From: Oscillospiraceae bacterium
GTDB lineage: Bacteria > Bacillota > Clostridia > Oscillospirales > Ruminococcaceae
NCBI GenBank assembly: GCA_015067025.1
Contig: SVNC01000001.1
Coordinates: forward strand, 310,001-374,000
Direction: 5' to 3'
DNA: 64,000 nucleotides
In this document: positions 1-64,000 of the stretch, in pieces
How positions within the stretch are numbered: the first letter of the stretch is position 1
How the letters are laid out: each line of letters starts with the position of its first letter
The notes under the pieces: generated by a model
The model's input: the letters and a program-made list of their open reading frames with translations, nothing else
Databases searched by the model: none
Told to the model about the DNA's origin: nothing
Translations under genes and position numbers: made by a program

Positions 1-3
1 CGT

Positions 4-1188
4 ATGATTGGTACCGTTTCAAGAGGTGTCCGTGCTCCCATTATAAGAAATGGCGATGACATCGTTGAAATTGTTACAAACTCGATTCTCGAAGCAGCTA
101 AGGATGATGGCTTTGAGATCCGTGACAGAGATATCGTTGCGATGACAGAAGCTATCGTTGCAAGAGCACAGGGCAACTATGCAAGTGTAGACGATATTGC
201 TACAGATGTAAAGGCAAAATTCGGTGGTGAAACAGTCGGCGTTATTTTCCCGATTTTAAGCCGTAACAGATTTGCTATATGTCTGCGTGGTATAGCTAAG
301 GGAGCAAAGAAAATCGTTCTTATGCTTTCTTATCCTTCAGACGAAGTAGGTAACCATCTTGTAAGTCTTGATACACTTGATGAAAAAGGCGTTAATCCTT
401 ATACAGATGTACTCTCACTCGAAAAGTACCGTGAGCTTTTTGGATATGAAAAGCACACATTTACAGGCGTTGACTACGTAGAATATTATGAAAATCTTAT
501 CCGTGAATGCGGTGCAGATTGTGAGATAATCTTTGCAAACAACGCAAAGGCAATTCTCCCTTACACAAAGAACGTTCTTTGCTGTGATATCCATACAAGA
601 GCGAGAACAAAGAGAATTTTAAAGGCTGCAGGCGCAGATGTAGTACTCGGTCTTGACGAAATTCTGAATGCTCCTGTAAATGGTAGCGGATACAATGAAA
701 ATTACGGTCTTTTAGGTTCAAATAAATCTACAGAAGATCAGATAAAGCTTTTCCCCAGAGATTGTCAGCCTGTTGTTGATGCTATAGCTGCAAAGCTCAA
801 GGCAGCTACAGGTAAGAATGTAGAAGTTATGGTTTACGGTGACGGTGCGTTCAAGGATCCTATGGGAAAGATATGGGAGCTTGCTGATCCCGTTGTATCT
901 CCTGCATATACAGCAGGTCTTGAAGGTACACCCAACGAGCTTAAGCTGAAGTACCTTGCAGATAACGACTTTTCAGAGCTTTCAGGTGATGCGTTAAAGG
1001 ATGCTATCAAGGAAAAGATTCAGCAGAAGGATGATAACCTTGTAGGTCAGATGGTTTCTGAGGGTACAACACCCAGAAGACTTACAGACCTTATCGGTTC
1101 ACTTTGCGACCTTACATCCGGCTCTGGTGACAAGGGTACACCTATTGTATTTATTCAGGGTTACTTTGATAACTATACAACAGAATAA
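4..1188 (+). CDS. Coenzyme F420-0:L-glutamate ligase-like protein
   Basis: The 394-residue product looks like the CofE/F420-ligase family. It opens with a GTVSRGVRAPII stretch and continues with segments such as DRDIVAMTEAIVARAQG and VYGDGAFKDP that I associate with this fold. In methanogens and actinobacteria CofE adds glutamate to coenzyme F420-0 using GTP. Clostridia of this type are not known to make F420, so the substrate here is unknown and the name reflects fold only. The ATG at base 4 is the first visible start, but the frame is open to the window edge, so the real start could lie upstream. No other cofactor genes are nearby. A strong terminator follows the stop codon. Confidence 0.7.
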   Translation: MIGTVSRGVRAPIIRNGDDIVEIVTNSILEAAKDDGFEIRDRDIVAMTEAIVARAQGNYASVDDIATDVKAKFGGETVGVIFPILSRNRFAICLRGIAKGAKKIVLMLSYPSDEVGNHLVSLDTLDEKGVNPYTDVLSLEKYRELFGYEKHTFTGVDYVEYYENLIRECGADCEIIFANNAKAILPYTKNVLCCDIHTRARTKRILKAAGADVVLGLDEILNAPVNGSGYNENYGLLGSNKSTEDQIKLFPRDCQPVVDAIAAKLKAATGKNVEVMVYGDGAFKDPMGKIWELADPVVSPAYTAGLEGTPNELKLKYLADNDFSELSGDALKDAIKEKIQQKDDNLVGQMVSEGTTPRRLTDLIGSLCDLTSGSGDKGTPIVFIQGYFDNYTTE

Positions 1189-1196
1189 AAACTATT

Positions 1197-1229
1197 CTCC
1201 CGTACAGAAATGTATGGGAGTTGCTTTTT
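1197..1229 (+). terminator. Intrinsic terminator after the CofE-like gene
   Basis: A 10-bp stem with one G-U pair (1197-1206 with 1211-1220) and a GAAA tetraloop is followed by a T-rich tract. It separates the first gene from the GNAT gene. Confidence 0.8.
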
Positions 1230-1250
1230 CTCGCTAATTTTTCTTCAGAC

Positions 1251-1279
1251 TTTACAAATTAAAAAAAATATGGTAAAAT
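1251..1279 (+). promoter_or_regulatory. SigA-type promoter for the GNAT gene
   Basis: TTTACA at 1251-1256 and TAAAAT at 1274-1279 are separated by 17 bp, about 40 bp upstream of the GTG start. Confidence 0.6.
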
Positions 1280-1318
1280 AGAGAACATATTGATAAGATG
1301 GAAAAAGGAGAAAACAGA

Positions 1319-1801
1319 GTGATTAAAAGAGTAAGCAAAGAAGATTTACCCGAGTGTCTTGAAGTTATACATAAAAGCTACGAAACAGAAGCATCTATGT
1401 TCGGAGTTACAAAAATGAACTGTCCCAATCACACAAGCTTTTTGCCTATAGAAAAACTTGAAAGTTTTTATAGCTGGGGCTTTGAGATGTATGCAGTTAC
1501 AGACGAAAGTAATACTATAGTAGGCTTTTTTTCTCTTTCTATAAAAGAAAAGGACGTTTTTGAAGTGAAGTGTTTCAGCGTTCTGCCCCATCACAGACGC
1601 AAAGGGTATGGTACGCAGATGGTTGAACATGCTAAAAGCAGGGTGAAGGAGCTTGGTGGCAAAAAGCTCATCGCCAGTGTTGCTGACGGTGGACAGATAG
1701 AAAAGAAATGGTATGAAAAGAATGGTTTTAGCTATGCAGGAGCAAGCATTCATCCTCATCTTCCTTTTGCTATCGGTTTTATGGAATGGATAAATAAATA
1801 A
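1319..1801 (+). CDS. GNAT family N-acetyltransferase
   Basis: A protein of about 160 residues with a GNAT fold. The acetyl-CoA-binding motif is visible as VLPHHRRKGYGTQMVEHA (R/Q-x-x-G-x-G/A type) after a beta strand ending FEVKCFSV, and the C-terminal WYEKNGFSYAG is typical. The substrate cannot be predicted. I prefer the GTG at 1319 because AAAGGAG lies about ten bases upstream and the protein then begins VIKRVSKEDLPE, the usual family opening. An in-frame ATG at 1298 would place that ribosome binding site inside the coding region. It is a single-gene unit between two terminators with its own promoter. Confidence 0.85.
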   Translation: MIKRVSKEDLPECLEVIHKSYETEASMFGVTKMNCPNHTSFLPIEKLESFYSWGFEMYAVTDESNTIVGFFSLSIKEKDVFEVKCFSVLPHHRRKGYGTQMVEHAKSRVKELGGKKLIASVADGGQIEKKWYEKNGFSYAGASIHPHLPFAIGFMEWINK

Positions 1802-1812
1802 ATAAGACAGAC

Positions 1813-1846
1813 AAGGCTTTTTACATAACGGTAAAAAGCCTTTTTT
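1813..1846 (+). terminator. Intrinsic terminator after the GNAT gene
   Basis: A 12-bp perfect inverted repeat (1813-1824 with 1831-1842) runs into six T residues. Confidence 0.85.
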
Positions 1847-1989
1847 GTGTTTTAATAAATATATCCAATTTATTCTGTGTTTTAATATGTAGATTTACTG
1901 AAATTGCGTGTTTCTTATTGAATATAAGTTAAAAAAGTTGTATAATTAAATAGAGTGTTTATAAGTGAAGAAACTTAATAGGAGTAACT

Positions 1990-4950
1990 ATGAGAAGTAA
2001 TTTTAAAAAAATTTTGTGTGCTATTCTCGCAATGTCGTTAGTCTTGACTTTAGGAATGTCTTTTACGGCGACAGCAGAGGAAATCGGAGACTTTGTCGTA
2101 AGCGTATATAATGAAGAAAGCGGCTTGCCGACAGGTGAAGCCAATGACATTCTGCAAACATCTGATGGCTATATATGGATAGGAAGTTATGGAGGACTTA
2201 TCAGATACGACGGAAGCGAATTCAAAAATTTCAGCACGCTGAAGCAAATAGGATCATCATCTATCCGATCTATATTTGAAGATAGTAAAGACAGACTCTG
2301 GATAGGTACTAATGATGCGGGAGTTTATTTATATGAGGACGATTGTTTTAAGAAAATAAAAGGAACTGAAGATAATGATTTTCTTTGTGTCAGAGATTTC
2401 TGTGAAAGCGAAGACGGCAGAGTGTTCTGTGCCTCTAACTCGGGACTTGCGGAGATAAAAGGAGATGGCATAGTACCGCTTGGTGTCGAGGTTATAGGTC
2501 ATACCTTGTATAGTTGTGCCGTCGATAAGAACGGGGATCTGTGGAGTGTTTCAGATTCTGCTGTTCATATAATGAATCTTAGTGATTTTAGCGTTGAAAG
2601 CTTGCCATTTGCTGAACTTGATAAATCGCAGGAGCTTAGTGCGTACAGCCTTACTGCAGATAACGACGGTAATATTATAATTGGGACATCGGAAAATACA
2701 ATTGTTAAATATGATGCAGAACGAAAAGCAACATATATATCAACAAACAGTGTAAATACCCATAATAAGATAAGAGTAGGAAAAAACGGGGAAATTCTTG
2801 TATGTGGTCTCAGAGGTTTTGCGGTTGTTGATAGCAGTGGCGAAGTTACGGAATTTGGCGAAAGTGAGAAAGCAAGTTCTGTAAACAGTGCTATATGTGA
2901 TTACGAAGGTAATTATTGGCTTGCTTCGTCATCATACGGTGTTATAAAGTATGTCAGGGGTTGTATTGATTCTCCGAATAACAACGCAGAGGGCTTGTCA
3001 TCAACTGCAATAAACGCTATTTCAAAACAAAACGGATATTATTATGTAGGTCACGATAGTGGTCTTATGGTGTACGATGAAAGCTGGCGGAAGGTGTCGT
3101 GCCCTCTTGAAGAGATGCTTGACGGAGTTAGAATAAGACACATTTTAGCTGACAGTAATGATAAGATATGGCTTGCAACTTATTCAGATAACGCGGTTAT
3201 CTGCTATGATACAGATACAAAAGAAATTACCGTTTATAACGAAGATAACGGACTTATCAGCAATCGTGCGAGAGTTATCTACGAAACTTCAGACAAGATG
3301 ATTGTTGTTGGTACACAGCTTGGTATTTCGTATATCAAAGACGGAAAAGTAACAAAAAGTTTTGGCACTGATGATGGAATTGAAGTACTTCAGATACTTT
3401 CCCTTTGTGAAAGTTCTGATGGCGCTATTTTAGCCGGAAGCGACGGCGGCGGTATATACAAGATAAAAGATGATAAAGTTCTAAACTACTCATTCGAAGA
3501 CGGTTTACAGGAAGGCGTAGTACTCCGTATGATCGCGGATGCTTCAAAAAAGGATGCTTATTTTGTAAGTGCCGGAAGTAATCTTTATTATTTTGAAAAT
3601 GAAAAATTTAGAAAGCTTGACAATCTTGAAAAGGGAGCAGGAAGTATTTTTGATCTTTATGATAAGGACGGAAAGCTGTGGATCTTACAAAATAGCGGCA
3701 TCTTCTCAGTTGATAAAGAAAAGCTGCTTTCCGGAGAATCAGGGTCGGACGTACTTCATGGACTCAGCCACGGCCTGACGGGCTCGTTAAACGCTAATAC
3801 ATGGCATTATGTTGATGATGATGGAAGTGTATACCTTGCTACGAGAAACGGAATAAGCCACTTTGGATTTGCCGGAACAGAAAACGGTATCCCAAAAATA
3901 ATTGTAAACAGTGTGATAGTTGACGAAAAAGAATATCAGCACCCGACATCAATGCAGATTTCATCTGATAGTAAGCGAATAACCGTTGATTTTTCAGTTC
4001 TTTCTTTTACAGATACCGCCGCAATAAACGTTTCCTATAAGCTTGATGGATTTGAAAGTGAAGAAACGATCCTTGAAAATCAGAAAAACGCAAAGGTGAG
4101 TTATACGAATCTTCCGGGAGGATCATATACTTTTGTACTGAAAATTTATGATGCAAGTAATCCTGAAAAAGTCTCAGAACAGCGGATTACCATAGTTAAA
4201 GAGAAAAAGATATATGAATATCCTTTTTTTGTTCCTCTTTTTATAATTCTTGTGATACTTGTCACTGCTCTTGCGGTAATGTTGATTGTTCATCGCAAAT
4301 TGAGGGCAATTGCAAAAAGAGAACGAGAATATAAAGATATAATGGTACAGGGTCTTGAAACACTTGCCCGCACTATAGATGCAAAGGATAAATACACAAA
4401 CGGTCACTCTATAAGAGTTGCAATTTATTCAAGAGAGCTGGCAAGGCGTATGGGTATGAGTGAAAAAGAACAGGAAAAAGTCTATTATATTGCACTTGTT
4501 CACGATATAGGAAAAATAGGTATTCCTGATGCGATATTAAATAAATGTGCAAGACTTACTGATGAAGAATATGAAATTATCAAGACACATCCTATGATAG
4601 GTGGAGAGATACTGAAAAGCTTTACAGCATTAGAGGGTTCGACTGAAGGCGCAAGTTATCATCATGAAAAGTATGATGGCACAGGCTACGGAAAACAACT
4701 TGTCGGCGAGGAAATACCTCTTGTTGCGAGAATAATCGGTGTTGCGGACGCTTATGATGCGATGTCCAGTAACAGATGCTACAGAAATGCACTTTCTTCT
4801 GAAAAAGTAATAGATGAATTAAATAACGGAACGGGAACGCAGTTTGATCCTAAAATAGTTCCTTTTATGCTGGAAATGATAGAGGATGGTACGGCACCTA
4901 TAAAGCCGGATGCAACGCACTATCTGCCTGAATTTCAGAATATTGTGTAA
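1990..4950 (+). CDS. Secreted beta-propeller / Y_Y_Y / HD-GYP receptor
   Basis: A 986-residue single-pass receptor. A signal peptide (about 1-29) precedes two-component-regulator propeller repeats (about 36-640) with recurring IWIGSYGGL/LWIGTNDAG-like blades. A Y_Y_Y-type Ig domain (about 650-725) and a transmembrane segment (about 742-766) follow. The cytoplasmic end is an HD-GYP domain (about 785-965) with HDIGK near residue 838, HPMIGG, and HHEKYDGTGYG near 890-900. HD-GYP proteins hydrolyse cyclic di-GMP, so an extracellular cue is probably converted into a change in that messenger. The classical GYP triad reads GYG here. Propeller/Y_Y_Y sensors in this architecture more often end in a histidine kinase. 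An AGGAG site lies just upstream of the ATG. The gene is monocistronic. Confidence 0.88.
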   Translation: MRSNFKKILCAILAMSLVLTLGMSFTATAEEIGDFVVSVYNEESGLPTGEANDILQTSDGYIWIGSYGGLIRYDGSEFKNFSTLKQIGSSSIRSIFEDSKDRLWIGTNDAGVYLYEDDCFKKIKGTEDNDFLCVRDFCESEDGRVFCASNSGLAEIKGDGIVPLGVEVIGHTLYSCAVDKNGDLWSVSDSAVHIMNLSDFSVESLPFAELDKSQELSAYSLTADNDGNIIIGTSENTIVKYDAERKATYISTNSVNTHNKIRVGKNGEILVCGLRGFAVVDSSGEVTEFGESEKASSVNSAICDYEGNYWLASSSYGVIKYVRGCIDSPNNNAEGLSSTAINAISKQNGYYYVGHDSGLMVYDESWRKVSCPLEEMLDGVRIRHILADSNDKIWLATYSDNAVICYDTDTKEITVYNEDNGLISNRARVIYETSDKMIVVGTQLGISYIKDGKVTKSFGTDDGIEVLQILSLCESSDGAILAGSDGGGIYKIKDDKVLNYSFEDGLQEGVVLRMIADASKKDAYFVSAGSNLYYFENEKFRKLDNLEKGAGSIFDLYDKDGKLWILQNSGIFSVDKEKLLSGESGSDVLHGLSHGLTGSLNANTWHYVDDDGSVYLATRNGISHFGFAGTENGIPKIIVNSVIVDEKEYQHPTSMQISSDSKRITVDFSVLSFTDTAAINVSYKLDGFESEETILENQKNAKVSYTNLPGGSYTFVLKIYDASNPEKVSEQRITIVKEKKIYEYPFFVPLFIILVILVTALAVMLIVHRKLRAIAKREREYKDIMVQGLETLARTIDAKDKYTNGHSIRVAIYSRELARRMGMSEKEQEKVYYIALVHDIGKIGIPDAILNKCARLTDEEYEIIKTHPMIGGEILKSFTALEGSTEGASYHHEKYDGTGYGKQLVGEEIPLVARIIGVADAYDAMSSNRCYRNALSSEKVIDELNNGTGTQFDPKIVPFMLEMIEDGTAPIKPDATHYLPEFQNIV

Positions 4951-4975
4951 TTTTTAACGAAAATCACTTTTATTG

Positions 4976-5005
4976 TTGACTTTGTGGCGGTTTATGTGCT
5001 ATAAT
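4976..5005 (+). promoter_or_regulatory. SigA-type promoter of the amino-acid ABC operon
   Basis: TTGACT at 4976-4981 and TATAAT at 5000-5005 are separated by 18 bp. The start codon lies about 50 bp downstream. Confidence 0.75.
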
Positions 5006-5056
5006 AATCGGAGCAGATTTATAAAAAATAATTGTATATCGGAAAGGAAAATTAAT

Positions 5057-5839
5057 ATGAAAAAATTAGTTGCACTTACAGCAGTTGCTGCAATTTGTGT
5101 TGCATCCCTTGCAGGATGTTCAGGTGGAGTAAAGCCTAATGAAGTTCACTCCAAGGCTGACCTTGTTGGCAAGACGATTGGTGTTCAGCAGGGTACAACA
5201 GGTGATACAGAGGCTTCTAAGGTTGAAGGGGCTACAATCGACAGATACAAAAAGGGTGCGGATGCTATCCAGGCTTTAAAGCAGGGTAAGGTAGATGCTG
5301 TTGTTATCGACGTTGAGCCTGCAAAGGTGTTTGTTGAAAAGAATACGGATCTTATGATACTTGATGAAACTTTTATAACAGAAGAATACGCTATCGCTAT
5401 CAAGAAGGGATCTGAGCTTACAGCTAAGATCAACACAGCTCTTGAAGAACTTGAAGCTGATGGTACACTCAGCAAGATCGTAAGAAACTGGATTGGCGAT
5501 GAGATTGGTCAGTATCCTTATAAGTCTCCTGAAAATGTTGACAGATCGAACGGTACTCTTGTAATGGCTACAAATGCGGCTTTCCCTCCTTATGAAGCAG
5601 TTGAAGGCGGCAAGGTGGTTGGTATTGACCCTGACATTATGCAAGCTGTATGCGATAAGCTTGGTTATGAGCTCAAGATTGAAGATATGGACTTTGATGC
5701 TATCATTTCTGCAGTAAACTCAGGTAAGGCTGACGTAGGTGTTGCAGGTATGTCTGTGACAGAAGATCGTCTTAAGAACGTTGACTTCTCCAACTCTTAC
5801 ACCAAGGCAAATCAGGTTATCGTTGTAAGAAAGAAGTAA
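5057..5839 (+). CDS. Polar amino-acid-binding lipoprotein, circularly permuted
   Basis: A 260-residue solute-binding lipoprotein with signal peptide and lipobox LAGC (Cys21). The two halves of the SBP_bac_3 fold are in reverse order. Residues 30-147 (ADLVGKTIGVQQGTTGD through LSKIVRNWIG) match the usual second half. Residues 166-258 (LVMATNAAFPPYE through NVDFSNSYTKANQVIVVRK) match the usual first half. Both ligand anchors of the GlnH family are kept: Arg238 in VTEDRLK and Asp85 in VVIDVEP. It should deliver a polar amino acid to the permease and ATPase encoded next. The ATG at 5057 follows a GGAAAGGA site; an upstream in-frame start at 4973 would overlap the promoter. A hairpin after the stop may raise its expression relative to the transporter. 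Confidence 0.92.
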   Translation: MKKLVALTAVAAICVASLAGCSGGVKPNEVHSKADLVGKTIGVQQGTTGDTEASKVEGATIDRYKKGADAIQALKQGKVDAVVIDVEPAKVFVEKNTDLMILDETFITEEYAIAIKKGSELTAKINTALEELEADGTLSKIVRNWIGDEIGQYPYKSPENVDRSNGTLVMATNAAFPPYEAVEGGKVVGIDPDIMQAVCDKLGYELKIEDMDFDAIISAVNSGKADVGVAGMSVTEDRLKNVDFSNSYTKANQVIVVRKK

Positions 5840-5858
5840 TTTGAATTAGCATATTATC

Positions 5859-5890
5859 CGCCGTGCGAATCGGTACAGATTTGCACGGCG
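5859..5890 (+). other. Intercistronic hairpin between binding-protein and permease genes
   Basis: A 12-bp inverted repeat with one G-U pair (5859-5870 with 5879-5890) and an 8-base loop. No T-run follows, so it looks like an mRNA-stabilising or attenuating hairpin rather than a full terminator. Confidence 0.6.
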
Positions 5891-5937
5891 TAATATTTAT
5901 AATGTAATACTTTTAAAAGAAGGGAAAATCAAACGAT

Positions 5938-6651
5938 ATGGACGGCATTGTACAGTGGTTTACTGACTTCGGCGAAAAGTTTTATGATAATTTTATAAAG
6001 GATGCCCGCTGGCAGTACTTGACCGATGGTCTGAAAAACACGCTTATCATCACTTTTCTGTCGATAATTATTGGATTAATTTTAGGTTTTGTTATTGCAA
6101 TTATCAGATCGACACACGATAAAACAGGAAAGCTTAAAATTCTTAATTTCTTCGCGAAAATATATCTGACTATAATCAGAGGTACGCCTGTAGTAGTTCA
6201 GCTGCTTATTATCTATTTCGTAATCTTTGGCTCTTTTGACATAGATAAGCTGATTGTAGCGGTAATAGCTTTCGGTCTTAATTCAGCCGCATATGTTGCT
6301 GAAATTGTCCGTTCGGGTATAATGTCCATTGATAACGGTCAGTTTGAAGCAGGATCCAGTTTAGGTCTTGGATATATGCAGACTATGGTCTACATTGTAC
6401 TTCCTCAGGCACTAAAGAATGTTCTTCCTGCACTTGCAAATGAATTTATCGTATTACTTAAGGAAACCTCTGTATCAGGCTATATCGCTATATCTGACCT
6501 TACAAAAGGCGGCGATATCATAAGAAGTCTTACTTATGAAGCATTCCTGCCTCTTATTGCGGTAGCGGTTATTTATCTTGTAATGGTAATGTTCCTGTCA
6601 TTCCTCGTAACAAAGCTCGAAAGGAGACTTGCAAAAAATGATAAACGTTAA
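5938..6651 (+). CDS. Polar amino-acid ABC transporter permease
   Basis: A 237-residue inner-membrane permease of the HisM/GlnP family. It has several hydrophobic segments (about 35-55, 82-105, 195-222). The cytoplasmic coupling loop near residues 130-150 reads [24 protein letters not shown], the EAA motif that contacts the ATPase. The early [13 protein letters not shown] segment is also characteristic. It sits between the binding-protein gene and the ATPase gene and overlaps the latter by 14 bases, so the three make one importer. GAAGGGAAAA lies upstream of the ATG. Confidence 0.93.
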
Positions 6652-7363
6652 TAATTTAACCAAGGACTTTAATGAGCTTCATGTTTTAAAGAATATAACA
6701 GAAACTATAGAGAAGGGCGAAAAGGTTGTAATAGTCGGCCCTTCCGGTTCCGGTAAGAGTACTTTCCTCAGATGTCTTAATCTTATGGAAAGACCCACTT
6801 CCGGCGAAATTTTTGTTGATGGTACCGATATCACAAGACTTCATGAAAAGGAAGTAAATTTTATCAGAAGAAGAATGGGAATGGTGTTTCAGCACTTTAA
6901 TTTGTTCCCTCATCTTACAATTAAGAAAAATATAACTCTTGCTCCTGTAAAATTAAAGCTGATGACTGAAGCACAGGCTGATAAGCGTGCTGAAGAGTTA
7001 CTTGCAAAGGTTGGCCTTTCCGATAAGGCAAATCAGTATCCAAATCAACTTTCAGGCGGACAGAAACAGAGAATAGCTATCGCTCGTTCTCTTGCAATGA
7101 ATCCTGAAATAATGCTCTTTGATGAGCCTACTTCTGCTCTTGACCCTGAAATGGTCGGCGAAGTACTTAATCTTATGAAAGAACTTGCAGATGATGGTAT
7201 GACAATGATTGTCGTAACACACGAAATGGGATTTGCGAGAGAGGTTGCTTCTCGTGTTATGTTTATGGATGAGGGCATGATCGTTGAGCAGAATATCCCG
7301 GCGGAGTTCTTTGCTAATCCTAAAAGTCCAAGACTTAAAGAATTCTTATCAAAGGTGCTGTAA
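6638..7363 (+). CDS. Polar amino-acid ABC transporter ATP-binding protein
   Basis: A 241-residue ATPase of the GlnQ/HisP group. Walker A is GPSGSGKST, the Q-loop is [10 protein letters not shown], the signature is LSGGQKQR, Walker B is [12 protein letters not shown], and the switch histidine is in VVTHEMGFA. It energises the permease encoded upstream. The ATG at 6638 is chosen because AAGGAG at 6621-6626 is 11 bases upstream; the TTG at 6629 would be only two bases from it. The stop codon overlaps the next ATG (TAATG), so the GNAT gene that follows is translationally coupled. Confidence 0.95.
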
Positions 7364-7791
7364 TGGAGCTTAAAACAGTTTGCTTTAAAGGGAACGAAGA
7401 CAAGCTTTTTAAAATGGCAGGAAAGATAAGAGAAGATATATTTCTTCTTGAGCAGGGCTTCAGCGTTGAATACGATGATATTGATAAAGAGGCTTATCAC
7501 GTTATTGTGTTTGACGGAGAAAAGCCGATAGCCACTTCAAGATTTTATGGAGCAGATAACCCTGTCCATATAGGCAGGGTAGCTGTTATAAAGGAATATC
7601 GTAATAAAGGCATAGGAGTATACCTGATGAAGCAGACAGAAACCTTTGCAAAGGAAAAGGGTGCTTTGTCGGTGACTCTTGGTGCTCAGATAAGAGCGAG
7701 TACCTTTTACAGAAAATGTGGCTACAAAGAATATGGAGAAGAGTATATGGATGAGTTCTGTCCTCATATAAATATGCTGAAAACATTATAA
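7363..7791 (+). CDS. GNAT family N-acetyltransferase, coupled to the ABC operon
   Basis: A 142-residue GNAT protein. The acetyl-CoA loop is visible as VAVIKEYRNKGIGVYLMKQTE (Q/R-x-x-G-x-G type), followed by GAQIRASTFYRKCGYKEYGEEYMDEF, a C-terminus typical of the ElaA/YjcF-like branch. The substrate is unknown. The ATG shares one base with the ATPase stop codon, so it is co-translated with the amino-acid importer. That placement suggests a link to the imported compound, but this is inference from position. Confidence 0.88.
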   Translation: MELKTVCFKGNEDKLFKMAGKIREDIFLLEQGFSVEYDDIDKEAYHVIVFDGEKPIATSRFYGADNPVHIGRVAVIKEYRNKGIGVYLMKQTETFAKEKGALSVTLGAQIRASTFYRKCGYKEYGEEYMDEFCPHINMLKTL

Positions 7792-7804
7792 TAAAGGAAT
7801 AGTT

Positions 7805-9214
7805 ATGCTAGAAACAATAAATGGAATCGTGGCGTCTATAAATGACTTTTTTTACTCCTATCTGCTGATTATAGTGTTAGTTGCAGGAGGTCTTATTTTT
7901 ACCGTTTTAACACGCTTTGCACCCTTCAGACTTTTTAAGGAGCAGATAAAAGCGGTTTTTGAAAAACCTAAAGATAAGAATGGTGTTTCCTCTTTCCAGG
8001 CGTTGATGGTTTCGACAGCGTCCAGAGTAGGTACCGGTAATATCATAGGCGTGTCTACAGCACTTTGTATGGGCGGCTTTGGCTCTGTATTCTGGATGTG
8101 GGTAATCGCTATAGTCGGAAGTGCATCTGCACTTATCGAAAGCACTCTTGCACAGATATATAAGAAAAGAGGACCTGATGGTAGCTATGGCGGACCTGCG
8201 TACTACATTGAAACGGCCCTTAAATGCAGACCGTTAGCTATCGTGTTTTCAGTACTTTTGATACTTACTTACGGCGTAGGTTTCAATATGCTTGCATCCT
8301 TCAATTTACAGTCAACATTCTCATCATACGGCTTTTACGACGCATCAGTTACTCCTTGGATAATCGGACTTGTTGTAGCTGCTGTCGTGTGCTATTGCCT
8401 TATAGGTGGAGGAAAAAGAATTGAAAAGGTAACAAGCGTATTAGTTCCTATAATGGGACTTGCATACATGTTGATTTCACTTGTTATTGTTTTTATGAAC
8501 ATTTCGGCATTACCGAGTGTTATTGCTCAGATATTCGGGCAGGCTTCTGATTTTGAAGCTATATTTGGCGGCTTTACAGGCTCATGTGTAATGTATGGTA
8601 TAAAGCGTGGACTATTCAGTAATGAAGCGGGTGTTGGTTCTGCACCTAACGCGTCTGCATCTGCTGATGTTCAGCATCCTGTAAAGCAGGGTCTTGTTCA
8701 AGTGCTTTCTGTATTTATTGATACAATACTTATCTGTAGTGCAACGGCATTTATGTGCATGTGTTCAGGTATAGAGCCTTCTGCTGAACTTTCAGGTGCG
8801 GCATATATTCAGCAGTCTCTCAGAGTAACGCTTGGAGAATTCGGACCGATATTTATTACGGTTGCAATGGTGCTTTTCGCATTTACTACATTACTTGGAA
8901 ATCTTTATTATGTAGATAAGGGAATTGCTCATATTATGGGTCGTGTACCCGGCAAAAGGTTTATGCTTGTCGTTCATATCGTGTTCTCTGTACTTATTTT
9001 AATTGGTGCAGGACTTAGTGCTGATCTGCTTTGGAATATATCGGACATACTTATGGGAGGTATGACTATAATTAATATTCCTGTAATTCTTATTCTTTCG
9101 AAGTATGCACTACGTGCGTTGAAGGATTATGAAAAGCAGAGAAAAGAGGGTAAAACGCCCATTTTCCATGCAAAGAATATTGACCTGCCACATAAGGTAG
9201 ACTACTGGGATTGA
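7805..9214 (+). CDS. Sodium:alanine/glycine symporter, AgcS/AlsT family
   Basis: A 469-residue polytopic membrane protein of the amino acid carrier (AGCS) family. It has about ten or eleven hydrophobic segments. The signature region TASRVGTGNIIGVSTAL lies near residue 75, and GLFSNEAGVGSAPNASASA near residue 270; both are strongly conserved and line the substrate/sodium site. It should import alanine or glycine with sodium. It begins 13 bases after the GNAT gene with AAAGGA ahead of the ATG, so it is probably the last gene of the amino-acid-uptake operon. A terminator follows. Confidence 0.93.
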   Translation: MLETINGIVASINDFFYSYLLIIVLVAGGLIFTVLTRFAPFRLFKEQIKAVFEKPKDKNGVSSFQALMVSTASRVGTGNIIGVSTALCMGGFGSVFWMWVIAIVGSASALIESTLAQIYKKRGPDGSYGGPAYYIETALKCRPLAIVFSVLLILTYGVGFNMLASFNLQSTFSSYGFYDASVTPWIIGLVVAAVVCYCLIGGGKRIEKVTSVLVPIMGLAYMLISLVIVFMNISALPSVIAQIFGQASDFEAIFGGFTGSCVMYGIKRGLFSNEAGVGSAPNASASADVQHPVKQGLVQVLSVFIDTILICSATAFMCMCSGIEPSAELSGAAYIQQSLRVTLGEFGPIFITVAMVLFAFTTLLGNLYYVDKGIAHIMGRVPGKRFMLVVHIVFSVLILIGAGLSADLLWNISDILMGGMTIINIPVILILSKYALRALKDYEKQRKEGKTPIFHAKNIDLPHKVDYWD

Positions 9215-9219
9215 TATTA

Positions 9220-9257
9220 AACCGTATCATTTGGTAATACAAGTGATACGGTTTTTT
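9220..9257 (+). terminator. Intrinsic terminator of the amino-acid uptake operon
   Basis: A 10-bp perfect stem (9220-9229 with 9244-9253) is followed directly by a run of T residues. Confidence 0.85.
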
Positions 9258-9322
9258 ATGCACATTTTTTACATATGGATTTGTGCAAAAGTGACAAGAT
9301 TGATAAAATTTAATAAAAACAC

Positions 9323-9351
9323 TTGTATATTTTGGATATATGTGCTATAAT
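9323..9351 (+). promoter_or_regulatory. SigA-type promoter and leader of hpf
   Basis: TTGTAT (9323-9328) and TATAAT (9346-9351) are 17 bp apart. The short leader holds two small hairpins: AAGCC/GGCTT near 9358-9375 and GGTGG/CCACC near 9383-9396. The second sits just upstream of the ribosome binding site and could affect translation. Confidence 0.65.
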
Positions 9352-9418
9352 TAACTTAAGCCAATGAAAAGGCTTTACCAAAGGTGGATAGCCACCGACG
9401 AAAGGAATGATTCAGAAT

Positions 9419-9943
9419 ATGAGAATGAACATCACAGCTAAGAAAATGCAGATCAGTCAGGCGTTTAATGATTACGTAGAAGAAAAGCTTGCGGCAAAGC
9501 TCGATAAATTCTTTACTGACGATGCAGAATGTAAAATCACTCTCACTGAGCAGAAAAATATGATTACGGCAGAAGTTACTGTGAAAACTGCTAACCTCAT
9601 CTTCAGAGCTGAGCAGAAGGCAGCAGAGAAGACTGATGCATTTGATGCAGCTATTGATCGTATCATAAGACAGATTCGCAAAAACAAGACAAAGGTTGAA
9701 AAACAGCTTCACAACACAATTAAAGAATCATTTGACGATGTTGTTGAAGAGCAGGTTGATTTTGAGGTAGTAAAGCATAAGAAATTCCTGCTTAAACCTA
9801 TGAGTGTTGATGAAGCGATACTTCAGATGAATATGGTTGGTCACTCCTTCTTTATGTTTAAGAATGCTGAAAATGGAGAAATAAACGTTGTTTATAAGCG
9901 TGATGATGGTAATTACGCAGTTTTAGAGCCTTCTGAAAACTAA
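9419..9943 (+). CDS. hpf: Ribosome hibernation-promoting factor, long form
   Basis: A protein of about 174 residues with the two-domain layout of long HPF. The N-terminal S30AE/RaiA domain (about 1-100) has NITAKKMQISQAFNDYVEEKL and a basic helix. A charged linker follows. The C-terminal dimerisation domain (about 118-174) contains KPMSVDEAILQMNMVGHSFFMF, diagnostic of the long type that forms 100S ribosome dimers in starved Bacillota. I prefer the ATG at 9419 because AAAGGA (9401-9406) abuts the alternative ATG at 9407 with no spacing. It is a single-gene unit between two terminators. Confidence 0.93.
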   Translation: MRMNITAKKMQISQAFNDYVEEKLAAKLDKFFTDDAECKITLTEQKNMITAEVTVKTANLIFRAEQKAAEKTDAFDAAIDRIIRQIRKNKTKVEKQLHNTIKESFDDVVEEQVDFEVVKHKKFLLKPMSVDEAILQMNMVGHSFFMFKNAENGEINVVYKRDDGNYAVLEPSEN

Positions 9944-9956
9944 AAATTAAATCTTG

Positions 9957-9986
9957 GTCCTACCGGATTTTCCGGTAGGACTTTTT
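9957..9986 (+). terminator. Intrinsic terminator after hpf
   Basis: An 11-bp perfect stem (9957-9967 with 9971-9981), a three-base loop and a T5 tract. Confidence 0.88.
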
Positions 9987-10024
9987 GAAGTTATATTGAA
10001 TTTTTACGAAAGGAATAGCAGAAT

Positions 10025-11008
10025 ATGGACAAAATAAGATGGGGCATTTTGGCAACGGGAAGAATTGCAGCGACCTTTGCCGATGCAGTAAATTACGTGG
10101 AGGATGCTGAACTATATGCCTGTGCGTCAAGAGATCATGGCAGAGCAAAATCATTTGCAGAAAAATTCGGAGTTGAAAAGTATTATGATGATTATGAAGC
10201 TCTTGCGGATGATGAAAATGTAGACGTTATCTATATTGCGTCTCCTATGGCACAGCACTACGAGCAGGCGAAAATGTGTCTTTCAAAGGGCAAGAACGTT
10301 CTTTGCGAAAAGACTATAACCTTAAATGGTGTACAGCTTGCAGAGCTTATTGATATAGCAGAGAAGAATAACGTTTTCTTTATGGAAGCTATGTGGACGA
10401 AATTCCTTCCCGCTTTCCGTCAGGCTAAGAAGTGGGTAGCAGAAGGCAGAATAGGAACGCCCAAAATGATAAAGGCTGATTTTTCAAATCTCTGCCCTTT
10501 TAATGCTGAGGACAGACTGTTCAAAAGCTCTCTTGGTGGGGGATGTCTTCTTGATTTAGGTGTTTATCCTATTACCTTTGCCTGTGATTTTTTAGGCTAT
10601 GAGCCTTCTGAAATTATAAGTAATGCTTATATTGGAAAAAGCAACGTGGATTTTGACGCTTCAATAATACTCAAATATAAAGACAGCTTTGCACATCTTA
10701 CAGCAGGCTTTGATATAGAAAATCAAAATCCGGCTTTTGTGATTGGTGATAAGGGCAGAATACGCTTTGGTGATTGGTTCTTCTGTACAACAGAAGTTAT
10801 GCTTTACGATGATGACGGAAACCTTTTAGAGCATTTTAAAAAGCCGCATCTAAAAAACGGTTACGAATTTGAAATTATGGAGGTTCATGAGTGCCTTAAA
10901 AACGGTAAGAAGCAGAGTGACATCAATTCCTTATATCATACAACCGCTACAATGAAGATTATGGATGAATGTCGTAATCAGTGGGGTCTTAAATTTGACG
11001 GTGAATAA
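10025..11008 (+). CDS. Gfo/Idh/MocA family oxidoreductase
   Basis: A 327-residue NAD(P)-dependent oxidoreductase. The Rossmann start WGILATGRIAATFA binds the dinucleotide. The CEKTITLN segment near residue 96 is the family EKP motif with Thr in place of Pro and the catalytic Lys kept. LGGGCLLDLGVYPI near residue 180 is typical of the C-terminal domain of dihydrodiol/trans-dehydrogenase-like members. The sugar or diol substrate is not evident. ACGAAAGGAATAG lies ahead of the ATG. It is transcribed alone and faces the sirtuin gene across a shared terminator. Confidence 0.9.
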   Translation: MDKIRWGILATGRIAATFADAVNYVEDAELYACASRDHGRAKSFAEKFGVEKYYDDYEALADDENVDVIYIASPMAQHYEQAKMCLSKGKNVLCEKTITLNGVQLAELIDIAEKNNVFFMEAMWTKFLPAFRQAKKWVAEGRIGTPKMIKADFSNLCPFNAEDRLFKSSLGGGCLLDLGVYPITFACDFLGYEPSEIISNAYIGKSNVDFDASIILKYKDSFAHLTAGFDIENQNPAFVIGDKGRIRFGDWFFCTTEVMLYDDDGNLLEHFKKPHLKNGYEFEIMEVHECLKNGKKQSDINSLYHTTATMKIMDECRNQWGLKFDGE

Positions 11009-11015
11009 AAATAAT

Positions 11016-11049
11016 GGCGATACAGAAATAATCTGTATCGCCTATTTTT
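11016..11049. terminator. Bidirectional terminator between oxidoreductase and sirtuin genes
   Basis: An 11-bp perfect stem (11016-11026 with 11032-11042) has a T-rich tract on the plus side and an A/T-rich flank on the other. It lies between two convergent genes. Confidence 0.75.
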
Positions 11050-11755
11050 ATATAATTAAGCTACCAAGAACTTCTCCTACCTTTTCTCTTATAACAAGCT
11101 CGGCGTGATTATCATAAGGGGTTTCATCTCTGTTTATAAGCACAAGGTGGCGCCCTTTGAAATATCTTACAAAGCCGGCGGCAGGATATACGGTAAGGGA
11201 AGTGCCTGCTATTATCAGCGTGTCACAATTGCTGATAGCATTAAGAGCTTTTTCGATTGTATTTTCGTCAAGATTTTCCTCGTAAAGCACAACGTCAGGT
11301 TTTATAATACCGCCACAGCTACATCTTGGTACATCTGTACTGCCTATTACGGCATCAATATCGTAAGATTTTCCGCATTCCATACAGAAATTTCTGTACA
11401 CACTGCCATGAAGCTCGTATACCTCTTTACTTCCTGCTTTCTGATGGAGATTGTCTATATTCTGGGTTATTACAGCTTTCAACTTTCCCGCGGCTTCAAG
11501 CTTTGCAAGAGCTTTATGAGCCTTATTTGGCTCTGCCTTTGTGTATAGCATTTTATCACGATAAAAACGATAGAAATCCGATGTGTGACTTATAAAATAA
11601 CTGTGGGATAGTATTCTTTCAGGGGGAAATTCATACTTCTGATTGTATAGCCCGTCTGTACTTCTGAAATCGGGTATGCCGCTTTCTGTAGAAACACCTG
11701 CACCACCAAAGAAAACTATGGATTTGCTGTCGTTTATAATTTCCTGTAAAGTCAA
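11048..11755 (-). CDS. NAD-dependent protein deacylase, sirtuin
   Basis: A Sir2 family enzyme of about 235 residues. It removes acyl groups from lysine using NAD. Visible motifs are FFGGAGVSTESGIPDFRS (NAD binding), TQNIDNLHQKAG, and the catalytic His in ELHGSVY. Zinc is bound by the pairs CMEC and CSC, followed by IKPDVVLYEE. A GAGGTGA ribosome binding site is ideally spaced for the TTG at 11755; the GTG at 11764 would sit inside that site. It is the only gene on its strand here and diverges from the patatin gene. Confidence 0.93.
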   Translation of the reverse strand: MTLQEIINDSKSIVFFGGAGVSTESGIPDFRSTDGLYNQKYEFPPERILSHSYFISHTSDFYRFYRDKMLYTKAEPNKAHKALAKLEAAGKLKAVITQNIDNLHQKAGSKEVYELHGSVYRNFCMECGKSYDIDAVIGSTDVPRCSCGGIIKPDVVLYEENLDENTIEKALNAISNCDTLIIAGTSLTVYPAAGFVRYFKGRHLVLINRDETPYDNHAELVIREKVGEVLGSLII

Positions 11756-11811
11756 TATACTCACCTCTTACTTTAAAGTATATCACTAAAATAAAAAAAT
11801 AGCAAGAAAAT

Positions 11812-11842
11812 TGTTGATTAATCAACAGTTTTATGGTAAAAT
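11812..11842 (+). promoter_or_regulatory. Promoter with a palindromic operator over the -35 box
   Basis: TTGATT at 11814-11819 and TAAAAT at 11837-11842 have a 17-bp spacer. The -35 lies inside a perfect 16-bp palindrome, TGTTGATTAATCAACA, at 11812-11827. The arrangement suggests a repressor site controlling the patatin/HAD pair. The factor is unknown. Confidence 0.55.
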
Positions 11843-11871
11843 AAAGTCAGATTTTTATAGGAGATGAAACA

Positions 11872-12723
11872 GTGAAAACAGGTCTTATTATGGAAGGCGG
11901 AGCGATGCGTGGACTTTTTACCGCCGGAGTTATTGATGTTCTTATGGAAAATAATATAGAATTTGATGGGGCTGTTGGTGTATCGGCAGGTGCGGCTTTT
12001 GGCTGTAACTTAAAATCCCGTCAAATTGGCAGAGTGATCCGATACAATACAAAATACTCAAAGGATAAGCGTTTTTGCAGTATGTGGTCATTTATTCATA
12101 CCGGAGATATGTACGGCAATGATTTTTGCTACAGAGAATTACCCTTTGAGCTTGACATATTTGATGTAAAAGCCTATAAAGAAAATCCTATGGAATTTTA
12201 CGTTGTGTGTACAGACGTCGAAACAGGAAAGCCTGTATATCAGAATTGCCCTGTTGCTGACGATGAATGTATGCAGTGGATAAGAGCTTCCGCTTCTATG
12301 CCGCTTGTTTCTCAGGTGGTTGAGGTTGGCGGATATAAGCTTCTTGATGGCGGTATATCAGATTCTATTCCGCTTAAATTTTTTGAAGAAAAAGGTTATG
12401 AGAGAAACATTGTTATCCTTACTCAACCTGAAGGGTACGTCAAGGGCAAAAATAAGCTTATAGGACTTATGAAGATTGCACTCAGAAAATATCCTGCAAT
12501 AGTTGATGCTATGAAAAAACGCCACATAGTATATAATGAAACTACAGATTACGTAAAGCAGAAAGAACAGAAGGGCGAAGTCCTTGTTATAAGACCCGAA
12601 ACAGATCTTGGTATAAAAAGAACTGAAAAAGAACCCGCAGAGCTTCGCAGAGTGTATGAAAAGGGAAGAGCAGTGGCAGAAAAGATGCTTCCGCAGATAA
12701 AAGAGTATCTTGGACTTTCTTAA
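11872..12723 (+). CDS. Patatin-like phospholipase family protein (YjjU type)
   Basis: A 283-residue patatin-fold lipid hydrolase. The oxyanion loop is GGAMRG near residue 9, the serine elbow is GVSAG near residue 39, and the catalytic Asp is in LLDGGISDSIP near residue 160, giving the Ser-Asp dyad. There is no signal peptide, so it is cytoplasmic. The natural lipid substrate is not known. AGGAGATGAAACA precedes the GTG start. The HAD gene starts 22 bases after the stop, so the two likely share the promoter that carries a palindromic operator. Confidence 0.9.
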   Translation: MKTGLIMEGGAMRGLFTAGVIDVLMENNIEFDGAVGVSAGAAFGCNLKSRQIGRVIRYNTKYSKDKRFCSMWSFIHTGDMYGNDFCYRELPFELDIFDVKAYKENPMEFYVVCTDVETGKPVYQNCPVADDECMQWIRASASMPLVSQVVEVGGYKLLDGGISDSIPLKFFEEKGYERNIVILTQPEGYVKGKNKLIGLMKIALRKYPAIVDAMKKRHIVYNETTDYVKQKEQKGEVLVIRPETDLGIKRTEKEPAELRRVYEKGRAVAEKMLPQIKEYLGLS

Positions 12724-12745
12724 GACATTTATGGAGGACAAAACG

Positions 12746-13366
12746 ATGAACAACATAGAATGGTTGTTTTTTGATGTTGGCTCAACTCTTGTTGATGAAA
12801 CGGAGTGCTATAATCATCGTATTTGCGATGCTATTAAAGGCACCGACGTTACGTTTGAGCAATTTAATGAAAAACGTATATTTTATGCAAAACAAAATCT
12901 CAAAGGAGATATTGAAGCACTCAAATTCTTTGGGCTAAGCAAAACTCCGTGGCACAAAGAGGATGAAAAGCCTTATAAAGACGCTGAATTTGTTCTGAAA
13001 TCTCTTTTTGAAAAAGGCTACAAAATCGGTGTAATAGCCAATCAATCGTCGGGTACAGAAAAACGCCTTGAAAACTGGGGTTTTATGAAATACATCAGAC
13101 TTGTACTATCTTCGGCAGAAGAAGGGGTTGCAAAGCCTGATAGTGAAATATTCCTGCGGGCATTAAGTCGTGCGGATTGTCTTCCCGAAAATGCAGTTAT
13201 GATAGGTGACAGAATAGATAATGATATAGAGCCTGCAAATAAGCTTGGAATGAAAACAATATGGGTTAAGCAGGATTTTGCCGTATATCAGACGCCTATG
13301 AGCGACATTCAGAAGGCAGATTATACCATCGGCAAATTGGTGGATATTTTAGATATATTACTCTGA
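12746..13366 (+). CDS. HAD family hydrolase
   Basis: A 206-residue haloacid-dehalogenase-fold protein. Motif I is FDVGSTLVDE, so the nucleophile Asp is present but the second Asp of the usual DxDxT is Gly. Motif II is IANQSSG, motif III has Lys in GVAKPDSEIF, and motif IV is MIGDRIDNDI. The altered motif I leaves phosphatase activity uncertain. The ATG at 12746 is chosen because GGAGG lies eight bases upstream; an earlier in-frame start would overlap the patatin gene. It is probably co-transcribed with that gene. Confidence 0.88.
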   Translation: MNNIEWLFFDVGSTLVDETECYNHRICDAIKGTDVTFEQFNEKRIFYAKQNLKGDIEALKFFGLSKTPWHKEDEKPYKDAEFVLKSLFEKGYKIGVIANQSSGTEKRLENWGFMKYIRLVLSSAEEGVAKPDSEIFLRALSRADCLPENAVMIGDRIDNDIEPANKLGMKTIWVKQDFAVYQTPMSDIQKADYTIGKLVDILDILL

Positions 13367-13376
13367 ATATATGGAA

Positions 13377-13411
13377 AAGCAGTATCGTAATTATACGATA
13401 CTGCTTATTTT
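13377..13411. terminator. Bidirectional terminator between HAD and YolD-like genes
   Basis: A 13-bp inverted repeat, starting AAGCAGTATCGTA at 13377, is followed by a T-rich stretch that overlaps the end of the convergent YolD-like gene. Confidence 0.75.
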
Positions 13412-13845
13412 ATGTCGTTTTCAAGAAACTCGAAAATTTCTCCCTCTATACTGTATATATCGGATATAGCTATCTTTGTTCCATCGGTAAATATAATACA
13501 AAATTCCCCATCATCAACTTTGCGGATGTTTCCACTGTATATTTCGTATCTGCCACCTGATTTATTTTCATCGGGTATAAAATAGCTTACAGAAATCAAA
13601 GGCTTTTCACAAGACTGTTCAGTGAGTATCTGCAATCTTTCGTTAAGCTCTCTTTGTTCATCCTCTGAAAGTGTAAGCTTTTTATCTGTAAGCCTTGCGG
13701 TCTCTTTTATCGCTGCATCGTGACCTGTAAGTGCCGCAAAGGGTGAGAATTGTGCTGCTCTTGCAGTCATAGACATCTGAGGATGCTTTTTTGAAACAGG
13801 GTGGGGAAGGTTTATAATATCATCATAATTTCTGCTATCCGTAAT
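13405..13845 (-). CDS. YolD-like protein, probable non-AUG start
   Basis: A YolD-like family protein. It contains KKHPQMSMTARAAQFSPFAAL followed by TGHDAAIKETARLT, then a C-terminal beta-rich region. The only ATG gives 123 residues and would remove the conserved DDIINLPHPVSKKHPQ segment, which is open in the same frame back to the polymerase stop codon. A strong AAGGAGGG sits just after that stop, followed by ATA ATT ACG. I place the start at ATT (13845), giving about 146 residues; ACG at 13842 is the alternative. YolD-like genes commonly sit beside Y-family polymerases, as here, and are thought to act with them in DNA damage tolerance. Confidence 0.75.
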   Translation of the reverse strand: MTDSRNYDDIINLPHPVSKKHPQMSMTARAAQFSPFAALTGHDAAIKETARLTDKKLTLSEDEQRELNERLQILTEQSCEKPLISVSYFIPDENKSGGRYEIYSGNIRKVDDGEFCIIFTDGTKIAISDIYSIEGEIFEFLENDIK

Positions 13846-13854
13846 TATCCCTCC

Positions 13855-15384
13855 TTATGCTTTGTGACCGCCTACCTGACCGTTTCTTTCAATGGTGGTA
13901 GCACCTTCTTCTAAGTTCATACCTTTTAAAACTGCGTTTTTGCCAAAACGCTTTTTTATTTTTATAACAGCCTTTTGTATCTGTTTTTCCTTTTGAAGCT
14001 CCGCTTCTTCTTCCTGCTTTTTTCTGAAAAGCTCATCGTAGTCGGTAAACAGATCGCATTGAACTACGCTTTCTTCTTCTTTTACAACGCTTTCATAAGT
14101 CACGTTATTAGCTACAACGTATAATTTTCTTACTGTGAGGTTTTTATCAACAATTCTGTCGTAAAGCTCTGATATTGCGTTTATAATAAGCTTTGACGAA
14201 GAGGTCTTTGTGTTAAGATTAATAGACCCGTGAGCTGGTTTGGGAGCTTTTCTGCCATACATATCGGTGGTAACGCTGCCTTTATAGGCGTTTTTTCCTG
14301 CCTTCTCTTCAAGGTTTTCTATATCATAGCAGACGGTAAGTACCATCTGATCTGTTACAAGACCCTTATCAACAAGATCAAGCACAAGCAAGTCTGTCAT
14401 TTCTCTTGCTATCAGCTTGCCTTTTTCTGCGGTATAGGGCGACTGGAGCACCTGTCCGTTGCTGATACTGTTTCTCTGAGGCTTAAAGGATTTTATATCA
14501 GCTATCGTGCATGGTTCGTAACCCCAGGCGTGATCTATAAGAAGCTCTGCGTTTATGCCGAACAGATTATAAAGCAGATCCTCGTTATAATAGCTGTTGC
14601 TGCCGCCTATAGAGCATCTCGCGATATCACCCATAGTAAATATTCCACGTTCTGCAAGCTTTGTAGAATAGCCTTTTCCCACTCTCCAGAAATCGGTTAT
14701 GGGAGTATGAGCCCAAAGCTCTTTTCTATAGCTCATTTCATCAAGCTCTGCAATTCTTACTCCATCTTTATCGGCGGGCATTTTCTTTGCTACTATATCC
14801 ATTGCTATTTTAGCAAGATACAGATTAGTACCTATTCCTGCGGTGGCGGTTATACCTGTTTTCTTCAGTACGTCCCGTATCATTTTCATAGCAAGCTCTC
14901 TTGCCGTCATATTGTAGGTTTTAAGGTAGTGTGTTGCGTCTATGAAAACTTCGTCTATAGAATAAACGTGAATATCCTCAGGGGCTATATACTTAAGGTA
15001 AACGTTGTATATTTCCGTGCTTACCTGCATATATTTCGCCATCTGAGGCGGTGCAACGATATAATTAAGGCTTAATGAAGGGTCGTTTATAATGTCAGGG
15101 TTGTGATATGAGCTTCCTTTAAAGGTTTTGTCGGGTACTTTTAGCAACCTTTCCCGATTTACCTCTTTCACTCTTTGAACTACCTCAAAAAGTCTTGCTC
15201 TGCCACCGATCTTATAGGATTTAAGAGAAGGTGAAACCGCAAGACATATCGTTTTTTCCGTTCTGGTGCTGTCTGCAACTACAAGATTTGTCGTAAGCGG
15301 GTCAAGCCCTCTTTCTACACATTCCACAGACGCAAAGAAGGACTTTAGATCTATAGCAATATAATAGTGATTTTTATTTGTCAT
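13855..15384 (-). CDS. Y-family DNA polymerase (DinB/UmuC type)
   Basis: A 509-residue translesion polymerase. Catalytic motifs are visible: YIAIDLKSFFASVECVERG near the N-terminus (metal-binding Asp) and YSIDEVFIDATHY near residue 120 (Asp-Glu pair). A fingers/palm and HhH region follows with TPITDFWRVGKGY, and then a little-finger domain. The C-terminal tail is rich in Glu and Lys. It copies damaged DNA with low fidelity. The ATG at 15384 has GAAAGGA upstream; an earlier in-frame start lacks conserved sequence. The YolD-like gene follows directly, in the same frame after a single stop codon. Confidence 0.92.
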   Translation of the reverse strand: MTNKNHYYIAIDLKSFFASVECVERGLDPLTTNLVVADSTRTEKTICLAVSPSLKSYKIGGRARLFEVVQRVKEVNRERLLKVPDKTFKGSSYHNPDIINDPSLSLNYIVAPPQMAKYMQVSTEIYNVYLKYIAPEDIHVYSIDEVFIDATHYLKTYNMTARELAMKMIRDVLKKTGITATAGIGTNLYLAKIAMDIVAKKMPADKDGVRIAELDEMSYRKELWAHTPITDFWRVGKGYSTKLAERGIFTMGDIARCSIGGSNSYYNEDLLYNLFGINAELLIDHAWGYEPCTIADIKSFKPQRNSISNGQVLQSPYTAEKGKLIAREMTDLLVLDLVDKGLVTDQMVLTVCYDIENLEEKAGKNAYKGSVTTDMYGRKAPKPAHGSINLNTKTSSSKLIINAISELYDRIVDKNLTVRKLYVVANNVTYESVVKEEESVVQCDLFTDYDELFRKKQEEEAELQKEKQIQKAVIKIKKRFGKNAVLKGMNLEEGATTIERNGQVGGHKA

Positions 15385-15540
15385 ATTAATAAGTCCTTTC
15401 TTTAAATTCTGATATTTATTGTACCACAAAATCACTATTAAATCAAATGATAATATATTTTGAATTTTGTGTAAAAATTACCGTTTTCGACATTCTTCGA
15501 CAACGAAGATTAAAATAACCCAAATTAAGGCAAAAATGTC

Positions 15541-15569
15541 TTGAAAAGTCTTTTTTACTGTGATATATT
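15541..15569 (+). promoter_or_regulatory. SigA-type promoter of the sigma-factor operon
   Basis: TTGAAA at 15541-15546 and TATATT at 15564-15569 are separated by 17 bp. The ATG at 15608 follows TTAAGGAG. A small CTTCG/CGAAG hairpin lies upstream near 15497-15510. Confidence 0.6.
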
Positions 15570-15607
15570 TAAAGGAGTGTGATTTTTTCGATTTAAGGAG
15601 AAAGTAT

Positions 15608-16129
15608 ATGCTGGCTTTTTATTTATCAATGATTGATAATGAGGAAAGTAAAAATCTTGTAGAAAGGATATATAATACTTACGAACGGTTTATGTTTTCG
15701 GTGGCGTATAACGTCACTAAGAACAAGACGGATTCAGAGGATATTGTCCACGACGCTATGATGTGGATAATAAACAACATTGATAGAATTGAAGTTGATT
15801 TTTCAAAGAAGACCAAGGCGTTGCTTGCAACTATTGTATCTCATAAGGCTATTGATAGCATAAGAGCAAACAAGAAGATACAATACGGAGATATTATTGA
15901 AAATGAAACAGAAATTTTTAACTGTTTTGGAGCACTTAACAAAATATCTTCCATAGAAGTTAAAGAGATAATAAGTAATATGCCTCGGGATGTAAAGAAC
16001 GTTATTAACCTCAGATTTGTTTACGGTTATTCTGCATCTCAAACGGCTGAAATGCTTGATATGGATGAAAATGCGGTTTATTATCGCACGGAAAAGGCAA
16101 GAAAAATTTTAAAGCAATACCTGAGGTGA
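15608..16129 (+). CDS. RNA polymerase sigma-70 family factor (ECF-like)
   Basis: A sigma factor of about 173 residues with only regions 2 and 4. Region 2 (about 20-65) includes FMFSVAYNVTKNKTDSEDIVHDAM. Region 4 (about 120-165) reads LRFVYGYSASQTAEMLDMDENAVYYRTEKARKIL, a helix-turn-helix for the -35 element. The start at 15608 follows TAAGGAG; an upstream in-frame start lacks a site. The next gene begins four bases after its stop and encodes a membrane protein, the usual place for an anti-sigma partner. Confidence 0.88.
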   Translation: MLAFYLSMIDNEESKNLVERIYNTYERFMFSVAYNVTKNKTDSEDIVHDAMMWIINNIDRIEVDFSKKTKALLATIVSHKAIDSIRANKKIQYGDIIENETEIFNCFGALNKISSIEVKEIISNMPRDVKNVINLRFVYGYSASQTAEMLDMDENAVYYRTEKARKILKQYLR

Positions 16130-16132
16130 AAG

Positions 16133-16798
16133 ATGATTTGTGATATACTGAATGATGAGGTAAAAGAAATTTTTATTTCTGATTTAGCAGACATGACAGA
16201 GACTTTGATGGATCTTAAGTTTTCTTTTAGATATAAAATAAGACGAAGAAAGATTATCAATCTGTATTCAAAGCGGACAAGACCTGAAAAAGAAAATCTA
16301 CCGCGTAGAGTAAAGCTTGCTGTGGTAATTTCAATAGTGGCTTTTGCTATACTTATAGCCGGATTTGTTACATACACGTATATAAGTGGATTTTACGTGG
16401 ATAAACATGAAGAATACGCATTGTTGACAACTGATGAGTGTGATGAGTGCACAACTATAGAAGAAAAGTTTTATCTTGATATGGACTTAAGTGATTATGA
16501 AGCAGAGGTGTTGGTTGATAATTCAATAAATTATACTGTACGGTATTGGCATAAAAATCAGCGTATTTTAGTATCTCAAATTCCTATTAGTTCTTTCGGA
16601 GATATAAGGATTGATACAGAGCAGGCTTTGATTGATGTAGATGAAATAGATAATAAATCTCAAGAAGGCATAATAAGCAGAAGCAGAAATGGAGAATATC
16701 ACTTTTTCTGTAAATTTGATAAGTACGTTGTGGAATATAATTGCAACATTTCTGATATTAGTGAAGAATTGTTGGTCAAAAGTACTAAATTTAATTAA
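16133..16798 (+). CDS. Single-pass membrane protein, candidate anti-sigma factor
   Basis: A 221-residue protein I do not recognise as a named family. About 60 cytoplasmic residues, basic near RYKIRRRKIINLY, precede one transmembrane helix (about 62-84). The outer part of about 135 residues begins with an acidic stretch containing two Cys (TDECDECTT) and resembles the small extracytoplasmic domains found in Clostridial operons next to sigma factors. It starts three bases after the sigma gene stop, with GAGGTGAAAG as ribosome binding site. An anti-sigma or envelope-sensor role is inferred from topology and position only. Confidence 0.7.
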   Translation: MICDILNDEVKEIFISDLADMTETLMDLKFSFRYKIRRRKIINLYSKRTRPEKENLPRRVKLAVVISIVAFAILIAGFVTYTYISGFYVDKHEEYALLTTDECDECTTIEEKFYLDMDLSDYEAEVLVDNSINYTVRYWHKNQRILVSQIPISSFGDIRIDTEQALIDVDEIDNKSQEGIISRSRNGEYHFFCKFDKYVVEYNCNISDISEELLVKSTKFN

Positions 16799-16862
16799 AA
16801 TAGAAAAATAATTCAAATTTTCATAAATTTTACCGCTTATATTTATGTAAGGAGGTGAAAAG

Positions 16863-17288
16863 ATGAAAATCAAGGTATTGAAAAAAATATTATGTTTTGT
16901 ACTGGCTACAGTCATTGCAATGTCTGTAACGCTTATCGCTTCTGCGGAGTCCGCCACTCCCTATGATCTTACTTCCGCCACTAAAAGATCGGCGATCAGT
17001 ATGCTGGATGATGGTGTTGTTGCATTAGTCAGTGCTTTCAACACAACGGATACATCTGTTGTACAGGTGGATATCACGCAGTCGCTTGAAAAACATGCTT
17101 ATTTCTGGACGTGGGACAACGTAGGAGGATATTCCTTTAAATCAGTGCTTGATTGTGTTTCTAATTTTACTAATTATCGTACCGGACTTGCAAGCGGTAC
17201 ATATCGGGTGAGGTCAGAATTTACTGCCTATTTAGACGATGGCAGAAGTGAAACTGTAGTTGTTTACAGTAATGAGCTTACTATATAA
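16863..17288 (+). CDS. Small secreted protein of the sigma-factor operon
   Basis: A 141-residue protein of unrecognised family. The signal peptide (about 1-28) ends IASAES and carries no lipobox, so the mature protein of about 113 residues should be secreted. It is rich in Thr, Ser and Val and looks like a compact beta fold; it ends with VYSNELTI and has no Cys in the mature chain apart from one near residue 97. AGGAGGTGAAAAG precedes the ATG. It lies 64 bases downstream of the candidate anti-sigma gene, with no terminator between. It may be the signal or target of that system, but this is inference. Confidence 0.72.
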   Translation: MKIKVLKKILCFVLATVIAMSVTLIASAESATPYDLTSATKRSAISMLDDGVVALVSAFNTTDTSVVQVDITQSLEKHAYFWTWDNVGGYSFKSVLDCVSNFTNYRTGLASGTYRVRSEFTAYLDDGRSETVVVYSNELTI

Positions 17289-17413
17289 TCAGATATGGTA
17301 GGTAAGACTCTGTGCTTATAATATGTACGGAAATTTTTTAAAAAAGTACAGAGTAATTTTTAATTGATATATCAAAAATTTATGCAATAAAACTCTCAAA
17401 ATAAGTACAATGG

Positions 17414-17446
17414 AAAGCCACAGGTTATATGCAAGCCTGTGGTTTT
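17414..17446 (+). terminator. Hairpin terminator after the secreted-protein gene
   Basis: AAAGCCACAGG (17414-17424) pairs with CCTGTGGTTTT (17436-17446) with one G-U pair. The T-rich end is short, so efficiency is uncertain. Confidence 0.6.
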
Positions 17447-17467
17447 CATCGTTCTTGATATCTTTTC

Positions 17468-17496
17468 TTGACAAAAAGGGGAATATGTTGTAAAAT
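17468..17496 (+). promoter_or_regulatory. SigA-type promoter of the CpXC gene
   Basis: TTGACA at 17468-17473 and TAAAAT at 17491-17496 with a 17-bp spacer. The leader carries a small CGGC/GCCG hairpin near 17528-17543. Confidence 0.7.
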
Positions 17497-17562
17497 ATAA
17501 TAACATAGAGAATATACTCTTACTCACGGCGATGTTTTGCCGATTTGAAAGGAATTTTATTT

Positions 17563-18201
17563 ATGTCAGCCAGCGAAAAAGCAACCATTATATGCTCAAA
17601 ATGTTCAGCAGAAACAGATTTTATTGCATGGAAATCTATAACAACAGATACAGATCCTATTTTTAAGGAAAAGGTAAGAAACGGAGAGCTTTATCAGTGC
17701 ATCTGCCCCAAGTGCGGCAATGTAACTATAATTGAATATGATACTCTTTATAATGAAGTGGATAAGGATCTTACTATCTATTTTGTAACCAGTGATGAGT
17801 CCTATGAAAAAGCGATGGATCTTCTTAAGAATGATGAGATAGAAGATGAAGAAGAGCAGAGCGGTGTCTTCCGTGTTGTAAGAACACGTTCAGCTTTCAG
17901 AGAAAAGCTCCTTATATATGATGCAGGCTATGATGACAGAACTATCGAAATATTAAAGTTTATCACAGCAACGCACTTAAAGGAAATTCAGGGTGTTAAG
18001 TTTGATATGGCGCTTTTTGATAAACAGAAAGACGGTTACGGCTTTACTTTCTTTGAAAATGGCAAGACTGTAGGCTTTATCCCTATGAATGAGGCAATGT
18101 ATAAGCAGGTGGAAAAGGACTTTTCTCCTAAATATCCTGCAGATGAAAAGGATAATCTTGAAGTAGGTCTTGATTGGGTAATAAAAATCGTCAAGGAATA
18201 A
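17563..18201 (+). CDS. CpXC domain-containing protein
   Basis: A 212-residue cytoplasmic protein. The N-terminal domain has a zinc-ribbon-like arrangement, CSKC near residue 11 and CPKC near residue 49, with the connecting NGELYQCICPKCG typical of CpXC proteins. An alpha/beta C-terminal part follows. Function is not established for the family. The ATG at 17563 has GAAAGGA nine bases upstream; an earlier TTG overlaps that site. It is a single-gene unit with its own promoter and a strong terminator shared with the convergent spmB gene. Confidence 0.82.
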   Translation: MSASEKATIICSKCSAETDFIAWKSITTDTDPIFKEKVRNGELYQCICPKCGNVTIIEYDTLYNEVDKDLTIYFVTSDESYEKAMDLLKNDEIEDEEEQSGVFRVVRTRSAFREKLLIYDAGYDDRTIEILKFITATHLKEIQGVKFDMALFDKQKDGYGFTFFENGKTVGFIPMNEAMYKQVEKDFSPKYPADEKDNLEVGLDWVIKIVKE

Positions 18202-18214
18202 AACTGAATATCAG

Positions 18215-18246
18215 CTCCCGTCATTTTATGTGACGGGAGTTTTTTT
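18215..18246 (+). terminator. Intrinsic terminator after the CpXC gene
   Basis: CTCCCGTCA pairs with TGACGGGAG around a short T-rich loop and is followed by seven T residues. Confidence 0.88.
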
Positions 18247-18287
18247 GTATGAAATTTATTAATTGTGTAAGGAGAAAGAGCAGTGAT

Positions 18288-18803
18288 TTAAAATATTAGT
18301 CTCACGGCAATTACGCTCACTATCCAACCTATCATATCACCTGTTAGTGCCGCAGGTATTGCATAGCGAGATTTTTTAATCTGTACTGCACCAAAGTATA
18401 CGGCTATTGTGTAAAATGTGGTTTCGGTGGATCCCATCATAACTGATGCTACTCTTCCGATAAATGAATCTGCTCCATAATCGGTGATAATGGAATTGTA
18501 AACTGATAAGGCTCCGCTACCCGACATCGGTCTTACAAAGATAAGGGGGGTACATTCCTTAGGAAAACCAAATAATTCTGTTATCGGCCGAATAACATCT
18601 GATATTATATCAAAACCACCTACACTTTTAAACATACCGATGCAGGTCATAAGGCAAACAAGGGAGGGGAGTATGTCGACGCACGTGGAAAATCCATCCT
18701 TTGCACCTTTGACAAACGCATCGAAAATATCTGTTTTCTTAACAAGACCGATTACTATTATTATAAGTATAGCAGTGGGAACTATATAATCTGAAAATGT
18801 CAT
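18288..18803 (-). CDS. spmB: Spore maturation protein B
   Basis: A 171-residue membrane protein of the nucleoside-recognition (Gate) family. Diagnostic stretches are GAKDGFSTCVDILPSLVCLM, RPMSGSGALS near residue 92, and MGSTETTFYTIAVYFGAV near residue 123. In Bacillus, SpmA and SpmB are needed for spore-core dehydration and heat resistance, acting in the forespore or mother-cell membrane. The start overlaps the spmA stop by four bases, so the two are translated together. This supports a spore-forming host. Confidence 0.94.
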   Translation of the reverse strand: MTFSDYIVPTAILIIIVIGLVKKTDIFDAFVKGAKDGFSTCVDILPSLVCLMTCIGMFKSVGGFDIISDVIRPITELFGFPKECTPLIFVRPMSGSGALSVYNSIITDYGADSFIGRVASVMMGSTETTFYTIAVYFGAVQIKKSRYAIPAALTGDMIGWIVSVIAVRLIF

Positions 18804-19390
18804 TTTTTTGCCTTCTTCTTTGAGAGTAACGCAAATACTTTAACGGCAGTAATTGTAACACAGAGTGTTATTGCCGAAACACACCATACAGCCGGAATAA
18901 TATCTGCAGGAGTATTGCTTCCGTATTTTGCACGAAGCGTAATAATAGTAGCAGGGAATAGCTGAAGAGCCGCAGTATTAAGCACTGTCAGCATTATCAT
19001 GTTATCTGACGCATAAATATCAGCATCGTCTTCTTTTTTTAACGCTTCCATAGCTTTAATACCGATAGGAGTAGAGGCATTACCAAGACCGAGCAGATTT
19101 GAGATAAAATTAAGTGCTATATATCCTATTGCTTTACTGTTTGACTTTAAATTAGGAAAAAGTAGTTTTAAAAAAGGCTTAAGTAATGAGGAAAGCGTTT
19201 TTACTATTCCCGATTTTTCAGCTACGTTCATTATTCCGCTCCATAGACATAAGCTTCCGCAAAGCGTTATGGAGAGGGTTACCGCATTTGAACACTCCGA
19301 AATTATAGCGGAAGAAAGCTCATTCATTTTTCCGTTAATCACAGCAATAAAATATGAAAAAATTACAATAATCCCAATCAAATAACTCAT
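18800..19390 (-). CDS. spmA: Spore maturation protein A
   Basis: A 196-residue membrane protein of the same gate family as SpmB. It has several hydrophobic helices and conserved segments SITLCGSLCLWSGIMNVAEKSG, NFISNLLGLGNASTPIGIKAME, and NTAALQLFPATIITLR. It likely forms a complex with SpmB. GGAG lies about eight bases before the ATG. The upstream region shows no clear vegetative promoter, which fits control by a sporulation sigma factor, but I could not assign one with confidence. Confidence 0.94.
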   Translation of the reverse strand: MSYLIGIIVIFSYFIAVINGKMNELSSAIISECSNAVTLSITLCGSLCLWSGIMNVAEKSGIVKTLSSLLKPFLKLLFPNLKSNSKAIGYIALNFISNLLGLGNASTPIGIKAMEALKKEDDADIYASDNMIMLTVLNTAALQLFPATIITLRAKYGSNTPADIIPAVWCVSAITLCVTITAVKVFALLSKKKAKK

Positions 19391-19741
19391 AACATATACT
19401 CCATTTTGTATTTATTGGTAAAAAGCACCACAAGTTGTTAATGTTTCTGTGTAGTAATTGTGCATAAGGTAGAAATATTACGGATAGTTATACAGTGCTT
19501 AAAATACGACAAATCTTATACAAAAAGTTAAATTAAATATGCAATTCACAAACCTTATAAAATAAAGAAACAATAGGCGTAAATGTATATTATGCACGAT
19601 TATGCAATAAATAGTGAATAAAAATACAATATGAGCCGATTTGACAAATTAAATAAAATTTGGTAAAATATCAAAAGTAAGCGAAAGACGGAAACGCTTA
19701 CAATAACGGAAAGAAAAGTAAAAAAAGGAGTAAGAAAGCAA
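19391..19741. other. Intergenic region between spmA and the AbrB-type gene
   Basis: A 351-base AT-rich divergent region. It contains the regulator's promoter (19641-19669) and a 7-bp stem GTAAGCG/CGCTTAC (about 19678-19702) in its leader. No small ORF with a ribosome binding site and no further structure is apparent in 19391-19630. Confidence 0.5.
19641..19669 (+). promoter_or_regulatory. Consensus SigA promoter of the AbrB-type regulator
   Basis: TTGACA at 19641-19646 and TAAAAT at 19664-19669 with a 17-bp spacer, about 72 bp upstream of the ATG. Confidence 0.75.
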
Positions 19742-19987
19742 ATGAAATCTACAGGAATTGTAAGAAAAGTTGACGAATTAGGAAGAATTGTTATTCCTAT
19801 CGAACTGAGAAGAACTCTTGATATCGGAATCAAGGATTCACTTGAAATCTATGTTGACAACGATCAGATTATTCTCAAAAAGTACTCACCTGCATGTTCT
19901 TTCTGCAACAATGCAAGTGATATTCAGCAGTTCAAGGGTAAGAACATCTGCAAGGATTGCCTTAACGAGCTTTTAAAGAACAAATAA
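19742..19987 (+). CDS. AbrB/SpoVT-family regulator with C-terminal zinc knuckle
   Basis: An 81-residue DNA-binding protein. Residues 1-48 (MKSTGIVRKVDELGRIVIPIE, then LRRTLDI) are the swapped-hairpin AbrB domain that binds DNA as a dimer or tetramer. The C-terminal half carries CSFC and CKDC about 20 residues apart, a probable zinc site seen in many Clostridial members. Such proteins control transition-state and sporulation genes. AAAAAAGGAG precedes the ATG. Being next to spmAB on the opposite strand does not by itself prove a regulatory link. Confidence 0.92.
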   Translation: MKSTGIVRKVDELGRIVIPIELRRTLDIGIKDSLEIYVDNDQIILKKYSPACSFCNNASDIQQFKGKNICKDCLNELLKNK

Positions 19988-20000
19988 TATCAAAATACAT

Positions 20001-20031
20001 AACCGCTGTGTAAAACAGCGGTTATTTTTTT
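20001..20031 (+). terminator. Intrinsic terminator after the AbrB-type gene
   Basis: A 9-bp perfect stem AACCGCTGT/ACAGCGGTT (20001-20009 with 20015-20023) is followed by a T7 tract. Confidence 0.88.
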
Positions 20032-20045
20032 AACACTTTACCCTA

Positions 20046-20074
20046 TTGCATTTGCACTACGAATGTAGTATAAT
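20046..20074 (+). promoter_or_regulatory. SigA-type promoter of the aldolase gene
   Basis: TTGCAT at 20046-20051 and TATAAT at 20069-20074 are separated by 17 bp. Confidence 0.7.
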
Positions 20075-20124
20075 AATAATGATAAGCGGGTAACCGCAAT
20101 TTAAAGATTAAAAGGAGAAAACAA

Positions 20125-20988
20125 ATGTTAGTATCAGCTAAGGAAATGTTAAACAAGGCACGTGAAGGCAAGTATGCTGTAGGTCAGTTTAACATCAACA
20201 ATCTCGAATGGACAAAGGCAATCCTTCTCACAGCACAGGAGTGCAATTCACCTGTTATCTTAGGTGTTTCTGAAGGTGCAGGTAAGTATATGTGCGGTTA
20301 CAAGACCGTTGTAGGTATGGTAAAGGGTATGATCGAAGAACTCGGTATCACAGTTCCTGTTGCTCTTCACCTTGACCACGGCTCATTTGAAGGTGCAAAG
20401 GCTTGCATCAATGCAGGTTTCTCATCTGTAATGTTTGACGGTTCTCACTATCCTATCGAAGAAAATATCGCTAAGACAACAGCACTTGTAAATGCTTGTG
20501 ACGTTCTTGGTATTTCTCTCGAAGCTGAAGTTGGTTCTATCGGTGGCGAAGAAGACGGCGTTGTTGGTGCCGGCGAATGTGCAGATCCCGATGAATGCAA
20601 GATGGTTGCTGATCTCGGCGTAACAATGCTCGCTGCAGGTATCGGTAACATCCACGGCAAGTACCCTGAAAACTGGGCAGGTCTTTCTTTTGATACACTC
20701 GCTGCTATCAAGGAAAAGGTTGGTGATATGCCTCTCGTTCTTCACGGCGGTACAGGTATCCCCGAAGATATGATCAAGAAGGCAATCTCTCTCGGCGTTG
20801 CAAAGATCAACGTTAACACAGAATGCCAGCTCGCATTCCAGGCTGCTACAAGAGGCTATGTAGAAGCAGGTAAGGACCTTCAGGGTAAGGGCTTCGACCC
20901 CAGAAAGCTTCTCGCACCCGGTTTTGAAGCTATCAAGGCTACAGTTAAGGAAAAGATGGAACTCTTCGGTTCTGTTAACAAGGCGTAA
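20125..20988 (+). CDS. fba: Class II fructose-bisphosphate aldolase
   Basis: A 287-residue zinc aldolase of glycolysis and gluconeogenesis that splits fructose 1,6-bisphosphate into two triose phosphates. Zinc and catalytic residues are visible: the HLDHG segment near residue 84, EAEVGSIGGEEDG near 133, the His in GIGNIHGKYP near 178, LHGGTGIP near 208, and KINVNTE near 230. Codon use is more biased than in its neighbours (frequent CTC, ATC, GGT, AAG), as expected for an abundant enzyme. AAAAGGAG precedes the ATG. It is a single-gene unit. Confidence 0.96.
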   Translation: MLVSAKEMLNKAREGKYAVGQFNINNLEWTKAILLTAQECNSPVILGVSEGAGKYMCGYKTVVGMVKGMIEELGITVPVALHLDHGSFEGAKACINAGFSSVMFDGSHYPIEENIAKTTALVNACDVLGISLEAEVGSIGGEEDGVVGAGECADPDECKMVADLGVTMLAAGIGNIHGKYPENWAGLSFDTLAAIKEKVGDMPLVLHGGTGIPEDMIKKAISLGVAKINVNTECQLAFQAATRGYVEAGKDLQGKGFDPRKLLAPGFEAIKATVKEKMELFGSVNKA

Positions 20989-21010
20989 GTTTTGTAATTT
21001 GATAGTCGAT

Positions 21011-21041
21011 AAGGCAGACAGAAATGTCTGCCTTTATTTTT
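21011..21041 (+). terminator. Intrinsic terminator after fba
   Basis: AAGGCAGACA pairs with TGTCTGCCTT around a GAAA tetraloop, followed by TATTTTT. Confidence 0.88.
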
Positions 21042-21059
21042 GTTTTAAACAAAGAAATT

Positions 21060-21082
21060 CCCCTTAACCTTAAGTTAAGGGG
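21060..21082 (-). terminator. Terminator of the 385-residue lipoprotein gene
   Basis: CCCCTTAAC/GTTAAGGGG, a 9-bp perfect inverted repeat, lies 29 bases downstream of the minus-strand stop codon. The following minus-strand tract is T-rich. Confidence 0.7.
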
Positions 21083-21110
21083 ATATATTTATCTAATGCC
21101 TGTTGTTAAA

Positions 21111-22268
21111 TTATTTAACTGTGTTCTCGTATGAATATCTTTCGATGTTCTTAGTTACAACATTGTTGAACATTGTATCAAGATCTGTGTATCCCTCTAC
21201 TCTGTAATGAGAGAAGCCCCATGACCAGTAACCACACTTGAGTTCTGCACGGTTTGTGCAACGAGCGCCTCTGCTTATATCAAGAGAACACGTACCATCA
21301 GGGAGAAGCATGAGATCCTGATATCTATAGAATGTATAGAATGATTCGTCAATCTGACCTAATTCATCTCTGTCCTTCTGTTCATCGGTTGAAAGAGCAC
21401 CCTTAAAGCTGCCTGTAACCTTGTAAATGCAGTAAATATCATTGTTGGGGTTTACACTGAAACCTTCCTTACCACTGAGGAAATAGTAGCCCATAAATTC
21501 TAACTTCTTAAGCTTGTTGCCTTCGTCCCATGTGCTGCAGTAAGCTGTTATGCTGTCTTCTGCCTGAGATTTCATCTTGTTCTGAATGTCTTCAGGAATC
21601 TGATCTATACTTGTTATGTATGAAGAGAGACCTTCAACTGTAAATTCTTTTTCTGTAACTGAAAGCTTTTTGCCGTATCTCTTTACAAAGTTTTCTTCAT
21701 TCATATTTGTTGAAGCTGTAACCTTAATTTTATCGCCATTTGAAAGACCGGAGTTCTTATCAAATTCATAATAAACGTTGTAGTTATCAGATGTGTTTTT
21801 GATGGTTGCTCTTCCGTTGGGAGCTACGCCTTCAAATAATACTGTCACGTTTTCAAAGGGGTCGATTTCCTTGACTTCATCAAGACCTTCAACAACAACT
21901 TCAATTTCTTCGGCTTTAAGGTTAAACGCTAACTTTTCTGCGGATTTTGAAATTTTTGCAACGATCTTTACTGTGTCACCATTTGAAAGGTTTTCATCTG
22001 CAATTACTTCGTAATCAACGACATCTCTTAACTGTGTTTCAGTCTGTAAACGCTGAAGGTCGTTAATACTGTCACCATACCAATCTATGACGTCTTCTAT
22101 CCATTCGTATTCATTGCTTATCTGGTATGTACCATATCCGTCATAACCGTTGAAGGTGAGCTTGGCTGTGCTTGTGGTGTCAAATGTTTCTTTACCACAT
22201 CCTGTAGCAGCTAAACATATAGCTACTGTCGTTGCTCCTACTATCAGAGCTGCTTTTAATTTCTTCAT
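21111..22268 (-). CDS. Repeat-containing lipoprotein of unknown function
   Basis: A 385-residue lipoprotein: signal peptide and lipobox ending in Cys24 (AATGC). Two related beta-rich units of about 90 residues follow. Each has a KLTFNGYDGYGT- or VLFEGVAPNGRAT-like opening, an LSNGDTVKIVA/LSNGDKIKVTA core, and a VVVEGL/FTVEGL end. The last 150 residues form a different Tyr- and Trp-rich domain (CGYWSWGFSHY). I do not recognise a named family. A strong promoter lies about 190 bases upstream, giving a long leader, and CAGGAGG precedes the ATG. It probably sits on the outer face of the membrane. Confidence 0.82.
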   Translation of the reverse strand: MKKLKAALIVGATTVAICLAATGCGKETFDTTSTAKLTFNGYDGYGTYQISNEYEWIEDVIDWYGDSINDLQRLQTETQLRDVVDYEVIADENLSNGDTVKIVAKISKSAEKLAFNLKAEEIEVVVEGLDEVKEIDPFENVTVLFEGVAPNGRATIKNTSDNYNVYYEFDKNSGLSNGDKIKVTASTNMNEENFVKRYGKKLSVTEKEFTVEGLSSYITSIDQIPEDIQNKMKSQAEDSITAYCSTWDEGNKLKKLEFMGYYFLSGKEGFSVNPNNDIYCIYKVTGSFKGALSTDEQKDRDELGQIDESFYTFYRYQDLMLLPDGTCSLDISRGARCTNRAELKCGYWSWGFSHYRVEGYTDLDTMFNNVVTKNIERYSYENTVK

Positions 22269-22453
22269 TTTTTTCCTCCTGAAGTTTTAATAAAATAATT
22301 TTGCAATTTAACTCCATTTTCTGTGTTAAACTGCCGATTGCGATGATATAACATTGGTTGTTTGTTAAATAAAAGCAATGTATCATTATAAAACTGGAAG
22401 AGTAAAAAGTGTAATATTGTAATACTTTGATGCCATATGTCGTAATCTCATAA

Positions 22454-22482
22454 ATTATAGCATAAAATGACAAAGAAGTCAA
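22454..22482 (-). promoter_or_regulatory. SigA promoter of the 385-residue lipoprotein gene
   Basis: On the minus strand, TTGACT (22482-22477) and TATAAT (22459-22454) have a 17-bp spacer. Confidence 0.75.
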
Positions 22483-22572
22483 TTAAAAACAACGTTTATG
22501 AGATTAATTTGTAAGATTGTTTAACTTAAAAAATTATAAAGGCAAAATTTTATGGAAGATTACTGAGTGGTC

Positions 22573-22594
22573 AAAAAACGCTACCGAGTGGTAG
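22573..22594 (-). terminator. Small terminator after the 115-residue lipoprotein gene
   Basis: A short CTACC/GGTAG stem with a four-base loop, followed on the minus strand by CG and six T residues. Confidence 0.55.
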
Positions 22595-22621
22595 TTTCTG
22601 AATATTGATTTACAATATTTT

Positions 22622-22969
22622 TTATGTTATGCTTTTATTATGGTAATATGAAGATGCTTCAGAAGAGAAACCATCGTATAAAACGTTTTTGGATATAACC
22701 TTGTAGTTGCCATTGTAAAGAACGCCGAATTCATCTCCAGAACGGGAAAAATTTACATCGCTGGTTAAAGCTTTTGTTGAATTTTTCATGGAGATGTAAG
22801 TTTCTGATTTTGAAACATATTCTCCATCAATAAAGAAAAGCGTTTCTTTATCCGATGTGTTTTTAATATCGAGCTGACCGATATTGTTGCCTGTCTCAAT
22901 ATTTTCTTTACACGAAGTAAGTGAAAATATTAAACAGACTGCAAGCAAAACTGCTATTATCCTTTTCAA
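22622..22969 (-). CDS. Small lipoprotein behind a structured leader
   Basis: A 115-residue protein, TTG start, with signal peptide and lipobox LTSC (Cys20). The mature part is about 95 residues and contains LDIKNTSDKETLFFIDGEYVSK, a short beta-rich motif reminiscent of the repeat unit in the neighbouring 385-residue lipoprotein (ATIKNTSDN). I do not recognise a family. AAAGGAAG lies nine bases before the TTG. The start codon is about 20 bases after a perfect terminator hairpin that ends the leader RNA, so expression probably depends on readthrough of that terminator. Confidence 0.72.
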   Translation of the reverse strand: MKRIIAVLLAVCLIFSLTSCKENIETGNNIGQLDIKNTSDKETLFFIDGEYVSKSETYISMKNSTKALTSDVNFSRSGDEFGVLYNGNYKVISKNVLYDGFSSEASSYYHNKSIT

Positions 22970-22991
22970 GTTTTTTTACTTCCTTTCATAA

Positions 22992-23155
22992 TAAAAAAGT
23001 GCGCAGCCGAAGCTACGCACCGAAAAATGCAAAGCTCCGATTGCTGCGACACAACCTTTCTGCCATAAACCAAGTATGCGAAAGTAGAGCATGCACTTTT
23101 ACCATGAAAGTAAAAATACATACTTGTGTATATGGCAATATTCGGTTGTGTCGCA
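22992..23155 (-). ncRNA. Structured leader RNA with terminator (riboswitch-like or sRNA)
   Basis: A minus-strand transcript predicted to start near 23155, just after a consensus promoter, and end in T6 near 22993. The 5' end (GCGACACAACC, 23154-23144) pairs perfectly with 23056-23046. Inside are a 7-8 bp helix (23137-23130 with 23068-23061) and an 8-bp helix CAAGUAUG/CAUACUUG (23125-23118 with 23078-23071). It ends with a 9-bp UUCG-looped terminator (22999-23020). The segment AGCUUUGCAU (about 23035-23026) can pair instead with the 5' half of the terminator, giving a possible antiterminator. This is attenuator logic for the lipoprotein gene. I match it to no known riboswitch; a 6S-like stand-alone RNA is an alternative. 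Confidence 0.65.
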
Positions 23156-23160
23156 CCTTA

Positions 23161-23189
23161 ATTATAGCATAAGGAACAAAATTTGTCAA
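23161..23189 (-). promoter_or_regulatory. Perfect-consensus SigA promoter of the structured RNA
   Basis: On the minus strand, TTGACA (23189-23184), a 17-bp spacer and TATAAT (23166-23161). This is an exact consensus, so initiation should be strong. Confidence 0.85.
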
Positions 23190-23252
23190 TAAAAAATCGC
23201 TGATACAGAGTTGTTACTGTATCAGCGGTAAATTTATTAGGGAATATCAATA

Positions 23253-24356
23253 TCAGAACACTAAACAAAATCCATTCAGTAGAAATAAAAAACCAAAATT
23301 GAATATAGAGAATTCTGCAATGTACTTTTTTGTTTTTCCGGGACAAACAGAGTTATACTGCCTTAACGTAATAAGACTTGCAAGAGAAGCTATAAGAGTA
23401 CCTACACCGCCGATATTAACGCCAAGCAGGAGGTTTCTGTAGTCCTCGGTAAACTGGGATAACAGAATAGCAGAGGGTACGTTGCTTATTACCTGACAGG
23501 AAAGAGCGCTTACGAGCAGGGTGTTTGTTTCAAGCATACCGCCTATAAACCCTTTTACTATATCTATTCTTGCCATATTTCCTGCAAAGATAAAGAAGCA
23601 GACAAAGGTCAAAAGCAGGCTGTAGTCAACGGCTTTCAAAGCCTTTCTGTCTGTAATCAGAAGTGCCGCAGGGATAATTATAAGTCCTGTCCAGTAGGGT
23701 ATTATATTGAATACAATGATTATGGAGAAAGCAAACAGTATAAGATAAAAGATTGTACGGGGTTTGCTTATTATCACTTTTTCATCAGCAAAGCTCATAG
23801 GCTCAGGCTTTATAAAAATAATACAGCAAAGAGAAATGAGCAGTACCGCAAATAAAAAGGGTGGGAGCATGATCATTGTAAATTCGTCGATAGGAATATT
23901 AAACTTCGAGTATAAATAAAGATTCTGTGGATTCCCGAAAGGTGTAAGCATTCCGCCAAGATTTGCGGCTATATTCTGCATTATAAAGGTGAAAGCCATA
24001 TACTTTTCCTTATTCGTTGTATGCAGTACAAAGTAACCGAGTGGCAGGAATGTAAGCAGTGCCATATCATTAGCGATGAGCATTGATCCGATAAAGGTCA
24101 CCCACACAAGAACTAAAATGCAAGCTCTTGCATTTTTAAAGGAACGTACTATTTTACAAGCTAAAATGTAGAAGAAGTTGATGTTTTTTAAGGCACACAC
24201 TACTGCAAGTACGCAGAAAAGGCAGGTAAGTGTCTTATAGTCAAAGTATCCGAGATACTGGCTATCCGGCGGTATAATAATAGTGGTTATCATAGCCGCA
24301 AAAAAAGCTATCAGCAAAACTGCATTCGTTTTGCTGAAACCAAGTATTCTGTTCAT
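23253..24356 (-). CDS. SLC13/ArsB-NhaD superfamily permease
   Basis: A 367-residue membrane protein with about ten hydrophobic segments. NMARIDIVKGFIGG, ANLGGMLTPFGNPQNLYLY near residue 135 and VISNVPSAILLSQF near residue 290 resemble the paired helical hairpins and substrate loops of the ion-transporter superfamily (SLC13, citrate/Mg carriers, NhaD, ArsB). The substrate cannot be told from sequence alone: a dicarboxylate, an anion or sodium are all possible. It is somewhat shorter than typical SLC13 proteins. It appears to be transcribed alone on this strand, upstream of the structured RNA. Confidence 0.8.
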   Translation of the reverse strand: MNRILGFSKTNAVLLIAFFAAMITTIIIPPDSQYLGYFDYKTLTCLFCVLAVVCALKNINFFYILACKIVRSFKNARACILVLVWVTFIGSMLIANDMALLTFLPLGYFVLHTTNKEKYMAFTFIMQNIAANLGGMLTPFGNPQNLYLYSKFNIPIDEFTMIMLPPFLFAVLLISLCCIIFIKPEPMSFADEKVIISKPRTIFYLILFAFSIIIVFNIIPYWTGLIIIPAALLITDRKALKAVDYSLLLTFVCFFIFAGNMARIDIVKGFIGGMLETNTLLVSALSCQVISNVPSAILLSQFTEDYRNLLLGVNIGGVGTLIASLASLITLRQYNSVCPGKTKKYIAEFSIFNFGFLFLLNGFCLVF

Positions 24357-24441
24357 TTTTAGTTTTCTCCGCTAAGTTTGTTGTTCTTTTTGGTTTTTTT
24401 TATATATCTATATTTAATGTAGCTTGTTTTTTACACATTAT

Positions 24442-24474
24442 AACACCGTACTCTTTCGAGTACGGTGTTTTGTT
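24442..24474. terminator. Inverted repeat between SPFH operon and permease gene
   Basis: A 12-bp perfect stem AACACCGTACTC/GAGTACGGTGTT (24442-24453 with 24458-24469). The T-run is on the plus side, although both flanking genes are on the minus strand, so its terminator role for the SPFH operon is probable but not textbook. Confidence 0.6.
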
Positions 24475-24498
24475 TGTGTAGTAGTTAATCTTTAAAGA

Positions 24499-25896
24499 TT
24501 AAACTAAATCATCCTCGTTGAAGGGGTCGCCGCATTCAGGGCAGAACTTAGGAGGATTTTCAGCATCTGCAGGAGTCCAGCCGCACTTGTCGCATTTGTA
24601 CTTCTTGGGAGCTGCAGGCTTAGCACTACCACAGTTAGGGCAGAACTTGCCTTCGTTTGTAGCACCACATGAGCAGGTCCAGCTTGTAGATACTGTTGCA
24701 GGAGCTGCAGGAGCTTCTTTGCTTGCACCGCAGTTAGCGCAGAACTTTGTAAGGTTCTGTGCACCGCATGAGCAGGTCCAGGGTTCAGGCTTCTTAGTGC
24801 CGCAGGATGCACAGAATGCACCGGTATTGGTAGCACCACAAGCGCACTTCCAGCCGTTTACTGCAGGGTTGGGAGGTACGGGTGTCGTCTGCTGAGGAGC
24901 TGCAGGCATACCGCCTAAGATGTTAGCACCTGCGTTCATGCCCATGTTCATACCCATAAAGCCCATCATAGCACCGCCCTCGTTTGAGCCGGCTGCTTCA
25001 AGACCCTTAGCAATACTTGTTGTCATCATAGCACGCTGTGTATCGGCGCCAAGCATTGTATCTGCATGCAGACGATCCTTGAGAAGTTCCTTGGACTCTT
25101 CAGAAAGAGTGATAGGTCCAAGTCCGATGTATGTAAGAGTAAAGCCTCTGTCAGCCCAGTTGTTAGCTGTCTGAGTCTTTGTCTTGTTTGTGAGGTTAGA
25201 AAGCTGGCTTGTGATCTGGTTATAGCTGTAACCTTCTGCTGAAAGCATATTGAGAGCTTCCATCATAGCCTGCATAAATTCGTTCTTGTACTGTTCGTTC
25301 TGGAAGATAGACTTTACAGAAACATTTCCTGCAGATATACCCTTTGTGAGTACTTCGCTGTAGAATTTAACAGCATTTTCAGCATCGGGAATCTGAATTT
25401 CAAATGTACCGTAGAAACGAAGATCTACAGTTGTATTGTATCTGGGATCGGGATAGGGAACGGGGTTTCCTGTACCAAAGGGGATACCGGGCAGTTTCTG
25501 AAGATTGATGTAAATAACCTTCTGTTGTGTTGAGGGTGTACCACCAAAGGTAAAACGGGAAATAAGTTCCTTTGCAGAATCCTTGATCTGACCTGCGAAA
25601 ATAGAAGGTGCAGATGAGTTGTCAAGGATATAGCGACCGGGTTCTGTAACAACGTTTGTAATTTTACCGTTGTCAAGTGTAAGCATACACATATTCTCTT
25701 CTACCATAATAGCAGAGCCGTTGCTGATCATATTGTCAGAACCCTTTGTGTTGCTTGAACGTGCAGAACCGTCGTGCATTTTTACACCGTTTACTGCAAC
25801 TGTGTCATTGCCCATAACGGGGCAGTGGATGGCTTCCTTCCAGGTATCACCAAGAGTACCTGAGAGTGAACCGATTGCGGCTTTAATAAGTCCCAT
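24499..25896 (-). CDS. SPFH-domain protein with four C-terminal zinc ribbons
   Basis: A 465-residue protein. The first 300 residues look like the SPFH/band-7 'virion core protein' group (YdjI-like): an N-terminal GDTWKEAIHCP, VTEPGRYILDN, and a predicted coiled stretch near 215-290. A Gly/Met-rich linker leads to four zinc ribbons with C-x-C and C-x2-C pairs (WKCACGA, WTCSCGA, WTCSCGA and KYKCDKCGW). SPFH proteins scaffold membrane microdomains; zinc ribbons of this kind mediate protein contacts. It is the last gene of a three-gene operon in which all products carry zinc ribbons. Function is not established. Confidence 0.85.
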   Translation of the reverse strand: MGLIKAAIGSLSGTLGDTWKEAIHCPVMGNDTVAVNGVKMHDGSARSSNTKGSDNMISNGSAIMVEENMCMLTLDNGKITNVVTEPGRYILDNSSAPSIFAGQIKDSAKELISRFTFGGTPSTQQKVIYINLQKLPGIPFGTGNPVPYPDPRYNTTVDLRFYGTFEIQIPDAENAVKFYSEVLTKGISAGNVSVKSIFQNEQYKNEFMQAMMEALNMLSAEGYSYNQITSQLSNLTNKTKTQTANNWADRGFTLTYIGLGPITLSEESKELLKDRLHADTMLGADTQRAMMTTSIAKGLEAAGSNEGGAMMGFMGMNMGMNAGANILGGMPAAPQQTTPVPPNPAVNGWKCACGATNTGAFCASCGTKKPEPWTCSCGAQNLTKFCANCGASKEAPAAPATVSTSWTCSCGATNEGKFCPNCGSAKPAAPKKYKCDKCGWTPADAENPPKFCPECGDPFNEDDLV

Positions 25897-25928
25897 AGTT
25901 TTATTTCCTTTCGTTGTGAATTTTTAAT

Positions 25929-26699
25929 TTATTTGATTAAATTAAAATCTGTTACTTGCCATACTCTGTCATTAATAACGGAAAAACCGCTACCACAGTA
26001 CGGACATTCTCTTTCTTTGTTGCTTACGTCGACAGGTGCACCACAGTTAGGGCAGTTGCTTGTGTAGACCATATTGCTGGTCTGTTCGTAGATTTTCTGA
26101 TTGTACGTAAGTATGACTCTGTAAGCTGCCTGAACAAGACCGTTATTATCGGTTCTGCTTACGAGCTGTCCCATTCTGTATTTTTTATATTCATACTGAA
26201 GGGAATACTCAAAGGCAACAATAGCTTCATCCTGTTTTTTGAGGTACGAGCAAATACCACATCTGTGAATCTTTACGTTGTCGTATTTTTCTTCTTCGCC
26301 CTTACTTCCAAGGTCGTTGATTATGTTGATAACTTTATTTACAAGGGCAGTGGAACAGGATATTTCAAGCAAGCCTTCTGTGCTTTTCTTTTCGATTGCA
26401 TTGAAAGATGCTATAAGAGCATTTCTTGCAAGAGACTCCATACCGCCGTATCCCATTTCAGGGAAGTCACGTTGAATTTTTGGAGTATACACAGCAGAAA
26501 GCTCTGTGATTGGCTTAGGCGTTGCAACCTCTTCTCTTATTCCCTTGCTGATAAGGTCCATTGTCTCTGTTGGTGTCATTCCTAAATAGTCTTTTGTTAT
26601 TTTTCGTGTTTTTGACACGATGGTGATAATGACTATTGTTATCATAATAACAGGAAAAAGCGAAAAGATGATTGGGAAAAGTACACTTATAAATTCCAA
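25929..26699 (-). CDS. Membrane-anchored protein with C-terminal zinc ribbon
   Basis: A 256-residue protein. One N-terminal transmembrane helix (about 5-28) precedes a cytoplasmic Tim44/TIM-barrel-unrelated alpha/beta region. The last 45 residues contain CPNCGAPVDVSNKERECPYCG, a treble-clef-like zinc ribbon. The central part (SLQYEYKKYRMGQLVSRTDN) resembles the equivalent part of the neighbouring 307-residue protein, so the two look like diverged relatives. It starts with TTG immediately after the upstream stop codon, with GGAG about eight bases ahead, so translation is coupled. I have no specific function for it. Confidence 0.75.
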   Translation of the reverse strand: MEFISVLFPIIFSLFPVIMITIVIITIVSKTRKITKDYLGMTPTETMDLISKGIREEVATPKPITELSAVYTPKIQRDFPEMGYGGMESLARNALIASFNAIEKKSTEGLLEISCSTALVNKVINIINDLGSKGEEEKYDNVKIHRCGICSYLKKQDEAIVAFEYSLQYEYKKYRMGQLVSRTDNNGLVQAAYRVILTYNQKIYEQTSNMVYTSNCPNCGAPVDVSNKERECPYCGSGFSVINDRVWQVTDFNLIK

Positions 26700-27623
26700 T
26701 TATTGAGCTCCTTTAATACCTTCGTCAACAGTATCGTTTCGAACTGTTGTAAATTCTGTAAGTACCCATGAATACTGACCTGTTGTAACAACAGAGCCGC
26801 AGTAATCACATACACCTGATGATGAAATTTCCATAGGAGCACCACAGTTAGGACAGTTGTGACCATCATGCTTGTCAGTTTCTGTCTTTGTGAGTGTGCC
26901 TACAGAACGCACGAATTTCATCTTGTATCTCATATCCCAGCGAGTTGTCTTATCGCCTCTTATTATATTGCCTGTCTTTTCGTCAACCTGATAATCTATC
27001 ATTCTTGCGTTGAGATAGCAGGTCACATATTCAAATTGAGAATCCTTGGCATAGGATGTGAGATATGCCGTATTTATTGCGATACTTTCGTAGTGATAAA
27101 CAACACCCTGATCTATTTTGCTCTGAACCTGTCTTGCGGTTGTGTTGTAAAGATTCTCGTGCATGACAGGTCTTACTGTAGTGAGATCTCTCTTACACCA
27201 GGCTGTCTGGATATCCATATATACATTCTTTGCAAATGTCACAAAGTCAGAGGCAGAGAAGTTTTTATCATTTTTCTTGATCATATTTTCAATCAGTTCG
27301 GTTCTGTTGGGGATAACAACAAATCTGCCCTGAGTTGAAGGAATAACTTTGCCAACATTGCTGTTTGTACTTTTTTTCTTTTTAGAGGTTACAGCTATAA
27401 TAAATATAACTATAATTATTATCGCAAATACGACACCTATCGGTCCCATGTTGAAAAGATGCAGAACAAGGTTCAGAATGCCGAGACCGTCAGAACTACT
27501 GCTACTGCCTCCGTCAAAATCAAAATCGTAATCATAGTCGTTTCCGTCAAATGCAAAGGCTGTACCGCATAGAAGTGAAGCCATTACTGCAAATATAAGA
27601 ATAATCGGTATGAGTTTTTTCAT
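26700..27623 (-). CDS. Tim44-like membrane protein with zinc ribbon
   Basis: A 307-residue protein. An N-terminal signal/anchor (about 1-24), a Gly/Ser/Asp-rich segment and a transmembrane helix (about 58-80) precede a Tim44-like alpha/beta domain (about 110-250) with WCKRDLTTVRPVMHENLYN. The last 40 residues hold CPNCGAPMEISSSGVCDYCG, a zinc ribbon. Bacterial Tim44-like proteins are membrane-associated with unclear roles. It is first in the SPFH operon and has a consensus promoter 45 bases upstream of its start. Confidence 0.8.
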   Translation of the reverse strand: MKKLIPIILIFAVMASLLCGTAFAFDGNDYDYDFDFDGGSSSSSDGLGILNLVLHLFNMGPIGVVFAIIIIVIFIIAVTSKKKKSTNSNVGKVIPSTQGRFVVIPNRTELIENMIKKNDKNFSASDFVTFAKNVYMDIQTAWCKRDLTTVRPVMHENLYNTTARQVQSKIDQGVVYHYESIAINTAYLTSYAKDSQFEYVTCYLNARMIDYQVDEKTGNIIRGDKTTRWDMRYKMKFVRSVGTLTKTETDKHDGHNCPNCGAPMEISSSGVCDYCGSVVTTGQYSWVLTEFTTVRNDTVDEGIKGAQ

Positions 27624-27667
27624 AATTACCCCTGATTTTATGTATTTGTAAACACTTTACAAATTTA

Positions 27668-27696
27668 ATTATACTATATATTTGTCGAAATGTCAA
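27668..27696 (-). promoter_or_regulatory. Perfect-consensus SigA promoter of the SPFH/zinc-ribbon operon
   Basis: On the minus strand, TTGACA (27696-27691), a 17-bp spacer and TATAAT (27673-27668). Confidence 0.85.
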
Positions 27697-27699
27697 TAA

Positions 27700-27736
27700 T
27701 TTTAAGCCCGTCAATCGTAAATTTGGCGGGCTTAAG
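27700..27736 (-). terminator. Terminator of the ABC exporter operon
   Basis: TTAAGCCCG/CGGGCTTAA (27702-27710 with 27727-27735) lies 13 bases after the second exporter gene. The minus-strand flank after the stem is AAAATTATT, so the T-tract is weak. Confidence 0.6.
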
Positions 27737-27748
27737 GTTTAATTTGGG

Positions 27749-29506
27749 TTAGGACTTTTTGAATTGGCTATTATACAGATTGAAGTAAAATCCACCCTTT
27801 TCTAAAAGCTCTTCGTGATTGCCTATTTCAATGATCTTTCCTTTATCCATTACAAGTATGGTATCTGCATTTTTTATCGTTGAAAGTCTGTGAGCAACGA
27901 TAAAGTTTGTTTTGCCCTTTGTCATTTTCGCAAAGGCACTTTGAATCTGAAGTTCAGTTCTTGTATCAATACTGCTTGTCGCTTCGTCAAGTATAAGCAT
28001 AGGTGGCATTGTTAGCATTATTCTTGCAATGCACAAAAGCTGTTTCTGACCCTGAGATAATCCGGAGGTGTCACTAATTACAGTATCATAACCATATTTA
28101 AGACGCTTGATAAAGCTATGACAATGGGCTGCCTTTGCAGCATTTATTATTTCTTCTTCTGATGCATCGGGTTTTCCGTAAGCGATGTTTTCTCTTACAG
28201 TTCCTTTGAATATCCAGGTTTCCTGTAGTACCATTCCGTAATTAAGACGAAGTGAATCTCTTGTCAGCGTTTTGATATCCTTGTTGTCTACAGATATACT
28301 TCCGCTGTTTGTATCATAAAATCTCATCAGAAGATTTATAATAGTGGTTTTTCCACATCCGGTAGGACCAACTATAGCTATCTGCTGACCTTTTTTTACA
28401 TCAAGACAGAGGTCTTTGATAAGCTCTCTGTCAGGAGTATATGAGAAATCAACGTTTTTTATGTTTACATCACCCTGTACATTCTTGAGGGTTTCGTTTT
28501 CTATATCACTGACTTCGTTTTCACTGTCGAGCATAGCAAAAATTCTTCTTGCTGATGCAAATGCCGACTGAAGCTCTGTAACAACGCCTGAAATTTCATT
28601 AAAGGGTTTCGTATACTGATTTGCATAGGATAAGAAGCAGGAAAGCTGACCTATTGATATTCCGCCGCCGATTGAATTAAACGCACCAAATATACCTACA
28701 CCCGCGTAAACAAGTCCGTTTACAAATCTTGTACAAGGATTTGTGAGAGCTGAATAGAATTGCGCTCTTGTACCAACCTTGTTAAGCTCGGCATTAAGCT
28801 TTTCGAATTCAGCTTCTGAATTTTCTTCATAACAGAAGGCTTTTACAACTTTCTGATTACCGATGTATTCTTCTGCAAGAGCGGTTATTTTGCCTCTTAA
28901 AGCGGCTTGCTCCTTAAATTTCTTTGAACAGAGTCTTGCGATTGTTGATGCAACAAGCAGGGAAACAGGAGTTATTACAATAACCACAAGAGCTATCGAA
29001 AGATTGATAGAAAGCATAAAGCAAAGAGTTCCGATAATAGTCACAATACCGGTAAATAATTGCTGAAAGCCTTGTAATAGTCCGTCTGATACGGTATCTA
29101 TATCTGCTACGACCCTGCCTATGATATCACCGTGAGGAGTGGTATCAATATATTTGAGAGGCACGTTTTCAAGCTTATTGAAAGCGGCTACTCTTAAATC
29201 TCTAACAGTTCCGTGGGTAAGAATATTTGTACAGTATCCCATAAACCATTGGAAAGCGGCACCGACAAGAACGACAACGATAAGTTGAATTATTATCGGG
29301 AAAATCTTTTGGAAATCTACGTTGCCTTTTTCTACAATATGATCAATGGCGTTACCGATGAGTACCGGTGCATAAAGTGTTGCACAGGCACTTATAACTG
29401 CACTTATAAGTGTAAAGACAAGATAAAAGGTGTATGGTTTCGTATATGTCAGAATTCGCTTTAATATACCAAAGCTGCTGACATCTTTTTTTTGTTTTTT
29501 ATTCAT
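27749..29506 (-). CDS. Heterodimeric ABC exporter subunit, catalytically intact
   Basis: A 585-residue half-transporter: six-helix membrane domain (about 20-320) and ATPase domain. Walker A is GPTGCGKTT, the signature is LSQGQKQL, Walker B is MLILDEATSSID with the catalytic Glu, and the switch His is in IVAHRLST. Its start overlaps the end of the preceding exporter gene by eight bases, so the two subunits are made together. Together they resemble LmrCD/BmrCD-type multidrug or lipid exporters. The substrate is unknown. A terminator follows the stop. Confidence 0.92.
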   Translation of the reverse strand: MNKKQKKDVSSFGILKRILTYTKPYTFYLVFTLISAVISACATLYAPVLIGNAIDHIVEKGNVDFQKIFPIIIQLIVVVLVGAAFQWFMGYCTNILTHGTVRDLRVAAFNKLENVPLKYIDTTPHGDIIGRVVADIDTVSDGLLQGFQQLFTGIVTIIGTLCFMLSINLSIALVVIVITPVSLLVASTIARLCSKKFKEQAALRGKITALAEEYIGNQKVVKAFCYEENSEAEFEKLNAELNKVGTRAQFYSALTNPCTRFVNGLVYAGVGIFGAFNSIGGGISIGQLSCFLSYANQYTKPFNEISGVVTELQSAFASARRIFAMLDSENEVSDIENETLKNVQGDVNIKNVDFSYTPDRELIKDLCLDVKKGQQIAIVGPTGCGKTTIINLLMRFYDTNSGSISVDNKDIKTLTRDSLRLNYGMVLQETWIFKGTVRENIAYGKPDASEEEIINAAKAAHCHSFIKRLKYGYDTVISDTSGLSQGQKQLLCIARIMLTMPPMLILDEATSSIDTRTELQIQSAFAKMTKGKTNFIVAHRLSTIKNADTILVMDKGKIIEIGNHEELLEKGGFYFNLYNSQFKKS

Positions 29507-31250
29507 CTTCGTTTATCTCCTTTTCAAGTTCTTCTGCACTGAATTGTGATAAACAAATCTGACAGTACTCTTCACAGGAACGAAGAAGCTCTTTATGAGT
29601 TCCTATTCCTTCTATTCTGCCGTCGTTTAAGACTATTATGATATCTGCATCTTTTACTGTATTGGCTCTTTGCGAGATAATGAATACCGTCATATCCTTA
29701 CAGTTATTTTTTATTGCAGTACGCAGTTTTGAATCGGTGGCAAAGTCGAGTGCACTGGCACTGTCATCAAGGATAAGCATAGATGGTGAGCAGGCGAGTG
29801 CTCTTGCTATCGTGAGTCGTTGTTTCTGACCGCCTGAAAGATTTTTGCCACCCTGAAGAATTTCACTGTCGAGGCCGTTGGGAAGTTTATCTGCAAAGTC
29901 GGTAGCCTGAGCGATTTCGAGAGCTTTGTGAATTTGCTCATCGGTGATGTCATCACCGCCCCACTTCATATTATCACGAAGTGTTCCACTGAAAAGTACA
30001 GCTTTCTGTGGTACAATACCTATCATCTTACGAAGTTTTTTTAGAGGATATTTTTTTATGTCAACACCGTTAATTTCTACTAAACCTTTTGTAGCGTCAT
30101 AAAATCTCGGTATCATATTTACAAGAGAAGATTTACCGCTACCTGTACCACCGATTATACCGATGGTCTGTCCTTTTTCAACGGTAAAAGAGATGTTTTC
30201 AAGAGCATAATCACTATTTTCGTGGTAGCTTAAAAATACGTCTTTAAATTTTACAGCAGGTACATTTTCGTAAGTGGTAATTTCTTCTGCATTATTTTCA
30301 GTTATCGAAGCCTTTGTTTCAAGCACTTCGTTTACTCTTGCGGCAGAAGCAGCGGATTTTGTAAAGATAACAACAAGATTTGCAACTACTACAAGAGCAA
30401 GCAAAATCTGGTTAAGGTAGTTTACAAGTGCTATAACCTCGCCCTGAGTAAGGTCTCCCACGTTTACTGAAAATCCGCCAAACCATATGATGGCAACGAT
30501 AGCAAGATTTAAGATAATTGCATTTATCGGGCTTAAGAGGGCAGAAATTTTTCCGGCTCTTATAGCTTCTTTTTCTATATCATCAGCATTATCAGCGAAA
30601 CGCTTTTGTTCATGATCCTGTTTTGCAAACGCTCTTACAGCTCTTGCACCACCAAGATTTTCTCTTGTGATGAGGGAAGTTTTATCGAGCTTTTTCTGAA
30701 TATTCTTGTAAAAAGGAATTGTTTTAGTTGTGACAAGCCACATAACAAGAGCAACAAGCGGAATTACTATCACAAATATAAGAGCAAGCTTTACATCTAT
30801 AGTAAATGCCATTATTGTTGCACCGATTACTAAAAACGGAGCTCTTACAACAAGTCTGATAAGCATAGCAACAGCAACCTGAAGCTGATTGACGTCAGAT
30901 GTAAGCCGTGTTATAAGAGAAGACGTACCAAGCTCATCAAGCTCTGAATGTGACAGGCTGTTTATATGATGGAAAAGCTCTCTGCGAAGAACTGTTCCGA
31001 AGCCCTGCGAAGCCTTTGACGCCATATACTGACATATAAGCGTAAAACCAAGACCGAACACACCAAGCAAAACGAGTATTATTCCCATTCTCCATACGTG
31101 TTCCGTATCTCTGTTTTTAATTCCGACGTCAATTATCTGTGCCATAACAAGTGGTACGATAAGTTCGAAAATTGCTTCGATAAGTTTGAATGCAGGTCCT
31201 AAAATTACCTGCATTCTGAATTTTTTCAGATATTTCGTAAGTTTTAACAT
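29499..31250 (-). CDS. Heterodimeric ABC exporter subunit with degenerate site
   Basis: A 583-residue half-transporter with the same layout as its partner. Walker A GGTGSGKSS and signature NLSGGQKQR are normal. The Walker B tail reads LILDDSASALD, so the catalytic Glu is Asp, and the switch-loop His is Gln (IISQRANT). Such asymmetry is known in heterodimeric exporters, where only one of two ATP sites turns over. It is first of the pair. It was not possible to identify its promoter with certainty; the ACT gene upstream is separated by a terminator-like hairpin. Confidence 0.92.
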   Translation of the reverse strand: MLKLTKYLKKFRMQVILGPAFKLIEAIFELIVPLVMAQIIDVGIKNRDTEHVWRMGIILVLLGVFGLGFTLICQYMASKASQGFGTVLRRELFHHINSLSHSELDELGTSSLITRLTSDVNQLQVAVAMLIRLVVRAPFLVIGATIMAFTIDVKLALIFVIVIPLVALVMWLVTTKTIPFYKNIQKKLDKTSLITRENLGGARAVRAFAKQDHEQKRFADNADDIEKEAIRAGKISALLSPINAIILNLAIVAIIWFGGFSVNVGDLTQGEVIALVNYLNQILLALVVVANLVVIFTKSAASAARVNEVLETKASITENNAEEITTYENVPAVKFKDVFLSYHENSDYALENISFTVEKGQTIGIIGGTGSGKSSLVNMIPRFYDATKGLVEINGVDIKKYPLKKLRKMIGIVPQKAVLFSGTLRDNMKWGGDDITDEQIHKALEIAQATDFADKLPNGLDSEILQGGKNLSGGQKQRLTIARALACSPSMLILDDSASALDFATDSKLRTAIKNNCKDMTVFIISQRANTVKDADIIIVLNDGRIEGIGTHKELLRSCEEYCQICLSQFSAEELEKEINEDE

Positions 31251-31266
31251 TCTGCAATCACCAAAA

Positions 31267-31293
31267 TGACATCGGTAGGGAATACCGATGTCA
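31267..31293 (-). terminator. Terminator of the lysine-biosynthesis operon
   Basis: An 11-bp perfect stem TGACATCGGTA/TACCGATGTCA (31267-31277 with 31283-31293) lies just after the ACT gene and runs into TTTT on the minus strand. Confidence 0.75.
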
Positions 31294-31301
31294 TTATAAA
31301 T

Positions 31302-31748
31302 TTAATCTAAATTTTTAAATGCACCTGAAAGCTCGTCAGCAAAGCTGTCAGGAACAAGAAGGCTTATTTCATCAGCACTTGTTGTTATAAGAAGAACATC
31401 AGCACCGATCTTTTCTGTTATTTCGAGTACACGTGCGGCAAAGCCTGCGTGTATTTCCATTTCCTTATTCTTTATGACTAACTTTACATTACCGCTGTTC
31501 ACGAAAGGCGTAACGCTATGAACAGCAGTGATTTTGCTCATAACGGTGAGCAGGGAGGGAATATCATCGTCAGCGAAGCTGAAGGCAAATGAAAATCTGT
31601 CAGATTTCGGTGGTGTGCTGGATATCATATCAATATTGATTCCTGCTTCTGCAACCGCGTGGAGAACTTCTGAAATGAAGGTGTTTCCTGCTTTGACATC
31701 TGAAAAGGTCACAGCAGATATATTTTCGTAACGAGTTATCTGTGTCAT
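31302..31748 (-). CDS. Stand-alone ACT-domain protein, aspartokinase-like
   Basis: A 148-residue protein with two ACT-type modules and no kinase domain. Features such as NISAVTFSDVKAG, VAEAGINIDMISSTPP, and AGFAARVLEITEKIGADVLLITTSADEISLLV resemble the regulatory half of aspartate kinase, where lysine or threonine binds. It is last in the asd-dapA-dapB operon controlled by the lysine riboswitch. It may be a separate regulatory subunit for the pathway, or a small sensor. No aspartokinase catalytic gene is present in this window. Confidence 0.82.
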   Translation of the reverse strand: MTQITRYENISAVTFSDVKAGNTFISEVLHAVAEAGINIDMISSTPPKSDRFSFAFSFADDDIPSLLTVMSKITAVHSVTPFVNSGNVKLVIKNKEMEIHAGFAARVLEITEKIGADVLLITTSADEISLLVPDSFADELSGAFKNLD

Positions 31749-31776
31749 TCTGTCAGCTTCCTTTCATAATCATAAT

Positions 31777-32541
31777 TTATATACTTGATAATAAATCAGA
31801 CATCTGATAAAGACCCTTTTCGCATTTGCTTAAGAATACTGCAGCATTTACTGAGCCTACTGCAAATACCTGTTTTGAGCCTGCACTGTGTGATAATGTA
31901 ATAACTTCATCTCTTCCTGCGAAAATAATATCGTGATCGCCAACGATTGTGCCACCTCTTATAGCGTGCATACCGATCTCGTTCTTTTCACGGGGTTTTC
32001 TTACGGAATGGCGGTCATAAACATATTTCATCTTGTTGTCAAGCTCTTCGTTTATAGCTTCAGCAATCATTAAAGCAGTACCTGATGGTGCGTCCTTTTT
32101 GAGATTGTGATGCTTTTCAACTATTTCGATATCGAACTGGTCACCGAGTACCTTCGTAGCTTTTCTTGCAAGGTCAACGAGCAGATTGATACCAAGTGAC
32201 ATATTAAAGGTGAAGAAAACGGGAATTTGTTCTGCAGCGGCTTTTATCTGTGATATCTGTTCATCTGTATAGCCTGTAGTTGCAACAACGATAGGAACAT
32301 TGTTTATCTTGCAGTAGTCAAGTACAGAATATTCAAATAATGCTGAAGGATGTGAAAAGTCGATTATTACATCAGGCTTTTCTGTAAGCTCATAAATAGA
32401 CTTTACAACAGGGAAGTCGCTGTACTGCTCAATTACAAGATCGATACCAGCACATACTCTGCAGTCATCTCTTCCGGAAATTATATCCGCAATTACTCTG
32501 CCCATTTTTCCGCAAGCGCCTGTTAAAGCGATATTAATCAT
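31777..32541 (-). CDS. dapB: 4-hydroxy-tetrahydrodipicolinate reductase
   Basis: A 254-residue enzyme of lysine/diaminopimelate synthesis. It reduces the DapA product using NAD(P)H. The dinucleotide-binding start is LTGACGKMGRVIAD. The catalytic/substrate segment is EKHHNLKKDAPSGTALMIAE near residues 140-160, and RGGTIVGDHDIIFAG is also family-specific. It lies between dapA and the ACT gene in the lysine-riboswitch operon. The product feeds peptidoglycan diaminopimelate and, in this spore former, dipicolinate. Confidence 0.96.
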   Translation of the reverse strand: MINIALTGACGKMGRVIADIISGRDDCRVCAGIDLVIEQYSDFPVVKSIYELTEKPDVIIDFSHPSALFEYSVLDYCKINNVPIVVATTGYTDEQISQIKAAAEQIPVFFTFNMSLGINLLVDLARKATKVLGDQFDIEIVEKHHNLKKDAPSGTALMIAEAINEELDNKMKYVYDRHSVRKPREKNEIGMHAIRGGTIVGDHDIIFAGRDEVITLSHSAGSKQVFAVGSVNAAVFLSKCEKGLYQMSDLLSSI

Positions 32542-32562
32542 TTTTAAATTCCTCTCAGTTTT

Positions 32563-33447
32563 TTACTGTGTAAGACCGAGCTTTTCCATTGAAGAGAAGA
32601 GCTTTGCAATCTTTTCATCTTCCATTCTTACAAGGGGAAGTCGGCATTCGCCTACATTTTTACCCATAATGTTCATAGCTTCCTTTACAGGAATAGGATT
32701 TACATCTATAAACAGATTGTTTGTGAATTCAAGATACTTTAACTGAAGCTCTGCTGCAGCTTTATAGTTGCCGTCGAGACAGAACTGAGCCATATCGTGA
32801 GTTTCCTTAGGACAGCAGTTTGCAAGAACAGAGATAACGCCTTTGCCGCCAAGTGACATAATAGGTACTATCTGATCGTCATTACCTGAATAGATATCAA
32901 GATCTGTTTCTGCCGCAAGCTGAGCTACCGCACTGATATTTCCACTTGCTTCCTTAGCTGCTACAATATTCTTGTGCTGTGCTAACTTCTTATACGTATC
33001 AATTGTGATGTTTACACCTGTTCTGCTGGGAACGTTGTAAAGAATGATAGGGATGTTCACACTGTCGGCAATAGCCGTAAAGTGAGCGATAAGACCTTTC
33101 TGTGATGTCTTGTTGTAATAAGGTGTAACAAGAAGAAGTGCATCTGCACCAAGCTTTTCAGCTTCTATTGAAAGGTCGATAGCGTAGGCTGTGTCATTAC
33201 TGCCTGTACCTGCTATTACAGGAACACGCTTTGCAACCTTTTCAACGCAGAAACGTATACATTCAATGTGTTCTTCATCTGTCATTACTGCAGATTCGCC
33301 TGTAGTACCGCATACTACGATAGCATCAGTACTGCCTGCAATCTGTTCTTCAATAATTTCAGCAAATCTATCGTAATTAATTGATCCGTCTTCATACATA
33401 GGAGTTACGATAGCAACTGCTGAACCTGTAAAAATTGTATTCTTCAT
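32563..33447 (-). CDS. dapA: 4-hydroxy-tetrahydrodipicolinate synthase
   Basis: A 294-residue class I aldolase. It condenses pyruvate with aspartate semialdehyde. Key residues are visible: the Schiff-base Lys in VAAKEASGN near residue 161, Tyr in ILYNVPSRTG near 133-138, and the active-site Thr pair in GTTGESAVMT near 44. Lysine-feedback residues cannot be judged by eye. It is the second gene after the riboswitch, followed by dapB with a 21-base gap. Confidence 0.96.
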   Translation of the reverse strand: MKNTIFTGSAVAIVTPMYEDGSINYDRFAEIIEEQIAGSTDAIVVCGTTGESAVMTDEEHIECIRFCVEKVAKRVPVIAGTGSNDTAYAIDLSIEAEKLGADALLLVTPYYNKTSQKGLIAHFTAIADSVNIPIILYNVPSRTGVNITIDTYKKLAQHKNIVAAKEASGNISAVAQLAAETDLDIYSGNDDQIVPIMSLGGKGVISVLANCCPKETHDMAQFCLDGNYKAAAELQLKYLEFTNNLFIDVNPIPVKEAMNIMGKNVGECRLPLVRMEDEKIAKLFSSMEKLGLTQ

Positions 33448-33473
33448 ATGATTATCCTTTGCTAAAATGGTTA

Positions 33474-34553
33474 TTAGTCAAAATAGCCCTTTGCCGCGTA
33501 AAGCTCTGCCATTTCAACAGCACCGCCTGCGGCACCTCTTAATGTGTTGTGTGAAAGGCATACGAATTTATAATCGTACTGTGTATCTTCTCTTAAACGT
33601 CCGATAGAAACTGCCATACCGTTTTCGAGATTTCTGTGAAGCTTTGCCTGAGGCATATTGTCTTCTTCAAAATAGTTTAAGAACTGCTTAGGAGCAGAGG
33701 GAAGCTCTAAATCCTGGGGAACGCCCTTGTATTCCTTCCAGATCTGAAGGATTTCTTCTTTAGAAGGCTTGTTTTCAAAGCTTACAAATACAGCTGCAAA
33801 GTGACCGTTTGATACGGGGACTCTTAAGCACTGTGTTGTAATAGAGGGTGACTGAGCCTTTACGATCTTATCGCCTTCAATTGTACCCCAAACCTTTAAA
33901 GGCTCCTGCTCAGACTTTTCTTCTTCGCCACCGATAAAGGGGATAAGGTTATCAACCATTTCAGGCCATGTATCAAAAGTCTTACCGGCACCTGAAATAG
34001 CCTGGTATGTACAAGCGAGAACGTTTTTGATACCGAACTTTCTTAAGGGGTTAAGAGCGGGAACGTAGCTTTGGATGGAGCAGTTAGACTTAACGGAGAT
34101 AAAGCCTCTCTTTGTGCCAAGACGCTTCTTCTGAGCTTCAACAATAGCCATATGCTCGTCGTTGATTTCAGGGATGATCATAGGAACATCGTCTGTAAAA
34201 CGGTGTGCAGAGTTATTGGACATAACAGGGCATTCGTGCTTTGCGTAAGCTTCTTCAAGAGCTTTGATCTCATCCTTTTTCATATCAACTGCACAGAATA
34301 CGAAGTCAACAGAGGATGCAATTTTTTCGATATCTGCTGTAGCATCCATAACTACGATATCTTCCATAGCTTTAGGCATGGGCTTTTCAATAAGCCATCT
34401 TGAACCTACAGCTTCTTTGTATGTCTTGCCTGCAGAGCGGGGAGAAGCCGCTAAAGCTGTTACTGTAAACCAGGGATGATTTTCAAGAAGAACAGCAAAA
34501 CGCTGACCTACCATACCTGTTGCACCGATAATACCTACCTTGTAGTTTTTCAT
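33474..34553 (-). CDS. asd: Aspartate-semialdehyde dehydrogenase, archaeal/fungal type
   Basis: A 359-residue enzyme that makes aspartate semialdehyde from aspartyl phosphate. The NADP-binding start is GIIGATGMVGQRFAVLL and the catalytic Cys is in KSNCSIQSYVPALNPL near residue 155. GFISVKSNCS, the long insert with GGEEEKSEQEPLKVWG, and the GAAGGAVEMAEL end mark the archaeal/fungal-like subfamily rather than the classical E. coli type. It is first in the operon and directly follows the riboswitch terminator, with AAAGGTG upstream of the ATG. Confidence 0.94.
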   Translation of the reverse strand: MKNYKVGIIGATGMVGQRFAVLLENHPWFTVTALAASPRSAGKTYKEAVGSRWLIEKPMPKAMEDIVVMDATADIEKIASSVDFVFCAVDMKKDEIKALEEAYAKHECPVMSNNSAHRFTDDVPMIIPEINDEHMAIVEAQKKRLGTKRGFISVKSNCSIQSYVPALNPLRKFGIKNVLACTYQAISGAGKTFDTWPEMVDNLIPFIGGEEEKSEQEPLKVWGTIEGDKIVKAQSPSITTQCLRVPVSNGHFAAVFVSFENKPSKEEILQIWKEYKGVPQDLELPSAPKQFLNYFEEDNMPQAKLHRNLENGMAVSIGRLREDTQYDYKFVCLSHNTLRGAAGGAVEMAELYAAKGYFD

Positions 34554-34589
34554 AGTTTTTCACCTTTTCCTTTTGTTGTTTTTTATTTT

Positions 34590-34841
34590 TATAAAAAAAG
34601 CCGCATGCTGTTGCAGGCGACTATAATAAGCTGATGATAGTATGATGACATATTGACATTTATTTGTCGATAGCTCTCCATCTTAAGCTTACTGCTTGAT
34701 GACAATTCTGTACTTATTCAATACAGAACCAGATACATAAGCACCGACACTTATGTTCTTCGGCGGTTTATCCTTTTTCCGTCACAATCCGTCGGCGGAT
34801 TGGCGTAACGGGTACTTTTCATCACCGCACCTCTACCTGCA
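34590..34841 (-). promoter_or_regulatory. Lysine riboswitch (L-box) with terminator
   Basis: The minus-strand leader of asd carries L-box landmarks: AGAGGUGCGG near 34835-34825 and CCGCCGAAG near 34768-34758. An arm with UAAGUGUCGGUGCUUA (about 34753-34737) and a further hairpin UUCUGUA/UACAGAA (about 34731-34704) follow. A terminator of 10 bp with one mismatch (34600-34622) and seven U residues lies upstream of the ribosome binding site. Bound lysine should favour termination and shut off the operon. Exact aptamer ends are approximate. Confidence 0.88.
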
Positions 34842-34847
34842 CTTATT

Positions 34848-34876
34848 ACTATACCACATTGGTATTCTTTTGTCAA
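34848..34876 (-). promoter_or_regulatory. SigA promoter of the lysine operon
   Basis: On the minus strand, TTGACA (34876-34871), a 17-bp spacer and TATAGT (34853-34848), a few bases upstream of the riboswitch. Confidence 0.75.
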
Positions 34877-34970
34877 TGCTAAAAAGGTAAAATTTTTATT
34901 TGATTTTTTCCTTATTTTATGTTATGATAAGATGATACATTATTTTTTTGTTAAGGATGTTTTTAAAATT

Positions 34971-35999
34971 ATGCTTAAATCAGATTTTTATTACGATCTT
35001 CCTGAGGAACTTATAGCTCAGACTCCTGTTGAACCAAGAGATAGTTCAAGACTTATGAAAATAGACAGAGAAACAGGCGAAGTGAATCACGATAGATTTT
35101 ATAATATATGCGATTATCTGAAAAAAGGTGACCTTCTTGTAATGAACGATTCAAAGGTTTTTCCTGCGAGAATTTTTGGTACAAAGATCGGCACAGGTGC
35201 TGCGGTTCAGTTTTTGCTTCTTGACCAGATTTCTCATACAAGATGGGAGGTTATGGTGAAACCGGGCAAACGCCTTAAAGTAGGTACAAAGGTTGATTTC
35301 TCAGGTCTTATGACCGCTGAAATTGTGGATGTGGCAGAAGGCGGTAACAGAATTGCCGAATTTACGTTCGATGGCAATATTTTTGATGTACTCGATAAGA
35401 TAGGTCAGATGCCATTACCGCCTTATATTACAGCGAAACTTGAAAACAAGAACAGATACAACACTATCTATTCAAATGAAGTAGGCTCTGCGGCGGCACC
35501 TACAGCGGGTCTTCATTTTACTGAAAACGTGTTTGAAGCGTTAAAAAATAAGGGTGTAGATACAGCGTTTGTTACTCTTCATGTTGGTCTTGGCACTTTC
35601 CGTCCTGTAAAAGAGGATAATATTTTAGATCACAAAATGCATATAGAGCATTACTCTATCCCTGAGGAAACTGCACAGAAGATAAAGGAATGCAAGGCAA
35701 GAGGCGGCAGAGTAATTGCAGTCGGTACTACAAGCTGCCGTACTCTTGAATCAGCGGCATCTCTTAATGAAAATAATGAAATAACTGCTTGTTCAAAGGA
35801 TACAGGAATTTTTATCTATCCCGGATATAATTTTAAAGTGATAGAAGGACTTATTACTAATTTCCATCTTCCTGAAAGCACCCTTATTATGCTTGTAAGT
35901 GCTTTTTTAGGAAGAGAAAAGACACTCGAAGCCTATAAAATCGCAATTGATGAGAGATACAGATTTTTCAGCTTTGGTGACAGTATGATAATAATCTGA
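34971..35999 (+). CDS. queA: tRNA preQ1(34) S-adenosylmethionine ribosyltransferase-isomerase
   Basis: A 342-residue enzyme. It transfers and isomerises the ribose of S-adenosylmethionine onto preQ1 in tRNA, giving epoxyqueuosine. The family start MLKSDFYYDLPEELIAQTP-, RDSSRLM, and the conserved VGSAAAPTAGLHFTENV and GTTSCRTLES segments are clear. The ATG at 34971 fits the family start; an earlier in-frame ATG adds a hydrophobic tail not seen in homologues. A phosphoesterase gene and tgt follow closely, so queuosine genes are split by one insertion. Confidence 0.95.
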   Translation: MLKSDFYYDLPEELIAQTPVEPRDSSRLMKIDRETGEVNHDRFYNICDYLKKGDLLVMNDSKVFPARIFGTKIGTGAAVQFLLLDQISHTRWEVMVKPGKRLKVGTKVDFSGLMTAEIVDVAEGGNRIAEFTFDGNIFDVLDKIGQMPLPPYITAKLENKNRYNTIYSNEVGSAAAPTAGLHFTENVFEALKNKGVDTAFVTLHVGLGTFRPVKEDNILDHKMHIEHYSIPEETAQKIKECKARGGRVIAVGTTSCRTLESAASLNENNEITACSKDTGIFIYPGYNFKVIEGLITNFHLPESTLIMLVSAFLGREKTLEAYKIAIDERYRFFSFGDSMIII

Positions 36000-36015
36000 T
36001 TAAAGGTACAGAAAA

Positions 36016-38245
<2,230 letters not shown>

Positions 38246-38270
38246 TGCACAAGCCTTTATTTCAAATTTC

Positions 38271-38299
38271 TTGCAATTTTCACATATATGTGATACAAT
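38271..38299 (+). promoter_or_regulatory. remA promoter with palindrome in the spacer
   Basis: TTGCAA at 38271-38276 and TACAAT at 38294-38299 with a 17-bp spacer. A perfect 14-bp palindrome, TCACATATATGTGA, occupies 38280-38293 between the two boxes. Such a position would let a bound protein block RNA polymerase. Confidence 0.6.
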
Positions 38300-38340
38300 A
38301 AAGATTAGTTTATAAAAATATAATTATTTATGGTGATAAT

Positions 38341-38592
38341 ATGAAGCTTATAGATATCGGTTATGGAAATACGGTTAATTCGGACAGAGTGATAGCGGTG
38401 GTCAGTGCAGATGCTGCACCGGTAAAGCGTATTATTTCTTCCGCTAAGGACAACAATACTGCAATTGATGCAACCTGTGGTAAAAAGACTAAAACAGTAA
38501 TTATAACTGATAGCAATCACGTTATAATGTCCGCTCTTGATATATCTCGTTTTACAGGTATATCTGACGCACCCGAAAACGAAACAGAATAA
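38341..38592 (+). CDS. remA: RemA-family extracellular matrix regulator (DUF370)
   Basis: An 83-residue protein of the RemA family, recognisable by MKLIDIGYGNTVNSDRVIAVVS, then SAPVKR-like DAAPVKRIISSAKDNN and IDATCGKKTKTVIITDSNHVIMSAL. In Bacillus subtilis RemA is a DNA-binding activator of biofilm-matrix and osmoprotection genes. In many Bacillota it stands upstream of gmk, as here. The gene starts the long run to thiN. Its ribosome binding site is weak. A 14-bp palindrome in its promoter could be an autoregulatory site. Confidence 0.92.
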   Translation: MKLIDIGYGNTVNSDRVIAVVSADAAPVKRIISSAKDNNTAIDATCGKKTKTVIITDSNHVIMSALDISRFTGISDAPENETE

Positions 38593-38608
38593 TAGGGAGG
38601 AAAATAAA

Positions 38609-39223
38609 ATGAGTATCAAAAACAAAGGAATTCCGATAGTTGTATCAGCACCATCAGGATGCGGGAAGGATACAATTTTAGCTGAGCTTTTTAAAATAAA
38701 TGACAATCTCGCATACTCGGTTTCAGCAACAACAAGAGCTATAAGAGAGGGTGAGATTGATGGTGTCAGCTATCATTTTCATACTCGCGAAAGCTTTGAA
38801 AAGATGATTGCAGATGGTGAAGTGCTCGAATATACCGAATATTGCGGTAATTACTATGGTACCCCTAAAAAAGCAGTTCTTGATATGCTTGACGAAGGCA
38901 AGGACGTAATACTCAAAATAGAAGTAGAAGGTGCAATGAATATCAAGAAGATATTCCCCCAGTGTGTTATGATATTTATTCTTCCTCCATCAATCAACGA
39001 GCTTGACAGAAGACTCCGTAAAAGAGGCACAGAAACAGAAGAAACTATAAAGGCGAGAGTTGCCCAGGCAAGAAATGAGCTTAAGTTTGCCGATAAGTTT
39101 GATTTCCTTGTTGTAAATGGTGATCTTGATAAGGCTGTGAATGATGTAAACACAGTCATTTTATCAGAAAAAATGGCAGCTTCAAGAAATCTTCAGCTTT
39201 TAGAAGAAATTAAAAATTCATAA
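38609..39223 (+). CDS. gmk: Guanylate kinase
   Basis: A 204-residue enzyme that phosphorylates GMP to GDP. The P-loop reads APSGCGKDT, slightly different from the usual GPSGAGKGT, with the key Gly and Lys kept. The GMP-binding lid shows SATTRAIREGEIDGVSYHFH, and the segment YCGNYYGTP is typical. AGGGAGG lies eight bases before the ATG at 38609; an earlier in-frame ATG overlaps remA and has no site. Its stop codon overlaps the priA start (TAATG). Confidence 0.95.
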   Translation: MSIKNKGIPIVVSAPSGCGKDTILAELFKINDNLAYSVSATTRAIREGEIDGVSYHFHTRESFEKMIADGEVLEYTEYCGNYYGTPKKAVLDMLDEGKDVILKIEVEGAMNIKKIFPQCVMIFILPPSINELDRRLRKRGTETEETIKARVAQARNELKFADKFDFLVVNGDLDKAVNDVNTVILSEKMAASRNLQLLEEIKNS

Positions 39224-41715
39224 TGAGTGAATATCCCGTTCACAACGATAGTGAAATAAGAACGATAACTTCTGTAGTCGTTGATAAAGCTTTATTCAGC
39301 TTTGACATTGCTTTTGATTACATTTTGCCTGATAACAGTAATGCCGTCATCGGGCAAAGAGTGGTGGTTCCTTTTGGAAAAGGCGGAAAGAAAAAGGTCG
39401 GACTTATCGTTGATATCAAAAAAGGTGTTCCTGAAAATCGTCTCAAAGAAGTGTTTTGTCTTGTAAATGATGGAATAATTTTGAACGATGAGATGCTATC
39501 TCTTGTAAAGTGGCTTAAGGAAAATACATTCTGTACATATTTCGACGCAGTAAAGACTATACTTCCCGGTGGTCTTGCTCTTAATATATCGGAGAAATAT
39601 CAGCTCAATGAAGAATTTTTGAAAGCTCCCGATAATTTCTCTCTTACAGAAACAGAAAAGAGCTATGCGGCAATGCTTATTGCTTGTAAATCTGTAAAAG
39701 AACTTAATGATGTAATAGAATATGGCTTTGAGGATGGCAAAAAGCAATATGTTTCAAGGCTTGCCCAAAAGAATGTACTGCTTGTTGCAGATGTGATAAA
39801 GCAGAGAGTAGGTGATGAAACAGAAAAAAATGTTCGTCTTACCGACTATTTTCTGAGCGGTGAATACATTGAAAACGGCGGAAAACCGCTTACATCAAAG
39901 CAGAAGAAGGTTGCAGATTTTCTTACAGATGTCGCTACAGCATCTGTAAAGGAGATTATGTATACCTGCACAGTTACAAAGGCTGTTATTGCAAATCTTG
40001 AAAAAACAGGAGTTGCAGAAACTTTTGATAATGTAATTTCCCGTTCTCTTACCGCTGATGCAAAGGCGGTAAAGAGTATTGATGATATAACTCTTTCGGA
40101 TGAGCAGAATACGACGTATAACGGCATTTCAGCTATGATGGAAGAAAATAAACCTCGTTGTGCTCTTTTGAAGGGTGTTACAGGTAGCGGAAAGACAACA
40201 GTTTTTTTAAAGCTTATACACAAGGCTTTGAAGTCAGGAAAAACCGCACTTATGCTAGTCCCTGAAATTTCGCTTACACCTCAGATGGTACGTAATTTCA
40301 CTGATTTTTTCGGAAATAATGTAGCTGTAATTCATAGCAACCTATCTCTCGGACAGAGAATGGATGAATATAAACGTATAAGAGACGGCGAGGCAACTGT
40401 TGTTATTGGTACAAGAAGTGCTGTGTTTGCTCCTTTGCGGAATATAGGAATAATTGTTATTGACGAAGAGGGCGAGCATACCTATAAATCTGAAAAAGCA
40501 CCTCGTTATCATGCAAGAAACGTTGCAAAGCAAAGAGCTTTTTACCATAATGCCACTTTGCTTTTAGCATCTGCTACTCCAAGTCTTGATTCAGCGTACA
40601 ACGCCGAAACAGGTAAGTATACACTTTTTGAAATGAAAAACAGGTACAGTCGTTCTGTTCTTCCAGAAGTGTATATTGTTGATATGAAGGTTGAAAATGA
40701 GCTTGGTAACAGAAGTAATTTCAGTCGTGTATTGATAGATGAAATAAGAGAAAATATTTCAAAGGGTGAACAGACGATACTTCTTTTAAACAGAAGAGGC
40801 TATCACACCTATATGAACTGCATAAAATGCGGAGAGGTGTATTCCTGTCCTAATTGCAATATTCCGCTGACATATCACAAATACAATAATTCTCTGATAT
40901 GTCATTACTGTGATTATACAGAACAGTTTAATGGTAAATGTAAAGCTTGCGGTTCAAAGTTTATTCACAGCTCTGGCACCGGTACTCAGCGTATCGAGGA
41001 TGAGCTTGCGATGCTTTTCCCGACTGCTAAAATACTTCGTATGGATGCAGATACAACAATGAGTAAAAGCTCTTACGAGATAAATTTTGATAAATTCAAA
41101 AAAGGCGAATACGATATAATGGTCGGTACTCAGATGATAGCCAAAGGACTTGATTTTGAAAACGTTACTCTTGTCGGTGTGCTGATGATAGATAAATCTT
41201 TGTACGCAGGAGATTATCTTGGTTACGAAAAGACTTTTTCGCTTGTTACTCAGGTTGTGGGAAGATGCGGAAGAGGTAGTAAAAAGGGAAGAGCATATCT
41301 TCAGACTTATACACCTGATCACTATGTGTTAAATCTTGCCGCTGAACAGAATTTTGATGAGTTTTTCAGACAGGAAACTGAAATCAGAAAAACATTATTG
41401 TTTCCTCCGTTCTGCGATCTTTGTGTTGTCGGCCTTTCAGCTTATGATGACCATATATGTGAAAAGGGTGCAAAAGCCTTTTTGTCTATCATAAAGAAAA
41501 ACCTTGAGGGTATAAATATCCCTATAAGAATATTAGGTCCGTCCAAAAGCTCTGTAGCAAGGATAAACGGGAAATTCAGATACAGAATTATAATCAAATG
41601 CAAAAATAACAAGCTTTTCAGAGAAGTGATGTACAAATCACTTCAGGATGCATATAAATCACCTGCTCTTGATAAGGTGAGTTTTTATGTGGATCTGAAC
41701 GGTGAAATTACATAA
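39223..41715 (+). CDS. priA: Primosomal protein N', replication restart helicase
   Basis: An 830-residue PriA helicase. Walker A is GVTGSGKTT near residue 310, the Walker B box is [25 protein letters not shown], and the zinc-binding region holds [14 protein letters not shown] followed by CHYC and CKACGS (about 525-570). The motif [19 protein letters not shown] is typical of its helicase core. It reloads the replisome at stalled forks. It overlaps gmk by one base, and the def gene begins shortly after, in the usual Bacillota order. Confidence 0.95.
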
Positions 41716-41732
41716 TAAGAAAGGTGACTAAA

Positions 41733-42212
41733 ATGGCAAAGAGAAATATTGTTAAAAACGGTGACGATGTATTAAGAAAAAAATGCAGGGATGTAACTGT
41801 ATTTGATGACAAACTATGGGCGTTGCTCGACGATATGTATGAAACTATGCAGGAGGCTAACGGCGTCGGGCTTGCAGCACCTCAGGTTGGTATACTTCGT
41901 AAAGTGGTTGTAATCGATGTAGGTGACGAAAATGGTAAGATAGAGCTTATAAATCCCGTTATAGTATCCATGAAGGGAAAGCAGAGAGATCTTGAAGGAT
42001 GCCTTTCCGTACCTGATTTATGGGGATATGTTGTACGTCCTGAAAAAGTAAAGGTCAAGGCTTTAAACAGACTTGGTAAGGAGTTTGAGATCGAGGGTGA
42101 AGGTCTTCTTGCAAGAGCACTTTGCCACGAGGTTGACCATCTAAGCGGCGTAATGTTTATTGATAAAGCCGAAGAGCTGGTTACAGGTGATCAGCTTGAA
42201 GACAAAAAGTAA
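41733..42212 (+). CDS. def: Peptide deformylase
   Basis: A 159-residue metalloenzyme that removes the formyl group from nascent proteins. All three motifs are present: [10 protein letters not shown] near residue 45, EGCLSVP near 88 (metal Cys), and [13 protein letters not shown] near 132 (two metal His and catalytic Glu). The ATG at 41733 follows AAGAAAGG; a GTG nine bases upstream falls close to that site. It sits between priA and fmt, pairing with the formyltransferase in the N-formylmethionine cycle. Confidence 0.95.
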
Positions 42213-42230
42213 TTAGTAGGATGATTTAAA

Positions 42231-43166
42231 ATGAATATAGTTTTTATGGGTACGCCCGACTTTGCCGTTTCAGCACTTTCGGCTCTTGCTGAAAAGCATA
42301 ATGTAATGGCAGTATTTACACAACCAGATAAGCCCAAAAACAGAGGAAAGAAAATGCAGTTTCCTCCTGTCAAGGAAAAAGCGATAGAGCTTGATATACC
42401 TGTTTATCAGCCTCTTTCATTAAGAAGAGGTGAAGACGCTGTATCATCTCTTGAAACATTAAAAAATTTAAATCCTGAATGCATTGTTGTAGCGGCTTAC
42501 GGTCAGATACTCCCTAAGGAAATTCTTGATTTGCCGAAGTTTGGTTGCATCAATATACACGCTTCACTTTTGCCGAAATACAGAGGTGCAGCACCTATCC
42601 AGTGGTGTATCATTGACGGTGAAAATCAGACGGGTGTTACTACAATGATGATGGCTGAAGGTCTTGATACAGGAGATATGCTTCAGACTGCTACCGTAGA
42701 AATAACCGATACAATGACTGCAGGTGAGCTTCATGATATACTTGCAGAAAAAGGAGCAGAGCTTATTCTGACAACACTTGATGCAGCAGAAAAGGGAATG
42801 CTCTCTCCCAAAAAACAGGATGACAATCTTTCTTGCTATGCTTCTATGATAAGCAAGGATATGTGTAAAATTGATTTTTCGAAATCTGCACAGGATGTAT
42901 ATAACTTTATAAGAGGAATGTCACCCGCACCTTGTGCTTATACTTTTATTGCAGAAAAACGACTTAAAGTATATATGGCTCAGCCTTGTAATATAAAATC
43001 AGACAAGCCTTGCGGTATGGTTATAGATACCAATGATTTTATTGTCGTTTGCGGAGATAATAATTGTATAAAGCTTACAGAGGTTCAGGGAGAAGGCGGT
43101 AAACGCATGAACGCCCGTGATTTTCTGAGAGGAAACAAGCTTTCCGAAGATGTAGTTTTAGGATAA
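42231..43166 (+). CDS. fmt: Methionyl-tRNA formyltransferase
   Basis: A 311-residue enzyme that formylates initiator Met-tRNA. The start MNIVFMGTPDFAVSALSAL, the folate/catalytic segment INIHASLLPKYRGAAPIQW (Asn-His dyad), and the DTGDMLQTATVEI segment near 145 are diagnostic. The C-terminal domain is the usual OB-like fold. An AGGATGATT site precedes the ATG. It follows def. The only tRNA in this window, near 52.7 kb, is its natural substrate, initiator tRNA-Met. Confidence 0.96.
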   Translation: MNIVFMGTPDFAVSALSALAEKHNVMAVFTQPDKPKNRGKKMQFPPVKEKAIELDIPVYQPLSLRRGEDAVSSLETLKNLNPECIVVAAYGQILPKEILDLPKFGCINIHASLLPKYRGAAPIQWCIIDGENQTGVTTMMMAEGLDTGDMLQTATVEITDTMTAGELHDILAEKGAELILTTLDAAEKGMLSPKKQDDNLSCYASMISKDMCKIDFSKSAQDVYNFIRGMSPAPCAYTFIAEKRLKVYMAQPCNIKSDKPCGMVIDTNDFIVVCGDNNCIKLTEVQGEGGKRMNARDFLRGNKLSEDVVLG

Positions 43167-43197
43167 TTTTTTATTCGCGTTACGAAAGGGTATCAGG

Positions 43198-43884
43198 ATG
43201 GATTATTTGTTCGACAGTATGACAACATATGTTTTGCTGATCGTAGCGATGGTGTTTTCGCTTTATGCTTCTTACAATGTTAATTCAACTTTTAAAAAAT
43301 ATAGTCAGATTAACAGTTCAAGAGGACAGACAGCGGCAGAAATCGCAAGACAGATACTTGACAGCAACGGACTTTATGATATTTCGGTCGTTTCTGTAGC
43401 AGGAAATCTGACTGACCATTATGATCCGAAAAAGAAAATAATCGCTTTGTCAGCTTCGGTGCATAACAGTACTTCTGTTGGAGCAATAGGAGTAGCTGCT
43501 CACGAGGTAGGGCACGCTATACAGTATGCTAAAGGATACCTTCCTATCAAGATCAGGATGACTATTCTGCCGATAGCACAGTTTGGCTCACGAGCATGGT
43601 TACTGCTTTTTCTTATGGGTATTCTTTTTAGCTTACCGTTGCTTAGAAATATCGGTATAATACTTTTTGCGGCAATAACTCTTTTTCAGCTGATAACATT
43701 ACCGGTTGAATTTAATGCAAGTAACAGAGCGATAAATACTATAGAAAATCAAGGCATATTATACGGGGATGAGATTAAAGGAGCAAGAAAAACGCTTAAT
43801 GCGGCGGCAATGACGTACGTAGCGGCACTTGCGGTATCTATAACACAGCTTTTAAGACTTATAACAGCAACAAGACGAAGATGA
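43198..43884 (+). CDS. YugP-type zinc metallopeptidase
   Basis: A 228-residue membrane-bound peptidase of the Zn_peptidase_2/YugP family. The first membrane segment is at about 8-28. The HExxH-like catalytic site is AAHEVGHAIQYA near residue 100, preceded by KKIIALSASVHNSTSVGAIG. Two further hydrophobic helices follow (about 135-175). The target is not known. The ATG follows AAAGGGTATCAGG. It belongs to the run fmt-yugP-rsmB-rlmN, a common Clostridial order. Confidence 0.9.
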   Translation: MDYLFDSMTTYVLLIVAMVFSLYASYNVNSTFKKYSQINSSRGQTAAEIARQILDSNGLYDISVVSVAGNLTDHYDPKKKIIALSASVHNSTSVGAIGVAAHEVGHAIQYAKGYLPIKIRMTILPIAQFGSRAWLLLFLMGILFSLPLLRNIGIILFAAITLFQLITLPVEFNASNRAINTIENQGILYGDEIKGARKTLNAAAMTYVAALAVSITQLLRLITATRRR

Positions 43885-43903
43885 CAGATTAATGGAGGAC
43901 AAC

Positions 43904-45223
43904 ATGAAAAATGCACGACAGATAACACTTGACCTTCTCATAAAAATGGATATGTCAGGTGCTTATTCTAACATTATCCTTGATAATATGTTCAATGCCG
44001 AAAGAACAAACGGCCGCGACAAAGCGTTTGTTACAGCACTTTTTTATGGTGTTCTTGAAAGAAAAATGACACTTGATTATCTTATAAGATATTATTCGAG
44101 TGTTGAATTTGATAAAATTTCAGTTGCGGTTATTCAGATTCTGAGAATGGGATTTTATCAGCTTTTGTATATGAATTCTGTTCCCGAAAGTGCTGCTGTA
44201 AATGAGTCTGTATCTCTTATGGATTATGCCGGGGCTGAAAAGGCAAAGGGTTTTGTGAATGCAATACTCCGTAGCTTCATCCGTGACGGAAAGGTTATAG
44301 ATTATAAAGATTTACAGGATGAAGCAAAGCTCTCTATTATGTATTCCTGCCCTAAGTGGCTTGTAAAAAAATGGAACAACGAACTTGGCGAACAAAAGAC
44401 GTTATCTCTTTTAAAAGCGTCTTTCGGGAGACCGCCGCTGTATGCAAGAGTTAATTCGTTTAAATATAGTGTGGATGAGGTTATTGCTTGTCTTGCAAAG
44501 GACAAAATAAAGGCAGTTAAAAACGACCTTATAGATAATTGTATTGAAATATCCAATTCGAGAGGAATTGAAAGTTGTCTTGCATTCAGAAAGGGAATGT
44601 TTCATATACAGGATATATCTTCGCAGATTTGTTGTAAGATAATATCTCCCGTTTTCAATGAAACAGTTGTTGATATGTGTTCAGCTCCCGGCGGTAAGAC
44701 CTTCACTTGTGCTGAAATTATGTCAAACAGAGGAAAGATATATAGTTACGATCTTTATGATGGCAAAGTTTCTGTTATAAAAAATGGTGCCGCAAGGCTT
44801 GGACTCGATATAATACGAGCTGCAGAAAATGATGCTTCAAAGCCAAATCCGGATATACCTATGGCGGATAAGGTTATATGCGATGTTCCTTGTTCCGGAC
44901 TTGGCGTAATAAGAAGAAAACCTGAAATAAAATATAAACCAATGAAAAGTTTGGAAGGTTTGTCACCAATCCAGCTTACAATACTTAATAATGCCGCATC
45001 TTACGTAAAGGTCGGCGGAACGCTTATTTATTCCACTTGTACGGTAAGCAAGATAGAAAATCAGGATGTTGTGGAGGAGTTTTTAAAATCCCATCCTGAA
45101 TTTGTACCGGTAGTTGTACCGATAGGAGTAAAAGGGGTAGAGGATAGCTATATGAGAACTATGCTTCCTTCTCAAACCGGCGGAGATGGTTTTTTTGCCG
45201 CAACACTCAGAAGAATAAAATAG
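43904..45223 (+). CDS. rsmB: 16S rRNA (cytosine-967-C5)-methyltransferase
   Basis: A 439-residue RNA methyltransferase. The N-terminal NusB-like domain (about 1-135) is followed by a Rossmann methylase domain. Motif I is DMCSAPGGKT near residue 265, the motif IV Cys is in CDVPCSGLGVI near 335, and the motif VI catalytic Cys is in STCTVS near 388. The start at 43904 follows GGAGG; an ATG at 43892 overlaps that site. It forms one operon with rlmN, 22 bases downstream. Confidence 0.94.
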   Translation: MKNARQITLDLLIKMDMSGAYSNIILDNMFNAERTNGRDKAFVTALFYGVLERKMTLDYLIRYYSSVEFDKISVAVIQILRMGFYQLLYMNSVPESAAVNESVSLMDYAGAEKAKGFVNAILRSFIRDGKVIDYKDLQDEAKLSIMYSCPKWLVKKWNNELGEQKTLSLLKASFGRPPLYARVNSFKYSVDEVIACLAKDKIKAVKNDLIDNCIEISNSRGIESCLAFRKGMFHIQDISSQICCKIISPVFNETVVDMCSAPGGKTFTCAEIMSNRGKIYSYDLYDGKVSVIKNGAARLGLDIIRAAENDASKPNPDIPMADKVICDVPCSGLGVIRRKPEIKYKPMKSLEGLSPIQLTILNNAASYVKVGGTLIYSTCTVSKIENQDVVEEFLKSHPEFVPVVVPIGVKGVEDSYMRTMLPSQTGGDGFFAATLRRIK

Positions 45224-45245
45224 TCGTTCTTATCACAGGAGGATT

Positions 45246-46262
45246 ATGAACAAAATTGACATATTGTCACTAAGTTATGAAGAATTACAGGAAAAGATTA
45301 CAGCTATAGGCGAGCAGAAATTCAGAGCAAAGCAGATATATGACTGGCTTCACGTGAAGAAAGTTACAAAATTTACCGAAATGTCTAACCTTTCTGCACA
45401 ACTGAAAGAAAAGCTTGAAAAATTTTTTTGGATAAACTCACTAAAAATCAAAAAAAGACTTGTATCTGACATCGATAATACTGTAAAATATCTATATGGG
45501 CTTTGTGACGGAGAGAATGTTGAATCTGTAGTTATGGAATATAAACACGGTAACAGCATTTGTATATCTACTCAGGTAGGATGTAAAATGGGATGTAAAT
45601 TCTGTGCATCCACAAAAGCTGGATTTGTTAGAAATCTTGAACCCTCTGAAATGCTTCTTCAGATATATGAAAGTGAGCGTGACAGCGGTAAGAAGATAAA
45701 TCATATCGTGCTTATGGGAATTGGAGAGCCGCTTGACAATTATGATAATGTTATCAAATTCTTGCAGCTTATTTCTTCCAAGGATGATATGAGTCTTCGT
45801 CATGTATCTTTATCTACCTGCGGACTTGTTGACAGAATATATGATCTGGCAAAGCTTAAATTAGGAGTTACTTTGTCTATATCGCTTCATGCACCTACAG
45901 ACAAGCTCAGAAGTGAGATAATGCCTATAAATAATAAATATAACATCAGCGAGCTTATGACAGCCTGCAAGGATTATTTTAAGGAAACGGGCAGACGTAT
46001 AAGTTACGAGTTTTCTCTTATTGACGGTGTAAACGATAATAGGGAAACTGCTGATGCTCTTATAAAGCTTCTTAAAGGTCAGAATTGCCATGTCAATCTG
46101 ATTCCCGTAAATGAAATAAAAGAGGGAACCTTTAAGAGAAGTAATTCTGTCGAAAAATTCCGACAGATGCTCTGCGACGGTGGACTTAATGCAACGGTAA
46201 GAAGAACTCTTGGGGCAGATATAAGTGCCGCTTGCGGACAATTAAGACGAGATAATGAGTAA
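45246..46262 (+). CDS. rlmN: Dual-specificity 23S rRNA/tRNA adenine-C2 methyltransferase
   Basis: A 338-residue radical-SAM enzyme that methylates A2503 of 23S rRNA and A37 of some tRNAs. The iron-sulphur motif is GCKMGCKFCAS (CxxxCxxC) near residue 120, and the SAM/GGE-like motif is LMGIGEPLDNYDNV near 158. The catalytic Cys pair uses the Cys in AACGQL near the C-terminus. A strong CAGGAGGATT site precedes the ATG. It is followed 17 bases later by the phosphatase gene. Confidence 0.96.
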   Translation: MNKIDILSLSYEELQEKITAIGEQKFRAKQIYDWLHVKKVTKFTEMSNLSAQLKEKLEKFFWINSLKIKKRLVSDIDNTVKYLYGLCDGENVESVVMEYKHGNSICISTQVGCKMGCKFCASTKAGFVRNLEPSEMLLQIYESERDSGKKINHIVLMGIGEPLDNYDNVIKFLQLISSKDDMSLRHVSLSTCGLVDRIYDLAKLKLGVTLSISLHAPTDKLRSEIMPINNKYNISELMTACKDYFKETGRRISYEFSLIDGVNDNRETADALIKLLKGQNCHVNLIPVNEIKEGTFKRSNSVEKFRQMLCDGGLNATVRRTLGADISAACGQLRRDNE

Positions 46263-46279
46263 AGGGAGAACCATCATTT

Positions 46280-47008
46280 ATGAAGGTTTATTCAAAGACG
46301 GATATAGGGAATTTTCGTGAGGAAAATCAGGATGCAGTCTGGACAGGAGAACTTACAGACGGAGCGATAGCAGTTATTTTGTGTGACGGCATGGGCGGAC
46401 AGAATGCAGGTGCAGTTGCAAGCTCGACTACTGTGCAGTTCGTAAAGGAAAGACTTGAAAAAGGTTTTCGAAAAGACATAACGAGAAATCAAATCAGAAA
46501 TCTGCTTATTACATCGGTAACTGCAGCGAATAGCGTGGTGCATGATATGGCTTTGGCAGATCCCGAAAAGGCAGGTATGGGTACAACCTGTGTTGCTGTA
46601 ATAATTTATAATGAAAGAGCTTACATAATCAATGTGGGTGACAGCAGGTGTTATTTTTTCTATGATGACAATATGCAGCAGATAACAAAGGATCATACTT
46701 ACATCAGAAAGCTTATTGAAAAGGGTATTATAACCTACGAAGAAAGCAAGACACATCCTGACAGAAATAAGATTACAAAGGCGGTCGGTGTTATGGGGTA
46801 TCTCACTCCCGATTACTTTGAACTTGATGTAAAGAAGGATGATCTGTTGCTTTTATGCTCTGACGGACTCAGCTCTTATGCAGAGGACAGCGAGATCGCA
46901 CAGATAGTTGCAAATACGGCAGTTTCTAAATGTTGCGATCAGCTTATTGATTACGTCAATAAACACGGCGGCAGGGATAATGTAACTGTTGCTGTGGTAT
47001 CAATATAA
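46280..47008 (+). CDS. PP2C-family serine/threonine phosphatase (Stp/PrpC)
   Basis: A 242-residue metal-dependent phosphatase. Motifs are REENQDAVW, LCDGMGGQNAGA (metal Asp), VGDSRCYFF, ITKDHTY, LLLCSDGLSSYAED, and the closing GGRDNVTVAV. It reverses phosphorylation by the PASTA kinase encoded next, as in the prpC-prkC pair of Bacillus. AAAGGGAG precedes the ATG. It links the rRNA-methylase genes to the kinase gene in one transcript. Confidence 0.94.
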   Translation: MKVYSKTDIGNFREENQDAVWTGELTDGAIAVILCDGMGGQNAGAVASSTTVQFVKERLEKGFRKDITRNQIRNLLITSVTAANSVVHDMALADPEKAGMGTTCVAVIIYNERAYIINVGDSRCYFFYDDNMQQITKDHTYIRKLIEKGIITYEESKTHPDRNKITKAVGVMGYLTPDYFELDVKKDDLLLLCSDGLSSYAEDSEIAQIVANTAVSKCCDQLIDYVNKHGGRDNVTVAVVSI

Positions 47009-47053
47009 ATTAAGATTTTAATAATCAAGAAGATAAGGAGAACGGTGAATCTT

Positions 47054-49357
47054 ATGGATAATATGGATTCTATGATTGGTAAACGTCTTGACGGACGCTA
47101 TGAGCTGATGGAACTCATTGGTGCAGGCGGGATGGCAGACATTTACAAAGCAAAGGACATCACAGAAGACAAGGTTGTTGCTGTTAAAATTCTTAAAAAT
47201 GAATTTGCAGGTAGTGAAGATTTCTTACGTAGATTCAGAAATGAGTCTAAGGCTATCGCCCTTCTTTCGCATCCCAATATTGTAAAGATATTTGATGTCG
47301 GATTTAGTGAACAGATACAGTTTATAGTTATGGAATACATAGATGGTATCTCACTTGCAGAATACATAAAGCTGCAGGGTGTTCTTAAATGGAAGGATGC
47401 TGTGTATTTTACAGTTCAGATACTGAGAGCGTTACAGCATGCTCATGACAGAGGTATCGTACACCGTGATATTAAGTCACAGAATGTAATGATGCTCCCT
47501 GATGGAACTATCAAGGTCATGGATTTTGGTATCGCTCGTTTCAACCGCGAGACCGACAAGACTCTTTCCGAAAAGACCATCGGTTCTGTTCATTATATCA
47601 GCCCCGAACAGGCAAGAGGTGAAATGACAGATGAAAAGAGTGATATCTATTCTGTTGGCGTAATGCTTTACGAGATGCTCACAGGTCAGAAGCCTTTTGA
47701 TGGCGATACACCTGTAGCTATCGCTTTACAGCATATGCAGACTCAGCCCAAAATGCTGAGAGAGATTAATTCTTCAATTCCCGAAGGACTTGAGGAGATT
47801 ACAATCAAGGCAATGCAGAAGGAACCCTCACAGCGCTATCAGACTGCCGGCGAGATGATAAACGATATAGAAGAATTCAAAAAGGATCCCAGTATCGTAT
47901 TTGAATACAAGTATTTCTCAACAGATGGCACAACAAAATACTTTGACAAGGTGACAGATAAAGCTGAAACAGCTGCAGTTACTGCAGGAACTACAGAGAT
48001 AGATGACGATGATCTGTATGAGGATGAGGACGATGATGAGATTGAGGAAAGACGTTCTCCTCTTTTACCTATTCTTTTTGCGGTAGCTTCTGTATTTGTT
48101 ATTATGACAGCATGGCTTATCTTCAAAATTGTAACAAGCAATATTCCCACAGATAGCGGTAATGTTGATGAAGTTACAATGCCAAATCTTATTGGTAAGA
48201 CGTATGAACAGGTACAGACAGAGTATCCTTGGATGATTCTTGAAGTTGAAAGAGAATACTCTACTGAATTTGAAGAATTTAAAGTAATGGATCAGCAGAT
48301 GCCTGCCGGTCGTGTTATCAAGAAAACATCAACCATTACAATTACCATTAGTAACGGGCCTAAGGAAATTGAGATTGAAGAGCTTACAAACCTCAACGCT
48401 GAAGATGCTAAACGAAAGCTTGAAAAGGCGGGACTTAAAGTCAAGATAGTAAAGGCTGAAAGTGAAGATGTTCCTGAAGGCTATGTTATAAAGACTGATC
48501 CCGGTGCTACATCCAAGGTTGATCAGGGAACTGAAGTCAAGGTGTATGTAAGTCTTGGCAAGGGTGAAAAGGTAGTTAATGTTCCTAACTTCGTTGGTAA
48601 AACATTAGAAGAGGCTCAGACTCTTGCAGATGAAAAGAAGCTTATCCTCACAGTTATCTACGGCTCAAGCAACGAGTACGAAAAGGGTCAGATCATAAAA
48701 CAGAGCGTGGATGAAAACTCCATGGTTAATCAGGAAACTGAGATTGAAGTTACAGTATGCGATGGTAAGGCTGTTATTAATCAGGCAACTATCGAGATCG
48801 AGCTTCCCGCGAATGCCGCAAACTCCGGAACATTCCTTTTTGAATACTTCAAAGATGGGGTGAAGTTTGATCAAGAAGAACGTGATATGTCTATAAATGC
48901 CGGCGACACAATTTCTTTTGATGTCAAAGGTTCTGAAAAGACGAAATATGTTGTAAAGATTACAAACGTAAAGGACGAAACCTTAAGCGGTAAGCTTTTA
49001 GAAGTAGAAGTTGACTTTACTAAGGAAGAGCCTGAACAGGATGTGCTTTCATATAACGCAAAGCTCTTTAATGAACTTGTTTACGTAGCGCCTGAAACAA
49101 CTCCTCCACCACCCGATACAACGACAACTCCTCCTGCAACAGAGACAGATCCGCCTGTATCTGAGACAGATCCTCCTGTATCCGAGACAGATCCTCCTGT
49201 ATCCGAGACAGATCCCCCTGTATCCGAGACAGATCCTCCTGTATCTGAGACAGATCCTCCTGTGTCTGAAACAGAACCTCCTGTAACAGATACTCCCGAA
49301 ACACCTGCACCTGAGACTCCTGCTCCCGAACAGACAGAAGCTCCCGCTGCTGAATAA
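47054..49357 (+). CDS. prkC: PASTA-domain serine/threonine protein kinase
   Basis: A receptor kinase of about 767 residues. The kinase domain (about 12-275) shows GAGGMADIYKAKD, the VAVKIL Lys, HRDIKSQNVM, DFGIAR and the SVHYISPEQARGE activation loop. An acidic linker leads to one transmembrane helix (about 335-360). Three PASTA domains (about 370-580), which usually bind muropeptides, lie outside. A beta domain and a tail of about six PPVSETD repeats rich in Pro, Thr and Glu end the protein. The start is ambiguous: GTG at 47045, ATG at 47054 or 47063 are all in frame after AAGGAG. It pairs with the phosphatase gene upstream. Confidence 0.94.
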   Translation: MDNMDSMIGKRLDGRYELMELIGAGGMADIYKAKDITEDKVVAVKILKNEFAGSEDFLRRFRNESKAIALLSHPNIVKIFDVGFSEQIQFIVMEYIDGISLAEYIKLQGVLKWKDAVYFTVQILRALQHAHDRGIVHRDIKSQNVMMLPDGTIKVMDFGIARFNRETDKTLSEKTIGSVHYISPEQARGEMTDEKSDIYSVGVMLYEMLTGQKPFDGDTPVAIALQHMQTQPKMLREINSSIPEGLEEITIKAMQKEPSQRYQTAGEMINDIEEFKKDPSIVFEYKYFSTDGTTKYFDKVTDKAETAAVTAGTTEIDDDDLYEDEDDDEIEERRSPLLPILFAVASVFVIMTAWLIFKIVTSNIPTDSGNVDEVTMPNLIGKTYEQVQTEYPWMILEVEREYSTEFEEFKVMDQQMPAGRVIKKTSTITITISNGPKEIEIEELTNLNAEDAKRKLEKAGLKVKIVKAESEDVPEGYVIKTDPGATSKVDQGTEVKVYVSLGKGEKVVNVPNFVGKTLEEAQTLADEKKLILTVIYGSSNEYEKGQIIKQSVDENSMVNQETEIEVTVCDGKAVINQATIEIELPANAANSGTFLFEYFKDGVKFDQEERDMSINAGDTISFDVKGSEKTKYVVKITNVKDETLSGKLLEVEVDFTKEEPEQDVLSYNAKLFNELVYVAPETTPPPPDTTTTPPATETDPPVSETDPPVSETDPPVSETDPPVSETDPPVSETDPPVSETEPPVTDTPETPAPETPAPEQTEAPAAE
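49144..49275 (+). repeat. 21-bp tandem repeat coding for the PPVSETD tail
   Basis: About six copies of a 21-base unit (GATCCTCCTGTATCTGAGACA and close variants) encode successive DPPVSET units in the kinase tail. Copies differ mostly at third codon positions. Such repeats can change number by slippage. Confidence 0.85.
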
Positions 49358-49371
49358 GAGGTACAAAGTCT

Positions 49372-50271
49372 TTGGAAAAGAAATTTTTTGAAGGCGTTAT
49401 AACGAAGGCTGTCGGCGGTAACTATTCTGTAGTTACTTCCGACGGCGTTTTAACTTGTAACGCCAGAGGTATTTTTAGAAAAAATAAGATCTCTCCCAGT
49501 GCAGGAGATAACGTTATTGTTACAATTGAAGAGAATAATATCCCTCTTATAAGTGAGATAAAGGAAAGAAAAAACTATATTATCAGACCGCCCATTGCTA
49601 ATCTTGATATGGCTCTTATAGTTTCTTCAGCGGTTGATCCTGCCCCAAATACACTAATAACCGATAAGCTTGTTTCGATATTTGAAAGTAAAGGCATTGA
49701 ACCTGTAATTATACTGACTAAAACGGATCTGCAGAGTTGTGATGATTTTGCTCAGATATACCTCTCTTGTGGGTTTAAGGTCATATACATGGATAATGTT
49801 ACAGGAGTTGGAATAGATGAAATAAAATCAGTTATAAAGGGTAGGATGTCTGCTCTTATCGGAAATTCAGGGGTAGGAAAATCAAGCCTTATGAATATTC
49901 TCTTTCCTGATCTGAAAACTGATACGGGCGATATAAGTAAAAAGCTTGGCAGAGGCAGACACACCACGAGGCAGGTGGAATTCTATCCTCTTCCTGAAGG
50001 CGGATATATCGCTGATACACCGGGATTTTCTACGGTTGAAGTAAGCAAGTATGGCTTTATACCAAAGGATGAGATACAGTATTCCTTCAGAGAGTTTGAT
50101 GAATATCTGAATAAATGCCAGTTCAGAGATTGCGTGCATCTTAAGGAAAAAGGATGTCTTATTACAGAAGCTGTACAAGATGGTAAAATACAAAGCTCAA
50201 GATACGAAAGCTATAAGCGTATGTATGAGGAAGCCGATAAGCTTAATGAATGGGAATTTAAAAACAAATGA
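49372..50271 (+). CDS. rsgA: Ribosome small-subunit-dependent GTPase A
   Basis: A 299-residue circularly permuted GTPase that assists 30S maturation. An OB domain (about 1-70) precedes the GTPase domain, in which TKTD (G4) comes before the P-loop GNSGVGKSSL near residue 164, then DTPGFS (G3). The C-terminal zinc-binding part has CQFRDCVHLKEKGC. The start codon is TTG, with AGAGGT eight bases upstream. It follows prkC by 14 bases in the standard Bacillota order. The rpe gene often found next is missing; thiN follows directly. Confidence 0.94.
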   Translation: MEKKFFEGVITKAVGGNYSVVTSDGVLTCNARGIFRKNKISPSAGDNVIVTIEENNIPLISEIKERKNYIIRPPIANLDMALIVSSAVDPAPNTLITDKLVSIFESKGIEPVIILTKTDLQSCDDFAQIYLSCGFKVIYMDNVTGVGIDEIKSVIKGRMSALIGNSGVGKSSLMNILFPDLKTDTGDISKKLGRGRHTTRQVEFYPLPEGGYIADTPGFSTVEVSKYGFIPKDEIQYSFREFDEYLNKCQFRDCVHLKEKGCLITEAVQDGKIQSSRYESYKRMYEEADKLNEWEFKNK

Positions 50272-50287
50272 TGAAAGGGTAATCGCT

Positions 50288-50899
50288 ATGGAAAAATGTT
50301 ATATAATATGCGGAGGCCCTGAAACCTTTGATAGCGTCAGAATAGAAGAAGATTCATACGTTATTTGTGCTGATAGTGGATATGATAAAGCTATATCCGC
50401 CGGCATTACTCCGGAGCTTGTTATCGGAGACTTCGATAGTATAAAATCCGTCCCTGAGGGTGTAAAAACGATAAAAGCACCTGTTCATAAGGATGATACT
50501 GATACCATGCTCGCTATAAGGACCGCTATATCTGAAGGATATAAAGATATCACCCTTGTTTCTGCTTTTTCAGGGAGAATGGATCATAGTATAGCTAATC
50601 TATCTGCTTTATGTTTTATGTCGGAGCAGGGAATAAAAGGAAGAATAATCGGAGATAGTTGCAACGCATACTATCTTGATGAAACGAGTATTATGCTGAC
50701 ACCTGATAAAAACAGATACCTTTCGGTCTTTTCAAGCACCGAAACGGCTACAGTCACTATAAAAGGTGCCGAGTACGAAGTAGAAAACTTTGAGATGAAA
50801 AAATCCTTCCCAATCGGTGTCAGCAATGAATTTACAAACGAAAACTGCGTTGTAACCGTTCACAGTGGTGCAGTTTATGTATTGACGGTAAAAAAATAA
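50288..50899 (+). CDS. thiN: Thiamine pyrophosphokinase
   Basis: A 203-residue enzyme that converts thiamine to thiamine pyrophosphate. Conserved pieces are YVICADSGYDKAI, VIGDFDSIKSV, HKDDTDTMLAI and SAFSGRMDHSIANLSAL, which together form the ATP- and thiamine-binding site. The ATG at 50288 follows GAAAGGGTAA; a long in-frame extension upstream would overlap rsgA. It is the last of the large genes in this operon; a 50-residue membrane protein and spoVM follow. Confidence 0.93.
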   Translation: MEKCYIICGGPETFDSVRIEEDSYVICADSGYDKAISAGITPELVIGDFDSIKSVPEGVKTIKAPVHKDDTDTMLAIRTAISEGYKDITLVSAFSGRMDHSIANLSALCFMSEQGIKGRIIGDSCNAYYLDETSIMLTPDKNRYLSVFSSTETATVTIKGAEYEVENFEMKKSFPIGVSNEFTNENCVVTVHSGAVYVLTVKK

Positions 50900-50962
50900 A
50901 GTAACAAAAAATCTCCTTTATGAATAAAGTGTAATAACTTTAGGCAGCAAGGAGGTTTTATC

Positions 50963-51115
50963 ATGAGACGGCGTAATAATTGCAGTAAATTACCTGCCGT
51001 TATTCTTGCGGTAGCAGGCGGGCTTATCTGTATCACTTATTTTTCTGCAGAGGTACTTCTGGTATTATTTGCCGTGCTGCTTATTGCTATAGGAATATGG
51101 TTACTTATATGTTAG
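50963..51115 (+). CDS. 50-residue membrane protein between thiN and spoVM
   Basis: A very small gene with an excellent AAGGAGG site seven bases before its ATG. The product begins MRRRNNCSKLP and is followed by two hydrophobic stretches (about residues 11-28 and 30-49) ending in Cys, so it should sit in the membrane with a basic N-terminus inside. I do not recognise a named family. Its place directly between thiN and spoVM suggests a link to sporulation, but this is inferred from location only. Confidence 0.8.
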   Translation: MRRRNNCSKLPAVILAVAGGLICITYFSAEVLLVLFAVLLIAIGIWLLIC

Positions 51116-51134
51116 GGAAGTGAGGTTACATACT

Positions 51135-51218
51135 ATGAAAATCGTTGTTTATAAGACACCGAAGTTATTGGCAGGATTTTTAAGACTATTTTTCCACATC
51201 AAAAAAAGTGAAGCGTAA
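51135..51218 (+). CDS. spoVM: Stage V sporulation protein M (27 residues)
   Basis: A 27-residue amphipathic peptide beginning MKIVVYKTPKLLAGFLRL, the pattern of SpoVM (M-K-x5-PK-x-L-x-G-x-x-R). In Bacillus, SpoVM recognises the convex forespore membrane and anchors the coat protein SpoIVA. A GTGAGG site lies eight bases before the ATG. Gene order thiN then spoVM is the same as in Bacillus, which strengthens the call. Such a short gene is easily missed. Length matches the family (26 residues in B. subtilis). Confidence 0.88.
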   Translation: MKIVVYKTPKLLAGFLRLFFHIKKSEA

Positions 51219-51224
51219 AAGTAA

Positions 51225-51249
51225 AAGGCTATGCGTTGAGCATAGCCTT
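51225..51249. terminator. Terminator between spoVM and the P-loop gene
   Basis: A 10-bp perfect stem AAGGCTATGC/GCATAGCCTT with a five-base loop. On the minus strand it runs into TTTTACTTTTAC, so it mainly ends the P-loop gene transcript. Confidence 0.75.
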
Positions 51250-51254
51250 GAGTA

Positions 51255-51773
51255 TTAAATTATCATAGATATGTCAATGTTGTAGGAATCGTTTATAAGG
51301 ATATATTTATTGCCGTTTTCTTTACACCCTTTAAGATAATATTTGTTATCTTTTATAAGATTTTCAATTTCAACGTCGTCGTGTAATCGGCTTTCAATAT
51401 CGTTTTCATGTGCTTTGATATCTGAAAAATGATTTCTGATATATTCTTCACTCAAAACAAGGCAGGTATAACTGATGTTTTTGGCATACTCCTTTGTAAA
51501 GGATTTTTCCCAGTCGAAAGGAATATAACAACCTTCTACAATTAAGTTCTGGTTATTTTCGATTGCAGTTTTTATCATTTCACTTACAATAGGCCAAAGG
51601 TAGTCTGTGAGAGATTTGTCATCGCTGCAAGGAGTAAGAGATGTATTCCCGCTTCTGATAAGTCCCATTTTAAGATGATCAATCGAAAGGTAAGGAAAGT
51701 AATATTTTTCAAGTAGTTTCTGAGCAAGCAGCGTTTTTCCTGTATGGCTTGCACCTGATATCAGAATTATCAT
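51255..51773 (-). CDS. P-loop NTPase, adenylate-kinase/shikimate-kinase-like
   Basis: A 172-residue protein with an N-terminal Walker A of the type GASHTGKT and a following LLAQKLLEKYYFPYLSIDHLK, as in small nucleoside or sugar kinases. A second conserved region is LIVEGCYIPFDWEKSF, where an acidic residue may serve catalysis. The substrate is unknown; antibiotic or nucleotide kinases are possible. AAGGAGAAG precedes the ATG. It lies 37 bases downstream of the beta-propeller-like gene, with which it is probably co-transcribed. Confidence 0.78.
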   Translation of the reverse strand: MIILISGASHTGKTLLAQKLLEKYYFPYLSIDHLKMGLIRSGNTSLTPCSDDKSLTDYLWPIVSEMIKTAIENNQNLIVEGCYIPFDWEKSFTKEYAKNISYTCLVLSEEYIRNHFSDIKAHENDIESRLHDDVEIENLIKDNKYYLKGCKENGNKYILINDSYNIDISMII

Positions 51774-51810
51774 TTTGCTTCTCCTTAAATCATATTTTTA
51801 CCGAAATTGT

Positions 51811-52521
51811 TTATTTGTTATTGATAGAAGTCCATAATTTTGCGAGTGAATGTCCTTGTTCTTGTATTTTATCTATGTCATATTTAAAATACTTAAAATA
51901 AGACCATTCTTTTGCCTTTTCGGTAAATCCATCCATTTCAAGCAGCTTATAAGCCTGGTAGAACATATGCTCTGATTGTGATATATAGCGAAGCTCCTCT
52001 ATCTCTTCATCAATAAGTTGTCCTACAAAAAACTTTGCTGCAACACCTGTTTTTTCATCTCTGAAATATCCAAGCAGGAATATTTGTCCGCTTTTTTCTT
52101 CTCGTTCTATTGCGGTGAGAACCATCAGATGGTTGTCAGCAAATAACATTTTCTTTAGTTCAAAGGATTCTGTATTATATATGGAAAGAGCTGTTTTACA
52201 CGAATCGCCATGATGTTCAATGTTATAAAAAAGCTTGCCATCAGCAGAAAAAACGGAATTTTCATCTTGACAACCATCTACCTTTGAAAAACGGAATTTT
52301 TTAATAAGTGACATTGTTTCAAGGGAGTAAATAGCAAGTTTACCGTCTGTAGATTTTATTGTCAGAATATCACCGTCCGGTGAAATTAAAGATGAATAAG
52401 CATAATTGATATCTTTGAATTTAGCAAGCTCTTTATTATTTTTATCGTATATGTAAACAGTACTTCCGGTGCAGCCTATATTGAATTTATCGTTTCCTGT
52501 GAAACTCCAGAAATTTTTCAT
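51811..52521 (-). CDS. WD40/propeller-like cytoplasmic protein of unknown function
   Basis: A 236-residue protein without signal peptide. Repeats such as VYIYDKNNKELAKFKDI, SSLISPDGDILTIKSTDGKLAIYSLETMSLI and SVFSADGKLFYNI look like blades of a WD40/YVTN-type propeller. The last 70 residues are helical and charged. I do not recognise a specific family. The ATG at 52521 has AAAGAGG at good distance; a GTG nine bases upstream lies inside that site. It is probably co-transcribed with the P-loop gene. Confidence 0.7.
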   Translation of the reverse strand: MKNFWSFTGNDKFNIGCTGSTVYIYDKNNKELAKFKDINYAYSSLISPDGDILTIKSTDGKLAIYSLETMSLIKKFRFSKVDGCQDENSVFSADGKLFYNIEHHGDSCKTALSIYNTESFELKKMLFADNHLMVLTAIEREEKSGQIFLLGYFRDEKTGVAAKFFVGQLIDEEIEELRYISQSEHMFYQAYKLLEMDGFTEKAKEWSYFKYFKYDIDKIQEQGHSLAKLWTSINNK

Positions 52522-52671
52522 ATATAACACCTCTTTACTAAATTATAACAAATAAGAAAAAACGATGCAACTATTTTTTGAGAAAACGTAATATTTGTAT
52601 CATTTATGCATATAATAAAATTGAAAGCGGTAATTAAGTTTTAAATAATTTAAAATAATTTTAAAAAACAC

Positions 52672-52700
52672 TTGACAAACTGTTTTCTATGTGGTATAAT
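52672..52700 (+). promoter_or_regulatory. Consensus promoter of the initiator tRNA gene
   Basis: TTGACA at 52672-52677 and TATAAT at 52695-52700 with a 17-bp spacer, an exact consensus about 32 bp upstream of the tRNA. Confidence 0.85.
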
Positions 52701-52731
52701 AGACAAGCACTCAAGAGAGAGGCACATATAT

Positions 52732-52806
<75 letters not shown>

Positions 52807-52810
52807 TTTT

Positions 52811-52839
52811 AAACCCAGGTCATGAGACTTGGGTTTTTA
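52811..52839 (+). terminator. Intrinsic terminator of the tRNA gene
   Basis: An 11-bp stem with one G-U pair (52811-52821 with 52826-52836) around an ATGA loop, followed by T residues. Confidence 0.85.
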
Positions 52840-52900
52840 TTGTTTTTTTTACTCAGTTCTGTTATAATATACGTATAATCAATACATCAAGGAGCGTCCA

Positions 52901-53584
52901 ATGAGAATAATATTTGTCCGTCACGGTCATCCGGATTATGTAAATGACTGTCTTACAGAGCTTGGTCACAGTCAGGCAGAAAAAGCGTCACACCGACTAA
53001 AAAATGAAGGAATAACAGAAATTTTTTCTTCCTCTATGGGCAGAGCCTGTGAAACTGCTGAACATACTGCGGAAAAATTTGGACTAAAAGTACAGAAACT
53101 TGATTTTATCCGTGAAATAAAATGGGGTAGCGAAAATGGGGAAGAAGTATATAAGGATGGTCATCCCTGGGATACGTCTATATATGCAATAAAGAATGGC
53201 TTTGATCTTATGGATGAAGGCTGGACAAAGGCTGAAATGTTTTCGGAAAATAAGGTGTTTTCTGAAGTAGAGCGTGTCGGAAATCAGACTGATGAATGGT
53301 TATTAAAGCTTGGTTACAAAAGAGAGGGAAAGAGTTATCGTGTAATCGGTGATAATACAGACCGAACCATTGCTTTATTCAGTCACGGCGGAGCATCCTC
53401 TGCTTTGTTATCACATATGCTCAATATCCCATTCTTTTACATATGTGGTACTTTGTGTCCTGATTTTACAGCAATAACAGTATTAAGATTGTCTGACGAA
53501 AAGGGCGAGCTCACAGTACCTCTTATTGAAATTGCCAATGATTCAAGGCATATAGAGGGTGAAAAAGTTACTTTCGATATGTAA
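52901..53584 (+). CDS. Histidine phosphatase family protein
   Basis: A 227-residue phosphoglycerate-mutase-fold protein. The catalytic motif is FVRHGHPDY near residue 7, the second arginine is in SSMGRACETAEHTAE near residue 45, and the second catalytic His is in ALFSHGGASSAL near residue 155. The substrate is not evident; many members act on small phosphorylated metabolites. AAGGAGCGTCC precedes the ATG. It follows the tRNA terminator by about 60 bases and appears monocistronic. Confidence 0.9.
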   Translation: MRIIFVRHGHPDYVNDCLTELGHSQAEKASHRLKNEGITEIFSSSMGRACETAEHTAEKFGLKVQKLDFIREIKWGSENGEEVYKDGHPWDTSIYAIKNGFDLMDEGWTKAEMFSENKVFSEVERVGNQTDEWLLKLGYKREGKSYRVIGDNTDRTIALFSHGGASSALLSHMLNIPFFYICGTLCPDFTAITVLRLSDEKGELTVPLIEIANDSRHIEGEKVTFDM

Positions 53585-53618
53585 TTTGCACAAAAATATT
53601 GAAATGAACCCTGAAATC

Positions 53619-53647
53619 TTGACAAAATAAGCAAAATACAGTATAAT
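53619..53647 (+). promoter_or_regulatory. Perfect-consensus SigA promoter of the chemoreceptor gene
   Basis: TTGACA at 53619-53624 and TATAAT at 53642-53647 are separated by 17 bp. Confidence 0.85.
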
Positions 53648-53704
53648 TTAATATATAATTATTATCAGAATTCGATAGGATTCAAGAAGGAAAAGGTGTA
53701 ATTT

Positions 53705-55033
53705 ATGGAAAATAAGTTAAAGACGACTCTTAAGAAAAGAATGCTAAGACTTGGCATACTTGTCGGAGGTTTAATGGGATTTGTAATCTTTATGATTGCT
53801 ATGGGAGTTTTCTCACTCTTATCCAACGGACTTATAGCAAAAATCTCTGAGGTTGTAGCGAATACAGCCGTCGTTGATGAGCTTGTTGCGGATATAGGAA
53901 CGATGAAAATTACCATGACAATCTCTATTTTGGCTGTTTTTATAGTTTTGCTGATTGCAACAATAATTATTACAATAGGTGTTGCAAAAAAGATTTCAAA
54001 TTCTATCATTCCTACAACTGAAAGATTACATAAGCTTGCAGAAGGTGATGTATACACAGGTTTTACAAAGAATGATCGTGGTGATGAAACTGAGGATCTC
54101 TCAGATTCAATGGCAAAAACGGTTGAACAACTTAAAGGCTGCCTTGGGGCTATTAAGACTGCTACAGGAAAATACGCAGATGGAGATTTCACTTATGTGT
54201 GTGATTTCGAATTCAAAGGCGATTTTGTAGAAGTCGGTGAAAGTCTTGAGGTTCTCCGTGAAAAGATGCAAAAAACCGTCGAGCTTATCAAGTCAACCTC
54301 TGAAACGGTTTTACAGAACGCTCACAACCTGAATGACGGTGCAAATCTTCTTGCTGATAATGCAACAAATGAAGCTGCAACACTTCAGCAGATAAATGCA
54401 ACTATGGAATCTGTAAAGTCAGATATAATCACAACTACAAATAATGTAAAGAACGCATCTGATGACTCTCAGAATGTTGTAAACAGCGCGACAGAAGGCG
54501 TTCAGAGTATGAACGACGTTATGAAGACTATGGAAGAGATTATTGAACATTCCCAGTCTATCTCATCTGTTACCGAAACTATTGAAAGTATTGCGTCACA
54601 AACAAAACTTCTTTCGCTTAACGCTGCTATTGAGGCAGCTCATGTTGGTGAAGCAGGTAAGGGATTTGCGGTTGTTGCCGATGAAATCAGAACACTTGCT
54701 GAAAAGAGCGGTCTTGCAGTTCAGGAAACAAAGGAAAAGATTGATGCAAGCACAGAAGCCATTGCTCTCGGTATGGAAGCGGCTAAGGTTGCCAATGAAA
54801 AGCTTGCAATGATCATGGATGGAATAAACGGTGTTAATAAGATACTCAAATCCATCACAGCGGCTACCGAAAAGGAAGAGCTTGCAATCAAGCAGGTAGC
54901 AAATGCACTTGAAGATATAACAAAGCTTGTACAAAATAACTCTGCAACAGCAGAAGAAACTGCTGCAAGCAGTGCAGAACTTAAGGGTAGATCAGACGAA
55001 ATGTCGGGTATTGTAGATACCTTCAAGGTTTAA
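53705..55033 (+). CDS. Methyl-accepting chemotaxis protein with very short sensor
   Basis: A 442-residue receptor. Two transmembrane helices (about 15-38 and 62-88) enclose only about 25 outer residues, so no usual ligand domain is present. A HAMP domain (about 88-140) and a second HAMP-like segment lead to the signalling domain. The conserved tip reads [22 protein letters not shown] followed by [13 protein letters not shown]. It probably senses something in or near the membrane, or signals together with other receptors. GAAGGAAAAGG lies ahead of the ATG. A terminator follows. Confidence 0.92.
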
Positions 55034-55049
55034 TTAAATACGTTAAAAT

Positions 55050-55090
55050 CAGCCACCGTAAGTAATTGCGGTGGCTGTCCTTTTTTGTTT
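55050..55090 (+). terminator. Intrinsic terminator after the chemoreceptor gene
   Basis: CAGCCACCG/CGGTGGCTG (55050-55058 with 55069-55077) is followed by TCC and six T residues. Confidence 0.85.
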
Positions 55091-55105
55091 GACATGATAA
55101 ACAGA

Positions 55106-55237
55106 TCAGTTGAATAAAAAGATATACGCTAAAGCAAGGATAAGCTTGGTATCTGTGCCGCTTTTCCATAAAATAAAGGCAGCAGCGGTTATTATCAGCA
55201 TATCACTGTCAGAAGCTATTTTAGATATAATATCCAT
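55106..55237 (-). CDS. 43-residue hydrophobic protein, last of a four-gene operon
   Basis: A tiny reading frame that starts MDIISKIASDSDM and has a hydrophobic middle and end (ITAAAFILW, LILALAYIFLFN), so it may be a small membrane protein. It begins 21 bases after the stop of the 185-residue gene, in the same frame. An AAGGA sits rather far upstream (about 17 bases), so the ribosome binding site is weak. I do not recognise it. The product is plausible because of the position and the fully open frame. Confidence 0.5.
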   Translation of the reverse strand: MDIISKIASDSDMLIITAAAFILWKSGTDTKLILALAYIFLFN

Positions 55238-55258
55238 ATTGTTTCGCTTACGATTCCT

Positions 55259-55816
55259 TCATTCGTCGGCATTGTTCGTGTTGTTTTTAGCAAAATTTTC
55301 TTTGTTATGTGTTTCTATGTATTTGTTGAAATCAGGTATCTTTTCAGAAATTTTTTCTAATGTTTTCTCAGCTTCTTTTAATTTTTCTTCTGCTTCTTCT
55401 TCAGTTATAAACACATTTGCGAATATTTCTTCCGCCGATTTCATTACCTCATCTGACTCTGATTCTTCGATTGAGTTTGGACTGATATCTGATTCATCTG
55501 AATTGGATATAACATTAGTTGTTTCGTTATTTGATGTGATTACATCTGATGCTTCGACGTCTTTGGAATCATTTATGACATCTTCTATATCTGTTTCCTT
55601 TACAGTAATTTCTGCAATCGTATTTACTTCTTTAATAGTTTCTTTTGTTTTCTCGGACTGGGGTTCATTTACAGGAAAATTTATAATCATAGGTTCAGAT
55701 ATCGTAATATCCGTTTGCAATTTTGCTTTTTTGGACATTTCTATAGCCGCCTTTATATATTCTTCCTGCTTCTTCTTAATGTCTTCCTTTGTCATATTAG
55801 ACGTATTCCACTGCAT
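55259..55816 (-). CDS. Acidic coiled-coil-like protein of unknown function
   Basis: A 185-residue protein with no signal peptide or membrane helix. The N-terminal third starts MQWNTSNMTKEDIKKKQEEY. The middle is a low-complexity stretch rich in Asp, Glu, Ser, Asn and Thr (VEASDVITSNNETTNVISNS). The last 60 residues are predicted helical (VFITEEEAEEKLKEAEKTLE). I do not recognise a family. AAAGGAG precedes the ATG. It sits third in a compact operon. Confidence 0.72.
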   Translation of the reverse strand: MQWNTSNMTKEDIKKKQEEYIKAAIEMSKKAKLQTDITISEPMIINFPVNEPQSEKTKETIKEVNTIAEITVKETDIEDVINDSKDVEASDVITSNNETTNVISNSDESDISPNSIEESESDEVMKSAEEIFANVFITEEEAEEKLKEAEKTLEKISEKIPDFNKYIETHNKENFAKNNTNNADE

Positions 55817-55830
55817 AAATTATACTCCTT

Positions 55831-56154
55831 TTAAAACAAATTTTCGAATAATCCCGTATCCCTCAGAAGAGGGAGCAGGGTAATAATTCTGAACAATTTT
55901 ACAGCACTATCTATTTTCTTTTGATTTTCTTCTCTCAGATATGGCTTTAATGCGATGAGCAGTTCTGTATTCTTGTCTTTTGTATTGAGCTTTGACATTA
56001 TATCTCCGATTTTCATTATCATATCAAGGTTGATACCACTGAAAAAGGATTCTTCATCTGTATTTTCTGTTTGCTCTTTATCCTCACTATCTTTATCTGA
56101 CATATTACTCATTGCTGACAGCAGTATGTTAAGCATATCTTCGTTGTTTTCCAT
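55831..56154 (-). CDS. Small acidic helical protein of unknown function
   Basis: A 107-residue protein. Residues 1-40 are acidic and polar. The rest is helical and more conserved in style, with NLDMIMKIGDIMSKLNTKDKN and LLIALKPYLREENQKKIDSA, and a hydrophobic end (FRIITLLPLLRDTGLFENLF). I recall similar uncharacterised proteins in other Clostridia but no function. It begins 17 bases after the stop of the 74-residue gene and precedes the 185-residue gene by 14 bases. Confidence 0.75.
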   Translation of the reverse strand: MENNEDMLNILLSAMSNMSDKDSEDKEQTENTDEESFFSGINLDMIMKIGDIMSKLNTKDKNTELLIALKPYLREENQKKIDSAVKLFRIITLLPLLRDTGLFENLF

Positions 56155-56171
56155 ACCGCTGTCCTCCCGTA

Positions 56172-56396
56172 TCAGTTGTTAAAATTCTTTTTAATTTCCT
56201 GAGCTTGTTTTGAATTCATAACTTTCTTCATCATCTCGGGATTGCCAAGAATAGCTTTTAACTTTTCAGCATCCTTTTTGGGCATATTTTGTAACGCCAT
56301 TGATATATCTCCGGTTTTTAAGGCTTCTTTAAGCTTTTCAGGACTTATACCAAGCTTACCACTGACAGTACTCAGCATAGCGTCTATGTTATTCAA
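56172..56396 (-). CDS. 74-residue helical protein, first of a four-gene operon
   Basis: A small helical protein with no membrane segment. It contains LSTVSGKLGISPEKLKEALKTG and a Lys/Met-rich C-terminal half (MPKKDAEKLKAILGNPEMMKKV). The start is TTG with AGAAGGTG seven to eight bases upstream. I do not recognise a family; parts resemble small helical-bundle proteins in other Clostridia. It leads the operon 56396 to 55106. I could not assign a promoter with confidence. Confidence 0.75.
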   Translation of the reverse strand: MNNIDAMLSTVSGKLGISPEKLKEALKTGDISMALQNMPKKDAEKLKAILGNPEMMKKVMNSKQAQEIKKNFNN

Positions 56397-56648
56397 GTTT
56401 ACACCTTCTTTCTGTAATCGATGGCATAGTGTACGTTTATAATTAATTTATATTAGTGGAATCGTTAAATTATGAACGGTATTTTTCTTTGGTATAATTG
56501 TACAAACTTTAAATTAAAAATTGTTGAAAAGCTCTAAAATTGGTAGTTTTTATCTTTTCTTTATGCCGATTTTGTGCTATAATAGCTGATAAGTAAATAT
56601 GAGTTTACGGGTTAAAACCTTACTCTTATCAGAAAGGAAATATTTGTT

Positions 56649-57143
56649 ATGAAGATTGTTGTTATGGGAGATTCTCACAAGGAGTTTCATAAATTAAAGC
56701 ACGTTGTTGAAACGAACCTTGATGCCGATGCATTTATTCATCTTGGTGATGGAGAACACGAATTCAATGACGTAAGAAACCTTTTCCCTGAAAAGAGCTT
56801 TCTTTTCGTAAAGGGTAACTGTGATTTTGCAGATAATAAGACGATTCGTATCGCCAACGCAAAGGGTATAAAGGTCCTCTGCGTTCATGGACATGAGCAC
56901 AACGTACACCAAGGGCTTGAAACACTTGTATCCGTTGCAAAGCAGAATGGCTGTAAGATTGCTCTTTACGGTCATACACACCTTTACAGAACAGAGCTTA
57001 TAGATGGTGTATATGTTATGAATCCCGGTAGCATCGATTCTCCCAGAGATAAGAGACCTGCTTCTTATGGTGTAATTACTATTGATGATAATAACGCTAT
57101 AACAATGAATATAGTTGCTTTAAAGTTTAATGGACAGAAATAA
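56649..57143 (+). CDS. YfcE/MJ0936-type metallophosphoesterase
   Basis: A 164-residue phosphodiesterase. Metal-binding motifs appear in order: MGDSHKEFH, LGDGEHE, VKGNCDF, CVHGHEHNVHQG and YGHTHLYR. It matches the small YfcE/MJ0936 group in length. The natural substrate in Clostridia is unknown. A TATAAT box lies at 56578-56583 with a poor -35. AGAAAGGAAA precedes the ATG. Its end overlaps birA by 14 bases, so the two are co-translated. Confidence 0.92.
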   Translation: MKIVVMGDSHKEFHKLKHVVETNLDADAFIHLGDGEHEFNDVRNLFPEKSFLFVKGNCDFADNKTIRIANAKGIKVLCVHGHEHNVHQGLETLVSVAKQNGCKIALYGHTHLYRTELIDGVYVMNPGSIDSPRDKRPASYGVITIDDNNAITMNIVALKFNGQK

Positions 57144-57891
57144 TTTACAGGATTTTTCTATTATAAACTTTCCTTCGCTTTTGTCTACCAATACTTATGT
57201 TAAACAACATATAGATGAACTTCAGGATTTTACTGTAGTAACGGCAGACGTTCAGACGGGTGGAAGGGGAAGACTCGGCAATAAGTGGATCGCAGACATT
57301 GGTGCTTTATCAATGTCTGTTTTGCTTAAAAACGCCGATAATCCGCAGAATATCACGATAATATCAGCGGTGGCTGTCTGTCTTGTACTGCAAGAACAGT
57401 TTGGCGTATCTGCTTTTATAAAGTGGACAAATGATATTATCTGTGAAAAAAGCAAGATATGTGGTATTTTATGCGAAAGCTCGATAAAATGTTCCTCAGA
57501 CGGCAAAACAGCTCAGTCTTATATAATATGCGGTATCGGACTGAACGTAAATCAGAATAAAGATTTTTTTGTTTCAGGCGGACTTCCAAATGGTTCTTCT
57601 CTCTATTCCTTATACGGAAAAAAGTATGATAAAAACGCTATTATGGTAGCAATAATCAAAAAAATATCCGAGCTTATGAAAGATGATTTTTCAGAGGTTT
57701 TATTCCTTTATAAAAAGCTGTGTATAACTACAGGAAAATGGGTAAAATTTATTCGGAACGGCGAAGAGATAACTGCTTTTGCAAAGGATATTGACGAAAA
57801 CGGTTGTCTTATCTGTCAAAATGATGATGGTGAATTTGTTGTGAATTCAGGGGTTGTCAGGGTAAGAGGGCTTAATGGAGAGTACGTGTAA
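57130..57891 (+). CDS. Biotin-[acetyl-CoA-carboxylase] ligase, no HTH domain
   Basis: A 253-residue biotin protein ligase of group I: only the catalytic and C-terminal domains are present, with no N-terminal DNA-binding domain. The biotinyl-AMP loop is TGGRGRLGNKWIAD near residue 43, and the Lys-containing KWTNDIICEKSKICGILCES follows. The C-terminal SH3-like part is FVVNSGVVRVRGLNGEYV. It attaches biotin to carboxylases and cannot act as a repressor. It overlaps the phosphoesterase gene by 14 bases. Confidence 0.92.
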   Translation: MDRNNLQDFSIINFPSLLSTNTYVKQHIDELQDFTVVTADVQTGGRGRLGNKWIADIGALSMSVLLKNADNPQNITIISAVAVCLVLQEQFGVSAFIKWTNDIICEKSKICGILCESSIKCSSDGKTAQSYIICGIGLNVNQNKDFFVSGGLPNGSSLYSLYGKKYDKNAIMVAIIKKISELMKDDFSEVLFLYKKLCITTGKWVKFIRNGEEITAFAKDIDENGCLICQNDDGEFVVNSGVVRVRGLNGEYV

Positions 57892-57922
57892 ATAATATTT
57901 CTTGTTTTATAGGTGGGCGGTT

Positions 57923-58426
57923 ATGAAAAGAGTTATGATAATCGGGTGTCCCGGGAGTGGTAAAAGTACATTTTCGAAAAAGCTCCATAATTTGACCGGA
58001 CTTCCGCTCTATCACATGGACATGATGTATTGGAATGCTAACAGAACAACAGTTGAAAAATTTATTTTTCGTGAGCGACTTTCAGCTATAATTCAAAAAG
58101 ACGAATGGATAATTGATGGCAATTATGGATCTACGGTAGAATTGCGTTTACAAGCCTGTGATACTGTCTTTTTCCTTGACTATTCGACAGATATTTGTCT
58201 TGAAGGTGTCAGAGAAAGAAGAGGAAAGGCGCGCTCTGATATGCCGTGGGTTGAAAGTGTAGATGAAGAAGATGCCGAATTTATAGAATTCATTAAAAAC
58301 TATAATTTACAAAGTAGATCTGAAATAATAGATTTATTAAACAAATACTCAGATAAAGATATTCACATTTTAAAAAATCGTAATGATGCAGATGAGTTTC
58401 TTGAATCGTTACTAATAAAAGAATAA
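57923..58426 (+). CDS. P-loop kinase, topology-modulation/adenylate-kinase-like
   Basis: A 167-residue P-loop NTPase. It begins MKRVMIIGCPGSGKSTFSKKL (Walker A), then has LPLYHMDMMYWN with an acidic pair and DEWIIDGNYGSTVELRLQACDTVFFLDY, typical of the FlaR/YqaE 'DNA topology modulation' family of small kinases. The real substrate is unknown. The ATG at 57923 has AGGTGG at six bases; an earlier in-frame start has no site. It follows birA by 31 bases, so co-transcription is likely, and ends at a strong terminator. Confidence 0.88.
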   Translation: MKRVMIIGCPGSGKSTFSKKLHNLTGLPLYHMDMMYWNANRTTVEKFIFRERLSAIIQKDEWIIDGNYGSTVELRLQACDTVFFLDYSTDICLEGVRERRGKARSDMPWVESVDEEDAEFIEFIKNYNLQSRSEIIDLLNKYSDKDIHILKNRNDADEFLESLLIKE

Positions 58427-58430
58427 TAAA

Positions 58431-58467
58431 ATCCAGAGAAGATATCTGTTCTTCTCTGGATTTCTTT
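58431..58467. terminator. Terminator between the P-loop kinase and typA genes
   Basis: An 11-bp perfect stem ATCCAGAGAAG/CTTCTCTGGAT (58431-58441 with 58451-58461), T-rich on the plus side. It can serve both convergent genes. Confidence 0.78.
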
Positions 58468-58481
58468 CATTTAATCGTGTT

Positions 58482-60308
58482 TTATTGCTTTCTTCTCTTT
58501 GCCTCGTCCTTTGCACGAAGATCGTTATTAAGAATTTTCTTTCTTATTCTGATATTTGTTGGTGTTACTTCAACAAGCTCGTCGTCATTTATAAATTCAA
58601 GACTTTCTTCAAGGCTCATTCTCTTGTAGGGGATGAGTCTTAATGCATCGTCGCTTCCACTGGCTCTGGTGTTGGTGAGGTGCTTTTTCTTGCAGACATT
58701 TACGTTGATATCGCCTGCTTTGGGAGAAACACCGACTACCATACCTTCATAAACCTGAACACCTGCATCGAGGAAGAGCGTTCCTCTTTCCTGTGCGTTG
58801 AAAAGTCCGTATGCCATTGCTGTGCCTGATTCAAAGGCTACGAGAGAGCCGACTGTTCTTGTTGGGATATCACCCATATAAGGACGATAACTGTCAAATA
58901 CTGTGTTAAGTACGCCTTCGCCCTTTGTATCTGTCATAAATTCGCTTCTGTATCCGAAAAGACCTCTTGAAGGAACCAAGAATTCAATTCTTGTTCTGTT
59001 TCCGATAGGATTCATGGAAACAAGCTCCGCCTTTCTTGTACCCATCTTTTCCATAACAGAGCCTACACAGTTATCGGGAACATCTATAAGGAGTCTTTCA
59101 ATAGGTTCACACTTTACACCGTCAATTTCCTTGAATAAAACTCTGGGTGTGCTTACAGAAAGCTCATAGCCTTCTCTTCTCATAGTTTCTATAAGGATAG
59201 AAAGGTGCATTTCGCCTCTGCCTGCTACGTTATAAGCGTCACTGTCTTCGCTGTCGGTAACTCGTAAGGAAACGTCTTTTAAAAGCTCCTTATAGAGTCT
59301 TTCTCTTATCTGTCTTGATGTTACGAATTTACCCTCTCTGCCAGCAAAGGGACTGTCATTTACCGAGAAAGTCATTTCCACAGTAGGCTCGCTGATTTTT
59401 ACAAAGGGGAGAGGTTCGGGATTATTTACAGCACAAATAGTTTGTCCGATTGTGATGCCTTCAATACCGGAAATGCATACGATATCACCTATAGAAGCCT
59501 CAGTAACAGGAGTTCTGCCCATGCCTTCAAAAGTATAAAGGCTTACGACCTTTGCTTTAAAAGGTTTTATGCTGTTATTATAGTCACAGACCATAATTTC
59601 CTGATTTTGTTTAATAGTACCTCGTTCAATTCTGCCTATTGCTATTCTGCCTACATAGTCGTTATAGTCTACAGATGATACAAGGAGCTGTAAATCACCT
59701 TCTGAATCACCTTCTGGACAGGGAATATGCTCTATTATTTTATCGAAGAGAGGTCTGAAGTCCTCGCCCATGTGCTCGGGAGAATAGGATGCAACACCGT
59801 TTCTGCCTGAGCAGAAGATAACGGGACTGTCTATCTGTTCTTCTGTTGCATCAAGGTCGAGTAAAAGCTCTAAAACTTCGTCAACTACTTCCTTGTTTCT
59901 TGCATCAGGTCTGTCGGTCTTGTTTACTACAACGATTACCTGAAGCCCTAATTCAAGAGCCTTCTGTAGTACAAATCTTGTCTGGGGCATAGTGCCTTCG
60001 AAACTGTCAACGAGAAGCAGTACACCGTTTACCATCTTCAGAATACGTTCGACCTCACCTGAAAAGTCAGCGTGACCGGGGGTATCCACAATATTTATCT
60101 TCGTGTTGTTGTAATGTGCGGCTGCGTTTTTGGCAAGAATTGTAATTCCTCTTTCGCGTTCGATGGCGTTGTTATCCATAACTCTGTCTTCTACTTCCTG
60201 ATTATCTCTGAAAGCACCGCCTTGCTTCAGCATTTCGTCAACGAGAGTTGTTTTCCCGTGGTCAACGTGTGCGATTATCGCAATGTTTCTTAAATCTTCT
60301 CTTTTCAA
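58482..60308 (-). CDS. typA: Translational GTPase TypA/BipA
   Basis: A 608-residue ribosome-binding GTPase. G1 is AHVDHGKTTL, the switch II/G3 is DTPGHADFSGEVERIL, and G4 is NKTDR. Elongation-factor-like domains II, III and V follow, and the specific C-terminal domain includes GTAMAYGLFNAQERGTLFL. It assists ribosome assembly and stress adaptation. The start codon is TTG, with AAGGAG eight bases upstream. The gene is monocistronic on the minus strand. Confidence 0.96.
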   Translation of the reverse strand: MKREDLRNIAIIAHVDHGKTTLVDEMLKQGGAFRDNQEVEDRVMDNNAIERERGITILAKNAAAHYNNTKINIVDTPGHADFSGEVERILKMVNGVLLLVDSFEGTMPQTRFVLQKALELGLQVIVVVNKTDRPDARNKEVVDEVLELLLDLDATEEQIDSPVIFCSGRNGVASYSPEHMGEDFRPLFDKIIEHIPCPEGDSEGDLQLLVSSVDYNDYVGRIAIGRIERGTIKQNQEIMVCDYNNSIKPFKAKVVSLYTFEGMGRTPVTEASIGDIVCISGIEGITIGQTICAVNNPEPLPFVKISEPTVEMTFSVNDSPFAGREGKFVTSRQIRERLYKELLKDVSLRVTDSEDSDAYNVAGRGEMHLSILIETMRREGYELSVSTPRVLFKEIDGVKCEPIERLLIDVPDNCVGSVMEKMGTRKAELVSMNPIGNRTRIEFLVPSRGLFGYRSEFMTDTKGEGVLNTVFDSYRPYMGDIPTRTVGSLVAFESGTAMAYGLFNAQERGTLFLDAGVQVYEGMVVGVSPKAGDINVNVCKKKHLTNTRASGSDDALRLIPYKRMSLEESLEFINDDELVEVTPTNIRIRKKILNNDLRAKDEAKRRKQ

Positions 60309-60468
60309 TTTCCGTTCTCCTTATTTTTGTTTTTTACACCAGTATATATTATACAACTTTTTGACTGTAGTTTACTATATTGTTTTTTTATAATCTTGCA
60401 CAAGCGTAAATGGGTTTTGTTGTTTATTTTGACATAAAAATAGCATTTTACCCTAAAAATAAGAAAAC

Positions 60469-60494
60469 ACCGCAATCGGTTTTCCGATTGCGGT
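60469..60494 (-). terminator. Terminator of the Cys-rich miniprotein gene
   Basis: An 11-bp perfect stem ACCGCAATCGG/CCGATTGCGGT with a four-base loop; on the minus strand it runs into GTTTTCTTATTTTT. Confidence 0.8.
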
Positions 60495-60536
60495 ATTCCT
60501 TCACTTTGCTGTTATGTCAGTTTTTACTGGTTGCAA

Positions 60537-60680
60537 TTAGCAGCAGCCACAGCCGTTGTTATTGTTGTTGCAACCGCAACCACAATCTGACTGAGCGATA
60601 CCGCAGCTATTGCCGCCACAGCAGCAGAATAAGAGAATAAGGATGATGATCCACCAGCAAGAGTTGTTTCCACAGAACAT
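60537..60680 (-). CDS. 47-residue Cys/Gly/Asn-rich protein with membrane segment
   Basis: A tiny protein with a strong GGAGG nine bases before its ATG. It begins MFCGNNSCWWIIILILLFCCC, so a Trp-started hydrophobic helix of about 14 residues sits between Cys-rich ends. The tail CGCGCNNNNNGCGCC is very rich in Cys. About a quarter of its residues are Cys. Similar unnamed miniproteins occur in other Clostridia; metal binding or a spore-surface role is conceivable but not shown. A clear terminator follows, supporting a real gene. Confidence 0.75.
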   Translation of the reverse strand: MFCGNNSCWWIIILILLFCCCGGNSCGIAQSDCGCGCNNNNNGCGCC

Positions 60681-60844
60681 AATATGTTTCCTCCGATAAA
60701 ATATATTTGAGTAAAGCTTTTTGCCTTGCTCATAGTACATAATATGCTGAAGTCTTAATTCTGTGACAATTTTAAAAAAAATCCCTGTTTAATTCTAATT
60801 TAACTGTCAACAATGTAAAATAGAATGATGAAAGGTGTGAAATT

Positions 60845-63280
60845 ATGTTATTTAACGGATTTACAGAAAAATCAAGCGAAGCTCTCACTTCAGCGTTGGA
60901 AAAAGCTATGGAAATGGGACACACTTACGTCGGTAGTGAACACATATTGTACGGACTTATCATTTGTAAAGACAGTATAGCGTATATTTCACTTGAAAAA
61001 TGCTGTGTAACAGAGTCGGAAATAACTGCCAGGATGGATGCACTTACGGGTAGAGGATTGCCTACAAAGCTAACGGTGTCAGACTTTTCTCCAAGAAGCA
61101 GACGTATACTTGAAAATGCAATTGCTTTGTCTAAAGCTAATTGCAAACAGCTTGCAGGCACAGAACATATTCTGAGAGCCATTTTAAAGGACAACGATTG
61201 TTATGCAACTGTATTTCTTAAGGATATTGGCATAAATACGGCAACACTATACAGCTATTGTACAGAGGGGGTAAAAAAAGATTATACATCTGCTTTGAAA
61301 AAGAATCAAAAAAAGCAGTCGAAGATTCCTTCTTCTTTGATTAAATACGGCAAGGATCTTACAGAGCTTGCCTGTAACGGAAAACTTGATCCTTGTATAG
61401 GAAGAAATGATGAGCTTACCAGAGTTATAGAGATTCTTCTCAGAAGGACAAAAAATAACCCCTGTCTTATCGGAGAGCCGGGTGTGGGAAAAACTGCAGT
61501 TGTAGAAGGTCTTGCAATCAGAATTTCAAATAATGATGTACCTTCAGAGCTTTGCGGTAAAAGGATTTTTTCTCTTGATATTGCATCAATGCTTGCAGGA
61601 GCAAAATACAGAGGAGATTTTGAAGAGAGGATAAAAGTATTGCTTGATGATATATCAGATAACAATGATTGTTATCTTTTCATAGATGAGATACACAATA
61701 TAGTTGGTGCGGGAGCTGCCGAAGGGGCTATTGATGCTGCAAATATTATGAAACCACTTCTTGCAAGAGGGAATATACATGTAATTGGTGCAACCACTAT
61801 AAAAGAATACAGAAAGTATATTGAAAAAGATTCCGCTCTTGAAAGAAGATTTCAGCCCGTTATGATTAAAGAACCGACTGTAAATGATACAATAACCATA
61901 TTAAACGGACTCAAAGAAAATTACGAAAAACATCATAAACTCTTAATTTCAGATGAAGCCATACAAGCGGCAGTAAAACTTTCCGAAAGGTATATAACTG
62001 ACAGATTTCTGCCTGATAAAGCGATTGATCTGATTGATGAAGCGGCTGCGTCTGTAAGGCTTGAATTATCCACCGTAGCTGATAAAAGTAATAAAAACTT
62101 ATTAACTTTATTAAAAGAACTTGAAATCGAAAAAGAAAAAGCTGTCAGTAAAAATGATTTTCAATTGGCGGTAAAAATAAGAGAAAAAGAAAAACGAGTA
62201 GAAGCAGACCTTAAGAATAAGGTTTGTGAGAGCGATGTCTCTGGTAAATGTACAATAGTCACAGCGGAAAATATAGCTAAAATCATTTCAAAGTATACCG
62301 GTATTCCTGTAGGCAGATTAGACTCTGCAAAGACGGATGCACTCTTATCTCTTGAAGGTATATTATCGAAACGGGTTATTGGTCAGGAAAAAGCAATAAA
62401 ATCCCTTGCTTTGGCTATAAGGAGAGGTAGAGCGGGATTATCCGATGAAAGAAGACCTATAGGATCGTTTATTTTTCTTGGCTCAACAGGTGTTGGGAAA
62501 ACTGAATGCTGTAAAGCTTTGGCAGAAGCTTTGTTTGAAAAAGAAAACGCATATATCCGACTTGATATGTCTGAGTATATGGAAAAACATTCTGTATCAA
62601 AGCTCATCGGAGCACCGGCAGGTTATGTAGGATATGAGGATGGAGGACAGCTTACGGAAAAAGTAAGAAGAGAACCATACAGCGTTGTGCTGTTTGATGA
62701 AATAGAAAAAGCACATCCCGATGTGTGTAATGTTTTGTTACAGATACTTGAAGATGGCGTTCTGACCGATTCTAACGGGAGAACGGTAAATTTTAAAAAC
62801 ACTGTAATTATTATGACAAGCAATATTGGTAGTGATGTTATCGGAAAATCCGATAAATCAATAGGTTTTACGGTACAGACAGATGTAAACACATCAGAAG
62901 AAAGATTGAGAGCCGAGCTTTTAAAGTTCTTCAGACCTGAGCTTTTGGGTAGGGTAGACGATATAATTGTTTTTAATGATCTTGATGATGAAAATTATAA
63001 AGCTATTACTCAAAAGTTTTTGGACGAACTTGCCGAAAGATGCCTGAAACAAAATTTGACGTTGACGTATTCAGAAACAGTTTTGTTCTCTTTGTGCAAA
63101 GATATAAAACAAGGTAAAAGCGGTGCAAGAGACATTAGGAGAAAAGTAAAAAATAATATAGAGGATATTATCTCATGGGAGATAATTTCCGGTAGAATAA
63201 ATCAGGGCGACAGAATAGAAATTGATTATGGTGAAGAAAATGGCTATACTTTGAGGGCTTTTTCCTGCAAAGCTGTATAA
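60845..63280 (+). CDS. clpC: ATP-dependent Clp protease ATP-binding subunit ClpC
   Basis: An 811-residue AAA+ unfoldase. The double Clp-N repeat (about 1-145) binds adaptors. The first AAA module has Walker [10 protein letters not shown] near residue 214. A middle region holds the UVR-like helix [19 protein letters not shown]. The second module has GSTGVGKTE near residue 548 and the sensor region near 650. It unfolds substrates for ClpP or acts alone as a chaperone. AAAGGTGTG lies ahead of the ATG. No ctsR or mcsAB genes are present beside it, unlike in Bacillus. Confidence 0.92.
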
Positions 63281-63283
63281 AAA

Positions 63284-63317
63284 ATCCCTTAACTCCTTAC
63301 TTAAAGGGTTAAGGGAT
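63284..63317 (-). terminator. Terminator of the Nudix/membrane-protein pair
   Basis: A 10-bp perfect stem ATCCCTTAAC/GTTAAGGGAT; on the minus strand it is followed by six T residues. It may also limit clpC transcription. Confidence 0.75.
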
Positions 63318-63321
63318 CAAT

Positions 63322-63564
63322 TTATGCAAATATTCCGAATATATTTACGTCTTTTAAAAAGAAAGAGAGTATAACAATGAGAATAGTTGCGATAACGCCT
63401 ATTATCCATACACTGCGTATCTGTTTTTTTGTCCAGCCTCTTTTGGGAACCGCATCTTCAGAAACTTTGAATGACAGGGTGGTATCAATATCCTGAACTT
63501 CGGCGATCATATCATCGTTATTGTCAAGATCTTCAGTAATATTTGTTTCGTTGTGCTCTTGCAT
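63322..63564 (-). CDS. Small C-terminally anchored membrane protein
   Basis: An 80-residue protein of unrecognised family. The first 45 residues are acidic and polar (NITEDLDNNDDMIAEVQDID). A basic patch (PKRGWTKKQIR) precedes one hydrophobic helix (about 50-70) near the C-terminus, so the acidic part should face the cytoplasm. The ATG overlaps the stop codon of the Nudix gene (TAATG), so the two are translationally coupled. Function unknown. Confidence 0.75.
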   Translation of the reverse strand: MQEHNETNITEDLDNNDDMIAEVQDIDTTLSFKVSEDAVPKRGWTKKQIRSVWIIGVIATILIVILSFFLKDVNIFGIFA

Positions 63565-64000
63565 TATTCTTCCTTATCTCCGCTTGCACTTTCGATAATG
63601 TTTTTAGCTTTTTCTAAAATAAGATATTCTCTTTTTAATATAAAACTCATCTGATATTCCTTGCAGTTCTTTGAAAGCTCTTTCAATTTCGCCATTGCTT
63701 TTTCGTAGGGAATCCATTCAAGCTTATAACCGAGTCTTTCTTCGGATAAAGCAAGCTGATTTGTGTCTACATTCTCTCCTGCAGTTTTTACTGCATAGCA
63801 GTGGGATACCATACAGAATTTACGCTTGTTTTTGTGTTCTTCTATCCATCCGATATAACCGAGCTTTTCGACGGGAAGGCCTGTTTCCTCAGATGCGTGT
63901 CTTGAAAAGGCAAGTTCAGGTGTTTCGGTTATATCGATGCTTCCACCGGGTAATTTATAGTATTCGCTGTTTTCTACTCTCATCATGGCGATATCACCGC
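63564..64000 (-). CDS. NUDIX hydrolase (partial, 5' end beyond window)
   Basis: A Nudix-fold protein cut by the window end. The frame is open past the ATG at 63986 into GDIAMMRVENSEYYKLPGGSID, the usual first strands, so the true start lies outside. The Nudix box reads GGSIDITETPELAFSRHASEETGL; the usual R-E of RExxEE is R-H here, while the paired Glu residues are kept. It may hydrolyse a nucleoside diphosphate derivative; the substrate is unknown. It is coupled to the membrane-protein gene downstream. Confidence 0.85.
   Translation of the reverse strand, partial: GDIAMMRVENSEYYKLPGGSIDITETPELAFSRHASEETGLPVEKLGYIGWIEEHKNKRKFCMVSHCYAVKTAGENVDTNQLALSEERLGYKLEWIPYEKAMAKLKELSKNCKEYQMSFILKREYLILEKAKNIIESASGDKEE

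Follow-up and report, generated by a model that had tools for sequence, protein, structure and literature searches.

The gene at positions 5057-5839 of the window, the 64,000-nucleotide stretch of DNA analysed here, raises two questions: whether the two halves of the binding protein that it encodes have really exchanged places along the chain, and how often such an exchange has occurred among its relatives. A reading made from the letters alone (the sequence-only reading) had described reversed halves within one intact lipoprotein. The open reading frame lies on the plus strand, is intact and encodes 260 amino acids from an ATG at 5057 to a stop codon ending at 5839, while the ORF list gives an upstream TTG as its start. 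The fold was split at its hinges into three modules, D1N, D2 and D1C, and a profile of each was built from 54 standard proteins plus the re-ordered 5057-5839 protein. With D1N-D2-D1C as the standard order, D2-D1C-D1N (cut at hinge 1) was named type A and D1C-D1N-D2 (cut at hinge 2) type B. The features of the locus are the following.

5041..5049, + strand: putative ribosome-binding stretch GGAAAGGAA, purine-rich, read from the sequence
5057..5839, + strand: circularly permuted amino-acid-binding lipoprotein gene, 260 aa, order D2-D1C-D1N (profiles and structure model)
5057..5119, + strand: lipoprotein signal peptide with lipobox LAGC; Cys21, probably lipid-bearing, is present in 12 of 12 aligned sequences
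5144..5368, + strand: module D2, residues 30-104, lobe 2, mid-chain in standard proteins (module profile, 6gpm superposition)
5309..5311, + strand: Asp85, lobe 2, putative residue for the ligand amino group (conservation)
5351..5404, + strand: hinge strand 2, residues 99-116, a modelled strand and the presumed sole covalent crossing between the lobes
5378..5503, + strand: module D1C, residues 108-149, C-terminus in standard proteins (module profile)
5498..5551, + strand: new linker, residues 148-165, from the old C-terminus to the old N-terminus (alignments)
5552..5830, + strand: module D1N, residues 166-258, N-terminus in standard proteins (module profile, 6gpc superposition)
5768..5770, + strand: Arg238, lobe 1, putative residue for the ligand carboxylate (conservation)
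5801..5830, + strand: hinge strand 1, residues 249-258, here the C-terminal chain end (modelled strand)
5938..6651, + strand: cognate permease of the polar amino acid type (PF00528, E 2.5e-21; TIGR01726 over its cut-off)
6638..7363, + strand, start as read: cognate GlnQ-like ATPase (PF00005, E 1.6e-41)

The chain runs from lobe 2 (D2) through D1C and a new linker of about 18 residues to D1N. Both the sequence and the module profiles gave this order, in contrast to the standard D1N-D2-D1C. The Pfam family SBP_bac_3 (PF00497) matched the protein well above its threshold (124.9 bits against a cut-off of 26.4, E 2.3e-36), and the match was split in two and reversed, with profile positions 1-92 (of 132) falling on residues 168-259. 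Similarly, positions 21-118 of the GlnH-type model TIGR01096 fell on residues 163-259 and positions 139-264 of a cystine-binding model on residues 28-150, while PDB 4zv1 was matched over its residues 9-104 by 165-259 of the query and over 108-233 by 29-148. The reversal was thus found by Pfam, by the GlnH-type models and by 4zv1, and a full-chain alignment to SBP_bac_3 without swapping was not obtained, since the two halves could be aligned only separately and in exchanged order. The protein does not have the canonical order of the family and is filed as a circular permutant. Orthologues at 94, 89, 87, 74, 72 and 69% identity had the same order, which together with the E-values excludes a chance origin of the reversed match. 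An alignment of 12 sequences also placed the linker at residues 148-165, as the sequence-only reading had it. No leftover half-gene or frameshift was seen in the flanks of the gene, which are short intergenic stretches of 106 bases on the side of the upstream ORF and 98 on that of the permease. The genome search (E ≤0.001) found two SBP_bac_3 proteins in all, the second of which (L027) had the standard order and no permease or ATPase match within its fetched stretch. Tandem arrays of standard units can mimic a permutation, as was true for the permease-fused standard arrays L004, L087, L088 and L128; the 5057-5839 protein has one unit. Among these arrays, L004 (554-3535), which equals L085, carries three closely similar standard domains in a row followed by the permease in 993 aa.

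A structure prediction had been suggested as a check, and the AlphaFold model (mean pLDDT 90.8, pTM 0.82, confidence above 90 in every ten-residue block from residue 31 onward) had the reversed order and not the ordinary order of strands. It was compared to GlnH/HisJ-like folds via the listed PDB matches. Residues 134-260 of PDB 4ymx superposed on model residues 26-148 (2.0 Å, 123 residues), residues 6-98 of 6gpc on 163-254 (rmsd 2.4 Å, 92 residues) and 6gpm on 25-108 (rmsd 2.2 Å), so that each half of the model, N-terminal or C-terminal, corresponds to the opposite half of ordinary amino-acid-binding proteins. None of the 50 Foldseek matches listed gave a good full-length superposition (query TM-score ≤0.50), and the top one was 6h30, a tandem GlnPQ pair. 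With the exception of 6h30, no permuted solved relative was recognisable by match range among the best 60 of 93 and the best 60 of 85 PDB matches. The nearest solved chains were AncQR (4zv1) and TmArgBP (6svf).

The sequence-only reading had further named a cognate permease and ATPase in order, and both genes follow at 5938..6651 and 6638..7363 and belong to the matching families. The GlnQ model PRK09493 matched the ATPase with E 4.3e-97, under the model's own equivalog cut-off. A permease and an ATPase of matching type thus adjoin the binding-protein gene, as in a polar amino acid ABC importer. Arg238 and Asp85, which had been singled out as ligand-contact positions, were correctly chosen: both were invariant in the 12 aligned sequences, the 5057-5839 protein included. 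We take Arg238 to be the counterpart of GlnBP Arg75, which holds the carboxylate, and Asp85 that of GlnBP Asp157, which holds the amino group. The pocket Arg was found in 66 of 68 type A proteins (being absent from two), 31 of 31 type B and 55 of 55 standard proteins; the pocket Asp was present in 68/68 type A and 31/31 type B proteins, and the 55 standard proteins had Asp (40) or Glu (15) at this position. Purifying selection was strong, with dN 0.035, dS 0.82 and dN/dS of about 0.04 between the 5057-5839 gene and L001. Specifically, D1N carried zero amino-acid changes relative to L001, yet 43% of its synonymous sites differed. The protein would work as a Venus flytrap that closes on an alpha-amino acid between Arg238 of lobe 1 and Asp85 of lobe 2 and docks on the permease.

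The suspicion that permuted relatives exist elsewhere in Clostridia was well founded, as orthologues of the same order were found. Module profiles distinguished, with copies removed, 73 distinct type A proteins including the 5057-5839 protein (68 + 5), 40 distinct type B proteins (31 + 9) and 55 distinct proteins of standard order, counts that are not frequencies because the loci were picked by similarity to the 5057-5839 protein. In addition, there were ten permease-fused arrays with two or four type A units, the incomplete arrays L041 and L110 and two further permuted arrays, L178 and L179. The surveys, in which the best few candidates per genome were scored, found a single-unit type A gene in 27 of 394 genomes of the order, the 5057-5839 genome included (E ≤8.2e-73, all module-checked). 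Across 391 genomes of the class, at E ≤1e-45, 24 had a type A match (24/24 module-checked), 11 a type B match range (10 module-checked) and six standard halves only, while a full-length match to the type B profile was present in 28 of 291 class genomes (20 module-checked). All 21 non-clostridial loci fetched (L005-L009, L011-L026) were standard, and the 20 plasmid matches listed (1077 records) all came in two pieces, like standard proteins. The only permuted genes outside the class in 249 phylum-wide genomes (E ≤1e-45) were those of G868 (type A) and G922 (a permuted array); these searches used window-like queries, which distant cases would escape. The arrays L046, L039, L040, L042, L123-L127, L178 and L179 have two or four units in permuted register from the N-terminus and are fused to the permease; their units might pair either in the permuted way or, with adjoining units, in the standard way.

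The orders were scattered both in a quick binding-protein tree of 145 re-ordered domains, the only tree to include the permuted arrays, and in a careful tree of 86 rows, from which the long-branch type A proteins L109, L112 (whose D1C profile match was weak) and L122 were left out. The careful tree required six changes for type A, of which five were forced by starred branches, three for type B, all forced, and six for standard order, these counts being blind to gain versus loss and not strictly separating B to A from A to B. Type A, type B and standard order were each recovered as one clade in 0 of 200 bootstrap trees (careful tree). The AU test rejected a single clade of all type A (p 1.5e-9) and of all type B (p 2.7e-4), and still rejected that of type A after removal of the L111 group (p 4e-8) and of L086 as well (p 3e-5), while rejection was marginal for the window-like group plus L070 (p 0.047). 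The tree of the permease, a separate gene, had 121 rows and required 12 changes for type A (five forced), five for type B (four forced) and 11 for standard order (six forced). In both careful trees type A L070 and standard L129 were sisters (100/99); the two proteins are about 72% identical after re-ordering and both lie ahead of a permease and an ATPase. The sister of L086 (type A) was standard L057 in the binding-protein tree (100/91) and standard L134 in the permease tree (100/85), and the L111 group (type A) was flanked by type B rows on both sides in the permease tree. The type B proteins L089-L091 were located among standard rows in the binding-protein tree, and their permeases lay apart from one another among standard and a few type A rows. 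The trees reject a single origin of type A or of type B and support several changes of circular order in the class. Beyond what the sequence-only reading had described, permutation seems to have taken place on several occasions and in two versions.

Linkers and break positions were unlike between groups. The form PYxSPEGxxRSN, or a variant of it, was present in many window-like proteins and in L070, and the window-like chains ended 1-4 residues past the D1N match. This common linker suggests that the window-like group, L070 included, may be one event; because L070 carries it, its standard sister L129 may represent a return to the old order. Likewise, the standard proteins L129 and L044 among the window-like type A proteins may be reversions or recombinants. 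The C-terminus of L086, SKIQSIDDLDPYYLPAE, is a remnant of the D2 start. The L111 group comprised ten type A proteins (L111 and L113-L121, eight of them in the careful tree) and adjoined the main type B group, with the type B rows L094 and L095 outside both. All ten had a C-terminal segment like DDTTFDDCxTxxDVxxIL, which is the D1N-to-D2 stretch of their type B kin. The simplest reading is that the L111 group derives from a type B protein that was cut a second time, although two changes from type A to type B could also account for the pattern. In L117 (1926-3702, minus strand) two binding-protein genes stand next to each other ahead of one permease, type B first and type A immediately after it, possibly a snapshot of a second permutation. 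From linkers, cuts and tree positions we infer at least five separate changes and probably seven, the putative events being window-like A, L038-like A, the L111 group, L086, array A, large B and L089-like B. It is likely, in our judgement, that the binding protein of this Clostridia importer repeatedly switches among all three orders, with at least five changes, probably seven or more, always cut beside a hinge strand, including the re-cutting of a permuted protein and probable returns to the standard order.

How could such changes occur and be tolerated? In the 5057-5839 protein each lobe is contiguous in the chain, hinge strand 1 forms the chain end, hinge strand 2 alone would join the lobes and the lipid anchor would lead into lobe 2 at the hinge. 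Types A and B are alike in having contiguous lobes and one covalent hinge crossing left. New termini beside the hinge strands should least disturb the fold, and the order changes may be tolerated because the cuts sit in loops beside the hinge. They could arise when binding-protein units are fused or duplicated in tandem, in frame, and the outer half-units are then lost. Tandem units, standard as well as permuted and fused to the permease, indicate that neighbouring units do arise in this gene; since every tandem pair has a D2-D1C-D1N stretch in its interior, type A would be left once the outer halves were lost. In GlnPQ-like tandem domains (6h30), which are fused to the permease, this stretch spans neighbouring units, and such an array is a plausible intermediate toward permutation. 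GlnPQ-like units are standard whereas the single unit at 5057-5839 is permuted, and there are permuted arrays too (L039, L040, L042, L046). Tandem arrays aside, the genes found included no intermediate of a form like D2-D1C-D1N-D2-D1C.

We regard it as very probable that the gene encodes a working, permuted solute-binding lipoprotein of a polar amino acid ABC importer and that the order changed repeatedly in the class. An unlikely alternative is that types A and B each go back to a single ancient permutation inherited vertically, and that the scatter is due to errors in the trees, to gene transfer or to recombination of permuted with standard paralogues. It would agree with the linker form common to many window-like type A proteins across the class and with the marginal rejection of the window-like clade; moreover, the trees were built on about 230 columns, and gene conversion between paralogues could carry sequence between orders. 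In contrast, the AU test and the bootstraps speak against one A clade and one B clade, the permease tree has similar nestings (L070/L129, L086/L134, the L111 group amid type B), and linkers and break positions vary by group. Among the matches listed, all three modules of L086 scored best with standard proteins, and all three modules of L111 scored higher with type B than with standard proteins. Repeated change of order remains the preferred reading.

The scores of single modules also bear on whether half-genes from two different binding proteins were fused, in which case the halves would be of unlike origin. Joining a C-terminal to an N-terminal half would give the permuted order as well, but all three modules of the 5057-5839 protein had their highest scores with type A orthologues, followed by standard proteins (among the matches listed), and the pocket residues are conserved jointly in the two lobes; we hold such a fusion to be very improbable. 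For a pseudogene, an assembly error or a chimera nothing speaks except the odd order, and we give it practically no weight: orthologues in separate genomes share the order, dN/dS is low, the fold is confident, and types A and B occur in one-contig genomes (L179 of G506, L168 of G604). A role of the permuted protein mainly in sensing, or in binding for a purpose other than transport, might be suggested by the receptor gene upstream. This is improbable considering that, in the fetched stretches, the permease lies 3′ of the type A gene in 64 of 68 cases, fused to it in four (L071, L072, L157, L158), and 3′ of the type B gene in 31 of 31, the ATPase usually being next. For the type A loci L043, L050, L109 and L112 no permease was found within the fetched stretch.

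GlnH/HisJ/ArtJ-type proteins (SBP_bac_3, cluster F) have the same sequence family, lobe folds, pocket residues and permease and ATPase partners, and the 5057-5839 protein differs from them in chain order, in the anchor leading into lobe 2 and in having a single hinge crossing where those have two. Other families are already known to contain natural permuted binding proteins, as the available parts of PMC4990184 and PMC2395249 document, which justifies the doubt about novelty that the sequence-only reading had voiced. According to the accessible text of PMC4990184, TpMglB-2 of Treponema pallidum ('Type Ic / cluster Bc') is a natural, permuted binding protein that has a lipid anchor, belongs to an ABC importer, binds glucose, changes conformation and has relatives in Gram-positives, and its permutation was proposed to be an adaptation to membrane anchoring. 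The 5057-5839 protein resembles it as a permuted lipoprotein beside ABC importer genes. Unlike TpMglB-2, which has a type I fold and belongs to a sugar family, it matches SBP_bac_3 and other type II families only, and its best structural matches are amino-acid-binding proteins, consistent with a class other than that of TpMglB-2. Going by the same partial source, TpMglB-2 gains a fourth lobe crossing while the 5057-5839 protein loses one, and that part of PMC4990184 contains no report of repeated permutation for TpMglB-2.

Permutation relations among the glycine-betaine-binding proteins 2b4l, 1r9l and 1sw1 are recorded in the portion of PMC2395249 available (CPSARST), so that OpuAC/ProX, like the 5057-5839 protein, would exemplify natural circular permutation among type II binding proteins. 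OpuAC gave the longest match in sequence order among the 50 listed (198-200 residues, rmsd 4.4-5.0 Å), so that its order may be type A, but ordinary binding proteins and LysR domains also reached 154-178 residues (2.9-6.5 Å), so that such a match is no proof of a shared order. OpuAC/ProX differ from the 5057-5839 protein in ligand and share 15-18% identity with it, and the OpuAC family had no Pfam match in it at E ≤0.01. We read their permutation as an old divergence, as opposed to the switch among close orthologues described here.

DNA methyltransferases are an enzyme family in which one fold recurrently occurs in several cyclic orders, and we know of no comparison of them at one operon position. 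They are among the natural permutations named in the available part of PMC2395249. Permutation is not mentioned in the part of PMC2861598 that could be consulted. Our literature search, which covered few subscription papers, found no description of permuted SBP_bac_3 proteins and no report of repeated changes among all three orders at a single operon position.

Natural circular permutations usually relate distant relatives. Close natural pairs such as L070/L129 let the origin of a permutation, its folding cost and its effects on hinge motion and docking be tested. If the repeated switching is true, it provides a natural series of close orthologues with different topology, and circular permutation would be an ordinary, perhaps reversible, mode of evolution in this Clostridia importer. 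For annotation, the module order of 'transporter substrate-binding domain' proteins should not be assumed. The membrane-anchoring idea put forward for TpMglB-2 in the accessible part of PMC4990184 also becomes testable by comparison.

Some further genes surround the importer. At 4-1188 the window encodes an F420-0:gamma-glutamyl ligase family protein (PF01996, E 6.5e-58). The importer is immediately preceded, at 1990-4950, by a 986-aa receptor with a two-component regulator propeller, a Y_Y_Y domain and an HD (HD-GYP-like) output, and a propeller-HD receptor is likewise located upstream of the importer in L001 (911-3877). The importer is followed at 7363-9214 by a GNAT acetyltransferase and a sodium:alanine symporter, and in L001 a similar symporter-sized ORF comes next at 6750-8159. 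As the symporter position is kept in L001, the importer-symporter block may be an amino acid uptake region.
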